From NCBI GenBank assembly GCA_022775905.1, contig JALFJX010000023.1:1-48459 (forward strand): DNA of 48,459 bases, given 5' to 3'. The position numbers were made by a program, and so were the translations under genes. A model generated the notes under the pieces. That model worked only from the letters and a program-made list of their open reading frames with translations. It made no database searches and had not been told where the DNA came from. Source of the stretch: Methanobrevibacter sp. Lineage in GTDB: Archaea; Methanobacteriota; Methanobacteria; Methanobacteriales; Methanobacteriaceae. Of the stretch, positions 1 through 48,459 are shown one piece after another (the stretch's first letter is position 1; every line of letters begins with the position of its first letter).

Positions 1-189
1 ATGACTCAAAGTATCAAAGCAAGATTTGAAATCTCCTTCAAAGACATATAGTCTCTTTAAACCTCTTGTATGAGCATGTATTTTTGCAATAGCATCACCA
101 GTTCCACGAAGAGGTCTAAAACCAAAACTATTCGCTCCAAACTTAGCTTCCCACATTGGTTCTAATGCTAACTTACATATTTCTTGATA
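1..189 (-). pseudogene. Group II intron reverse transcriptase/maturase fragment
   Basis: The minus strand reads without a stop from about position 189 to the window edge. It gives the reverse-transcriptase core typical of LtrA-type intron-encoded proteins: LALEPMWEAKFGANSFGFRP, then a GTGDAI stretch, then FEGDFKSCFDTLSH, which contains the first catalytic aspartate motif. Only the middle of the RT domain is inside the window. Homology stops abruptly upstream at about the YQEICK residues, where the frame soon hits a TAG, so the N-terminal part of the protein is missing here. What follows outside the window cannot be seen. This is a broken mobile-element remnant at the edge of a decaying accessory region. 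Family assignment is firm; the exact breakpoint is approximate. Confidence 0.8.
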
Positions 190-623
190 TGAATGATTAT
201 ATAGATTATTATTATAAGACTATTGATAAACTCCAATATCCTTCACCATTAGGACAATTATTAATCAGCAGATTACCATATGGCCTTAATGCTGAATATT
301 TAGTTGATGCAGATTTATTGTGTTGTTATGTGTCATTTTTAAATAAAGAAGAATATGAAAATGAATTTTGGTCCCCATATACCTATGTCTACAAAGGAAG
401 ATGTGTCCAATTTGAGATGTTTAGAAAATTAACTTCTAAAAAATATTTTGATGACGTTAAAGGAATCTTTGATGTTGAGACAATTGAAGAATTTAAAACA
501 AAAGTTAAATCAACCAATGATTCCTATCTCGGTCGAGGAAAAATGAAATTGGGCAATTCATTTGAATGTGTACGCCCTATTGAAGATTATATAGATTTAA
601 ATAAAATTGGTTGTGAAAGATAA
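189..623 (+). CDS. Hypothetical protein, possibly a 5'-truncated fragment
   Basis: A 144-residue reading frame from the ATG at 189; a TTG at 156 would add 11 residues. Those extra residues lie antisense to the intron RT fragment, so 189 is preferred. No ribosome binding site is obvious at either start. The protein is rich in Tyr, Phe and charged residues, with a double Cys (LLCCYVSF) near the middle. It has no signal peptide or membrane segment, and I recognise no family. Because it starts exactly where the intron fragment ends, it may be the 3' part of a gene interrupted by the intron or by a rearrangement. It lies 32 bp before a pseudogene on the same strand. Confidence 0.4.
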   Translation: MNDYIDYYYKTIDKLQYPSPLGQLLISRLPYGLNAEYLVDADLLCCYVSFLNKEEYENEFWSPYTYVYKGRCVQFEMFRKLTSKKYFDDVKGIFDVETIEEFKTKVKSTNDSYLGRGKMKLGNSFECVRPIEDYIDLNKIGCER

Positions 624-996
624 AGACAAATAAATAAAATATGAGGCATAATACAATGGTTAATGAATCTTTTTATTTAGAAATAAGGAATTTAATAGCT
701 AGTAAAACTGAAGGCAATATTGGGATTTTAAAAGAGAACCTCACAAAGATAATAAAACATTAGTACATGATATTTTATGTCTAGCCAATGCGAAACATGA
801 TGGCAACCGGTTTTTAATCATTGGTGTTGATGACCCATCAGAAGATTGCAAAATCATTGGTTTAGATGAAAAAACTGCAAAAAGAAAAAAGAAGCTGATT
901 TAAATGATATATTGAATAATATAGAATTTAGTGGTGGAAATATCCCTATTGTTAATGTTCGCACATTGAATATAGATAATAAAGAAATTGATGTTA

Positions 997-1007
997 TAAT
1001 AATAAAA
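997..1007 (+). repeat. Left inverted repeat of the inverted segment
   Basis: TAATAATAAAA is the exact reverse complement of TTTTATTATTA at 1481-1491. With two mismatches the match extends to 15 bp (993-1007 against 1481-1495). These repeats bound the segment whose coding sense is flipped inside the AlbA_2-type pseudogene. Confidence 0.7.
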
Positions 1008-1480
1008 CTCAATACTTTCACCATTTTTGTCAGTGTAGCTATGTAATTTTGGCACTGGAATTAAAAGTCTGCCGCCATCACAATAAGCATACTCACATTG
1101 AAAAATGACATTAGAATTATATTTAAATAATATATTGCCGTACAGAAGAGAATTATCTAATAAAATGTGTTGAATGGTTCTACATAATCACTTTCATTAA
1201 ATTCTGTTAATTCAATTGAAAATTCGGGCACTGGTTTATACAAGGCAGTTTCTTTTGTTTCAAATTCATCCATCCAATTATCAATATCATTTAGGTAGAA
1301 TTCAAATCTCTCTTCAACATCTAAATTAAGACCAAAACGTTCTTTCCACATATATTCAATATCTGCAAAATTCGCATTCTTGTCTTTAGGAGTATTTCTA
1401 TCATCTGTTCTTGTATAAATGTGATAAGCTTTTACAATACCATAATTCTTTTCTAAATAGTAAGGTTTATTTTTAGTATT
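1008..1480 (-). other. Inverted 473-bp segment within the AlbA_2-type pseudogene
   Basis: Coding sense is on the minus strand here and on the plus strand on both sides. Flipping the segment joins VIII-K to NTKNKPYYLEK at the left end and NGESIEF to YYYNLDAIEGK at the right end, both in frame. It lies between an 11-bp perfect inverted repeat. One minus-strand piece stays open for 64 codons (1157-1351) and is the middle of the same protein, not a separate gene. Confidence 0.75.
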
Positions 1481-1491
1481 TTTTATTATTA
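1481..1491 (-). repeat. Right inverted repeat of the inverted segment
   Basis: TTTTATTATTA on the plus strand, the exact partner of 997-1007. It sits where the plus-strand coding homology resumes. Confidence 0.7.
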
Positions 1492-1774
1492 CAATTTAGA
1501 TGCAATTGAAGGTAAATTCGCAAAATTAATAAGTAAAAACAGTTTTGATTTTAGAGGTAGGATTCGTAGCTTCCCATTTATTGTAGTGAAAAATGAAACC
1601 ATGTTAAATAAATTTGTGGAATATTTAACAGATAATATAAATAAATCAGACATTCCTTCCAACACAATGTTCAATACAGGAGACCCTAATATACCTCTCC
1701 CGTGAATTTAGATAGTTTAGTGTATATTGAATCAATATTTGACGAATGAATATCAGATTATGAAAAGGTTTAAG

Positions 1775-1798
1775 TGGAGATTTATTTTATTATCTCCA
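1775..1798 (+). terminator. Possible terminator hairpin after the pseudogene
   Basis: TGGAGAT and ATCTCCA form a 7-bp stem around a 10-base A/T loop, 26 bp past the inferred end of the AlbA_2-type pseudogene. No strong T-run follows, so the terminator call is tentative. Confidence 0.4.
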
Positions 1799-1934
1799 TT
1801 AACACTATTGAAGATTTTCCCAATAAAATTCATTGATTGAAAACTATGCCTAGAGATTTTATCAATCCTTAACAATTAAACCATTCCCCTCTGCAAGATT
1901 TCCTTAGCAATCTAGCGAATGTCAATTTTAAAAG

Positions 1935-2275
1935 CCCATAAAATCAAAGTCAATTTCTGCTCCTAAGATAGATTATTATCCTATCTACAAGTGCAATATT
2001 AACATTAATTTTATCCATTCTATTTTTCAAAATACCCTCAGTATAACCATCAAACTTAACCACATACGAACATTAGTTATAGTTTTATTAATCACCGAAC
2101 AAAGAACATCTGGAAGATTAATGTCAATATTGATTCCATCAGTTCTAGACTGCCTTTAATTCTCTCCCCCAATAACTATGATTAGTGTTGTACTGTTCAC
2201 CCTATTGTTCAATAATCTAATTTTAATATAATCCATAAGTCCAGTATCATCATCTAAACATTTAATGTAAACATT
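1935..2275 (-). pseudogene. Unrecognised decayed gene remnant
   Basis: The minus strand carries protein-like stretches broken by a stop and a frame change. The order is KCLDDDTGLMDYIKIRLLNN, then a TAA, then INIDINLPDVLCSVINKTIT in the same frame, then KFDGYTEGILKNRMDKINVN and IALVDRIIIYL in another frame. The alternating hydrophobic and charged pattern and the continuity across the breaks suggest a former gene rather than chance. I do not recognise the family. The rest of 1750-2678 shows nothing I can name apart from hairpins and the promoter zone of the next gene. Confidence 0.4.
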
Positions 2276-2371
2276 TATTTATTATAGTTCTTATTATATA
2301 TAATGCAACATATTTCTAGAATAGGCTAAAAAAAAGTTGAAAAGAATGAATTTACTAGATACCATTATCTA

Positions 2372-2532
2372 AAATCTTTTCAAGATTTTCAAATTCCAAA
2401 ATTCCTATTGATTTTTAAGAGATATTATCCACTGCATACACAATGTATATTCTATTTTTGAAAAATCTTATGTAAGATCTTTAAACGAATTCTATCGTGA
2501 AAGATTATCAAAGGTTTGTTAATTATCTTTCA
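2372..2532. repeat. Cluster of three hairpins sharing an ATCTT/AAGAT core
   Basis: Three inverted repeats lie in tandem in the non-coding stretch before the AAA-TOPRIM gene. They are AAAATCTT/AAGATTTT (2372-2379 and 2383-2390), ATCTTA/TAAGAT (2465-2470 and 2473-2478), and TGAAAGAT/ATCTTTCA (2498-2505 and 2525-2532). They share a core and could fold with each other. Whether this is an RNA, an operator array or decayed mobile DNA cannot be told from sequence. Confidence 0.35.
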
Positions 2533-2678
2533 AGAATTGATTTAACTTGAAAAATAGTTTCATATTTTAATTATAAATGTAAGACATAGAATTAAATTTT
2601 TAAGAGAATAACTATAATGTAAAATATTAAGTCATCAACTTAACATATATTGTATTATTCGTAATTGAGAGGGATTAA

Positions 2679-4598
2679 ATGACTATTATTAAGCACATAA
2701 AAATAGAAAATTCGTTATATAAAATGAATAATGAAAGTTTTGAGGATAGATTAAATGATTTATCAAGAGTAAATATATTTGTTGGTGCAAACAATACTGG
2801 AAAAAGCAGATTTATGCGATCAATATTCTTTAATAATGGAATAACATTGAAATTTTTGCCAAATGATAAATTATTAAAAGAGTATTCAGAGAAATCTAAA
2901 GAATTCAAATCCTACGAAACTTCGATTATTAATCCATACTCAAATGAAAAACAAAAAGCTTATGATGATATAAAATCAGCATTGAAAGAAATTACCTATA
3001 TTGAAGAATCCATCACCCCCTTGCCTGAATTAGTAAGTGTATATAAAACTAGAGTAAATAAGGGTATTCCCGATTATGAGCGTCTTACGATAGCATATAT
3101 CAATCTTTTTGAAAAATTTTTCCCAAATCTAGAATTTAATGATCATTTATTTAAATATGATTTTTATAAAATCTATTTACCTTCATTAAGAGGATTAGTT
3201 CCCATAACTTTAAATGATGATAATCCTAATCATGAAATAAAAAAAGATTTTTATGCAGAACGAATTAAAAAAGATTATTTTTCAAATCATTCTGATATAT
3301 TAACAGATATTTCTGATTTTTTAACAGCAAACATGCAAAATATTGATTCAGACACTCCAATACCCTTAGAGGAATTTGTTGAAAATTATATTTTTCCTAA
3401 AAATTCAATTATAACTGGGCAAAGATTTTACCAATATGTGAGAAACTATTTATTGGGAGATTTAGAACAAAGAGAAAGAATTAGGGAATATGAGTTATAT
3501 TTATCTGAAACATTTTTTGACAACAAAAAAGTTGTTTTAATCCCAAAAGTTAATGATGATGTTTTAACTGTTAGAATTGATAATGAGGAGTATAAAATAT
3601 ATGAATTAGGTGAAGGCATCCAATCCATAATTTTAATAACATTACCTTTATTTTTATACTTAGAAAAATCAAAAGAAATAAATACAAATGTTCTAGTTTT
3701 TATCGAAGAACCTGAAGTGGGCCTCCATCCAAGATTGCAAAGGAAATTATTAGAAACATTATTAAGTCAAAGATTTGAAAATTATCAATTTTTCTTCACT
3801 ACACATTCAAATCATTTTATGGATAAGGCATTCGAAAAAAAAGACATATCCATTTATTCCTTTGATAAAACTTTGAAGATTGAAAATAATTCCATTGCTG
3901 AATTTACAATCGAAAATGTTGGATTTAACCATTTACCAACACTAAAAAAATTAGGTGCGCTTCCATCTTCTGTATTATCACATAATTGTACTATTTTAGT
4001 TGAAGGAAGTTATGATATTTCACATTATAATTTTTATCTTGATTTATATCAAGATAAATTATTAGAATCTGGTGATATTTCAGTAAAGTTCAGATATGGC
4101 ACACATTATTCTTTTTTAAGAGGAGGGGGTAAAGAAACAGCAAAAACTATTAGTGAATTTAATTCAATACAAAAGCAAAGAATTTTTACAATTTTAGATA
4201 AAGATGATAATAAAGATTATAAAAAGAATAAAATAGCTTTTGAAGATATGGGTTATAAAAACTATTGTATTTTAGAAGTAAGGGAGGTTGAAAATTTAAT
4301 TTCAAAAAAAGTTTTAATTAAAATATTGAAAAGTTTAAGAGAATTAAGAAAATTAAATATTAAAGAAGATTTTGAAGAAGAAGATTATCAGAAGTCTAAT
4401 TTTTATACTTTTATAACAGACATTATTATTCCCGATGAAAAACCTAATAATTTTTTTAATCCAGATACCTTTAAAAAAAAATTTGCATATAAAGAACAAG
4501 AATTTACAGAAAGTTTTGATGATCTTTCAGAACCCGCTAAAGTTCTTACTAAAAAAATATATACTTTCATTAAAGAAAATAATTCTTTGAATTTATAA
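2679..4598 (+). CDS. AAA ATPase fused to TOPRIM domain (OLD-like, probable anti-phage nuclease)
   Basis: A 639-residue protein with an SMC/ABC-like ATPase split by an insert, followed by a TOPRIM-type domain. Walker A is GANNTGKS (36-43), a signature-like GEGIQ lies near 311, Walker B is VLVFIEEPE (338-346), and the H-loop is TTHSNHF (374-380). The TOPRIM part has the acidic LVEGSYD (440-446), ILDKDDN (505-511) and EVREVENLI (533-541), the last resembling the metal-binding ExEN of OLD and DUF4435 proteins. Such ATPase-TOPRIM proteins include OLD nucleases, GajA of Gabija and fused PARIS-like proteins; all act against invading DNA or phage. No UvrD-like helicase gene (GajB) follows, so this looks like a single-gene system. 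The ATG at 2679 is preceded by GAGGG. Its neighbours are decayed accessory genes. Confidence 0.8.
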   Translation: MTIIKHIKIENSLYKMNNESFEDRLNDLSRVNIFVGANNTGKSRFMRSIFFNNGITLKFLPNDKLLKEYSEKSKEFKSYETSIINPYSNEKQKAYDDIKSALKEITYIEESITPLPELVSVYKTRVNKGIPDYERLTIAYINLFEKFFPNLEFNDHLFKYDFYKIYLPSLRGLVPITLNDDNPNHEIKKDFYAERIKKDYFSNHSDILTDISDFLTANMQNIDSDTPIPLEEFVENYIFPKNSIITGQRFYQYVRNYLLGDLEQRERIREYELYLSETFFDNKKVVLIPKVNDDVLTVRIDNEEYKIYELGEGIQSIILITLPLFLYLEKSKEINTNVLVFIEEPEVGLHPRLQRKLLETLLSQRFENYQFFFTTHSNHFMDKAFEKKDISIYSFDKTLKIENNSIAEFTIENVGFNHLPTLKKLGALPSSVLSHNCTILVEGSYDISHYNFYLDLYQDKLLESGDISVKFRYGTHYSFLRGGGKETAKTISEFNSIQKQRIFTILDKDDNKDYKKNKIAFEDMGYKNYCILEVREVENLISKKVLIKILKSLRELRKLNIKEDFEEEDYQKSNFYTFITDIIIPDEKPNNFFNPDTFKKKFAYKEQEFTESFDDLSEPAKVLTKKIYTFIKENNSLNL

Positions 4599-4636
4599 AG
4601 TAATATTAATTACTAAAAATTTAGATAAAAATAAAA

Positions 4637-4727
4637 TTATGTAATAATTTAGTTTGTGAAGGGAATCTGTTCTATGAGAACCTTCCCAAACATTCAACAA
4701 TAAACTTAATTATAATTTATTACATAA
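4637..4727. repeat. Nested inverted repeat downstream of the AAA-TOPRIM gene
   Basis: Outer arms TTATGTAATAA (4637-4647) and TTATTACATAA (4717-4727) are exact inverted repeats. Between them lies a separate hairpin at 4661-4687, with GGGAA/TTCCC plus GTTCT/AGAAC around an ATG loop. It may be a bidirectional terminator between the convergent flanking genes, a small structured RNA, or a non-autonomous element remnant. Confidence 0.45.
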
Positions 4728-4823
4728 GTTTAGAATAAAAATGTTATCAGTAAATAGACATAAGTAAAAGTTATTTCTTACGGGAACATCAACACATCCC
4801 CAACATTAACGGTTGCAATTTTT

Positions 4824-5762
4824 TTAAAAATCGAATAATGTTGGTTGTTTCGGCTCACTATATTTTTCAGATTTAACATCATGAAGATTATCTTTCTTTC
4901 TGATATGACCTATCAGTAACGGTGATTTTTCATCATGCCTTTTAATATTGCGTTTAGCTATTTCAGGTCTTCTGTTGGCGTAGCAATATTTGCAGTCACT
5001 GAAACATGTATTGTATGCTCCGATATCTCTTGACTGAATGCATTTGCATCCTTCACGCATTCCCTTGCCTTTAATATTTTTATAGGTAACATTATTTGCA
5101 TGTTTCAGGATTTCTGCAGTTACACAGCTTGAAGTGTGGATATTATACTTCTCATAATTTTCTCTGCATGCACAAACTTGAGTGTAAAGATTATGGCTAT
5201 CAGATATCTCACCGATTCCTTTCAATAACCTTTCCTTATCCTCAGCATTAAATGGAATTATCTTAGGCATGTTCTCTTCAACTTTCCGGTACATGTCAAC
5301 AAAGCTGAATATGCATCTGTAGACATAGGGTGCAATTTCAAATGCCATATAATCAAATGTTTCGAGATGTCTTTCCATAGTATACTTTTCCGTCAGAAGT
5401 ATCGGATCGTATCTCCACATTATCTTATTTCTGCCGACAATGCCAGACAGTTCCTTTAGAGTCTCAATGGATTCATCAATAGCCGGAACGTTCGGTTCTA
5501 TATCCTTGCCGTAGCAGGTAATTGTATACTGGCAGAGAATATGGTATTTTTCATTAATTTCATTTATATGTTCCAGTATAGGTTGATAGTTTTTAGAGCA
5601 GAACAGAAGACAATCGACATCTTCGGGCTTTAGACTTAACCTGTAGACATCATCTTTGGAATAAGGATTTCTTGAATACGCATATTCCTCTTCAAGCCGG
5701 TTCAAGAGCCATGGAGTGTAATAGTTCACTATGTCTGTTCTTCCGCCAACGTTTATTATCAT
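4824..5762 (-). CDS. DUF1848 family protein
   Basis: A 312-residue protein of the usual length for DUF1848. It opens with the family-like MIINVGGRTDIVNYY, contains YGKDIEPNVPAI and the IMWRYDPILL block (about 115-125), and ends with a cysteine cluster. In that cluster GCKCIQSRDIGAYNTC is followed by FSDCKYCYAN, which suggests a metal or Fe-S site. The molecular function of DUF1848 is not known. It stands alone on the minus strand, convergent with the AAA-TOPRIM gene. The coding region looks richer in G+C than its neighbours, which would fit lateral acquisition, but this is an impression only. Confidence 0.8.
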   Translation of the reverse strand: MIINVGGRTDIVNYYTPWLLNRLEEEYAYSRNPYSKDDVYRLSLKPEDVDCLLFCSKNYQPILEHINEINEKYHILCQYTITCYGKDIEPNVPAIDESIETLKELSGIVGRNKIMWRYDPILLTEKYTMERHLETFDYMAFEIAPYVYRCIFSFVDMYRKVEENMPKIIPFNAEDKERLLKGIGEISDSHNLYTQVCACRENYEKYNIHTSSCVTAEILKHANNVTYKNIKGKGMREGCKCIQSRDIGAYNTCFSDCKYCYANRRPEIAKRNIKRHDEKSPLLIGHIRKKDNLHDVKSEKYSEPKQPTLFDF

Positions 5763-6042
5763 CTTATCACATACTATATTTTGGTTACAATCAAATTTTT
5801 AATTTGTGTTTTTGCCAGCATCATACTAAAGATTTTGATGATTAAATCTGGTTCATAACAACTGGATTAATTTTATACATCCACACATATTTATAATTTT
5901 TATCTGAATAACCGGTGAATTTTAACTTTTTGAACGGAAGTGCAAAAACTTTAATTACCCTGAAAAACAATAGTATAATCAGTAGTGAGAGAAAAGTAGT
6001 AGATAATTTAGTGATTGTTGGCATAATAATATCGAATTTGCA

Positions 6043-7155
6043 ATGGGTCGTGAAAAAGATTTATTTGCAATAAATGATCGTTTTAGTGATTATTATGCAT
6101 TTACAAAAGAAGCTTTTGAAGAACATAATCATACATTAACTGGAATGGGAATCAACCCTTACAGAAAATATAATATGTGCACCCCAATTCCTTCTGAAAG
6201 ATATTTGATGCTTTATCATCATTTGAAATCTTTCAAAGATTATAAAAATCTTCATATGTATTTTCATGATTATCCTGAATATGGTATGTTCTCATCAGCA
6301 TCACAAGTACAGTTAGATGTTTGTAAATATGATTTGGTGAAAACTATTAATATATTCTCAAAAATAGAGCCTATTAAAGCATTATTATTCTCAAATTCTG
6401 TATTGCTTGATGAAAATAAAAATGTAACCTGCTTTAGAGACGCATTGTGGGAATATTCAACTCATGGAGTAAATCCTCATAATATTGGTATGTATGATGT
6501 TGATTTTAAAAATTTAAATGATTTCCAATCATATTTGGAATCATTGAATATTTATTGTGTAATGCGTGATGGTGCTTATATTAATTTCCCATCAATGAAT
6601 CTATTGGATTATTTCTCACATGAATCTGTGCGTGGAGAAGTTTATTCTAATGGGGAATATAAACAAATTGATGTTAAACCGTCAATTAATGATATTGAAT
6701 ATTTAAGACCATTTAAATTTATTAATTTAACATTCAGAGGTACAGTTGAGTTTAGAAGCATTTGTACACAACCAATTTCTGATTCAATGTCTGTTGCTGC
6801 GTTCCATTTGGGTTTAAAAGAAAAACTTGATGATTTAGATGAATTAATGTCTGGTGACACTTCTATTTATCAGAAAGGATTTACAGCAACTGAACTTAGA
6901 AAATTATTAATTCAAGATGAAATTCCTTCTTTCATTGATAAAAAGGAAATATGTAAATTATGTTATGATGTTGTGGATTTGGCTGCGACAGGACTTAAAG
7001 AAAGAGGAATTGGTGAAGAAGTGTTTTTAAATCCATTGTATGATCGTGTTAAAAATCATACAAATCCTGGAAAAAATATCATTTCTGTGATGCATAATAA
7101 TGGAAGCATAGAAACAATTATAAATGAATATGGTAAATTAACAAATAATATTTAA
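6043..7155 (+). CDS. Glutamate-cysteine ligase-like protein (GCS2 type), N-terminally short
   Basis: A 370-residue frame resembling the C-terminal two thirds of GCS2-type glutamate-cysteine ligases. It shows HTLTGMGINP (about 30-39), SSASQVQLDV (around 85), an IKALLFSNSVLL block, and FRGTVEFRSICTQPISD (around 230), where the family has its conserved Glu-Arg substrate segment. The N-terminal part with the first metal and glutamate ligands is missing. In-frame codons resembling NNIEFA continue just upstream of the ATG and stop at a TAA about 60 bp upstream. No ribosome binding site is visible at 6043. The gene may therefore be 5'-truncated at the edge of the accessory region, or start at an unusual codon. 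It is followed 18 bp later by a second, different ligase gene, apparently in one operon. Confidence 0.6.
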   Translation: MGREKDLFAINDRFSDYYAFTKEAFEEHNHTLTGMGINPYRKYNMCTPIPSERYLMLYHHLKSFKDYKNLHMYFHDYPEYGMFSSASQVQLDVCKYDLVKTINIFSKIEPIKALLFSNSVLLDENKNVTCFRDALWEYSTHGVNPHNIGMYDVDFKNLNDFQSYLESLNIYCVMRDGAYINFPSMNLLDYFSHESVRGEVYSNGEYKQIDVKPSINDIEYLRPFKFINLTFRGTVEFRSICTQPISDSMSVAAFHLGLKEKLDDLDELMSGDTSIYQKGFTATELRKLLIQDEIPSFIDKKEICKLCYDVVDLAATGLKERGIGEEVFLNPLYDRVKNHTNPGKNIISVMHNNGSIETIINEYGKLTNNI

Positions 7156-7173
7156 TTTTTTTGGGGGATATAA

Positions 7174-8562
7174 GTGGATTTATTAAATTTATCAAAATTA
7201 TCTTCAGATGAAATTTTATCTGGCTCATTTGGTATAGAATGGGAAAGTTTAAGAGTTAAAGGGGATGGTGAATTATCTTTAACACCTCATCCTGAAGTTT
7301 TTGGTGATAAACTGACAAATCCGTTAGTTACTACAGATTTTTCAGAAAGCCAAATTGAAATAATAACTCCTACTTTTGATACTATTGATGAAGCATTCGA
7401 TACTTTTTCATTAATATCAGATATTGTTAATTCTTCGCTTAAAGAAGATGAATACCTTTGGTTCCAATCAATTCCATGTATTCTTCCTTATTGGGATAAA
7501 ATACCTATTGCGAAGTACTCTGAGGATGGAGAATCCTCACAGAAATATCGTGAAGATTTAGCAAAGAAGTATGGTGTTAAAAAACAGATGATTTCTGGAG
7601 TTCATTTTAACTTTTCATTTTCTGAGGATTTGTTAAAAAAAGTACAAGCTATTTATGGCAATGATTTGGATTTTAAAGAGTTTAAAAATAATGTTTATTT
7701 AAGAGTTGCTAGAAATTATTTGAGATATTGCTGGTTGATTATTTATTTAACTGGCTGTTCAATAGGATCTCATAAAACCTTTTCTAATGACTGTATCCAT
7801 TTAATGGATGCTCAAGATGACTATGGTAGTTATTATTCAACAAAAGGACCTTCATTTAGAAATGCTTCTTGCGGATATAAAAACTTAATTGAGTTGTATC
7901 CTTCTTATAATTCTATTGATGAGTTTACAAGGGATATTGAAGGTTTCATTGATGATGGTGACTTATCACAGGCTAAAGAGTTATACACACAAATTAGATT
8001 AAAACCAAAAAATCCTAAGGATTTGTTAAATTCTTTAAAAAATGATGGAATTGAATATATTGAAGTAAGAACTTTGGATATCAATCCATTTTATAAATGT
8101 GGGCTTGTTAAGCATGATATGAAATTTTTACATTTATTTTTAATATATATGCTAATTAAAGATGAGTCTGATTATGCTGACTGGCAGAAAGAAGCAAAAA
8201 TAAATGAAGAAAATGTTGCTGAAAAGGCTTATGTTGAATCAATGAGATTATTAAAAGATGGTGAAGAAGTCACTTTAAAAGAGTGGGCTTCAGATATTAT
8301 TAATGAGATGTATGGAATGTGTGAAGTATTTGGAATATCTGAATCTCATACATTGGATTTAATGCTTAATCGTGTTTCAAATCCTGATTTGACTTACGGT
8401 AAAAGATTATTAAAATTAATTCAAGAAAATGGTTACATAAATACTCATAGTATTTTATCAAAAAATAATCAGAAAACCAGTATTAATAATTTACATAATA
8501 TTGATGCTGACAAACAGGAAGAACTTAAAAAATATTCTAATGTTGTTTTAGTAGGTAAATAA
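7174..8562 (+). CDS. gshA: Glutamate-cysteine ligase (GshA/GshAB N-terminal type)
   Basis: A 462-residue protein matching the ligase domain of E. coli GshA and of bifunctional GshAB. The N-terminus has FGIEWESLRV, LTPHPEVFG, and a TTDFSESQIEIITP block holding glutamate-binding acidic residues. The middle has ISGVHFNFSFS and GPSFRNASCGY. The late EYIEVRTLDINPF is the metal and ATP segment. The family joins L-glutamate to L-cysteine using ATP to give gamma-glutamylcysteine, a low-molecular-weight thiol. No ATP-grasp glutathione synthetase domain follows, so the end product may be gamma-glutamylcysteine itself. The start is a GTG at 7174 behind a strong GGGGGAT. It lies 18 bp after another ligase-like gene and 9 bp before fdhD. 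Confidence 0.8.
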   Translation: MDLLNLSKLSSDEILSGSFGIEWESLRVKGDGELSLTPHPEVFGDKLTNPLVTTDFSESQIEIITPTFDTIDEAFDTFSLISDIVNSSLKEDEYLWFQSIPCILPYWDKIPIAKYSEDGESSQKYREDLAKKYGVKKQMISGVHFNFSFSEDLLKKVQAIYGNDLDFKEFKNNVYLRVARNYLRYCWLIIYLTGCSIGSHKTFSNDCIHLMDAQDDYGSYYSTKGPSFRNASCGYKNLIELYPSYNSIDEFTRDIEGFIDDGDLSQAKELYTQIRLKPKNPKDLLNSLKNDGIEYIEVRTLDINPFYKCGLVKHDMKFLHLFLIYMLIKDESDYADWQKEAKINEENVAEKAYVESMRLLKDGEEVTLKEWASDIINEMYGMCEVFGISESHTLDLMLNRVSNPDLTYGKRLLKLIQENGYINTHSILSKNNQKTSINNLHNIDADKQEELKKYSNVVLVGK

Positions 8563-8571
8563 TGTGATAAT

Positions 8572-9402
8572 ATGGATTTTTTAAGACAAACTGAAGTAAT
8601 ACAATGGAAAGATGGTGAATATAAAACTATTAAAGAAAATAGTGTAGATGATGAATATACTTATTTGTTCATTGATTATTTACCTCCTCGTAAATTTTCA
8701 ACTTATCCAGTTGATTTGGAAGATTTTGCTGTTGGATACTGTCTTGGTGAAGGTTTAATCAAAGATTATTCTGATATTGAATCAATTAGATTAGATGGAA
8801 CAAATGTTTTGGTTTCAACCAATTTAAATCATGACCCTGAGGAGGATTTAGATCAAGATGGTATTGTTCAAGAGAAAAAAGGAAACTGTGAGCATGCTTG
8901 TGCATGTAGATTACTTGAATATCAAGGAGTAAATTCTGATAATGCTGGAGGAATCAGATCAGAGTTAAAAACTATTGAACCTAATACTTCAGATTTAAAA
9001 GTTAATGCTACTCAGATAATTAAGGATATTCAACATTTAACTGATGAAGCAAAAATCTGGCAGAAAACCGCAGGAGTTCATGTTGCACAACTTAAATTTG
9101 AAGATAAAATTATCATTAGGGAAGATGTAAGTCGTCACGTAGCAGTTGATAAAGTAATTGGGGCTGCTGCAAAAGAAGGCTATGACTTTTCAAAATGTTA
9201 TATATCATATAGTGGAAGAATGCCTGCAGATATGTTAATTAAAGTAATAAGAGTTGGTATTCCAATAATTATTTCCAATGCTGCACCAGCATCATCTGGT
9301 ATTGATGTTGCAAGTTTAGGTAATATCACAATGGTTGGTTTTGTTCGTGATAACAGATTCACTGTTTATACAGCACCTGAACGTGTCGAATTAGACAAAT
9401 AA
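8572..9402 (+). CDS. fdhD: FdhD family sulfurtransferase
   Basis: A 276-residue FdhD homologue. FdhD carries sulfur from a cysteine desulfurase to the molybdenum or tungsten cofactor of formate dehydrogenase. Seen here are the DFAVGYCLGEGLI block (51-63), a cysteine cluster CEHACAC (106-112) in place of the usual CGxCG, KTAGVHVAQL (165-174), EDVSRHVAVDKVIG (184-197) and SGRMPADM. The cysteines needed for persulfide transfer are present, but the spacing is unusual. No formate dehydrogenase gene lies in the window. It is the third gene of an operon with two glutamate-cysteine ligase-like genes, an uncommon partner set that hints at thiol-dependent sulfur delivery. Confidence 0.85.
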   Translation: MDFLRQTEVIQWKDGEYKTIKENSVDDEYTYLFIDYLPPRKFSTYPVDLEDFAVGYCLGEGLIKDYSDIESIRLDGTNVLVSTNLNHDPEEDLDQDGIVQEKKGNCEHACACRLLEYQGVNSDNAGGIRSELKTIEPNTSDLKVNATQIIKDIQHLTDEAKIWQKTAGVHVAQLKFEDKIIIREDVSRHVAVDKVIGAAAKEGYDFSKCYISYSGRMPADMLIKVIRVGIPIIISNAAPASSGIDVASLGNITMVGFVRDNRFTVYTAPERVELDK

Positions 9403-9430
9403 AAAAATTAGCATTTATTGTTAATGTTTT

Positions 9431-9470
9431 GGAGTTAATGAAATTTATAACTCCAGTTATTCTTTTTTTT
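9431..9470. terminator. Terminator hairpin between convergent fdhD and thiF-like genes
   Basis: GGAGTTA (9431-9437) pairs with TAACTCC (9448-9454), followed by TCTTTTTTTT on the plus strand. On the other strand an A-rich stretch gives T-runs for the minus-strand operon. It probably serves both operons. Confidence 0.65.
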
Positions 9471-9499
9471 AATAATTTTCAAAATAAAAAAATAAAAAA

Positions 9500-10255
9500 T
9501 TAGAGTTCATTTAATGAAAATGAACTTAAATCGAGTAAATCGAATGTTAATATTTTTGGAGCAACAGTTACTTTTCCAACTCCAGTTATTGCTTTATAAG
9601 CTTCAAATGCTTCTAAACATCCAATTAAATTAGGTGTAGGTCCAATAACTGGTGGAACTCCGGAAGTTACTTTTTTTAATTCTCCAATAGTTTTATCATT
9701 TAATTCTTTACCAATTGAAGGTAAGTTAAATATTTCTTCGTATGTTTTGTCACTATTAGGTAAAAATACTGTAATTTGACCTAATGTTCCATGAATTGCT
9801 CCGTGAATGTAAGGAATTCCTTTTTCTTTTGCAGCTCTTGATACGATAACTCTGGTTAAAACGTTATCAAGTGCATCAATCACAATATCTGAATCTCCAA
9901 TCACTTTTTCTATGTTTGTTTGATCAACATGTTCATTGAATGTTGTAACTTTAACATAGGGGTTTATTAATCTAACCTTTTCTGCTGCAACATCACTTTT
10001 GGTAAGACCTAAATCAGCTATTGTTGCTAATGTTTGTCTGTTTAAGTTGGATAAATCGTATGCATCTTTATCAACTAAAACAAGTTCTCCAATTCCCATT
10101 CTTGCAAGCATTTCAATGGTTTCCCCACCGATTCCACCACAGCCTATAACTGTGATTTTTGCATCTTTAAATCTTTGCTGTTCACTTCTTGTTACAATAC
10201 TCATTTGACGGGAAGCAATTTCCCAGTATCCATCACCGATATATCTTGTTGGCAT
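9500..10255 (-). CDS. ThiF/MoeB/HesA-family E1-like adenylyltransferase
   Basis: A 251-residue E1-like enzyme that activates a ubiquitin-like sulfur carrier by adenylating its C-terminal glycine. The nucleotide-binding loop GCGGIGG is at 38-44, with the DLSNLNRQ adenylation segment at about 67-74, and IDALDNVLTR and IHGAIHGTLGQ later. The CxxC zinc pairs found in many MoeB and ThiF proteins are absent, as is the usual crossover cysteine region. The last part keeps the family fold (TPNLIGCLEAFEAYKAITG). It lies 8 bp after larE in the same operon. A suitable ThiS/MoaD-like partner is encoded at 13022. Which of ThiF, MoeB or another branch it belongs to is undecided. Confidence 0.8.
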   Translation of the reverse strand: MPTRYIGDGYWEIASRQMSIVTRSEQQRFKDAKITVIGCGGIGGETIEMLARMGIGELVLVDKDAYDLSNLNRQTLATIADLGLTKSDVAAEKVRLINPYVKVTTFNEHVDQTNIEKVIGDSDIVIDALDNVLTRVIVSRAAKEKGIPYIHGAIHGTLGQITVFLPNSDKTYEEIFNLPSIGKELNDKTIGELKKVTSGVPPVIGPTPNLIGCLEAFEAYKAITGVGKVTVAPKILTFDLLDLSSFSLNEL

Positions 10256-10263
10256 TTTTTCAC

Positions 10264-11271
10264 CTATACGTTTCTTCTTATTTTTTGTAATGTTTCCATG
10301 AATTCATTTAATGCGATTTCATAATTTTCCAAATCATGTCCTTCAATTAATCCACTTTCAAAGATAGTAATATTATCTAATTCTATTTTATCACTGGTTT
10401 CGGAATTGATTTTTGAAAGTTGTTTTTTTGTATTTTCAAGGTTTATTGTAAATGGAAGTTGGTATGAAAATGATTCTTGATTATAATCAATACTAATGTA
10501 TTCGTCATCATCAAGTTCTGATAAATTTAATGTAACTTTTTTAAAACCTTGCTTTTTTAATTCATCGTTTATTTGATTAAATTTATTGTCTTTTAAAATT
10601 TCATTTATGTTATCAACTTCAATTATACTTGTTTCTCCCAAATCCCTAACTTTTACAATTTCACAGTTGGTATTATCTAGAATATAATTTTCACAGTAAC
10701 CTATTTTCTCAATTTTCTCATGAGTTGTTTGTGTATTTGTAGGTATTCTTGTTGCAAGGCAGGTTGTTGATCTTAAATATGGAATATTTTTATCATTTAG
10801 GTATTCATGAATTTCCTTTGAAGATAATTTCGCTTCAATGAATGGGGTTTTGAAATCTTTTGCATATGTTATAAGTATGCCTGGTCTGTCAATAACAAGA
10901 TCACTTATATTATTTCCATCACAAATAAAGTCAAAACCTTCTTTTTTAGCTAATTCTTCAATTTTAGCATACATTAAGTTCCTACAAGTAAAACATCTTT
11001 TAGAATCATTTGCTAAAAAATATTCATCTTCATAAAAATTAATGTCAATAACTTCATGTTTTATTCCAAAGGATTTAGCAACTTTCTTAGTGTTTTCAAC
11101 AAAGCCTTCAGGTAATAAATGGTTATCAATTGTAATAGCTATTGTGTCTTTTGCAACTTTTGAAGATAAATAAGTTATTAATGTTGAATCAGCACCACCT
11201 GAAAAACCGATAGCTACTTTTTTATCTTTTAAAATGTTTTTCACGATATTAATTTTATCATTTAAGTTCAT
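10264..11271 (-). CDS. larE: LarE-type ATP-dependent sulfur transferase
   Basis: A PP-loop enzyme that adenylates a substrate carboxylate and inserts sulfur. LarE does this in nickel-pincer cofactor synthesis. The PP-loop SGGADST is at 24-30, the KRCFTCR signature at 91-97, ISDLVIDRPGI around 122-132, and STTCLATRIP around 168-177. The three cysteines C93, C96 and C171 match the pattern of LarE proteins that use a [4Fe-4S] cluster rather than a sacrificial cysteine (inference). The frame stays open to 11304, but the ATG at 11271 has AGGGAT just upstream, and the longer start lies in a perfect hairpin, so 11271 is chosen. The C-terminal part (from about 215) is less typical of the family. No larB or larC lies in the window. 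Confidence 0.85.
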   Translation of the reverse strand: MNLNDKINIVKNILKDKKVAIGFSGGADSTLITYLSSKVAKDTIAITIDNHLLPEGFVENTKKVAKSFGIKHEVIDINFYEDEYFLANDSKRCFTCRNLMYAKIEELAKKEGFDFICDGNNISDLVIDRPGILITYAKDFKTPFIEAKLSSKEIHEYLNDKNIPYLRSTTCLATRIPTNTQTTHEKIEKIGYCENYILDNTNCEIVKVRDLGETSIIEVDNINEILKDNKFNQINDELKKQGFKKVTLNLSELDDDEYISIDYNQESFSYQLPFTINLENTKKQLSKINSETSDKIELDNITIFESGLIEGHDLENYEIALNEFMETLQKIRRNV

Positions 11272-11292
11272 TGTATCCCTATTAAAATAGTT

Positions 11293-11317
11293 AAAGAGCA
11301 TCATTTTGATGCTCTTT
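11293..11317 (-). promoter_or_regulatory. Perfect hairpin in the larE leader
   Basis: AAAGAGCATCA (11293-11303) and TGATGCTCTTT (11307-11317) form an 11-bp stem with a TTT loop. It lies 22-46 bp before the chosen larE start, in the transcribed leader. No long U-run follows on the larE strand, so it is more likely a regulatory or mRNA-stability structure than a terminator. Confidence 0.5.
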
Positions 11318-11318
11318 T

Positions 11319-11377
11319 CTTAATGAGTTTTTAGATATTGTTTGTTTACAGGAGTTGTTTTTTTTAAACTCATTAAG
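11319..11377 (-). promoter_or_regulatory. Second inverted repeat upstream of larE
   Basis: CTTAATGAGTTT (11319-11330) and AAACTCATTAAG (11366-11377) are perfect 12-bp inverted repeats with a 35-base loop. They adjoin the larE leader hairpin. A long structured leader or an operator pair are both possible. Confidence 0.45.
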
Positions 11378-11448
11378 TGTTTAATACATTTTTGATTTCA
11401 GAGACTATAAAACAATTTCGCAAGTTAATTGTTTTTTAATACCCGAGC

Positions 11449-11511
11449 TCATGGAAAAAAGCAAATCCCTTCAAAATATAACTATATAACAATAGTTATT
11501 TTTTTCCATGA
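11449..11511. promoter_or_regulatory. Nested palindrome in the larE/GMC intergenic region
   Basis: The outer arms TCATGGAAAAAA (11449-11460) and TTTTTTCCATGA (11500-11511) are perfectly complementary. Inside, ATAACTAT (11478-11485) pairs with ATAGTTAT (11492-11499). The inner part includes one copy of the TAACAAT(A/T)GTTA motif. It lies between divergent genes, with a TATA-like stretch for the minus strand at about 11528-11541. Confidence 0.5.
11487..11498. promoter_or_regulatory. Candidate operator, copy 1 (TAACAATAGTTA)
   Basis: Differs by one base from the perfect palindrome TAACAATTGTTA found at 11672 and 13287. It lies downstream of the TATA-like sequence that would drive larE on the minus strand, suggesting shared control of larE-thiF with the plus-strand genes. 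Confidence 0.45.
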
Positions 11512-11649
11512 ATTAAGGTAGTATAGAATAATATATAAATGTTTTTATAGTGTATTGTGATTAAAATTTGATATTTGACAAATAAATTGAAATTATTTTA
11601 AACAGTGATACAATTTTTTAAATTTTTTTCAAATCTTTTGATAGAAAGG

Positions 11650-11683
11650 TTTATATTATTTTAAGATAATATAACAATTGTTA
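11650..11683 (+). promoter_or_regulatory. TATA box and candidate operator, copy 2 (TAACAATTGTTA)
   Basis: A TATA-like TTTATATTA starts near 11650 behind GAAAGG, a plausible BRE. The perfect 12-bp palindrome at 11672-11683 falls about 22-33 bp downstream, where an archaeal transcript would begin. A repressor bound there would block initiation. The context ATATAACAATTGTTAATTT recurs exactly at 13285-13303. Confidence 0.6.
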
Positions 11684-11689
11684 ATTTTA

Positions 11690-13011
11690 TTGGACGTGAT
11701 ATTTATTTACGATGTAATTGTTATTGGAACTGGTGCGGGAGGATCAACTGTAGCTAAAGATCTTGCATTAAATGGAAGAAAAGTTCTGATTTTAGAAAAA
11801 GGATGCAATCAAGATGATGGTAGTTATGTAAGTCATATGAAAAATAAAAAAATATATTTGGATAATCAATTGTCTGATGAGATAAGAAAAATTATGAATT
11901 TTTATCCTGGCCTTTGGATTTGACCAATATTGAGGAAGTGGGTGGAACAACAACCTCTTCAATAGGAAATGCATGTTTTTCATGTAGGGGATGTTACTCT
12001 AATTCCATTATGCAACAATTTGAAGATAAAAACTTAAACATCTTTGAAGAGCTTCTTGAAGCTAGTGGAGAGTTAAATGTCAAATATTTCCCAAAAAAAT
12101 TATGGGGACATTCAACTCAATTAATTGCAGACGCAGGTCAAGAGTTAGGTTATATTGTGGAGCCAATGCCAAAATTCATTAACTTTGAAAAATGTAAATT
12201 TTGCGGACAATGTGTGAATGGTTGTCTTTTTGATGCAAAATGGGATGGAACCTATTTTGTTAAGGAAGCTTTAGAGTATGGTGCTGAATTAATTCAAGAC
12301 ATTAATGTATTTGAAGTGTTACATGAAGAAGGTAATGTTGTAGGTGTTGCAAGAATCAATTCCAATAATGAAAAACAAGTTTTCAAAGCAAAAAAAGTTA
12401 TTGTTAGTGCAGGCGCATTAAATACTCCAATTATCCTAAAAAATTCAGGAATTAAAAATGTTGGACGTCAACTATTTTTTGACATGTTTACAACAATTAG
12501 TGGGTATCTAAAAGATGCAAATCTAAAAAATGAATTAATGATGGGTGTTAAAGCTGAATTTGGCCCATATTTCTTAACACCACATTATTCAATGCAATTG
12601 CTTCCATTGATGGAGAAAAAAGGAATTAAAGCTAAAGATTCTGATGTTATAGGATTAATGATTAAATTTGAAGATACTTGCATTGGAACAATTGATGAAA
12701 AAGGTAATATTTAGAAGACTTTGACAAAAGTCGATGTTGATATGATCAAGGAAGGTTATGATAAATCTATTAAAATATTATTGAAATTGGGTGTTAGTGA
12801 AGAGTCTATTGTTGCAACTTCTCTTAAAGGTGCGCATCCTGGTGGAACTGCTGCTGTTGGTGAAGTCCTTGATAATAACTTTGAAAGTGAAATTAAAGGA
12901 TTGTACGTTTGTGATGCAAGTGTAATTCCTGAAGCTCCTGGAAGGCCACCAATTTTAACAATTGTTGCAATAGCTAAAAAAGTAGCAAAAATAGTTAATC
13001 AAAATATTTAA
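11690..13011 (+). pseudogene. GMC-type FAD oxidoreductase with ferredoxin motif, frameshifted and amber-interrupted
   Basis: The pieces together encode a roughly 440-residue flavoprotein. It has the FAD-binding VIVIGTGAGGSTVAKDL near the start, EEVGGTTTSSIGNACFSC, a cysteine-rich CKFCGQCVNGCLFDAKWD, VIVSAGALNTP, and the C-terminal GMC signature AHPGGTAAVGE. Two lesions break it. One is a one-base frame change at about 11914-11923 (after FYPGL). The other is an in-frame TAG at 12712-12714, after which coding continues in the same frame. Likely starts are TTG at 11690 or GTG at 11696; an earlier TTG at 11678 lies inside the operator. The promoter and operator look intact, so decay may be recent, or the lesions may be base-calling errors. 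The thiS-like gene follows 10 bp later. Confidence 0.75.
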
Positions 13012-13021
13012 TGGTGAAATA

Positions 13022-13225
13022 ATGAGCTTTAATTTAAAATTTAAAGATATTGATGAAATTAGGGAATTAAAAAGTGAAAATTACACTATTAGGGATTTGT
13101 TAGATGAATTAGGGTTATCTGCTCAAACCGTTGTTGCAAAGAAAAATGGTGATTTAACTATTGAAGATAGTGTAATTGATGATGGTGATGAGATAACCTT
13201 GGTTCAAATTATCTATGGAGGATAG
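13022..13225 (+). CDS. ThiS/MoaD-like sulfur carrier protein
   Basis: A 67-residue beta-grasp protein ending in GG, the C-terminus that an E1 enzyme adenylates and that is then turned into a thiocarboxylate. It has the typical TIRDLLDELGLS helix, a VVAKKNGDLTIEDSVIDDGD segment and the final EITLVQIIYGG. GGTGAAATA precedes the ATG. It lies directly after the GMC-type pseudogene and close to a ThiF-like E1 and LarE, so it is probably their partner. Whether the sulfur goes to thiamine, molybdopterin, tRNA or another product is not shown. Confidence 0.85.
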   Translation: MSFNLKFKDIDEIRELKSENYTIRDLLDELGLSAQTVVAKKNGDLTIEDSVIDDGDEITLVQIIYGG

Positions 13226-13257
13226 TTTTTTCAGATAAGTTTATATGCTGTTTGTAT

Positions 13258-13298
13258 ACTATAAAATTAATAGGGATTCTGAAATATAACAATTGTTA
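13258..13298 (+). promoter_or_regulatory. TATA box and candidate operator, copy 3 (TAACAATTGTTA)
   Basis: A TATA-like ACTATAAAAT lies at about 13258-13267. The perfect palindrome at 13287-13298 is centred about 30 bp downstream, the same arrangement as at 11650-11683. It precedes the binding-protein gene, leaving a leader of about 75 bases. Confidence 0.6.
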
Positions 13299-13372
13299 AT
13301 TTAGTAATGTTTATTAATTACATTATGATATTAATAATTATAATTAATTTAATTAATTAATGGTGATTTATA

Positions 13373-14344
13373 ATGAATAAAAAAATTACATTTATTTTAG
13401 TGTTAGCACTCGCTGCATGTTTAGTCATGGGTTCTGCTAGTGCTGGTATCTTCGACTTTTTAGGTGGCGGAGATGACACTGTTAAGATAGGTTACTTACC
13501 TTCTGATCACGATGCTGCATTATTTGTTGCTGATGCTCAAGGTTTGTATAATGATAGTAACATTACCACTGAACTCGTTCAATTTAACAACGGTGGAGAC
13601 TTAATGACTGCTATGGCTAGTGGTGAGGTCGATGTTGGTTATGTTGGAATTACTCCTGTTTTATCTTCAATTGCAAAAGATGTCCCTGTAAAAGTTATTT
13701 CTTCTGCTCAAACTGAAGGATCAGGTATTGTTGTAACTGATGATTCTGGAATCAACTCTGCAGCTGATTTAGAAGGAAAAAATATTGCAACTCCTGGTGA
13801 AGCTTCAATTCAAAATGCTTTACTCGTTTACTACTTAAACCAAACTGGTTTAACCGTAGATGATTTAAATGTATCTGCAATGAAAGTTCCTTCTATGAAT
13901 GATGCTTTAAAAACTGGTCAAATTGACGGTATTGTCACTTTCCAACCTTATGTATCCATTGCTGCAAATGAAAGCAATTCTCATGTATTAGCAGATTCTG
14001 ATGAAATTTTACCAGACCACCCATGTTGTGTGGTTGTTGCTTCTGATGACTTCATCAAAAACCACGAAGATCAAGCAAAAGCTATTGTATCTATCCATGA
14101 AAATGCAACTAAATTCATCAATGAAAAAGTTGCAAATGGTAATGCTGATGAAGTTGTAAAACTCTTACCAGAAGACATCGTTTCTGATGCTGCTTTAGAA
14201 GCTGACTCTTTAGAAAACTTCCCATTCATCTCAGGTATTGATGATGATTTCAAAGCAGATGTTGATGCATTCCAAGAACTTGAAGTAAGTATTGGTCTTT
14301 TAAACAATACTATTCCTCAAGATAAAATTTACTGGGAAGCATAG
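13373..14344 (+). CDS. Exported NitT/TauT-type ABC substrate-binding protein
   Basis: A 323-residue exported solute-binding protein. Residues 1-25 form a signal sequence (KK, then a hydrophobic run, then SASAG). An LAAC at 12-15 could also serve as a lipobox, so membrane anchoring is possible. The mature part has the family start VKIGYLPSDHDAALFVAD, then MASGEVDVGYVGITPVL, DLEGKNIATPGEAS and the second-lobe TGQIDGIVTFQPYV. Relatives bind sulfonates, nitrate-like anions or thiamine precursors. No permease or ATPase gene lies next to it, so the transporter must be elsewhere or lost. Its upstream palindrome links it to the sulfur-related genes, which makes a sulfur compound a reasonable but unproven ligand. 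Confidence 0.8.
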   Translation: MNKKITFILVLALAACLVMGSASAGIFDFLGGGDDTVKIGYLPSDHDAALFVADAQGLYNDSNITTELVQFNNGGDLMTAMASGEVDVGYVGITPVLSSIAKDVPVKVISSAQTEGSGIVVTDDSGINSAADLEGKNIATPGEASIQNALLVYYLNQTGLTVDDLNVSAMKVPSMNDALKTGQIDGIVTFQPYVSIAANESNSHVLADSDEILPDHPCCVVVASDDFIKNHEDQAKAIVSIHENATKFINEKVANGNADEVVKLLPEDIVSDAALEADSLENFPFISGIDDDFKADVDAFQELEVSIGLLNNTIPQDKIYWEA

Positions 14345-14364
14345 TTAAATTAACTATGCTTTTT
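14337..14364 (+). terminator. Terminator hairpin spanning the stop codon of the binding-protein gene
   Basis: AAGCATAGTTAA (14337-14348) and TTAACTATGCTT (14350-14361) form a perfect 12-bp stem, followed by TTT. The gene's TAG (14342-14344) is inside the left arm. Confidence 0.75.
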
Positions 14365-14681
14365 AACTTTCTTTTTTTAAAATTTCATATTTTATTCCAT
14401 TAAGAGTTTCACATATTTTAATTTAGTATTCACTGTTATTGTTTATTCATTCTTTTAATATGTGTTATTGTTCATATTCTTTAATATTTTAAATAAAATA
14501 TTGATTAATGATATAATTTATTAAGAATAAAATTAATACATTTAAATATAATGTTCATTGAATTATAAACAAATTTAATAAGATATTATACTTAATTAAA
14601 TTGTAGCTTGGATTAAACTGAAGAATGATTGTTAAATTCAAAATTATTACTCAATTATGTGTTATAAAAGATGATAATATG
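14365..14681. other. A/T-rich intergenic stretch
   Basis: Very A/T-rich, with no open frame or RNA gene that I recognise. A gene remnant begins at about 14682, where codons reading YKGINIDAVL lead in frame into the truncated sensor kinase without a start codon. Confidence 0.5.
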
Positions 14682-14710
14682 TATATAAAGGAATTAATAT
14701 TGATGCTGTT

Positions 14711-15549
14711 TTGAAATATTTCAATACTGATATCTTAACTTTGATTGATTATTATACTCGTGAGAGGTATATTGATTTCAAGTATCCTAGCTCTGAAAAT
14801 TGGTATCAGATGTTTAAAAATGATGTTTATGATGGTGAAGAGTTTAAAGGTATAATTTTCACAATTTATGATATTACTGATATAAAACATAATGAAGCTA
14901 AAATTATTGAAGTTGAATCTCAATTTTTAGAACAGAATAAATTGCTTGCTGAAAAATATGATGGCATTGTGGACATTTTACAGGATGTTAACCATAGAAT
15001 TAAAATTAATTTAGATTTATTGTTTGCTTTAATCAATGCTGCTAAACGTTATGATAAAGATGTGGATTTGATTGTAGATAATTTAATAAAGCATATATCT
15101 TTAATGTCATCTATATATGAAAATACGTATCAAAATAATTATTTCTCATTAGTTAATCTTTCAGATTTCATTAGGAATGTAATGCATTTGTATGATGCAG
15201 GTGATGTGGAGATTATTTATGATTTGGATGATGATATCAACATATCTATTGAAATTTTAACTCCTTTGAGTTTAATTCTAAATGAATTACTTTCAAATGC
15301 ATTTAAACATGGATTATCTGGTTCTAGAGATGATAAACAATTGCAGTTAACTCTTAAAAAAGCTTCTTCAAATTCAATATACATGATAATTAAAGATAAT
15401 GGTAAAGGTTTGCCTGATGATGTAAATATTTATAATTACTCTTCATTGGATTTGCTATTTCATATGCGTTGATACAACAATTGGATGGTAATCTAACACA
15501 AATTGAATCTGATGGTGCTGAATTTAAAATTGAGTTGTTATTGGAGTAA
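14711..15549 (+). pseudogene. Sensor histidine kinase (HisKA_2/HATPase), truncated and frameshifted
   Basis: From the TTG at 14711 the product begins inside a PAS-like domain that ends with IIFTIYDITDIKHNEAK. It continues with a coiled segment and the HisKA_2-type H-box VNHRIKINLDLL (His at about 95). The ATPase N-box is LILNELLSNAFKHG (about 188-201) and the G1-box is IKDNGKGLPDD. After YNYSSL the frame shifts, ending early at 15472. In the next frame the true C-terminus reads GFAISYALIQQLDGNLTQI and ends with LLLE and TAA at 15547-15549. There is no convincing start or upstream sensor domain. The gene is convergent with, and 0 bp from, a receiver-GGDEF gene. Confidence 0.75.
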
Positions 15550-16494
15550 TTAAACCACAGTTTTAAATAATGAACTGCCATTAATTCCTTTTGCATTCTT
15601 TTTAGCTCTAATGATATTCTCTAAGAATTTCACTTGGGACTCGAGGGATGTATCTTTTTTAGTTACTAATGCAATACTGACGCTCATAATCTGTTTTGTT
15701 CCAAGTTTATTGGGGCTTAAGTTATTAATTGTCATTATGTATTCATCACCTTTCTTATACATTGTTTTTGAAAGTTTATCAAATGATTCGATTATTTTCC
15801 TTGCAATCAACTCATCATTTTTTTCATTTACAATTATAAAAAAGTCATCTCCCCCAATATGTCCTATAAAATCATCTTTATCTCCATATGTGCGGATGGT
15901 TTTTTTAATTATATCACTTAATCCTAATATTGCTTCATTACCTTTTAAGAATCCATAATTGTCATTATATTGTTTAAAATGGTCTAAATCAATATACATT
16001 GCTGAAAAGGGTTTATTTGAATTAAATCTTCTTTGAAGTTCATTGTTTATTTGGTTGGAACTAGGGAGACCTGAAAGAGTATTACTATGTCTGTTTGCAC
16101 TGGCAAGATTGGAAATTCTCTTTAAAAGTTCATAGCAATATTCTCTGTTCACTGGTTTGCTGATAAAGTATCCCATGTTCTTCATTATATTTACTTTAAA
16201 TTCATCATCATTATTGCTAGAGAAAATGAGTATGGGAATTGAATTTAAATTGTTTGTTTGTATCTCATTAATAATATCAATTAATTCAATTTTGAGATTA
16301 TCATCGTTTATAAGTATCATTGTGGATGAGTCTTCAAAATATTTGGTGAAATCAATATCTTTTGAAGTTGAATGAGTTAATTTAAAATATTCCTTATTAA
16401 AGACTATTTCATTTATTAAATTATACAAATCATAATTGTCATCAATAATCAATATGTTTGTTTTTTCCATTTCTGTTTCATTAATAGAATTCAT
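15550..16494 (-). CDS. Response regulator receiver-GGDEF-like protein
   Basis: A 314-residue protein from the ATG at 16494; an in-frame TTG at 16539 would add 15 residues but lies where the promoter is expected. The receiver domain (about 11-125) has the acidic pair D18/D19, a candidate phospho-acceptor D64 in LINDDN, and K113 in SKPVN. The GGDEF domain (about 140-310) has the DLDHFKQYND substrate segment and a signature GGDDF (214-218) in place of GGDEF. No RxxD inhibitory site precedes it. GGDEF enzymes make cyclic di-GMP in bacteria and are rare in archaea, so activity is uncertain. The adjacent broken sensor kinase may have been its former partner. Confidence 0.8.
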   Translation of the reverse strand: MNSINETEMEKTNILIIDDNYDLYNLINEIVFNKEYFKLTHSTSKDIDFTKYFEDSSTMILINDDNLKIELIDIINEIQTNNLNSIPILIFSSNNDDEFKVNIMKNMGYFISKPVNREYCYELLKRISNLASANRHSNTLSGLPSSNQINNELQRRFNSNKPFSAMYIDLDHFKQYNDNYGFLKGNEAILGLSDIIKKTIRTYGDKDDFIGHIGGDDFFIIVNEKNDELIARKIIESFDKLSKTMYKKGDEYIMTINNLSPNKLGTKQIMSVSIALVTKKDTSLESQVKFLENIIRAKKNAKGINGSSLFKTVV

Positions 16495-16595
16495 ATTATC
16501 GGGATTAAACTTTATCAAATGGTGTGGTATAATAACCAATCATATTATTTATTATTTAAAGCATTATTATAATTACTTTTTCCATTTTTTACAGA

Positions 16596-17222
16596 TTAGT
16601 ATTTTTCATATTCTAATCTCAAATCAGCCATTGCTTTTTTAGTTTTTTCATCTGAAACTTTATTAATAACTCTTTGATTTTCAATTAGTTTGTCCATATA
16701 TGCTTTTCTTTTCTCGTCATCAACCATTTTGTATCTTGAGAAGTTAACGAGTGATTCAATTAAAGCAGACATTCCTCTATTGAATGCAGAAGCGTGATCA
16801 TCATTAATTACTAATTCTCTAATTTTTCCAGTTATGAAATAAATGTTGTTGTCACCTTTGATAGGGAAATTTTCTGGTGTTTTAATCTCCACATCTTCAA
16901 CATCAACAATAATGTAAGCGGGAGTATTTTTAATGATGGCTATGTCTTTATCATTAGTATAATATTCATCGTCTAAGCAATCTAGTGTAGCATATGTGAA
17001 AACTAGTGGATCTTGTGTTATGTTAACTACATATTCATTAGTATCTAAGATGTTTTTTAATGTTTTTGATCCCTCGAAGATGTGGCAGTGTACTTTGTCA
17101 TCACCTAAATATTCAAATGCAAACGCTCCTGCATTTTTCACACCCTCCTTGTTTATGGTAGTTGTAATACATTCGTATTGTATATCTTTTTCAATGCCTA
17201 TTTTTCCTAAATCAAATTTCAT
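16596..17222 (-). CDS. DUF447 family protein (flavoprotein-like)
   Basis: A 208-residue archaeal DUF447 protein with the split-barrel features of FMN-binding proteins. It has YECITTTINKEGVKNAGAF near the N-terminus, CHIFEGSKTLKNI, VVNITQDPLVFTYATLDCLD and an all-helical end. Function is unknown; a flavin-dependent reaction is inferred from fold similarity. It overlaps the upstream 124-residue gene by 4 bp (ATGA), so the two are probably translated together. Confidence 0.8.
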   Translation of the reverse strand: MKFDLGKIGIEKDIQYECITTTINKEGVKNAGAFAFEYLGDDKVHCHIFEGSKTLKNILDTNEYVVNITQDPLVFTYATLDCLDDEYYTNDKDIAIIKNTPAYIIVDVEDVEIKTPENFPIKGDNNIYFITGKIRELVINDDHASAFNRGMSALIESLVNFSRYKMVDDEKRKAYMDKLIENQRVINKVSDEKTKKAMADLRLEYEKY

Positions 17223-17593
17223 TTGAATGCACCTCTTTTTTCAAAATATCCATTTCCTGCATTTATTAACTTGATAAAAATGCCGGATAAGTTATTCAAT
17301 GCCGCTTTGAGATTTTCATCATCAGCATTTTCAACTGCTTCGTCAATGCTTTTAGTATATTCTGGAAACATCACCATTCCATTTTCAAAGAATGGATCAT
17401 ATTCATTAATGTTAATTTCTTCTTGTGATAAATCATTTGATATATCTTCGTATAACTGGTTTAAATCGTTAAAACAATCATCAATATCAGATATTATATC
17501 AGTTACTATTTCATCATCTTCAATCTTTTGAAAAATGGAATTTAAACGAATCATAGAAATTGTGTATAATTCTAAATCAATTTCACCATCCAT
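17219..17593 (-). CDS. Hypothetical acidic helical protein paired with DUF447
   Basis: A 124-residue acidic protein without cysteine, signal or membrane segment. It is predicted to be mostly helical, with repeats of DDEIVTDIISDIDDC type near residues 25-40. I do not recognise the family. It shares a 4-bp stop/start overlap with the DUF447 gene downstream, which suggests a functional pair. Confidence 0.7.
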   Translation of the reverse strand: MDGEIDLELYTISMIRLNSIFQKIEDDEIVTDIISDIDDCFNDLNQLYEDISNDLSQEEININEYDPFFENGMVMFPEYTKSIDEAVENADDENLKAALNNLSGIFIKLINAGNGYFEKRGAFK

Positions 17594-17640
17594 AATATCA
17601 CCTAGTATGGTTATAATTATGAATTTAATATTTATTAAAG

Positions 17641-17683
17641 TTTAAAAAAAAGAAAAAGTAGTAATTTCTCATATGAGAAATTA
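17641..17683 (-). terminator. Terminator palindrome at the end of acd
   Basis: Positions 17662-17683 are a perfect 22-bp palindrome (arm TAATTTCTCAT). On the minus strand it is followed by a long T-rich run (the A-rich 17645-17658). The acd stop codon (17681-17683) is inside the stem. Confidence 0.75.
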
Positions 17684-19777
17684 TAATTTAATTTTAATAT
17701 CAAGTGCACTGGAACCTTCTTCGTAAACGAAGATTGGGTTAATGTCTAACTCTGATATTTCTGGGAAGTCTAAAGTTAATCTAGCTACTCTTTTAATAGC
17801 TTCTTTAACTTCTTCAACATCACAAGCTGCTTCTCCTCTGTATCCTGCAAGTAATTCGGATACTTTGGTTGAATCGATTTGTTCATCGATTTCTTGTGAA
17901 CTCATACCTTTTGCAAGGTTGAATGAAACGTCTTCAATAAGGTTAACGTAGATTCCACCCATACCGAATGCAATCATAGGTCCGAATTGTTTGTCACGAA
18001 TCATACCGACAATAACTTCTTCACCAGAATCCATCATTTTTTGTACTTCCACACCATCAGGTATAATGTCTGGATGTGCTGCTTTTGCATTTGCGATAAT
18101 TTCATCGTAGGTTGCTTTAGCTTCTTCAGGAGAACTAATTCCTACTTTTACACCACCAATATCGGATTTGTGTAAAATTTTATCTGATGCGATTTTAAGT
18201 ACAACTGGGAATTCCATTTCTTCTGCAAGTTCTGCTGCTTCATCAGCACTTGTAGATAATTTGATTGGTGCTGCAGAAATTCCGTATGCTTCAGCTACTG
18301 CATATGCTTCACTACCAAGTAAAGTATCTCTGCCGTCAGCTACAACTTTTTCAAAGATAGCTTTTACAGCATCTTTATCTACATCAGTAATGTTTTCAAC
18401 AACATCATCGTAAATTCTGTCTTCAAGTTTTGCATATTCTGTCATTGCTTTGAGTGCAGTTACTGCAGTTTCAGGGAATACGTATGTTGGTACTCCATTT
18501 TTTCTTAAAGCATCATTTGCTTTTTCGAATGAAGGACCACCCATGTTTACAACAATAATTGGTTTATCAAATTCTTTTCTTTCTTCTAAGATTGCATTTG
18601 CAATTCCGTCTGGGTCTGCAGATGCAGTAGGACAAACCATAACAATTAAACTGTCCACTTCATCTTGGCTTAATACAATTTCTAAGGATTCTTTGTATCT
18701 GCTTACTGGTGCATCTCCTAATACATCAATAGGGTTTTTAGCACTACCTTCTTCTGTAACGCATGCTTGTAATTTAGCAGTAGTTTCTTCATCAAATTGA
18801 ACGAGTTTTAATCCTGCTTTTTCCATTGCGTCTACGGTAAGTACTCCACCACCACCAGCATTGGTAATGATAGCTACGTTATCTCCTTTTGGAAGTGGTG
18901 CTTTTGAGAATGCTAAACCTAAGTCGAATAATTCTGCCATGGTTTCTACACGGATAATTCCAGATTGTCTAAATGATGTATCGAATGCAAGGTCACTACC
19001 TGCAAGTGCTCCTGTGTGGGAGGATGCAGCTGCTGCTCCTGCAGAACTTGAACCTGATTTGAGTACGATAATTGGTTTTTTACGTGCAGTTTCTCTCATG
19101 GTTCTGACGAAGTCTTCATCTTCGGAAATTGATTCTAAGTAACAGATAATAACTTTAGTTTCATCATCGTCTGCTAAGTATTGTAAAAGTTCGATTTCAC
19201 TTACTCCAGCTTTGTTACCTAAACTGATAACTTTACTGAATCCAATTCCAGAAGTTACACTCCAATCGATGATAGCTACCATCATAGCTCCACTTTGTGA
19301 GATGAATGCCATATTTCCAGTTGGTGGCATCATTTGTGAAAATGATCCGTTCATTGGGGTATGTGAATCAGTGATTCCTAAACTATTTGGTCCAATAATA
19401 TTGATTCCGTATTCCTTACCAAGTGCGGTTAATTCTGCTTCTAATTTAGCACCTTCTTCACTGACTTCTTTAAAACCAGCAGTAATAACTACCATATTTT
19501 TTACACCAGCTTCACCGCATTCTTTAACTGCAGTATTTACAAATACTGATGGAATAGTAATTATTGCAAAGTCTACTTTTCCAGGAACATCTTTTATATT
19601 TGCATATGCTTTTTTACCTAAAATTTCCCCACCTTTAGGGTTAATTGGGTATATTTCTCCTTTAAATCCATCATTGATAAGGTTATCAACAATGATATAT
19701 CCAACTTTACTAGGAGTATTGGAAGCTCCAATAACTGCCACAGATTCAGGTTTAAACATTTTATTGAGATCTATCAT
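17681..19777 (-). CDS. acd: ADP-forming acetate-CoA ligase (fused alpha and beta)
   Basis: A 698-residue protein with a CoA-binding Rossmann domain (FKPESVAVIGASNTPSKVGY near the start), a succinyl-CoA ligase-like domain, and a C-terminal ATP-grasp domain. The second domain has the phospho-histidine loop SSHTGALAGSD (about 258-268). The ATP-grasp part (from about 470) has FPVVLKIASDKILHKSDIGG and the closing ELDINPIFV. This enzyme turns acetyl-CoA or related acyl-CoA, ADP and phosphate into acid, CoA and ATP. Both subunits are fused in one chain, as in several archaea. AAGGAG lies 5' of the ATG at 19777. It is a single gene with a strong terminator. Substrate specificity cannot be read from sequence. 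Confidence 0.9.
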   Translation of the reverse strand: MIDLNKMFKPESVAVIGASNTPSKVGYIIVDNLINDGFKGEIYPINPKGGEILGKKAYANIKDVPGKVDFAIITIPSVFVNTAVKECGEAGVKNMVVITAGFKEVSEEGAKLEAELTALGKEYGINIIGPNSLGITDSHTPMNGSFSQMMPPTGNMAFISQSGAMMVAIIDWSVTSGIGFSKVISLGNKAGVSEIELLQYLADDDETKVIICYLESISEDEDFVRTMRETARKKPIIVLKSGSSSAGAAAASSHTGALAGSDLAFDTSFRQSGIIRVETMAELFDLGLAFSKAPLPKGDNVAIITNAGGGGVLTVDAMEKAGLKLVQFDEETTAKLQACVTEEGSAKNPIDVLGDAPVSRYKESLEIVLSQDEVDSLIVMVCPTASADPDGIANAILEERKEFDKPIIVVNMGGPSFEKANDALRKNGVPTYVFPETAVTALKAMTEYAKLEDRIYDDVVENITDVDKDAVKAIFEKVVADGRDTLLGSEAYAVAEAYGISAAPIKLSTSADEAAELAEEMEFPVVLKIASDKILHKSDIGGVKVGISSPEEAKATYDEIIANAKAAHPDIIPDGVEVQKMMDSGEEVIVGMIRDKQFGPMIAFGMGGIYVNLIEDVSFNLAKGMSSQEIDEQIDSTKVSELLAGYRGEAACDVEEVKEAIKRVARLTLDFPEISELDINPIFVYEEGSSALDIKIKL

Positions 19778-20093
19778 AAGTTTTTCTCCTTATTGATTTT
19801 ATCAAATTTATAATAATTTATAATGATAAATAATTAAAAATTTATACTGATTATAATTTATGTTATATTAATTATTTAAAGATATCCCAAATATTCAATA
19901 TTTTCTTGTTAAATTGTTCTAATTTTTTTTATAAAATAAAAAAACACGTTTAATTAAACTTTTTAATTTTATTGTAATTTTGTATTATTAAACTTTATAA
20001 CATAAGATTTGCATAAATATTATATGATATATTAAACAATTGATATTTTGAAATATTTAAGTATTTTAATAAATATCAAAATTAGGAGATATT
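19778..20093. promoter_or_regulatory. Divergent promoter region between acd and the DUF2121 gene
   Basis: A very A/T-rich 316-bp stretch with no open frame. TTGATATTT (20040-20048) and AAATATCAA (20071-20079) form a perfect inverted repeat just before the TAGGAGATATT ribosome site of the plus-strand gene. It may be an operator or a leader hairpin. Confidence 0.4.
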
Positions 20094-21020
20094 ATGAGCT
20101 TAATTATTGCTTACATAGGTAAAAAAGGATGTGTAATGGCTGCTGATAAAAGAAGAATAGGATATTTTGGTGATAAGGAAAATTTAGAATTATTGGAAAA
20201 TGAATTATATAATGGATCTATTCTTAATGATGATGACTTTTTAAATAGAGCATCAGAACTTGGGATATCAGTTAAAATAACTGACGATGCAAGTAAATTA
20301 AAAACAGTCGGAAATTGTATTCGTGGTGAAGTAAGTACAAAAGGAACCATGGAAACAAAAAGAAGGAGGATTTACGGAACAACTAATGGTTATCAAATTA
20401 TTGAGTTATTAGGTTCACAGACACAATCACGTAATGCTGGTAAAAGTGGAATTATTATTTTTGGTAATAATTTCGCAAAACAGCTGGCTCAAAATTTGAT
20501 TTCAAAAAGATTAAAAGGTTTCAAAAGTTTAAGGTACATGGGTGAAGTATTTGAAGACATATTAAGGGAAGTTTCTTCTAAAACTCCTACTGTTGGAAAA
20601 AACTTTGATGTGTTGATGCAACAACCTAACTATGATGATTCTGAAGCACAAAAACACTTAAACTTGACTATTGACCATGATATTAAAGTATTGACCAAAT
20701 TTAGACAAGACTTGACAGAACAACTTGTCCAACAGAAAATAGATATTGAAATGGCAAATAAAATTATTGATGAAGGTAGTATTGGTCATGTTGTAAAGAT
20801 TGATGGTAACATGCTGTTAATCAAGTTAAATGATAAGACACAAGCTTTAAAATCAGATGGTACATGGAAACAGGTGGCAGCACCGGGTCAAAATGTGTTG
20901 ATGTTTACTAAAAGTGCTGATGTGGAACTTGGTGATGAGGTTGTCATTGAAAATGAAGATTTGTGTCTCAAAAAAGATAAATCCTCTCTAGATTGTGATA
21001 TAATTTTATGTTCTTTATAA
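20094..21020 (+). CDS. DUF2121 family methanogen protein
   Basis: A 308-residue protein of a family that I recall as conserved in methanogens. The start, LIIAYIGKKGCVMAADKR, resembles the N-terminal strand of proteasome-like Ntn hydrolases, but no catalytic N-terminal Thr, Ser or Cys is exposed, so this is only a fold suggestion. The middle has FGNNFAKQLAQNLISKRL. The C-terminal 90 residues look like a small beta barrel (GHVVKIDGNMLLIKLNDK). A good ribosome site (AGGAGAT) precedes the ATG. It is 12 bp upstream of an MBL-fold gene, presumably in one operon. Function unknown. Confidence 0.75.
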   Translation: MSLIIAYIGKKGCVMAADKRRIGYFGDKENLELLENELYNGSILNDDDFLNRASELGISVKITDDASKLKTVGNCIRGEVSTKGTMETKRRRIYGTTNGYQIIELLGSQTQSRNAGKSGIIIFGNNFAKQLAQNLISKRLKGFKSLRYMGEVFEDILREVSSKTPTVGKNFDVLMQQPNYDDSEAQKHLNLTIDHDIKVLTKFRQDLTEQLVQQKIDIEMANKIIDEGSIGHVVKIDGNMLLIKLNDKTQALKSDGTWKQVAAPGQNVLMFTKSADVELGDEVVIENEDLCLKKDKSSLDCDIILCSL

Positions 21021-21032
21021 GGGCGGTATAAA

Positions 21033-21956
21033 ATGAAAATTACATTTTTAGGAAGTGGTGGTGGAAGATTTTCCGCTATTTCTCAAAGAAGGATGACTGG
21101 GGGTTTTAGAATTGATAATCTTGGAGGCAAGAATTATCATATAGACCCGGGTCCAGGAGCACTTGTTAGAACATACCAGTTTGGATTTGATCCTCGTAAT
21201 TTAAGTGGGATTTTTGTTTCACATGCGCATACTGACCATTATAATGATGCTGAAATATTAATTGAATCAATGACTAGAGGTATGACTAAAAATAATGGAA
21301 CCATTTTTGGAAGTACTAGTGTCTTAAATGGTTATAAAGAATGGGGTCCATGTATTTCAAAATATCATCAGTCAAAATCAAGGACTGTTGTATTAAAACA
21401 GGGTAAAGTTGATGAAGTAGATTCAATTAAAGTAAAAGGTACCTCAACACAACATGGTGATCCTGCAGGTTCAGGATTCCAAATTGATTATAATGGATTC
21501 AAAGTATCTTATACATCTGATACTTCTTACTTTGATGGTTTGGCACAGGACCATGAAGGAGCAGATATCTTAATTGCTAGTGTATTAAGACCTGGTGAAA
21601 AATCAATACCTGGACATATGTGTTCAAGAAATTTTATTGATTTAATTGAAGAGATAAAGCCGAAAGTCGCTGTAATGACTCATTTAGGGCTTAAGATGAT
21701 ATCAAACAATCCTGTTGTTGAAGCTAAAAAGATTTCTAAAAAGACAGGTGTCAAAACAATAGCTGCATTTGACGGATTGTCATTCAATATAAACTATAAC
21801 AATCCAAGAAAATTCAGATTAATTTCACTTAAAGATGTTGAATCTTCAATGCACAGCACTAGTCACTCATTATTCAATAGTGATAGAAGAAACTCATATC
21901 AAACTTCTTTTAAGAATAAAGAGTTTGATGAGTTTTCAATAGTAAAAAGAGATTAG
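21033..21956 (+). CDS. Metallo-beta-lactamase-fold hydrolase
   Basis: A 307-residue MBL-fold protein. The N-terminal strand [11 protein letters not shown], the metal motif [10 protein letters not shown] (about 65-74), a later THQHG-like [14 protein letters not shown] and the final metal ligand in MTHLGLKM (about 217-224) are all present. The family includes ribonuclease Z-like and phosphodiesterase enzymes. The last 45 residues, rich in Ser and Asn, are extra. It overlaps the 3' end of aroC by 4 bp and follows DUF2121 by 12 bp. Confidence 0.85.
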
Positions 21957-23053
21957 ATATTTTTATCTAAATTGGTAGGATGTATGAATCCTGAACGAAT
22001 CATATGGTCTGTGAGAACAATTGCAGTACTTGATTCGGCAACAACTGTCACTCTAGGACAGATGCAAGGGTCATGACGTCCTTTAATTTCTATTTTTTCA
22101 TTTTCCATTTTTTCTAAATTGATTGAATCTTGACATTTAGAAATTGATGGAGTAGGTTTAACTGCAATTCTTGAAATAATTGGCATTCCATTACTCATTC
22201 CACCAATAATTCCGCCTGAATTGTTTGTTTTTGTTGTTACTTTTTCATCTATAATTTGATATTCGTCATTTATTTCAGAACCGGTATGGGTTGCTACATC
22301 AAATCCAAGGCCAATTTCAACCCCTTTAACGGCTCCAATGTTCATTAATATTCTTGCAAGGTCACCATCTAATCTTTCAAAGATAGGTTCTCCAAGTCCT
22401 TGAGGAATTCCAATAGCTATTGTTTCCACAATTCCTCCAACAGAATCTCCTTCCTGTTTTTTAGCCAAAATGAAATCTTCCATTTCTTTTGCAGCTTTTA
22501 GATCTCCGCATCTTATTGGATTTTTTTCAATATTTGCTTTAATAGTGTTGTAATCTTGACTTTCTGCTTTTATATTTCCAATTTGGGTGACGTGTGAAAT
22601 AATTTCAATTCCTTGTGTTTTCAAGAGTTTTTTAGCTATTGCTCCACCAATAACATGTCCTATGGTGACTCTTCCACTACCTCTGCCTCCACCATTGTAG
22701 TCATAGTTTCCGTATTTCATCATCCATCCGTAATCTCCGTGGGATGGGCGTGGTGTGTTTTTGAACATGGAATAATCTTTTGAATGTTGGTTTTTATTGA
22801 AAATAACTCCAGTAATAGGTGTTCCGTCTGTTTTTCCTTCAAATATTCCTGAAAGAATTTTTACTTCATCACTTTCTTTTCTAGGAGTGGTTACGCTGCT
22901 TGTTCCTGGTTTTCTTTTATCAAGTTCTTTTTGTATGTCTTCTGCTGTTAATTCGAGATTTGCTGGGCATCCATCGACTATTGCTCCCACGCCAACTCCG
23001 TGACTTGATCCAAAACTGGTTATTTTAAATTTTTCTCCGATTGAATTTGACAT
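21953..23053 (-). CDS. aroC: Chorismate synthase
   Basis: A 366-residue chorismate synthase, the last common step of aromatic amino acid synthesis: 5-enolpyruvylshikimate 3-phosphate to chorismate, with reduced FMN. Signatures are the N-terminal [35 protein letters not shown] at about 48-62 (with K in place of the usual first R), [23 protein letters not shown], and the C-terminal RHDPCICPR. Length is normal. GAGGCC precedes the ATG. The stop overlaps the convergent MBL gene by 4 bp. Confidence 0.95.
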
Positions 23054-23201
23054 GTTTGGCCTCTTTTTAATAAGTATTCATATATTATTTTTAATTTATA
23101 TTAAATTATTATATTTTAAATTATCAAGTTTATAACTAATTTATGCACGTTTATATGGGATGCATGTTTAATCAACTATGTTGATGCGATTTTAGAATGA
23201 G

Positions 23202-23705
23202 TTAATCATAATATTTTGGCAATAAATCATAGTTGTAATATGAATCTAATAATTTCCCGTCCATAACTTTATTTCCTGTTAATTTCAATACAATTCCGGT
23301 TTTTTCATTGTAATTACCGATTTCTTCCACTTTCATGTTATATCCATCAAATTTTTCAATATAACTTCCAGTGGATGTTAATTCATCTATAAATTTTTCC
23401 ATTGGAGGTAATTTTTCTAACATTTCTTCATAATTTGCATATTTTGCGGTTCCTTTTGGATATGGGTTTTCAGGTTCACCCCAGTGTAATTTTCCATTCA
23501 TATAATACTGTAGAGGATTTTCAATTTCTTCAAAATATCTATTGTCCATTATGCCTTTGATTTTAATGTTCTTGTCATGGGGTGAAAAAATCTGAAATGC
23601 AAAAATATGTCCATTTCTATAATGGATATCATGTACTTCCACAGCACAATGTCCGTAAGTTTCGCAAAAAACGCATCGATCTTTCCATTGACAGTTTTCT
23701 CTCAT
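23202..23705 (-). CDS. Hypothetical protein with N-terminal cysteines
   Basis: A 167-residue soluble protein, not recognised. The first 20 residues hold four cysteines (MRENCQWKDRCVFCETYGHC) that could bind a metal. The rest is rich in Tyr, Asn and acidic residues, with WGEPENPYPKGTAKYANYEE near residue 75. A short ATCAAC/GTTGAT hairpin lies downstream at 23171-23185. It stands alone between aroC and hemB. Confidence 0.7.
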   Translation of the reverse strand: MRENCQWKDRCVFCETYGHCAVEVHDIHYRNGHIFAFQIFSPHDKNIKIKGIMDNRYFEEIENPLQYYMNGKLHWGEPENPYPKGTAKYANYEEMLEKLPPMEKFIDELTSTGSYIEKFDGYNMKVEEIGNYNEKTGIVLKLTGNKVMDGKLLDSYYNYDLLPKYYD

Positions 23706-23831
23706 TCTTTCACATGTATTTCTATGATTTGAAATTTTTTTTATTTATATTTTAATCAATGATAACTTATTTCCATAACTTTAATTAACTATCTAATGCA
23801 AAATTAATATATTAATATTTAAGTGATTATT

Positions 23832-24836
23832 ATGGAATTTCCAACTACAAGAATGAGAAGACTTAGGAAAAATGCTAAAATTAGAAATATTGTTCGTGAA
23901 ACTAAACTTCTTAAAGAAGATTTGATTTATCCAATTTATTTTAAGGAAGAACTTCAAGGGGATGAAAAAGAAGAGATTTCTTCACTTCCTGGTGAATTCA
24001 GATACTCTCTTGACAGTGGAGTTGAATTTGCAAAGAAACTTGAATCCAAAGGATTAAAATCAATCATAGTATTTGGAATACCAAAAGAAGAAACTAAAGA
24101 TGAAATAGCTTCTCCTGATTATTCCGCAACAGGAATTGTTCAAAAAGCAATCAGAAAACTCAAAAAAGAAACAAATCTTGTTGTAATCAGTGATGTATGT
24201 TTATGTCAATATACATCTCATGGGCACTGTGGTATGATTGAAGAAAATGATGACACTGATGATGGAATTGAAATCTTAAATGATGAATCATTACCATATA
24301 TTGCAAAAGTTGCATTATCTCATGCAGAAGCTGGTGCAGATATTGTTGCACCATCAGATATGATGGATGGAAGAGTTCAAGCTATTCGTGAAACATTAGA
24401 TGAAAAGGGATTCTATAATGTGATGATTATGTCTTATTCTGCAAAATATGCTTCTGCATTCTACGAACCGTTCAGAGTAGCAGCTTGTTCATCACCTCAT
24501 GCAGGGGACAGAAAATCCTACCAGATGGATCCTGCTAATGCTGTTGAAGCGATCCGTGAATGTGAACTTGATGTAATTGAAGGATGTGACTTTTTAATGG
24601 TAAAACCAGCACTTCCATACCTTGATGTTGTACGTATGGTTCGTGATGAATTCATGTTGCCGTTAGTTGCATATAATGTAAGTGGGGAATACTCAATGAT
24701 TATGGCAGCTATTGAAAAAGGTTACTTAACTGAAAGAGCAATTGAAGAATCTTTAATTTCAATTAAAAGAGCTGGAGCAGACTTAATAATCACTAACTTC
24801 GCACCATACTTACTTTTAAATGATGTGATAGAATGA
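23832..24836 (+). CDS. hemB: Porphobilinogen synthase (delta-aminolevulinate dehydratase)
   Basis: The enzyme joins two 5-aminolevulinate molecules into porphobilinogen for F430, cobalamin and heme-like tetrapyrroles. Starting at the ATG at 23832, with GTGAT as ribosome site, the protein has 334 residues, the normal length. It shows [15 protein letters not shown], the zinc-binding cysteine region [14 protein letters not shown] (about 120-133), [10 protein letters not shown], the Schiff-base lysine in [25 protein letters not shown], and [13 protein letters not shown] with the second lysine. The stop overlaps the next gene by 4 bp (ATGA). Confidence 0.95.
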
Positions 24837-25711
24837 AAGCATCAGAGATTGCAAAAATAGCTCAAATTGCATCAGCACTTGAAGTAAGTGGATATCCAAA
24901 ACCTGGAAATGTACACAGAACCCGTGACTATGATGACATGGAGTTTGAGGATTTTGTAATAAGTGGAATTGTCATTGGGGATACTATTCGTGAAGCTTGT
25001 AGTGATGTTGATGTTGAAAATCCAAAACTTGGTAAATACATATTACAGGCAGTGACTGAAACCGATAAATGGATTAAGAACAATACTAATCTTGGAATAG
25101 TCATGATGACAACTCCAATCGCAGTTGCAGCAGCTATTAGTGATTCTTTTGATGCAATACGTGAAAATGTAAAAGTTGTAATGGCAAATACATCTGTTGA
25201 TGATGCATGTGATTTGTATGATGCAATCAACATTGCAGATGCAGGTGGGATGGGAGATCAAGACGAATATGATGTTTCTAGTGGCAATGCTAAAAATGAG
25301 CTTAGGCAAAACAATCAGACCATGTATGATGTTTTAAAGATATCTGCTCCATGGGATATGTTGGCTCGTGAGATGACTTCAGACATGCCTGCTGTTTTTG
25401 AGATTGGTTATCCAACTTACAATAAATTGGTTCTGGAGAAACCTAAAAACGAAGCTTGCGTTTTAACATTCTTGACTATTCTTTCACAAGTTCCAGATAC
25501 TTTAATCTCAAGAAAATACGGATCAGATGATGCATTGAAAGTATCTATGATGACCAGGGATTTGCTTAATATTAAGGATGAACCTGACTTTGCAGATAAA
25601 CTTAAAGAATTTGACGATTACCTGTTTAATAATAAGTATAATCCTGGAACAACTGCTGATTTGACTGCAGCTTCAATTTTTGTAAGCTATTTGAAAGATA
25701 ATTTTGAATAA
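24833..25711 (+). CDS. CitG-like (triphosphoribosyl-dephospho-CoA synthase family) protein
   Basis: A 292-residue all-helical protein with the family motif [10 protein letters not shown] near residues 19-28, [27 protein letters not shown] and [13 protein letters not shown]. In bacteria CitG makes the phosphoribosyl-dephospho-CoA precursor of the citrate lyase prosthetic group. No citrate lyase is seen here, so the archaeal role is probably different and unknown. A 4-bp overlap with hemB implies cotranscription. Confidence 0.7.
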
Positions 25712-25848
25712 TTATGGGAATTTATTTCCATTCTTTCTTTTTTTATTAAATAATATTCTTAATCTTCAATATCTATTTAAAGAACTAATTTAAAATACTT
25801 AAATATCTTTTGTAAAAAGTTATATACAAAAATAAATAGGGATTCAAT

Positions 25849-26172
25849 ATGGAAATCGAATATAACAAACATGCAACATATCCTCCGTTAATTGAGGATT
25901 TGGTAAATGAATTATTGAAAGATGATTTTGTACATTTTAAGATTTTATGTGCAAATGAAGTTCACCACTTCCACAAATCTGATAATTCAATCATTAAGTT
26001 TGAAACTACATATGTAAAGGAAACCTGTGAAAATGGGGACATGTTATACATAGCATATCCTGATATTTTCAGAGTTAAATTGTATAGGGATGCAACCCAA
26101 TACATCAAAGACAAAGAAAAAGCTGATGCTTTTAACGATGTTGACTGGACTGGAAATAGAATTATATTCTAG
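25849..26172 (+). CDS. Small hypothetical protein
   Basis: A 107-residue soluble protein, His-rich in the middle (ANEVHHFHKSDNSI), with acidic and aromatic residues and no signal or membrane segment. AATAGGGATTCAAT precedes the ATG. It stands alone between the CitG-like gene and pheS. The family is not recognised. Confidence 0.65.
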   Translation: MEIEYNKHATYPPLIEDLVNELLKDDFVHFKILCANEVHHFHKSDNSIIKFETTYVKETCENGDMLYIAYPDIFRVKLYRDATQYIKDKEKADAFNDVDWTGNRIIF

Positions 26173-26298
26173 TCTTACTTTTTTTTATTTTTTTAATTTT
26201 TGTTTTTTCTAAACTATTTTTTACACTTTATCACTATATTTATATGTAATTTTGAACATATATTATCATATTATTAATCTATAATTTATGGTGTTTAA

Positions 26299-27843
26299 AT
26301 GAGTGAGGATATTAAAAAAACCATTAATGAATTACATATTTACGAAAAGAAACTTTTAAAAGAATTAGAAGCAAACGAAAACACAACTCCTGAAGAAATA
26401 GCTGATAAGACTGCTATGGACATCAAATCAGTTATGAGTGCAGCAGGATCCCTTGCTTCAAAAGACATTATTGAAGTTGAAAAAGATGTTGAAGAAGAAA
26501 TTTCTTTATCTGAAGCAGGATTAGTATTTGCTAAAAATAAACTTCCGGAACGTAGAATTCTTGATGTTTTAGCTGAGAAAAAAGAAATTCATATGAAAGA
26601 CTTGGCTGATGTTTCCGGTCTTGATAAAAAAGAATCTAATATTGCTATCGGTTGGTTACGTCGTAAAAATTGGGCTCAAATTGATAAAGGTGTCGTTAAA
26701 GTAACTGAAATGGGTGAAAGTTTTAAAGATAGATTAGGTGATGATGAAGAATTATTAACTAAATTGTCTGAAACTAGAAGCATAATTAAAGAAAAATTGG
26801 CTGGAGATTTAATTGATGGATTTAAAAAATTAAACGACAGAAAAAACATCTTAAACATTAAAAAGAATACCTCACATTCTTTTAGACTTTTAGATAAAGG
26901 TGAAGCAATATTAAAACAAGGTTTCACTATCCAAGAACAAGCTACTCAATTAACACACCAACAATTAAAAGATGGTGAATGGAAAAATTTACAATACCGT
27001 CCATATGACATTAATGCTGAAGCACCTGTTATATTTGCAGGTAAAAAACACCCATTAAGAGTCATTATCGATGAAATCAGAGAAATCTTCTTGAATATGG
27101 GATTCTCAGAAGACAATGGTGAATATGTTGAATCAGCATTTTGGAACTTTGATTCTCTTTTCCAACCTCAAGATCATGCAGCTCGTGAAATGCAGGACAC
27201 TTTCTACTTAAAAAATCCATTAACCTGTGATTTACCAGATATGGATTTGGTAAAACGTACTGCTAATACTCACGAAACTGGTGGAGATACCGGTTCAATG
27301 GGTTGGCAATATGATTGGAGTGAAGATGTCGCACGTCAAAGTGTTTTAAGAACTCACACAACTGGAATTTCCACAAAACACTTGTTTGAACATGAACCGC
27401 CAATCAAAATGTTCTCTGTTGGTAGGGTTTTCAGAAGAGAAACTTTCGATTATAAACATTTGCCTGAGTTCCATCAAGTTGAAGGACTTGTATGTGATAA
27501 AAACATTAGTTTCCAAAACCTTCTTGGAACATTAAAAGAGTTTTATAACAAATTAGGTTTTGAAGTAAGATTCAGACCGGCATACTTCCCTTATACTTAC
27601 TTGTCTGTTGAATCAGAAATCTACTTGGAAGAAAAAGAAAGTTGGATTGAACTTGGGGGATCTGGAATGTTCAGACCTGAAGTGTTAAAACCTTTAGGAA
27701 TCAATCAACCAGCTCTTGCTTTCGGTTTAGGTATTGAAAGACTCGCAATGATTAGATATGATGTAGAAGACATTCGTATGCTTTATAAAAGTGATATCAA
27801 ATGGCTTCGTGAATTACCTCTTGATAGAGGAGTCGAATTATAA
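26299..27843 (+). CDS. pheS: Phenylalanine-tRNA ligase alpha subunit
   Basis: A 514-residue archaeal-type PheS that charges tRNA-Phe together with PheT, which is not in the window. The N-terminal 150 residues are winged-helix modules typical of the archaeal and eukaryotic form. The class II core has [19 protein letters not shown] (motif 1, about 252-270), the [10 protein letters not shown] stretch, [20 protein letters not shown] (motif 2) and [18 protein letters not shown] (motif 3, near the end). It overlaps the xth gene by 1 bp (TAATG). Confidence 0.95.
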
Positions 27844-28616
27844 TGTCCATCAAACTAGTTTCTTGGAATGTTAATGGAATCAGAGCAGTATCCAAAAAAG
27901 AAGAGTTTTGGAACTGGTTTGACAATACTGATGCGGATATTATTAACTTTCAGGAAGTAAGATCTACACAGGAACAAATTCCAGGTAAATTAGCTGATGT
28001 TGATGGATTCTATCAATCATTTAACGAAGCTGAAAAGAAAGGATACAGTGGTGTTGGGATTTACTCAAAAATTGAACCTTTGGAAGTTGTTAAGGGTTTG
28101 GGAATTGAAGAGCTTGACAGCGAAGGAAGAGTTTTAAGAATTGAGTATCCAGAATTTATTTTATATAATATTTACTTCCCTAACAGTGGTATGGGTGCTA
28201 AAAGGTTGAATTATAAGGTTGATTTTTGCAATGCTCTTTTAGAACAGATTGTAGAGTTAAAAAATCAGGGAAAAAATGTTGTTATCACTGGAGATTACAA
28301 TATAGCTCACAACCCAATTGATGTTTACAATCCTAAAAACTGTGAAGGAAAATCAGGGTATTTACCTGAAGAACGTGCATGGTTGGATGAACTTGAAAAA
28401 GCCGGTTTTGTAGATACATTCAGAATGTTTGATGAAGGGGAAAATAACTTCACCTGGTGGAGTTACAGAACTCGTGCACGTGAAAGAAATGCTGGTTGGA
28501 GACTTGATTATTTCTATGTAAATGAAGAAATAAAAGATAATGTAAAATCAGCAGAAATTTTAAATGATGTTTTTGGTTCAGATCACTGTCCTGTGACTTT
28601 GGAACTTGACTTTTAA
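27843..28616 (+). CDS. xth: Exodeoxyribonuclease III / AP endonuclease
   Basis: A 257-residue Mg-dependent nuclease of the exonuclease III family that cuts DNA at abasic sites in base excision repair. Key parts are LVSWNVNGIRA (Asn near 10), INFQEVR (metal Glu), the YSGVGIYSK strand, GDYNIAHNPIDVYNPKNCEG (catalytic Asp and Asn), and the final DYFYVNE and GSDHCPVTLELDF (catalytic His). Length is normal. It is translationally coupled to pheS. Confidence 0.95.
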   Translation: MSIKLVSWNVNGIRAVSKKEEFWNWFDNTDADIINFQEVRSTQEQIPGKLADVDGFYQSFNEAEKKGYSGVGIYSKIEPLEVVKGLGIEELDSEGRVLRIEYPEFILYNIYFPNSGMGAKRLNYKVDFCNALLEQIVELKNQGKNVVITGDYNIAHNPIDVYNPKNCEGKSGYLPEERAWLDELEKAGFVDTFRMFDEGENNFTWWSYRTRARERNAGWRLDYFYVNEEIKDNVKSAEILNDVFGSDHCPVTLELDF

Positions 28617-28664
28617 AAAAAGAGTTTTAATTTGGTGATTATAGGATTGTATCTACATCACCAA
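28617..28664 (-). terminator. Terminator hairpin of the HAD phosphatase gene
   Basis: TTGGTGAT (28632-28639) and ATCACCAA (28657-28664) pair. The HAD gene's stop codon lies at the hairpin base (28639-28641). A T-rich run follows on the minus strand, from the A-rich 28614-28622. Confidence 0.6.
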
Positions 28665-29331
28665 TGTCATCAATGATTTTAATATCTAATTTATTTTTTT
28701 TAATGTATTCTCTGTCTTCTTCAGTAATGTCGGCATTTACTAAAATTGCACTCATCCCTGCATTAACTGCACCAAGTGCATCTTCTTTTAATTTATTACC
28801 AATCATAACAGATTTTTCGGGATTTCCTTTCATTTTTCTAAGAGCTACATCATAAATCAGTTTATCTGGTTTGTCTTTACCAACTTCTTCTGAAGTGATT
28901 ACTGCATCAAAAAATGAATAAACATTAAGTCTAACTAGTTTTTCCCATTGTTTAATTGTAATACCGTTTGAAATAACTGCTAGGCGGTATCCTCTACTTT
29001 TAAGATAAATTAATGTGTCAATAGTCTCAGCAAAAGGTCTTAAAAGTGCCATTTTAACATTATGGTAAGTAACCATTCCAAGTGCTACAAGCATTGGATC
29101 CTCATGACCTAGTACAACTTTTGTTAATATGTTAAAATGTTTATTATAATTAGATCCTTTTTCACGGATAATTGTTTTTAAAACACCATATGCTTCATCT
29201 TTATCTAATGGTAAACCATTATCAACCATTAACCCAATAGCTGCTTTTCTAGCTGTTTCAGCGAAGTTGGATGTATCGAGTAATGTACCATCTATATCAA
29301 AAAAAACTACTCTGTCATCATTGTTAATCAT
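28639..29331 (-). CDS. HAD-superfamily phosphatase
   Basis: A 230-residue HAD subfamily I hydrolase. Motif I is FFDIDGTLLDT (nucleophile D11), motif II is the VISNG at about 119-123, motif III is the lysine in GKDKPDKLIYD (about 149), and motif IV is MIGNKLKEDALGAVNAGM. Helical cap residues lie between motifs I and II, as in archaeal HAD proteins of the 2-haloacid dehalogenase group. Motif IV has NKLKED in place of the common DSxxxD, keeping the acidic end. Substrate is unknown. Confidence 0.85.
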   Translation of the reverse strand: MINNDDRVVFFDIDGTLLDTSNFAETARKAAIGLMVDNGLPLDKDEAYGVLKTIIREKGSNYNKHFNILTKVVLGHEDPMLVALGMVTYHNVKMALLRPFAETIDTLIYLKSRGYRLAVISNGITIKQWEKLVRLNVYSFFDAVITSEEVGKDKPDKLIYDVALRKMKGNPEKSVMIGNKLKEDALGAVNAGMSAILVNADITEEDREYIKKNKLDIKIIDDIGDVDTIL

Positions 29332-29369
29332 ATGATGTTTATTATAATTTTAAAAATATTTAAATTTTT

Positions 29370-30062
29370 TTAGAAGAATGCATCTAGACTTTGTTGGACT
29401 TCACCTTTGGCCATATCTTCCAAGTCTTTTCTTGTGTATCTAAATGAATACATGATTCTTTCAACTGCTGGAATTAATTGATTGTTAATATAATAATCTT
29501 TATCATATGTATAACCGTCACTATATTCGTAAGGAACAGCGCGTTGGCTAATAGAACCTTTTCCTTTAGCGATTATATATTGGATAATGGTTCCACGGGA
29601 CACTTTAATGCCATGTTCTTCAATTTTCCTTGCAGCTATTACATGTGGTCCAACTTGTTTGTATTGGTCGAGTGGTTTAGTGATTTGTGTGTGGATGATC
29701 ATCTCTTTTTTATCCACATCTCCATTTTTAATCTTTTTTAAGACTTTTTTGACTTCACGGATTGCCTTGTCAGAATCTCCTTCTTTTAAAATGGCCATCA
29801 AGACGGCTTCCTGTGTTTTTTTAACAATAGGTGCCCAATCTCTTCTAACTAACTCTAGTCCTTTAGCTATAATTTCATCACCTTCAATTACAGCATATCT
29901 TTTTTTACTTACAAAAAATCCTCTTCTGTAAAATCCTTCATATTCCAGTTCCATACTTTCTGGAAGAGTTGAATTAAGATATTCTAGAAATATTTGGGCT
30001 TGCTGTTTGATTTCAGCTTCAAGTTCTAATTGTTCTTTTGTCTCACTAACCAATTCTGACAC
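29370..30062 (-). CDS. polB2: DNA polymerase B, small subunit of split enzyme (PolB2)
   Basis: A 230-residue protein equal to the C-terminal part of an archaeal family-B DNA polymerase. It has LEYEGFYRRGFFVSKKRYAV (motif V with KKRY, about 39-58), GLELVRRDWAPIVKKTQEAV, ITKPLDQYKQVGPHV and the AVERIMYSFRY end. It begins just after where the YGDTDS motif of a full polymerase would lie, and that motif is not in this gene. Methanothermobacter is known to split this polymerase into PolB1 and PolB2 at such a place. The large subunit is not in the window. The stop is followed by a T-rich run. Confidence 0.85.
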   Translation of the reverse strand: MSELVSETKEQLELEAEIKQQAQIFLEYLNSTLPESMELEYEGFYRRGFFVSKKRYAVIEGDEIIAKGLELVRRDWAPIVKKTQEAVLMAILKEGDSDKAIREVKKVLKKIKNGDVDKKEMIIHTQITKPLDQYKQVGPHVIAARKIEEHGIKVSRGTIIQYIIAKGKGSISQRAVPYEYSDGYTYDKDYYINNQLIPAVERIMYSFRYTRKDLEDMAKGEVQQSLDAFF

Positions 30063-30245
30063 CTAGTTTAATTTTTGATTTAGCTTATTAATAATATTTT
30101 TCTAATGCAATTTTTTAATATTATATTAATTTTAATTACTTAAAATACAATTATTGGTGTTAATAATTATTTAAATTAGTTTTCAAATGCTCTTAGATGT
30201 TTTTTATTTATTTTAACTAATATAGTATGTGTGAGGTTTGATACA

Positions 30246-30590
30246 ATGAAAAAAAGATTGATTTCAAGTTATGATGAGATAAACGATACATTTGTCGGAA
30301 AAATTGATGGTGAAGATGGTTTTTGTGCAGACTTTGATATTTCTAATGGAATATTTTTAGGTGTCAACAAAAACAATTGTCCAAATTCAATATATGTGAA
30401 TAATGCATCCAGTGTGTTGAACATTTCTAAACAGACTTTAGAAAATTCAAATGTTAAAATAAATATTCGCTGTGACTCAGACTGCTTGTATTTTACAATG
30501 TTTATTGAAAATTTTCATGTCTGTTCTCTTAGATGTAAAAACATATTTGAAATTCCACTAGTGAACTTTGAAATGGATAGTAACTATTGA
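30246..30590 (+). CDS. Small hypothetical protein
   Basis: A 114-residue protein from the ATG at 30246, preceded by GTGAGG; the GTG at 30231 lies in that ribosome site. It is Asn- and Cys-rich, with five cysteines including two CDSDC/HVCSLRC-like groups. It has no signal sequence. No family is recognised. It is divergent from polB2. Confidence 0.6.
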   Translation: MKKRLISSYDEINDTFVGKIDGEDGFCADFDISNGIFLGVNKNNCPNSIYVNNASSVLNISKQTLENSNVKINIRCDSDCLYFTMFIENFHVCSLRCKNIFEIPLVNFEMDSNY

Positions 30591-30656
30591 TGTTACTGTC
30601 CATTAAATTTTAAATATTACTAATAAGATACTATTTATATTAATGGAGATGATATC

Positions 30657-30935
30657 GTGAATAATCCAGAAATAAATGTTAACCCAGGAGATGAAATTGT
30701 AATTGTAATTCCTGAAGGTGTTGACGAAGATGAGTTGGTAATTGATTTCGATGAATTGGGTATTGACCTTGAACAATTGGGTGATGATGTTAATATTGTA
30801 ATTCAGGTTGAAGGTGCTGACGATTTGGAAATGGATTTAATTGATGATGAGGATTTTATATTAGAACCAAACGAATGGTATTTTGATGATGATCCTTATG
30901 GTATTGTATACTATGAATTTCCACCAGAAGATTAA
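30657..30935 (+). CDS. Small strongly acidic hypothetical protein
   Basis: A 92-residue protein, about one third Asp and Glu, starting with GTG at 30657 behind GGAGATGAT. Repeated strand-like runs such as GDEIVIVIPEG, DELVIDFDELG and NIVIQVEG alternate hydrophobic and acidic residues, suggesting a small beta-rich fold. It is Cys-free with no signal. It is 12 bp upstream of another small acidic gene. Not recognised. Confidence 0.65.
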   Translation: MNNPEINVNPGDEIVIVIPEGVDEDELVIDFDELGIDLEQLGDDVNIVIQVEGADDLEMDLIDDEDFILEPNEWYFDDDPYGIVYYEFPPED

Positions 30936-30947
30936 TGGGTGTAATTA

Positions 30948-31178
30948 ATGGATAAAGATATTCCGTATTATGTTTTAGATGAAAATGGTAATGTTAGTTC
31001 AAGCACTGAACCATATATTGATGATGGTGATTTGAAAGATTTATTGTTGTCTGTTTTGGGTGAGGATGTTCCTCAAGAGGATATTCAAAAGATTTTGGAT
31101 GCTTCTGGGGATAATGAACTTTCAGAAGAAGACTTTGATAAACTTGTTGATGAATTTATTTTAAAAAATAAAAAGTAA
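30948..31178 (+). CDS. Small acidic protein with an EF-hand-like loop
   Basis: A 76-residue acidic protein. Near residues 52-63 it has DASGDNELSEED, which matches the spacing of a calcium-binding EF-hand loop (ligands at 1, 3, 5 and 12, hydrophobic at 8). It is flanked by helix-like sequence. A second full loop is not seen. GGTGTAATTA precedes the ATG. It is probably cotranscribed with the preceding acidic gene. The calcium idea is inference. Confidence 0.6.
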   Translation: MDKDIPYYVLDENGNVSSSTEPYIDDGDLKDLLLSVLGEDVPQEDIQKILDASGDNELSEEDFDKLVDEFILKNKK

Positions 31179-31202
31179 AATCATTATTTTTGACCTTAAA
31201 AA

Positions 31203-31369
31203 TAAAACATTTATATATAATGATAAAGTAATATTTTATTATCATTATTCAATAAGGCTCTTTTTTGCTCTCAAAATTAAGTTATCAATAATCTTGCCGA
31301 TAAGTTAATGGAAAAGAGACTTACTGATAGCGATTATTATTTATTAAATTATATTTATTAGGTGAAATA
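31203..31369 (+). promoter_or_regulatory. Promoter and leader of rps8e
   Basis: A TATA-like ATTTATATATAATG lies at about 31210-31223. It predicts a transcript starting near 31245 and a leader of about 120 bases. The leader contains a short open frame, ATG at 31308 to the TAG at 31359-31361 (17 codons, [17 protein letters not shown]). It ends just at the GGTGAAATA ribosome site of rps8e. Whether it is translated is unknown. Confidence 0.45.
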
Positions 31370-31744
31370 ATGGCAATTTCTCAAGGAAAATCAACTAGAA
31401 GTCCTTCCGGTGCAAGAAATGTTGCAAACCGTGGAAAAAGGAAATCCGAATTAGGAAGAGACCCAGCAGAAACTAGATTGGATGAAAAAAGATTAAGAAA
31501 AATCAGAACCCGTGGTGGAAACGAAAAACTCAGATTAGCTACTGCTAACAAAATCAACGTCACTGGTGCTGACGGTAAAACTAAAGTTTTAGATATCCTC
31601 AACGTAGTAGAAAACACTGCAAACCCTAACTACGTAAGAAGGAACATCATTACCAAAGGTGCAATCGTAGAAACTCCTGAAGGTAATGCTAAAGTAACAT
31701 CCAGACCTGGTCAAGACGGTGTTATTAACGGAATTTTAATTTAA
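31370..31744 (+). CDS. rps8e: Ribosomal protein S8e
   Basis: A 124-residue small-subunit ribosomal protein found in archaea and eukaryotes. Typical parts are the basic N-terminus [43 protein letters not shown] and [18 protein letters not shown]. Codon use looks like that of a highly expressed gene, with more C-ending codons than neighbours. GGTGAAATA precedes the ATG. A terminator overlaps its stop codon. Confidence 0.95.
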
Positions 31745-31776
31745 AGATTTTTCTTTAAATTTCTCTTTTTTTTAAA
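31738..31776 (+). terminator. Terminator hairpin of rps8e
   Basis: AATTTAAAGA (31738-31747) and TCTTTAAATT (31752-31761) form a 10-bp stem with a TTTT loop, followed by CTCTTTTTTTT. The stop codon (31742-31744) is in the left arm. Confidence 0.7.
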
Positions 31777-31849
31777 TTTTTTATAACTATATTAATATAC
31801 TTGTTTTTACAAATATTATGTCATTAATTATTATTAATTAGGAGATAAT

Positions 31850-32872
31850 ATGTCAGAAGATAAAATTAATATGAATCATGGTGCTGGCGGAGAAGTAATG
31901 GCTAATTTAATTGCTAGCACAATTTTAGATAATATCACAAAAAAAAGTGTAAATGGTGGTATTAGTTTAGATGCACTAGATGACGGTGCATCAATTCCAA
32001 TTGGCGATGATTATGAACTTGTTTTAACAACTGACGGACATACTGTTGATCCATTATTTTTCCCTGGAGGGGATATTGGTAGAATTTCTGCTGCTGGAAC
32101 AATCAATGATGTTTCAGTAATGGGAGCACGTCCACTAGCAATTTCTAATGCAATCATCATGCAGGAAGGATTCCCAATTGAAGACTTAGATAGAATTATC
32201 AAATCATTAAATGAAGCTTGTGAAGAAGTTGATGTTGCAGTAATTACTGGAGATACCAAAGTAATGCCTCAAGATAAACTTGATGGTATTGTTATGGTTA
32301 CAACTGGTCTTGGAATAGCTAAAAAAGGTGAAGTTATTCGTGATTCAACTTTAGAAGTTGGAGATAAGATTATTGTCACAGGTACTTTAGGTGACCATGG
32401 TATGAGTTTAATGTCTTTTAGGGAAGGTTTCGGATTTGAAACAGACTTAAAATCTGATGTGGCTCCAATGTGGAATATAATTAAAAAAGCTTTAGATATT
32501 GGTGGAGTTACTGCAATGAAAGACCCAACTCGTGGTGGATTTGCAAATGCTATTAATGAAATGGCATCCAAAGCGGGTGTAGGTGTAGTTCTTGAACAAG
32601 AAGCAATTCCAATCAGGGAAGAGGTTCATGCAGTATCTGAGATGTTAGGTATTGATCCATTTGAAGTAGCGAATGAAGGAAAAGTTGTTATGGGTGTTAA
32701 AGCGGATAAAGCAGAAGCAGTCCTTGAAGCTATTAAAAGTGAGAAATACGGTGAAAATGCAGCTATTATTGGTGAAGTTGTTGAAGGAGATTATGTTGTA
32801 ATCAACACTCCTATTGGTGGAGAAAGAATCCTTGAAGCACCTATTGCTGATCCAGTTCCTAGAGTTTGTTAA
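31850..32872 (+). CDS. hypE: Hydrogenase maturation protein HypE
   Basis: A 340-residue HypE that, with HypF, makes the cyanide ligands of [NiFe]-hydrogenase by dehydrating a thiocarbamate on its C-terminal cysteine. The N-terminus has NMNHGAGGEVMANLI, the ATP-binding part TTDGHTVDPLFFPGGDIGR, and later VITGDTKVMP and DPTRGGFANAINEMA. The chain ends with PRVC, the essential C-terminal cysteine. Hydrogenases are central in hydrogenotrophic methanogens. It lies 9 bp before a small membrane-protein gene. Confidence 0.95.
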   Translation: MSEDKINMNHGAGGEVMANLIASTILDNITKKSVNGGISLDALDDGASIPIGDDYELVLTTDGHTVDPLFFPGGDIGRISAAGTINDVSVMGARPLAISNAIIMQEGFPIEDLDRIIKSLNEACEEVDVAVITGDTKVMPQDKLDGIVMVTTGLGIAKKGEVIRDSTLEVGDKIIVTGTLGDHGMSLMSFREGFGFETDLKSDVAPMWNIIKKALDIGGVTAMKDPTRGGFANAINEMASKAGVGVVLEQEAIPIREEVHAVSEMLGIDPFEVANEGKVVMGVKADKAEAVLEAIKSEKYGENAAIIGEVVEGDYVVINTPIGGERILEAPIADPVPRVC

Positions 32873-32881
32873 GGTGATAAT

Positions 32882-33277
32882 ATGGTAAGTATTTTTTCAA
32901 GAAGAGTTATTGCATATATTATTGATTTTTTTGTAGTATCAGCATTTATGTGGATTGTATCATACTTAATATCATTAGTGATGGGTCCTAATAATCCAGT
33001 TTATCATTATTTCATATATGTTGTTCCAATTTTGATAATGATTTATTTTGTATTATGTGAAAAAATTGAAGGTGCAACAGTTGGTAAATCATTATTATAT
33101 TTGCAAGTGAGATCCCAAAACGGTGCATATATGTCTTGGGCACAAGCTATTGTACGTAACTTAACTAAAATTTATTGGATTCCAATAATTTTTGATTGGG
33201 GTATTGGTAAATTAATGAAAACCGATAGATTATTTAACAGTATTACAAAAACTGCTGTTTTTGATGAGCTTAGATAA
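32882..33277 (+). CDS. RDD family membrane protein
   Basis: A 131-residue membrane protein with about three hydrophobic segments (about 10-33, 41-60, and 90-108). It has the Arg and Asp features of RDD proteins: RRVIAYIIDFFVVSAF near the start, and TVGKSLLYLQVRSQNG in the middle. Function unclear; some RDD proteins are linked to ion exchange. GGTGATAAT precedes the ATG. It follows hypE by 9 bp, probably in the same transcript. Confidence 0.8.
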   Translation: MVSIFSRRVIAYIIDFFVVSAFMWIVSYLISLVMGPNNPVYHYFIYVVPILIMIYFVLCEKIEGATVGKSLLYLQVRSQNGAYMSWAQAIVRNLTKIYWIPIIFDWGIGKLMKTDRLFNSITKTAVFDELR

Positions 33278-33340
33278 GTTCACTACTTATTTTTTTTAAA
33301 TTTTTTTAAATCAATTCAAATATTATACTATTTTTAAAAT

Positions 33341-33386
33341 AAATTTGGATTGGTGATGGTGATGGATTTTCACTGAATCTAAATTT
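33341..33386 (-). terminator. Possible terminator hairpin of the SNase-like gene
   Basis: AAATTTGGATT (33341-33351) pairs with AATCTAAATTT (33376-33386), with one G-T wobble. The stop codon of the minus-strand gene (33379-33381) is within the stem. A T-rich run follows on the minus strand. Confidence 0.5.
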
Positions 33387-33828
33387 CTCCTTTTTCAAAT
33401 TCACTTGGTGTAAAATAGGATATTTCAGATAAGTTATTGTTGATTAACTCTTTGTTGATATCGATACTGTCTGTATAAACAATAGCTAATGTACGACCAT
33501 AATTGTCTTCAGGCTTTTTATCATCAATGTCCAGATATACTGTTTTTCCAAGACAGTTTTCCTCAACAAATTTCTTTGCATCTGCATGGGGATTTCCAAT
33601 TTGGGTAAGTTGAACTTTTCCAATGCCATAAACCTGTATTGTGTTTCCGTCAATCACTTCAATGCATTTTCCTGTCTTTTCATAACTTATATTTTCATTA
33701 TTAATTATCAATGTTCCTGTCTGACTTTCCACAGGGTTTTCATCACTTATTAATGAATTTACAGCAGTAAAAACTGCAGTTATTAAAAAAATAATTAATA
33801 ATATTAGGGATATTGTTTTTTTATTCAT
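33379..33828 (-). CDS. Secreted SNase-like (thermonuclease fold) protein with altered active site
   Basis: A 149-residue protein with an N-terminal signal or anchor (KK, then about 18 hydrophobic residues, 4-25) and an SNase-like domain (about 50-149). The domain shows IEVIDGNTIQVYGIGKVQL and PEDNYGRTLAIVY. In active SNases the first strand has an Arg (VRLIGID) and then a Glu (PE). Here they are replaced by Gln (KVQLTQIG) and by NPHADAK, leaving only the later Arg near 112. Nuclease activity is therefore doubtful. It lies just downstream of a Cas4-like nuclease gene (7 bp), presumably cotranscribed. Confidence 0.75.
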   Translation of the reverse strand: MNKKTISLILLIIFLITAVFTAVNSLISDENPVESQTGTLIINNENISYEKTGKCIEVIDGNTIQVYGIGKVQLTQIGNPHADAKKFVEENCLGKTVYLDIDDKKPEDNYGRTLAIVYTDSIDINKELINNNLSEISYFTPSEFEKGEI

Positions 33829-33834
33829 TGAAAT

Positions 33835-34521
33835 CTATTGTGCATGTTCGCAATCATGTTTAAATCTGCATGAATGGCATTTTTTAGGATTTCTTGTAGG
33901 TATGAATGGTTTGGTTCCATCAAACAATCCATGCATTCTGTCAATTGTAAATTTTATCTGCTTTTCAACATCTTCAGTGAATGGTTCTATCCAGAAGAGA
34001 TTTTCAGTACCTCTTTCACGGAGTGCTCCTTTAATTTTTCTTTTATCTCCAGTCATGTCTTTAAATGCAAGGCAATATGCTCTAACCTGATTCATTGTTG
34101 ATTCATAAGGGGTTCTTCCAGGTTTGTCATCGATAATTACTATCTCTTCTGGTTTCATCCAAATTTCATCAATGTATCCTCGAATTCCATTATTTGGTGA
34201 TACAACAAAGCATTCTCTTGACATTGAAGCTTCATTTTTTGATTCTTCCATTGTCTGTTCAAAACTAACTTTTTTTGCGTCTTGTTTAAATGCATCTTCA
34301 AGCTGTTTGTGAATTGCACTTCCATGTGTCATTTCAGGTGTTGATGGTGATTCTATACCTTTCATATGCTCGAGATATAGTTGGTATTCACAATATCCTT
34401 GTTTATTTAACCAGCTAATTGGGAAATTACTTTTTCCTTCAATTATTTGAAGTCCTTTTACTGAAGGATGGTCTTTAATTTCATAATTAATTGAATATTC
34501 GGTAATGTTTTTTTGTTCCAT
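33835..34521 (-). CDS. Cas4-like PD-(D/E)XK nuclease with Fe-S cysteines
   Basis: A 228-residue RecB/Cas4-like protein. It has an early cysteine in GYCEYQLYLEH, the MTHGSAIHKQLE helix, the GYIDEIW acidic residue, a catalytic IIDDKPG (D-x-K), the NQVRAYCLAF helix (QxxxY), and the C-terminal CHSCRFKHDCEHA. The four cysteines (one N-terminal, three C-terminal) fit the Fe-S cluster of Cas4/AddB-type nucleases. No CRISPR array or other cas gene lies nearby, so it is more likely a repair nuclease of solo type than a CRISPR component. It is upstream of a secreted SNase-like gene. Confidence 0.85.
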   Translation of the reverse strand: MEQKNITEYSINYEIKDHPSVKGLQIIEGKSNFPISWLNKQGYCEYQLYLEHMKGIESPSTPEMTHGSAIHKQLEDAFKQDAKKVSFEQTMEESKNEASMSRECFVVSPNNGIRGYIDEIWMKPEEIVIIDDKPGRTPYESTMNQVRAYCLAFKDMTGDKRKIKGALRERGTENLFWIEPFTEDVEKQIKFTIDRMHGLFDGTKPFIPTRNPKKCHSCRFKHDCEHAQ

Positions 34522-34580
34522 GAGTTAATATCTGTATTTTGAAGTATAATTATTTATCTTATCAAATTAAAATTAGATTT

Positions 34581-35441
34581 ATGCACTTTGTTAATTCAAA
34601 AACAATACTATCACCAAAAAATGGAATGAATCTTTATCGTGGATGCACTCATGGTTGCATATACTGTGATTCTAGAAGTGATGTCTATAATATGAATCAT
34701 AAATTTGAAGATGTTGAGGTTAAAAAGAATGCTTTGGAATTGCTTAAAAAGGAACTTCTTAAAAGACCAAAAGCTATGATTGGAACAGGGGCGATGACTG
34801 ATCCATATATTCCACTAGAAAAACATTTAAAATATCTTAGAAAATCATTGGAATTAATCTATAGGTATGGATTTGGTTTTACTTGTATTACAAAATCTGA
34901 TTTGATTTTAAGGGATTTGGATTTAATTAAAAAAATAAATGAAAAATCAAAGGTGGTTGTTCAGATGACACTAACGACTGCCGATGATGATTTGTGCAGG
35001 ATACTTGAACCTCAGGTATGCACAACCTCCAGACGGGTTGAAGTTTTAAAGATACTTCAAGATGAGGGAATTCCAACTGTTGTCTGGTTATGTCCGATTT
35101 TACCTTATATCAATGATACTGCAGAAAATATAAGTTCCATTTTAGATTTTTGCATTGATTCGGGGGTTAAAGGAATTGTATGCTTTGAAATGGGGATGAC
35201 TCTAAGAGATGGAGACAGACAGTATTACTATAAAAAATTAGATGAACATTTTCCTGGTTTAAAAGAGAAATACATTAATGAATTTGGAAATAACTATTCA
35301 ATTCCAAGTCCCAATAATAAACAATTGATGGCTATTTTTAATGAAAAAACAAATAAACATGGTATTTTGTCCAAACCCGATGAAGTATTCAAGTATATTT
35401 CTCATTTCCCTCAAAATTCGGTTCAATCTAGATTAATCTAA
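34581..35441 (+). CDS. SPL-like radical SAM protein
   Basis: A 286-residue radical SAM protein from the ATG at 34581; an in-frame TTG at 34539 falls in the promoter. The N-terminus is FVNSKTILSPKNGMNLYRGC, and the Fe-S motif is CTHGCIYCDSRS (CxxxCxxC) near residue 22. The GTGAMTDPYIPLEK block and TKSDLILRDLDLI helix match the archaeal spore photoproduct lyase-like group. True SplB proteins repair spore photoproduct. This archaeal relative lacks spores to act on, so its substrate is unknown. The promoter region is shared with the divergent Cas4-like gene. Confidence 0.85.
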   Translation: MHFVNSKTILSPKNGMNLYRGCTHGCIYCDSRSDVYNMNHKFEDVEVKKNALELLKKELLKRPKAMIGTGAMTDPYIPLEKHLKYLRKSLELIYRYGFGFTCITKSDLILRDLDLIKKINEKSKVVVQMTLTTADDDLCRILEPQVCTTSRRVEVLKILQDEGIPTVVWLCPILPYINDTAENISSILDFCIDSGVKGIVCFEMGMTLRDGDRQYYYKKLDEHFPGLKEKYINEFGNNYSIPSPNNKQLMAIFNEKTNKHGILSKPDEVFKYISHFPQNSVQSRLI

Positions 35442-35476
35442 ATAATTAAATAGTTTATTTATCTAATATTATTGTA

Positions 35477-36760
35477 ATGAATTTTAATGAATTAAATATT
35501 TCTGATAATATTAAAAAAGGAATAAAAGGAATGGGTTTTACAAAAGCAACACCTATCCAAGAACAATCTATTCCAGTAACACTCAAAGGAAAAGATGTAA
35601 TGGGTCAAGCTCAGACTGGGTCTGGTAAAACAGTTGCATTTGCAATTCCGATTATAGAGAAGATTTTTATTGAAGATAAATCTCCTCAAGCTATTGTTTT
35701 ATGTCCAACAAGAGAATTATGTATGCAGGTTGCTGATGAAATTTCCAAAGTTGGATCAAACATTAAAAAACTTAAGATTTTATCTGTTTATGGTGGTCAG
35801 CCAATTGGAAAACAAACACGTGTGCTTAAAAAGGGAGTTCATATTGTTGTTGGAACTCCTGGTCGTGTAATTGATCATATTAATAGGGGAACTCTTGATT
35901 TGGTTGGTGTTGAAACTGTTGTTTTGGATGAAGCTGATGAAATGTTAAATATGGGATTCAGAGATGATATGGAATTCATCTTAAAGAAGACTCCAAAAAA
36001 CAGACAAACATTATTGTTCTCAGCTACAATGCCTGATGAGATTAAGGAAATAGCTAAAAAATATCAAAAAGATCCTAAACTTATTAAAGTGAAAGCAAAT
36101 AATAAAAACACTCCAAAAATAACTCAATACTCATTTAAATGCAATGCAAAATACAAATTTGATGATATGACTAGATTGCTTGATGTTTATGATGTTGAGC
36201 TTGCTTTAATTTTCTGTAATACCAAAAAAGGGGTGGATTACGTTGCAAAACACCTTAGAAAAAGAGGATATTCAGTAGATAGTCTTCATGGAGATATGAC
36301 TCAAAAGATGAGGGATAAGGTAATGAACAAGTTTAGAAACGGCAACATTGACATCTTGGTTGCAACTGATGTTGCAGCACGTGGCCTTGATGTTGATAAT
36401 TTGGATGTTATCATCAATTATGATGTTCCTCAAAATCCTGAAAATTACATTCACAGAATTGGTAGAACTGCAAGGGCAGGTAAACTTGGTTATGCATTTA
36501 CTTTAGTATGTATGGATGAAACAAGAAGATTTTCTGCTATTAGAAAAGCAAATAACACTAAAATTACAGAGAAAAAAATTCCTTCTTATAAAGAAGTTGA
36601 AACAATTAAAAACAAGTTAATTTTGGATAAAGTAATTAATGTTATAGAACGTGGAGAATTAGAAGATTGTTACATTAATTCAATCAAAGAAAACACAAAT
36701 AAAAAAATAACCTCACAGCAGTTAGCTGCGGGTTTATTGAAGATGGTAAGAGAAAATTAA
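35477..36760 (+). CDS. DEAD-box RNA helicase
   Basis: A 427-residue DEAD-box helicase. Q-motif GFTKATPIQEQ (about 20-30), motif I AQTGSGKT (about 47-54), Ia PTRELCMQV, Ib TPGRVIDH, motif II DEAD (about 150), motif III SAT, motif IV IFCNTKK, motif V TDVAARGLDV and motif VI HRIGRTARAG are all seen. These proteins unwind RNA with ATP, often in ribosome assembly or cold response. Its stop abuts the convergent HTH gene with no spacer. Confidence 0.95.
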   Translation: MNFNELNISDNIKKGIKGMGFTKATPIQEQSIPVTLKGKDVMGQAQTGSGKTVAFAIPIIEKIFIEDKSPQAIVLCPTRELCMQVADEISKVGSNIKKLKILSVYGGQPIGKQTRVLKKGVHIVVGTPGRVIDHINRGTLDLVGVETVVLDEADEMLNMGFRDDMEFILKKTPKNRQTLLFSATMPDEIKEIAKKYQKDPKLIKVKANNKNTPKITQYSFKCNAKYKFDDMTRLLDVYDVELALIFCNTKKGVDYVAKHLRKRGYSVDSLHGDMTQKMRDKVMNKFRNGNIDILVATDVAARGLDVDNLDVIINYDVPQNPENYIHRIGRTARAGKLGYAFTLVCMDETRRFSAIRKANNTKITEKKIPSYKEVETIKNKLILDKVINVIERGELEDCYINSIKENTNKKITSQQLAAGLLKMVREN

Positions 36761-37567
36761 TTATTTTTTACCATCAATAACATTATATTTAATTTTTTCA
36801 GCTTCAAGCTCGCGAGTAAATGCTTTACTCATGTCACCAACACATATTGCAAGGACATTTAATCCTTTACGAGCAGCATTTGCAGTTGCATTGGGGGCTG
36901 CATATTCAATATCTAATGGTAATTCTAATTTGTTTATAATTGCACGGGAAACAGTACCTGCACATGCGATTTTATCAATTGGTTCGCCGCTGTTTGTACC
37001 ATTTTCATAAACTTTTTTAATTAATTCTAAATCGGAAGCTTCAGATCCACCATCTTTGATTGTTGGAACATTAATGATTGTTACTTCACCAATATTTACA
37101 TCAATGGTTCCGGTAAGGTTTGATAATGCTACATCCATGTTTTCTTCAGTATCATTCATAACAATACCTGTTGCATTTTCTTCTTTTTTATGAGCATATA
37201 ATACACCATTTTCCATAAAAAGACCAACAATATCATCTTTTTTAAGGTCTTCACGAGCAATAGCTGGCCAAATGGTTTTGTAATGATTCATAGTTTCCAA
37301 AACTGCATCAGAATATTTTCTAAGACTGATTGCATCTTTTTTAACTTTTTCAATACCTTTTTGGGTTATTTTATATGGGGATCTACCATCTTTTGAACTG
37401 ATGTATCCTTGTTCTATTAAAGTTTTTATATTTTCGGAAACCGCTTGGATGGTAATTCCGAGTTTATTAGCCAAATCTTTTTGTTTGAGGTGTGGATCTT
37501 GTTTTGAGATTTCACTTAAAATCTGAAAATGGGTTAATGCACCTCTTTTTTTAAATGCCTTCATCAT
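36761..37567 (-). CDS. Winged-helix transcriptional regulator of methanogen type
   Basis: A 268-residue protein. The N-terminal 75 residues are a MarR-like winged helix: KQDPHLKQKDLANKLG, then ITIQAVSENIKTLIEQGYI with recognition helix, then a KDGRSPYKITQKG wing. The C-terminal 150 residues form a domain (DIVGLFMENGVLYAHKKEEN and later APNATANAARKGLNVLAICV) that I recall only in methanogen proteins of unknown ligand. GAGG precedes the first ATG. Targets are unknown. The gene is convergent with the DEAD helicase gene. Confidence 0.8.
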   Translation of the reverse strand: MMKAFKKRGALTHFQILSEISKQDPHLKQKDLANKLGITIQAVSENIKTLIEQGYISSKDGRSPYKITQKGIEKVKKDAISLRKYSDAVLETMNHYKTIWPAIAREDLKKDDIVGLFMENGVLYAHKKEENATGIVMNDTEENMDVALSNLTGTIDVNIGEVTIINVPTIKDGGSEASDLELIKKVYENGTNSGEPIDKIACAGTVSRAIINKLELPLDIEYAAPNATANAARKGLNVLAICVGDMSKAFTRELEAEKIKYNVIDGKK

Positions 37568-38047
37568 AATTCATTCCTCAATTTAACTTGATTAATTAAT
37601 ATATTTAATTTTATAATATTTATATTATGTTTTTTTATAATTTTTTCACTAAATTTTATTTATTCGATATTTAAACATAATTTATAATTATTGAATTATT
37701 ATTGATTAAATAATTAAATTTCATATTCAATTAATGTTGATTTGATAATTAATTTTTATTATTTTTTCTTTGAAATTTGGGGATTATTTAATATTCTATT
37801 TAAATAAATTATTTCGTTGATTAAAAGTAATTAAACAATTATTCATATTTGTAATATATTTTTTAATTTTCGTATATATTAAAAACAATTTTAATTATTA
37901 TAATTATTTTATTAGTTTATTCTATTATTTTTAATTTATTTAATTCTATTATATTCAATATTTTTGTATGATTTTTATTAATTTTAAAAAGAGTAATTTT
38001 GTAAAATAATTTTGTTATTATGTTGGTAATGGTTGGTTTAAAAATTT
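37568..38047. other. Very A/T-rich intergenic region
   Basis: About 480 bp of almost pure A and T, with no open frame, RNA gene or clear repeat. It includes the promoter of the HTH gene near its left end. I see no origin-type repeated boxes and no nearby cdc6/orc1 gene. Confidence 0.6.
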
Positions 38048-38068
38048 AGATGATTGTGTTAATCATCT
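38048..38068 (-). terminator. Terminator hairpin of the RecJ-like gene
   Basis: AGATGATT (38048-38055) and AATCATCT (38061-38068) pair around a 5-base loop, one base after the stop codon on the minus strand. AAATTTTT follows. Confidence 0.65.
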
Positions 38069-38069
38069 T

Positions 38070-39473
38070 TTAATTTGTTAATTTTCCTTCTAGCTTATCA
38101 TTAAACAATTCAAGGAATTCATCTTTTTTATCAAGTGGGATGTAAGCTCCACATGCCATTGAGTGGCCTCCACCGGATCCTCCGACTTCACTTGCAACTT
38201 CTCTGATGATGTTTCCAAAGTGAATTCCATCATATGAAAGCAATCGTGAACATCTAAGGGATACTTTAATTCCTCCATCTTCTGTTTTTGTGTATCCAAT
38301 AACTGGTTTTTTCCAATCGCAGTATCCTAAAATCATTCCAGCTATTGTTCCAACAATTTCTGGTGCAATTTCAGTTCCATCAAAATACTGTAAGTTTTTG
38401 CATTGGTGAATATTTTCCTCGTTATCTGTGATTGTGGATATTCCTTTAGCTAGATTTCTTCTATGTTTTTTGCTAACGGTTTCAAGTTCATCTAATGCAA
38501 GTATTCTATCTCCTTTTAAAACAGCCATTCCTACTTTTTCTTCATGGTTTCTTCCACATGCATTCATTGCAGTTGAAAATTCTGAACCATCTCTGAGAAA
38601 ACTAGTTTTATCTTCATTTAAAAATGTGTATGAATCTCCAATTATCAATTTCGGTATGTGTTCAACATATTTTCCAGGAACTACTTTTGAGAGCATTGAA
38701 AAGAGATATTGGAAAAGTTTGCCTTTTTCTTCCATTGTTAATTGGTTTAATGTTTTCCTGTTGTGGGGTTCATCAATACCCAATTCTTCTAAAATGGCTC
38801 TTGTTTCCCTATCGTTATTTGTAATTGGAAGTTTAACGTCATTGAAGTATGTGAGTGCAACAAACAGTTTTCTTGTGTTTCTTCCATAGATGCTGAGATC
38901 ATTTTTAACTAATTCGAGGTATCCTCCATCAATTGCATCTTGTTGGATTATTTCATTCAAACCTTCAAAATGACCTTCCCTTGTATTTTGCATATCTCCA
39001 ATTGCAGATAATACTCCAATCCAGCTTAAATCAGTATATCCGAATTCTTTTGCAAGGAAATAGCATAATCCTCCACCACATACATAGTATGATCCATCAA
39101 TACCATGATGGTTTGGGTTAATCTCTAAATAAGTATAATCTTTATCATTTTTGTAATTCAAATCCCTTAGGGGTGGATGGTGGTCTAAGATAAGTATTTT
39201 TTGACCTTTGGTTGCTTTGGTATCTATTCTCTGCCCTGAACCTAAATCTGAAAAGATGGTAAGTTCATGTGTAAGGTCAATGTCATCTAAGACATCTAGA
39301 TTTACAAATTCAATTTCATGTTCTTTATTTTGTCTGTCTAGTATGGTTGATAAGATTGCACCTGAACAGATTCCGTCGCAGTCGATATGTGTGTAGATTT
39401 TTATATCTTTAGAGCTTTTAATAATCTCTTTTGCTTCTTGGTACTGTTCGTGCATTAATTGTGGTATTTGCAT
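38070..39473 (-). CDS. DHH-family RecJ-like exonuclease (archaeal GAN/RecJ type)
   Basis: A 467-residue DHH phosphoesterase of the archaeal RecJ-like group. The DHH core shows YTHIDCDGICSGAIL (about 27-41), FSDLGSG (about 73-79), LILDHHPP (motif DHH, about 93-100), GIDGSYYVCGGGL and VLSAIGDMQ. The DHHA1 domain ends with GGSGGGHSMACGAYI. Relatives act as 5'-3' exonucleases in the replisome (GAN) or in repair. The srp19 gene lies 5 bp upstream, with shared transcription likely. Confidence 0.85.
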   Translation of the reverse strand: MQIPQLMHEQYQEAKEIIKSSKDIKIYTHIDCDGICSGAILSTILDRQNKEHEIEFVNLDVLDDIDLTHELTIFSDLGSGQRIDTKATKGQKILILDHHPPLRDLNYKNDKDYTYLEINPNHHGIDGSYYVCGGGLCYFLAKEFGYTDLSWIGVLSAIGDMQNTREGHFEGLNEIIQQDAIDGGYLELVKNDLSIYGRNTRKLFVALTYFNDVKLPITNNDRETRAILEELGIDEPHNRKTLNQLTMEEKGKLFQYLFSMLSKVVPGKYVEHIPKLIIGDSYTFLNEDKTSFLRDGSEFSTAMNACGRNHEEKVGMAVLKGDRILALDELETVSKKHRRNLAKGISTITDNEENIHQCKNLQYFDGTEIAPEIVGTIAGMILGYCDWKKPVIGYTKTEDGGIKVSLRCSRLLSYDGIHFGNIIREVASEVGGSGGGHSMACGAYIPLDKKDEFLELFNDKLEGKLTN

Positions 39474-39478
39474 TGTAA

Positions 39479-39748
39479 TCAGTTTCTCATTTCTTTAATT
39501 TTTAAGCTAATTTCTTTTATTAATTCTAATTTGGTTCCTTCCCATTCAACAAGAGCTCTTCCAGATTTTTCATACCATTTTCCAGGATATGATTTGTCTT
39601 TTTCAAGTTCAAATGTAAGTCCGAGTCTTTTTAATGCTCTTTCTATGTCGTTGATAGTTGGCTCTTTTACTGAGTCTTCTTTAGCAATCTTACGACCTTC
39701 ATTAATAGATAATTCTTTATTTAAATATTGTGGCCATATAGTAATCAT
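39479..39748 (-). CDS. srp19: Signal recognition particle protein SRP19
   Basis: An 89-residue SRP19, the archaeal protein that binds the SRP RNA and helps load SRP54. It has IWPQYLNKELSINEGRKI at the N-terminus, EPTINDIERALKRLGL, and the basic KSYPGKWYEKSGRALVEW. Length is normal. It is 5 bp upstream of the RecJ-like gene and 9 bp downstream of glf. Confidence 0.9.
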   Translation of the reverse strand: MITIWPQYLNKELSINEGRKIAKEDSVKEPTINDIERALKRLGLTFELEKDKSYPGKWYEKSGRALVEWEGTKLELIKEISLKIKEMRN

Positions 39749-39757
39749 ATTTCACAC

Positions 39758-40852
39758 CTACCTGATTTCATTTTCAAAAATTTCCAATGCATCTTTAACT
39801 ACTAAATCCATATTGTAATATTTGTATTTGGCAAGTCTTCCAGCAAAGATTACATTTTCTTCTTTTTCCATTTCTGCTTCGTATAATTTGAATTTATCTA
39901 AATATTCCTGAGTTGGATACGGGTAACATTTTTCTCCATTGAATCCAGGATATTCTCTCATGATAGCAGTTTTTCCAGCAACTTCCTGTTGAGTTAATTT
40001 TTTAAATTCAGTTATTCTTGTAAAATATGGATCATTTGGATAGTTGACGACACCAACTTCCTGATATGAATCAATATTTAATATTTCATACACGAAGTTT
40101 AGGCATCTGTATAATAATTCTCCATATTTGTAATTATAAAAGTAATCGATTGGACCAGTATAAATTAATTTTTCATAGTCAATATCGTCAATGTAATCTT
40201 TATAATCAGCATTAAGTTTAATTTCGATATTATCGGATTTAATCATGTTCTCACACATTTTTGTAAATCCTTCTTTAGGCATTCCCTGATATGTATCTCC
40301 AAAGTATCTGTCGTCATGATTGAATCTGAAAGGTATTCTTGAAATGACGGTTGGACTTAGATTTGCTGCTGATGTTCCCCATTGTTTTTCAGTATAGTTT
40401 TTAAATAACTTATTGTAAATGTCACGACCAGCATTCTTTAAAACAACATCTTCTGAAGATTTGATTTCATCAATATCTTCTTTATGTTCATCAATCCATT
40501 CTTTCATGGAGTCTTCATCTAACTCCAGGTTGTATAATTTGTTTAAAGTGTCTATGCAGATTGGCATTGGAACGAGTTTATCATCAACAAAACTTAAAAC
40601 TCTATGTACGTAGTCAGTCCATTCAGTAAACTTGGATAAGTACTCATGAACTTTTTTCTCGCTTGTATGGTAAATGTGAGGTCCGTATTTCTGAATTAGG
40701 ATGTCATCTTGGTAGAAATCATAAACATTACCTCCAATGTGGTCACGTTTTTCTATAATTAATACTTTTTCATCCAATTCAGTTGCAATTCTTTCAGCTA
40801 TTGTTAAACCTGAAAGTCCTGCACCTACAATTACATATTTATAATCAGACAT
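39758..40852 (-). CDS. glf: UDP-galactopyranose mutase
   Basis: A flavoenzyme of 364 residues from the ATG at 40852 that turns UDP-galactopyranose into UDP-galactofuranose for surface polysaccharides. AAGGAG lies just upstream of this ATG; an open frame reaching 40888 would enter the preceding gene. It has the FAD motif YVIVGAGLSGLTIAER, IEKRDHIGGNVYDF, YGPHIYHTSE, RIPFRFNHDDRYF and the Arg-rich KLTQQEVAGKTAIMREYP. It follows a glycosyltransferase gene by 4 bp. Confidence 0.95.
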   Translation of the reverse strand: MSDYKYVIVGAGLSGLTIAERIATELDEKVLIIEKRDHIGGNVYDFYQDDILIQKYGPHIYHTSEKKVHEYLSKFTEWTDYVHRVLSFVDDKLVPMPICIDTLNKLYNLELDEDSMKEWIDEHKEDIDEIKSSEDVVLKNAGRDIYNKLFKNYTEKQWGTSAANLSPTVISRIPFRFNHDDRYFGDTYQGMPKEGFTKMCENMIKSDNIEIKLNADYKDYIDDIDYEKLIYTGPIDYFYNYKYGELLYRCLNFVYEILNIDSYQEVGVVNYPNDPYFTRITEFKKLTQQEVAGKTAIMREYPGFNGEKCYPYPTQEYLDKFKLYEAEMEKEENVIFAGRLAKYKYYNMDLVVKDALEIFENEIR

Positions 40853-40856
40853 TGCT

Positions 40857-41960
40857 TTACTCCTTTTGAATTTGAATCTTAGATTCAATTGCTGTTGAAA
40901 TTGAACTTAATAACATTTTTGTTTTTAAATCAGTATTATGGATTTTTTTGAGTTTATTTACTTTACTGAGTAATAATTTGTTTTCTTCTTTGGTAAATGG
41001 AGAGTTTTTCCAGGAATTTGTCCAGTGAAGCAAATGAGGATTTACAGAAACTGTTTGGACTTCCTTAGAAAATCCTTCAGTGCATTGTCTGCAGTAAATG
41101 TATGATTCCATTAATTCATTTAAAAGTCTTACATTGACTGTATTGGTAATAGATTTGTCGTCAGGCAAGTCTCTTATGTAGTAATCATAGCACATGAAAT
41201 TGTTTAAAAATACAATTCCTTTTGCTTTTAATAAAGCTTCAAGTGAAAATGCCATGTCGTCTCCTGAAACAAATGGTTGGAAGCGTAAATCATTGTCCAT
41301 AATCAATTCTCTTTTGTAGATTTTACTCCAAACAGCAGGCGCCATCTTAAGTAAATCAGGTTCCTGTTCGATGTTGTCAACATGGATTGTGTCAATTGGT
41401 GCATCTCTTTTGTAGGTTACTTCTAATGTTTTACCATAGAGGAATCTTTCAACGAAATTGTCCCAAATGAAATCTGGAACATCTAAAAAGTTCGCTGTTT
41501 CAAATTCCTCATCAGGATAACTGTTTTCCAAAGTATCTAAATAAGGTGAGAATGATTTTTGAACTTTTCCACCATATTCGAATATTCTTCTAAAACGACC
41601 GAATGCAATATCTGCATCATTGTTTTTAGCAGCGTTGTATAGTTTTTCACATGCATCTGGGGTGTATCTGTCATCAGGGTCTAAAAACATTATGTAATCA
41701 CCAGTACATGCATCAATACCAGTATTACGTGGTGTATATGCTGCACCACTGTTTTTTTCATGATGAATTGCAATACAGCAGTCATATTTTTCAGCATATT
41801 CGTCTATAATTTTGTCAGATCCGTCAGTTGAACAATCGTTAACCATAATGATTTCCAAGTTTTCATTTCCGATTGTTTGATTAATAAGTGAGTCAATTCC
41901 ACCTCTTAAGTGGTCACCAACATTAAAAATCGGTAAAATAATGCTTATTTTATCATCCAT
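40857..41960 (-). CDS. Family 2 glycosyltransferase
   Basis: A 367-residue GT-A fold transferase. The N-terminus reads ISIILPIFNVGDHLRGGIDS, followed by the nucleotide-binding VNDCSTDGSDKI, GAAYTPRNTGID and the metal DPDDRY motif. A QPFVSGDDMAFSLEALLKA catalytic Asp region is at about 240. No membrane segment is obvious. It probably adds a sugar to a surface polymer with the glf product. It overlaps the upstream hemD gene by 8 bp and precedes glf by 4 bp. Confidence 0.9.
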   Translation of the reverse strand: MDDKISIILPIFNVGDHLRGGIDSLINQTIGNENLEIIMVNDCSTDGSDKIIDEYAEKYDCCIAIHHEKNSGAAYTPRNTGIDACTGDYIMFLDPDDRYTPDACEKLYNAAKNNDADIAFGRFRRIFEYGGKVQKSFSPYLDTLENSYPDEEFETANFLDVPDFIWDNFVERFLYGKTLEVTYKRDAPIDTIHVDNIEQEPDLLKMAPAVWSKIYKRELIMDNDLRFQPFVSGDDMAFSLEALLKAKGIVFLNNFMCYDYYIRDLPDDKSITNTVNVRLLNELMESYIYCRQCTEGFSKEVQTVSVNPHLLHWTNSWKNSPFTKEENKLLLSKVNKLKKIHNTDLKTKMLLSSISTAIESKIQIQKE

Positions 41961-42723
41961 TTAGCTCTCTCCATTTTTTAAATAATAATTCCATCATGTC
42001 TGGAACTGTGTAAGTGTCAGGGTGAATGTAGGTAATATCATATTTTTTCAAAACTTTTGCAGTAATCGGGCCAATGCAAACAGTCAATAAATTATTAGAT
42101 AATAATTTAGCTATTTTTTCCTTGTCATCTGTTATTTCAAAGAAATTCTCAACAGTTAGCGGACTTGTAAATGTAATAGCATCGATTTGTTTATTTTCAA
42201 TTTTTAAAATCAATTCTTTTATGCTGTCTTCATCCATTGGGAATAGTGATTTGTAAGCTTCAGCTAAAAGCACAGTATTTCCCATTTTTTCCAATTCTTC
42301 TGGAAGAACAGGTCTTGCAGAAAGAGTTCTTGGAATTCCAATAACCTGGTTTGTAATATTGCGTTTTTTAAATTCCTCGATTAAGCCTTCTGCTGTAAAA
42401 TCTTCAGGAATCAAATCAACTTTTAAACCGTTTTCTTCAGCAAGTTTTCCGGTTTTATTTCCAATAACAGCTAATTTACAAGTTAAACTACCTAAAAAAT
42501 CAGGATAAAACTTATTAAAAGAATCAATAGTGGTTGGAGAGGTAAAAACAATCCAGTCAAGTTCATCTTTTCTTTTAACCAATTCTTTTAATGAATCACT
42601 GTTAACAGGTTTTAAATCAAGTGTAGGTGCTAAAAAAGCTTCTCCACCTAATTTTTCTACAATTTCACAAGCCTTTTTTGCTCTGTCTTTAGGTCTTGTT
42701 ATTGCAACAACGGGTTTTGACAT
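41953..42723 (-). CDS. hemD: Uroporphyrinogen-III synthase
   Basis: A 256-residue HemD that cyclises hydroxymethylbilane with inversion of ring D for F430 and cobalamin. It has two-domain features: VAITRPKDRAKKACEIVE at the N-terminus, DWIVFTSPTTIDSF, AVIGNKTG, RTLSARPVLPEELEKMG, AITFTSPLTVENFF and CIGPITAKVLKKY. HemD is poorly conserved, but these blocks are typical. It overlaps a glycosyltransferase gene by 8 bp, an unusual operon partner. Confidence 0.85.
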   Translation of the reverse strand: MSKPVVAITRPKDRAKKACEIVEKLGGEAFLAPTLDLKPVNSDSLKELVKRKDELDWIVFTSPTTIDSFNKFYPDFLGSLTCKLAVIGNKTGKLAEENGLKVDLIPEDFTAEGLIEEFKKRNITNQVIGIPRTLSARPVLPEELEKMGNTVLLAEAYKSLFPMDEDSIKELILKIENKQIDAITFTSPLTVENFFEITDDKEKIAKLLSNNLLTVCIGPITAKVLKKYDITYIHPDTYTVPDMMELLFKKWRELNG

Positions 42724-42865
42724 TTTAAATTACCTTCATTAATTTATAATGTTATATATTTTGTTTTAATTGGTTTATATTATTTGTTAATTTTTAATAT
42801 TAAAAAAAGAAAAGCTATTTTTTCAATCTATATAGTTAAATAATATTTTTAATAGATTACATTAT

Positions 42866-43705
42866 ATGGTCGCAGGTGAATTTAGAAAGTATAGTGATGA
42901 CGAGATTAAACATCTCCAAGAAGTAGAACTAATGATTCTCAAAGATGTTGTAAAAGTATTGGATAAACATGATTTAAAATACTATATGTATGGTGGTTCT
43001 CTTATCGGAACCATAAGACATGAAGGTTTCATTCCTTGGGATGATGACATTGATATTATCTTATTTAGAGAAGACTTTGACAAATCCCTTGATATTTTAA
43101 AAGAAGAATTGTCAGACAAATATGACCTTATCCAAATGAATTATATTGACGACTGTTTTGGATCTTTTGCAAAAATCTCTCTTAAAGACACTACTTTCAG
43201 CCGCTGGTACACTGATTATGTGGAATATGGCCTTGGAATCAACATTGACTTATTTGTACTTGACAATATTCCAGATAGTGATTTTATAGGTAAATTACAC
43301 CATTTTGCATACGTATTCTTTTACCAGTTTGTTATTAATTCCTGTATTAAAATGGATATGTACACTAAATTTAGAACTAAAATGCACCACGCAGCATATC
43401 ACTTCTTAAATATTATTCCAATCAACAAAAGCTTCTGGAAAAAGGTATTGACCAAAGTAATGACCTTTTTTAATAATAAGAAAACAAACAGGGTTGTTGA
43501 CTGCTTTAACCTTGCAGGATACATGGCATATGATAGAGATGATTTTGAACCTGCACTTAAAGCTAAATTCGAAGATTTTGAAGTTAGAATTCCTAAAAAC
43601 TATGATAAACTTTTAACTCAAATATACGGAGATTATATGGAAATTCCACCTGTAGAAAAAAGATATAATGCTGCACCGGATGTTCTTGATTTCGGTAAGT
43701 ATTAA
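42866..43705 (+). CDS. LicD-family protein (phosphotransfer to surface glycans)
   Basis: A 279-residue LicD homologue. The N-terminal nucleotidyltransferase-like signature GGSLIGTIRHEGFIPWDDDIDI (about 49-70) carries the catalytic Asp residues. Later it has FSRWYTDYVEYGLGINIDLF and YPKNYD-like RIPKNYDKLLTQIYGDYMEIPP near the end. LicD proteins move phosphocholine or phospho-alditols from CDP carriers to glycans. A close relative lies on the other strand at 46439. Upstream sequence shows only a weak ribosome site. Confidence 0.9.
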   Translation: MVAGEFRKYSDDEIKHLQEVELMILKDVVKVLDKHDLKYYMYGGSLIGTIRHEGFIPWDDDIDIILFREDFDKSLDILKEELSDKYDLIQMNYIDDCFGSFAKISLKDTTFSRWYTDYVEYGLGINIDLFVLDNIPDSDFIGKLHHFAYVFFYQFVINSCIKMDMYTKFRTKMHHAAYHFLNIIPINKSFWKKVLTKVMTFFNNKKTNRVVDCFNLAGYMAYDRDDFEPALKAKFEDFEVRIPKNYDKLLTQIYGDYMEIPPVEKRYNAAPDVLDFGKY

Positions 43706-43737
43706 TTTTTTATATTAAATAATTTAAATATTAAATC

Positions 43738-44706
43738 ATGTTTTCAAATATAGGTGTTGTTGGTGCAGGCGCTATGGGAAGTGCAATTTCCCAGACAGTC
43801 TGCGATAATACTAAAAAAGTTTCATTGTATGCAAGACGCAAAGAAGTTGTCGATTCAATAAATGAAACTCATTTTAACAGAGAATATTTCCCAAATATTC
43901 GCCTTGAAGACAATATCTTTGCAACAAATGATTTAAATGACTTGAAAGATGCTGAAGTCATCTTTTTAACTATTCCTTCTTCTAAAATGCGTGAAATCAC
44001 ACGCTCTTTAAAAGATATTATTTCTCCTGACTGTGTTTTGGTAAATACAGCAAAAGGTCTTGAAAAACAATCTCAAAAAAGAATGAGTGAAGTTATAAAA
44101 GAAGAAATTGGAAGACCTGCATGTGTTTTATCCGGACCAAATATTGCAGCAGAAATGGTTGAAAGAACATTTTCATCAGCTTCAATTGCATGTGAAGATG
44201 AACAATACCTTGATAAAGTTAAAAAAGCACTTTCAACTCCTAAATTTAAGGTTTCTGCAAGCACTGACGTTATTGGTGTTGAGTATTGTGGTATTATAAA
44301 AAATGTAATTGCAATATCTCAGGGAATCTGTGAAGGAATGAAAATAAACGATAACGCACGCTTTTCAGTATTTACAAAAACCTATAATGAAACAAAAGAC
44401 ATAATTGAAAAATTTGGCGGTAGCAGAAAAACAGTAGATGACTACTGCGGATTTGGAGACATTATTACTGCTTCAACACTTACTGTAAGTAGAAACCATA
44501 CATTAGGTGTGTTGTACGGTCAAAAAATAGTAATTGATGAGGAAGCATCAGGAATTCTTTTTGAAGGAAAAAACACAATTGTAATAATGAAAGACTTGTG
44601 TAAAAAGCACAATATTGATTGTGCAACAGTTGATTTTGCTTATGATGTAATTATTGATAGAATAAATCCAAAAGAAGCATTTAATAAATTTTGGGATAAA
44701 TTATAG
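43738..44706 (+). CDS. gpsA: NAD(P)-dependent glycerol-3-phosphate dehydrogenase
   Basis: A 322-residue GpsA that reduces dihydroxyacetone phosphate to sn-glycerol 3-phosphate. It has the Rossmann motif GVVGAGAMGSAISQTV, IFLTIPSSKMRE, NTAKGLE, LSGPNIAAEM, and the catalytic lysine in CGIIKNVIAIS. Archaea make lipids from glycerol 1-phosphate, so this bacterial-type enzyme probably serves a surface polymer rather than membrane lipid. It lies 12 bp before a cytidylyltransferase gene and 32 bp after a LicD gene. Confidence 0.9.
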   Translation: MFSNIGVVGAGAMGSAISQTVCDNTKKVSLYARRKEVVDSINETHFNREYFPNIRLEDNIFATNDLNDLKDAEVIFLTIPSSKMREITRSLKDIISPDCVLVNTAKGLEKQSQKRMSEVIKEEIGRPACVLSGPNIAAEMVERTFSSASIACEDEQYLDKVKKALSTPKFKVSASTDVIGVEYCGIIKNVIAISQGICEGMKINDNARFSVFTKTYNETKDIIEKFGGSRKTVDDYCGFGDIITASTLTVSRNHTLGVLYGQKIVIDEEASGILFEGKNTIVIMKDLCKKHNIDCATVDFAYDVIIDRINPKEAFNKFWDKL

Positions 44707-44718
44707 TGAGGTAGTTTA

Positions 44719-45417
44719 ATGATTTGTGCAGCAATGCTTGCTGGAGGCGTAGGTTCCAGATTAAAACAGGGAAAGCCAAAACAATTTGTTAATATTAACA
44801 ACAAACCGATTTTAGTTCACTCAGTTGAAACATTCTTAAATGTTGATGAACTTGATAAAATTATTGTATCTTCTCCAAAAGAGTGTATTGACAAAACAAA
44901 AAACTTAATGGAGGAATATTTCCCGCAAAATGATAGAATTGTTGTTATTGAAGGTGGAAAAACAAGAAACGACACTATTTTAAACTCAATTTATTATATG
45001 AAAGATCAAAACTGCGAAGATGACTCTATTTTGGTAACTCACGATGCATCAAGGATATTTGTATCAGAAAAGCTAATTGAAGATAGTATAAAATATGCAA
45101 TTGAAGTTGGTGCTGCAAGTGCTGTAATACCAGCTACAGATGTAATATTCGAATCAAAAGAAGATGGAAAACTAACTGATGTTCCATTAAGAAAATATTT
45201 ATGTCATGCTCAAACACCACAGTCATTTAACATTGACAAATTCCTTGAAATCTATGAAGATTTATCTGACGAGGAAATAGCTAAATTAGATGAAGCAATG
45301 GTTTTATTCCATTTAAGAAATGCTGATATTAAATTATTCCCAGGTGATCAGGGAAACTTCAAAATAACTCGTCCTTTTGATATTATAATGGCTGAGCTAT
45401 TTTTAAAAAATAAGTAA
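44719..45417 (+). CDS. IspD/TarI-like cytidylyltransferase
   Basis: A 232-residue nucleotidyltransferase using CTP. It has AAMLAGGVGSRLKQGKPKQF (CTP loop with Lys, about 4-23), IIVSSPKECID, GGKTRNDTILNS, LVTHDASRIFVSEKLI, and CHAQTPQSFN. Archaea lack the MEP pathway of IspD, so a TarI-like role (making a CDP-polyol) is likelier. With GpsA just upstream and LicD nearby, it may activate glycerol phosphate or a related polyol for transfer to a glycan. The substrate is inferred. Confidence 0.85.
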   Translation: MICAAMLAGGVGSRLKQGKPKQFVNINNKPILVHSVETFLNVDELDKIIVSSPKECIDKTKNLMEEYFPQNDRIVVIEGGKTRNDTILNSIYYMKDQNCEDDSILVTHDASRIFVSEKLIEDSIKYAIEVGAASAVIPATDVIFESKEDGKLTDVPLRKYLCHAQTPQSFNIDKFLEIYEDLSDEEIAKLDEAMVLFHLRNADIKLFPGDQGNFKITRPFDIIMAELFLKNK

Positions 45418-45441
45418 TTAGTGGATTTTAAAGTCCACTAA
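45418..45441. terminator. Bidirectional terminator between cytidylyltransferase and acyltransferase genes
   Basis: TTAGTGGA (45418-45425) and TCCACTAA (45434-45441) pair, and the inner bases extend the stem with one wobble. The plus-strand gene ends at 45417. The minus-strand stop codon (45428-45430) is in the hairpin. Confidence 0.6.
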
Positions 45442-46426
45442 ATGTTTTTACATAAGGTATTTTGCTTAAAACATATGGTAATAGCCATGAAAGCAATATT
45501 ATTAAAACAAACATCACCGGAAACATTAAATGGGAATGTGGATTGTAGTATGAGAGGAATTTAACCACTAATACATGTGAGAAGTACATTCCGTAACTGC
45601 ACACACTTAGAGAGATAATTGCTTTTCCAATGAAATTATCCTTAATTGAGTTAAATTTGTTTAATTTATCAAGATATTTAACAAACAAGAATAATCCGGT
45701 TCCCATAAATATAATTGGAACATTTTGATAAATCATACTGATGTATGGGCTATTGAAGTAGTTTAAATAAACAAATACGCTTAATGATGAAATCAATGTT
45801 ATTAATCCAAGTAGACATACTTTGGAATCACTTATTTTAAACTCTTTATTTGCTAAATAATAACCTAAAACAGGATATCCAACATAACCTGCAAAATAGC
45901 TTAAATCAAAGTTGGTCCATAAAGGATATGCATTAAATGTTTTTAAAATCATCAAGATAAACCAGATGCTTAAAAAGTATTTTAAACCGCTTTCACCATA
46001 TTCTTTGACAAATGAGTTAAGAACAGGTAAGAATAAATAAATTCCGATTAAAACCCAGAAATACCATGTAATTGAAGGTTCTCCAATAAATGTATTCCAT
46101 AAAAATGCCTCATTATATCTGTAATATTGTAATTGAACTAAAATCAGGATAATCCAGAATATAAACGGATAAATAATTCTTGTAAATCTCTTTTTTAAAA
46201 ATTCTGTTAAATCTGGATATGGTCTGTTTAAAATAAGAGCACCACTTATCATTAAAAATATAGGAACACCTATTCTTCCAATATCATGGAAGGTCATTTG
46301 TGCTACAATTTGTGTTGTACCTACAAGTGGACCAAAAAAGTGATTAACGTGACATATGATAACTGCAATAATAGCAAATGCTCTTAAAAAATCATAATAA
46401 AATATTCTTTCTTTTTTTGTTTTCAT
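45428..46426 (-). CDS. Acyltransferase 3 family membrane protein
   Basis: A 332-residue membrane protein with about ten hydrophobic segments. The N-terminal YYDFLRAFAIIAVIICHVNH holds the conserved Arg and His of acyltransferase 3 proteins, and RIGVPIFLMISGALIL, FLKKRFTRIIYPFIFW follow. Such proteins move acetyl or other acyl groups onto surface sugars or lipids. It is 12 bp downstream of a LicD gene on the same strand. Confidence 0.9.
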   Translation of the reverse strand: MKTKKERIFYYDFLRAFAIIAVIICHVNHFFGPLVGTTQIVAQMTFHDIGRIGVPIFLMISGALILNRPYPDLTEFLKKRFTRIIYPFIFWIILILVQLQYYRYNEAFLWNTFIGEPSITWYFWVLIGIYLFLPVLNSFVKEYGESGLKYFLSIWFILMILKTFNAYPLWTNFDLSYFAGYVGYPVLGYYLANKEFKISDSKVCLLGLITLISSLSVFVYLNYFNSPYISMIYQNVPIIFMGTGLFLFVKYLDKLNKFNSIKDNFIGKAIISLSVCSYGMYFSHVLVVKFLSYYNPHSHLMFPVMFVLIILLSWLLPYVLSKIPYVKTFSGL

Positions 46427-46438
46427 ATTATCAGCTAT

Positions 46439-47272
46439 TTAGTATTCTCCAAAGTCAATTTCTTCAGGAGCAGGATTAAATCTGGATTCTTCAGGTGGAA
46501 GCTGCATATAATCATTAAAATCCATAGTCAATATCTTATCATAGTTATTTGGAATACTGACTTCAAGACCTTCAAATTTAGCTTTTTTAGCAGGCACCCA
46601 ATCGCTTCTGTTTGAAACAGGCATTAAAAATTCAGACGGAAAATCACAAACTCTTTCACACTTTTCATCTTTATATTTTGAAAATGACTCAACACATTTT
46701 CTTTTAATAGTAGTAGAAGAAACAGGAAGTATTTTTAAGAAATAATAAGCCATCTGCTGGATTATTTCTTTTAATCTGGATTCGTTTCTATATTTGATAA
46801 GAGAATAAATAGTCATCTGGTTAAGTGCAAAGCTTTTCCATTTTTGAATAAACCATTTGTACTTGTTATCAGGAATATTATCCAAAATAAAAATGTCCAA
46901 AAAGATATTTGGTGTGTAATCTACCTGATCTGCCCACCATTCTTTAAATAATGTATCTTTAAGTGTTAATCTGCCCCATGTGTAGTGATATGTCTTTTCG
47001 TTTAAAACATTAAAAAAGTTGTATTTATCATCAATTTCTTTTTCAAAAACTGCATTTAACTTCTCAAAGTCCTCTCTAAACATGATTACGTCAATATCAT
47101 CGTCCCATGGGATGAAACCTTCATGTCTTATGGTTCCAAGAAGACTTCCAGCATACATAAAATAAGTTATATCATTTTCTTCGCATACTTTGGTGAAATA
47201 TTTGAAGATTTCAATTTGAACTTCTTGCAGGTGTTTTAATGTTTCATCGTCATATCTATTGGATTTAAACAT
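46439..47272 (-). CDS. LicD-family protein, second copy
   Basis: A 277-residue paralogue of the LicD protein at 42866, with the same signature AGSLLGTIRHEGFIPWDDDIDV (about 42-63), EWWADQVDYTPNIFLDIFIL, and the final SIPNNYDKILTMDFNDYMQL. The two copies are similar in length and motif order but clearly diverged, so they may have different acceptors. The upstream intergenic region is shared with the divergent aminotransferase gene. Confidence 0.9.
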   Translation of the reverse strand: MFKSNRYDDETLKHLQEVQIEIFKYFTKVCEENDITYFMYAGSLLGTIRHEGFIPWDDDIDVIMFREDFEKLNAVFEKEIDDKYNFFNVLNEKTYHYTWGRLTLKDTLFKEWWADQVDYTPNIFLDIFILDNIPDNKYKWFIQKWKSFALNQMTIYSLIKYRNESRLKEIIQQMAYYFLKILPVSSTTIKRKCVESFSKYKDEKCERVCDFPSEFLMPVSNRSDWVPAKKAKFEGLEVSIPNNYDKILTMDFNDYMQLPPEESRFNPAPEEIDFGEY

Positions 47273-47399
47273 ATTATTTGTCCTTTAATTTAGTAATTAC
47301 TTAATTATTAGAAATTTTTAAATATTTCTTTTTATTAAGTTTATATAAAGATTAATTAATAAATTTTTTTTATTATATTATTATAAGGATGTAGATTTA

Positions 47400-48459
47400 A
47401 TGTTAAATTTCACTGTTGGGCCGGTAATGAGTAGCAAAGCAGTTCTTGAAATCGGGGGTGAACAAACTCCTTATTTTAGAAATGATGAATTTTCAAAAGT
47501 AATGCTTGAAAACGAAGAATTAATGAAAGAATTTGTTTATGCAAGTGAAGATTCAAGAGTTGCTTTTATAACCGGATCAGGTACTGCTGCTATGGAAACA
47601 ACTGTCATGAACGTATTTAATGATGAAGATAAAGTTTTAATCGTAAATGGTGGAGGATTTGGTCAGCGTTTTGTTGAATTATGCAAACTCCATAATATTC
47701 CATTTGATGAAATAAAACTTGATTTTGGTGAAAATATCACCAAAGAATTATTGGATTCATATGACGGTTCTAAATACACTGGATTTTTAGTAAATATCTG
47801 TGAGACAAGCTCCTGTGTTTATTATGACTTGGATTTAATCAGTGATTTTTGTAGTGAAAATGACATATTTCTTGTAGTTGATGCAATAAGTTCATTTTTA
47901 GCAAATCCATTGAATATGGTAGAAAAAAACATTGATGTAGTAATAACAGGTTCTCAAAAAGCTTTAGCTTGTCCTCCGGGAATTTCTGTAATTGTTTTAG
48001 GTGAAAATGCACTTGAGAGAGTTGAAAACAACACCTGCAGCTGCATGTATTTTGACTTAAAAGACATTTTAAAAAATGGTGAGAGAGGCCAAACTCCATT
48101 TACTCCTGCAGTAACAATATTATTACAAATCAACCAAAGATTAAAAGAAATCAAAAGCCAAGGTGGTGTTGAATCAGAAATCGAAAGAATTTCAACACTA
48201 GCTAGTGACTTTAGAAAAAGAATTGAAGATTTACCTTTGGAAATTCACTGCAATGATTTAGGAAATTCAGTTACTGGAGTATTTTGTGTTGATTCAAAAG
48301 CAGATGATGTTGTAGATGCACTTAAAAACGACTATGGTATTTGGGTTAATCCAAACGGTGGAGAAATTGGAGAAAAAATGTTTAGAGTTGGCCATATCGG
48401 AAATTTAACTCTAAAAGATAATGATGTACTTATTGATGCATTACATGATTTGGAAAAAA
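47400..48459 (+). CDS. Class V aminotransferase (PhnW/serine-pyruvate type), cut by window end
   Basis: The first 353 residues of a PLP enzyme. It has NFTVGPVMSSKAVLEIGG, FITGSGTAAMETTVMNV (phosphate-binding loop), LVNICETSSCVYYDLD, VVDAISSFLANPLN and the PLP lysine in ITGSQKALACPPG (about 187). The GGEIGEKMFRVGHIGNL end segment is typical of 2-aminoethylphosphonate or alanine-glyoxylate aminotransferases. With LicD and a cytidylyltransferase nearby, an aminoethylphosphonate or amino-alditol decoration is possible. The stop lies beyond the window. TAAGGATG precedes the ATG region. Confidence 0.85.
   Translation, partial: MLNFTVGPVMSSKAVLEIGGEQTPYFRNDEFSKVMLENEELMKEFVYASEDSRVAFITGSGTAAMETTVMNVFNDEDKVLIVNGGGFGQRFVELCKLHNIPFDEIKLDFGENITKELLDSYDGSKYTGFLVNICETSSCVYYDLDLISDFCSENDIFLVVDAISSFLANPLNMVEKNIDVVITGSQKALACPPGISVIVLGENALERVENNTCSCMYFDLKDILKNGERGQTPFTPAVTILLQINQRLKEIKSQGGVESEIERISTLASDFRKRIEDLPLEIHCNDLGNSVTGVFCVDSKADDVVDALKNDYGIWVNPNGGEIGEKMFRVGHIGNLTLKDNDVLIDALHDLEK

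Follow-up and report, generated by a model that had tools for sequence, protein, structure and literature searches.

The coding homology of a single AlbA_2/Schlafen-type protein changes strand twice within about 1.1 kb of the window (the whole stretch of DNA analyzed here, 48,459 nucleotides, which makes up contig C23 of a Methanobrevibacter sp. genome of 1.83 Mb in 37 contigs), raising the question of whether this gene carries an internal inversion and, if so, whether it is a switch or a dead gene. The first-pass annotation had described the homology as running plus, minus, plus, and a tblastn comparison of seven relatives with the window agrees, with matches on the plus strand at 718-897 and 870-1007, on the minus strand at 1501-1160 and ~1154-978, and again on the plus strand at 1481-1660. 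Taken together, the homology follows the order plus 718-1007, minus 1501-978, and plus 1481-1702. The features of the locus are listed in the table.

Coordinates of the features at and around the inverted gene (window positions)
Feature	Position	Strand	Remarks
Reverse-transcriptase fragment, group-II-intron-like	1-189	-	PF00078 match just below the cut-off; runs off the contig end
Pseudogene, AlbA_2/Schlafen-type (PADLOC PDC-S50, Pfam PF04326)	656-1749	+	Internal inversion and at least 4 frame changes
5' gene part, original orientation	718-1007	+	Two frames, with the change near 870-897; tblastn and HMM
Inverted repeat, left arm TAATAATAAAA	997-1007	+	Codes for the conserved ...VIIIK strand
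Inverted middle segment	1008-1480	-	473 bp; breakpoints inside the arms would make it as long as 495 bp; frame change near 1157-1160
Inverted repeat, right arm TTTTATTATTA	1481-1491	-	Codes for the conserved FYYY motif on the plus strand
3' gene part, original orientation	1481-1702	+	Homology to relatives
Remnant of a Methanobacteriales phage portal gene (5' part)	1879-2242	-	Stops and frame changes
Intact AAA ATPase	2679-4598	+	PADLOC AriA/OLD/PtuA-like matches; first intact gene

In silico inversion of the middle segment makes the homology collinear on the plus strand, with neither a gap nor a frame change at either joint, as had been claimed from the sequence at the outset. In a check close to the one proposed there, the seven relatives give collinear plus-strand tblastn matches that cross both joints, and the homologous protein of a congeneric genome (G005) aligns with residues 67-219 at 870-1328 and residues 220-329 at 1328-1660 of the re-inverted sequence. 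Scored with an HMM made solely from the sequences of relatives, the re-inverted joint 1 reaches 165.1 bits, compared to 29.5 and 127.5 bits for its halves in the present orientation, and joint 2 reaches 67.4 bits, compared to 36.1 and 24.9 bits. Both joints lie inside uninterrupted alignments, the first with VRTLNIDNKEIDVIIIK followed directly by NTKNKPYYLEK and the second with NGESIE followed directly by FYYYNLDAIEGKF. The 473-bp internal inversion is therefore confirmed as real.

The read-through protein, i.e., the product joined after re-inversion with X placed at the frame changes, matches the PADLOC PDC-S50 profile over 305 residues (E = 9.8e-87, profile positions 19-338 of 387) and the Pfam SLFN_AlbA_2 profile (PF04326, 1.4e-13); the similarity thus extends through the AlbA_2 domain and across the greater part of the PDC-S50 profile. 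PDC-S50 is a PADLOC candidate for single-gene phage defense, on which a literature search found nothing. The window gene resembles it in this profile match after re-inversion but, in contrast to it, is broken by the inversion and four frame changes, lacks an intact open reading frame, and is untranslatable as one protein. Complete, uninterrupted open reading frames of ∼370 to 385 amino acids are found in the homologues from the congeneric genome G005 (44% identity), from another genus of the same family (G125, 37% identity), from a Rhodobacteraceae metagenome-assembled genome, and from Enterococcus and E. coli plasmids. For the homologue on a Hymenobacter plasmid, translation was taken from the annotated start; the reading frame of the Francisella copy is open only in part.

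The family of the window protein is scattered and mobile. Within the archaeal family, matches are present in only 4 of the 139 genomes (the window's own included), and plasmid records hold 24 homologues, one of them adjoining a recombinase-family gene. That homologue, on the Enterococcus plasmid (L034, 735-3756), lies between the recombinase-family gene and a gene for a putative phage abortive infection protein, an arrangement that is in line with a mobile defense role of this PDC-S50 relative. Protein searches with the window protein gave no match in phage records or in IMG/VR, and exact IMG/VR searches for one joint in each orientation likewise gave none.

The repeat that the first-pass annotation had placed at the two ends of the flipped piece is exact: its 11-bp arms are reverse complements of each other, abut both breakpoints, and extend to 13 matches of 14 at 994-1007 and 1481-1494. 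It is the only exact inverted pair of at least 11 bp within the gene. The mere presence of such a repeat in an AT-rich 1.1-kb gene is unremarkable, since 48% of Markov-generated regions of this composition have some inverted repeat of at least 11 bp. Its position is another matter: only about 1.3e-6 of random point pairs in the window are abutted by an inverted repeat of this length, and the repeat therefore very probably mediated the flip as its substrate. The arms are at the same time ordinary conserved codons, ATA-ATA-ATA-AAA (IIIK) and TTT-TAT-TAT-TAT (FYYY) being reverse complements. In the three complete relatives tested, the residues at the corresponding sites are the same or similar, but no inverted pair of at least 9 bp is found between these sites. 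Because the arms are conserved codons whose pairing is absent in these relatives, the repeat is a codon accident rather than a maintained site.

Apart from the inversion, the gene has separate frame changes near 716, 890, 1157, and 1701, all four of which, as first reported, are visible as shifts of the matching frame against the relatives. These frame changes remain after re-inversion, so that neither orientation yields a working protein. No in-frame stop codons were seen in the matched stretches of the gene, which suggests that its decay is recent. The surroundings are those of a decayed mobile or defense region. The portal remnant on the right flank has 70% DNA identity to a Methanobacteriales phage and resembles Caudoviricetes sp. 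vir323, a phage with a Methanobacteriales host. Apart from the fragment at the contig end, the genome has a single RVT_1 match, which is on contig C25. The AAA ATPase is rare in the genus, where 67 genomes hold one near-full-length relative of 59% identity and otherwise a small number of fragmentary or weak matches, and the DNA similarity between the genome of that nearest relative (G037) and the window is confined to the ATPase gene. At 11914-12714 (plus strand), a GMC oxidoreductase domain is matched only from profile position 71, with a TTG start, and this gene is possibly truncated or broken. Synteny was sought through the AAA ATPase and the DUF1848 gene; the DNA of the locus has matches of only up to ∼60 bp in the 67 congeneric genomes, which therefore offer no orthologous locus for comparison.

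Invertons are phase-variable invertible elements (PMC11892184), and, like them, the window gene has a segment a few hundred bases long with an inverted repeat on either side. On the reading that the gene is, or once was, an intragenic inverton, a recombinase would flip the segment at the 11-bp repeats and turn a defense gene off or on. Such a reading would account for the short repeats exactly at both ends of the segment and for the restoration of both joints in the alternative orientation, and it gains some appeal from the defense-like character of the PDC-S50 family and from the recombinase-family gene next to the Enterococcus plasmid homologue. However, the four additional frame changes break the gene in either orientation, and the arms are ordinary codons, unpaired in relatives. 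Serine recombinases (PF00239) and the IS110/Piv-type family (PF01548) were not found in the genome, nor was any resolvase or IS110-type invertase, and its three tyrosine recombinases (PF00589) are encoded on contigs C27, C12, and C36, leaving C23 with no integrase and the segment with no cognate recombinase nearby. Genome-wide, there are only three copies of the 14-mer arm, a number that does not exceed that of its reversed control. Unlike the published invertons (PMC11892184), the window gene has been seen in one orientation, has no nearby recombinase, and is dead either way, and we consider an inverton, past or present, highly improbable. The narrower version, in which a recently lost intragenic inverton once switched a single-gene defense system in a methanogenic archaeon, is just as hard to credit. 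An assembly or library artefact, with a chimera formed at the short inverted repeat close to where the contig stops, would suit a locus 1 kb from the end of a contig that breaks in a reverse-transcriptase fragment, but it too is very unlikely, as a repeat of 11 to 14 bp is too short to mislead the usual assembly, genuine decay fits both the broken neighbors and the four further lesions, and a completeness of 99.98% in 37 contigs is atypical of single-cell amplified DNA, the source of such chimeras.

The evidence thus favors a dead gene, a pseudogene, over a switch. The first-pass annotation had offered both a one-time error during decay and a former switch and had already leaned towards decay, and this leaning is supported by the at least five breaks in the gene, the unconserved pairing of the arms, the lack of a nearby invertase, and the broken flanking genes. 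By far the most probable explanation is a recently decayed mobile or defense gene with a one-off inversion at a short repeat. A horizontally mobile, defense-type AlbA_2 gene of the PDC-S50 family would have lost its function in the methanogen. A single event, either recombination or a template switch in replication, at the chance 11-bp repeats in the VIIIK and FYYY codons would have inverted its middle 473 to 495 bp, whether in the course of the decay or as a contributing cause. The single occurrence of the flip, its origin without a programming enzyme, and its exact recombination route are inferred, the likeliest route being either a single recombination between the two arms or a template switch from one to the other during replication. 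Template-switch inversions in yeast coding genes (PMC8604942) likewise involve a segment bounded exactly by inverted repeats of ∼10 bp inside a coding gene. The spacers documented there are only a few bases long, whereas the window gene has an archaeal host and a spacer of 473 bp, which, with arms of 11 bp, is long for template switching.

Beyond annotation, the significance of the locus is small. Annotation pipelines would otherwise call several unrelated short fragments at 656-1749, where there is a clean, base-resolved inversion of several hundred bases between chance 11-bp repeats in an archaeal gene. Conserved codon runs such as those for IIIK and FYYY, which are near reverse complements, can seed such flips in AT-rich genomes.
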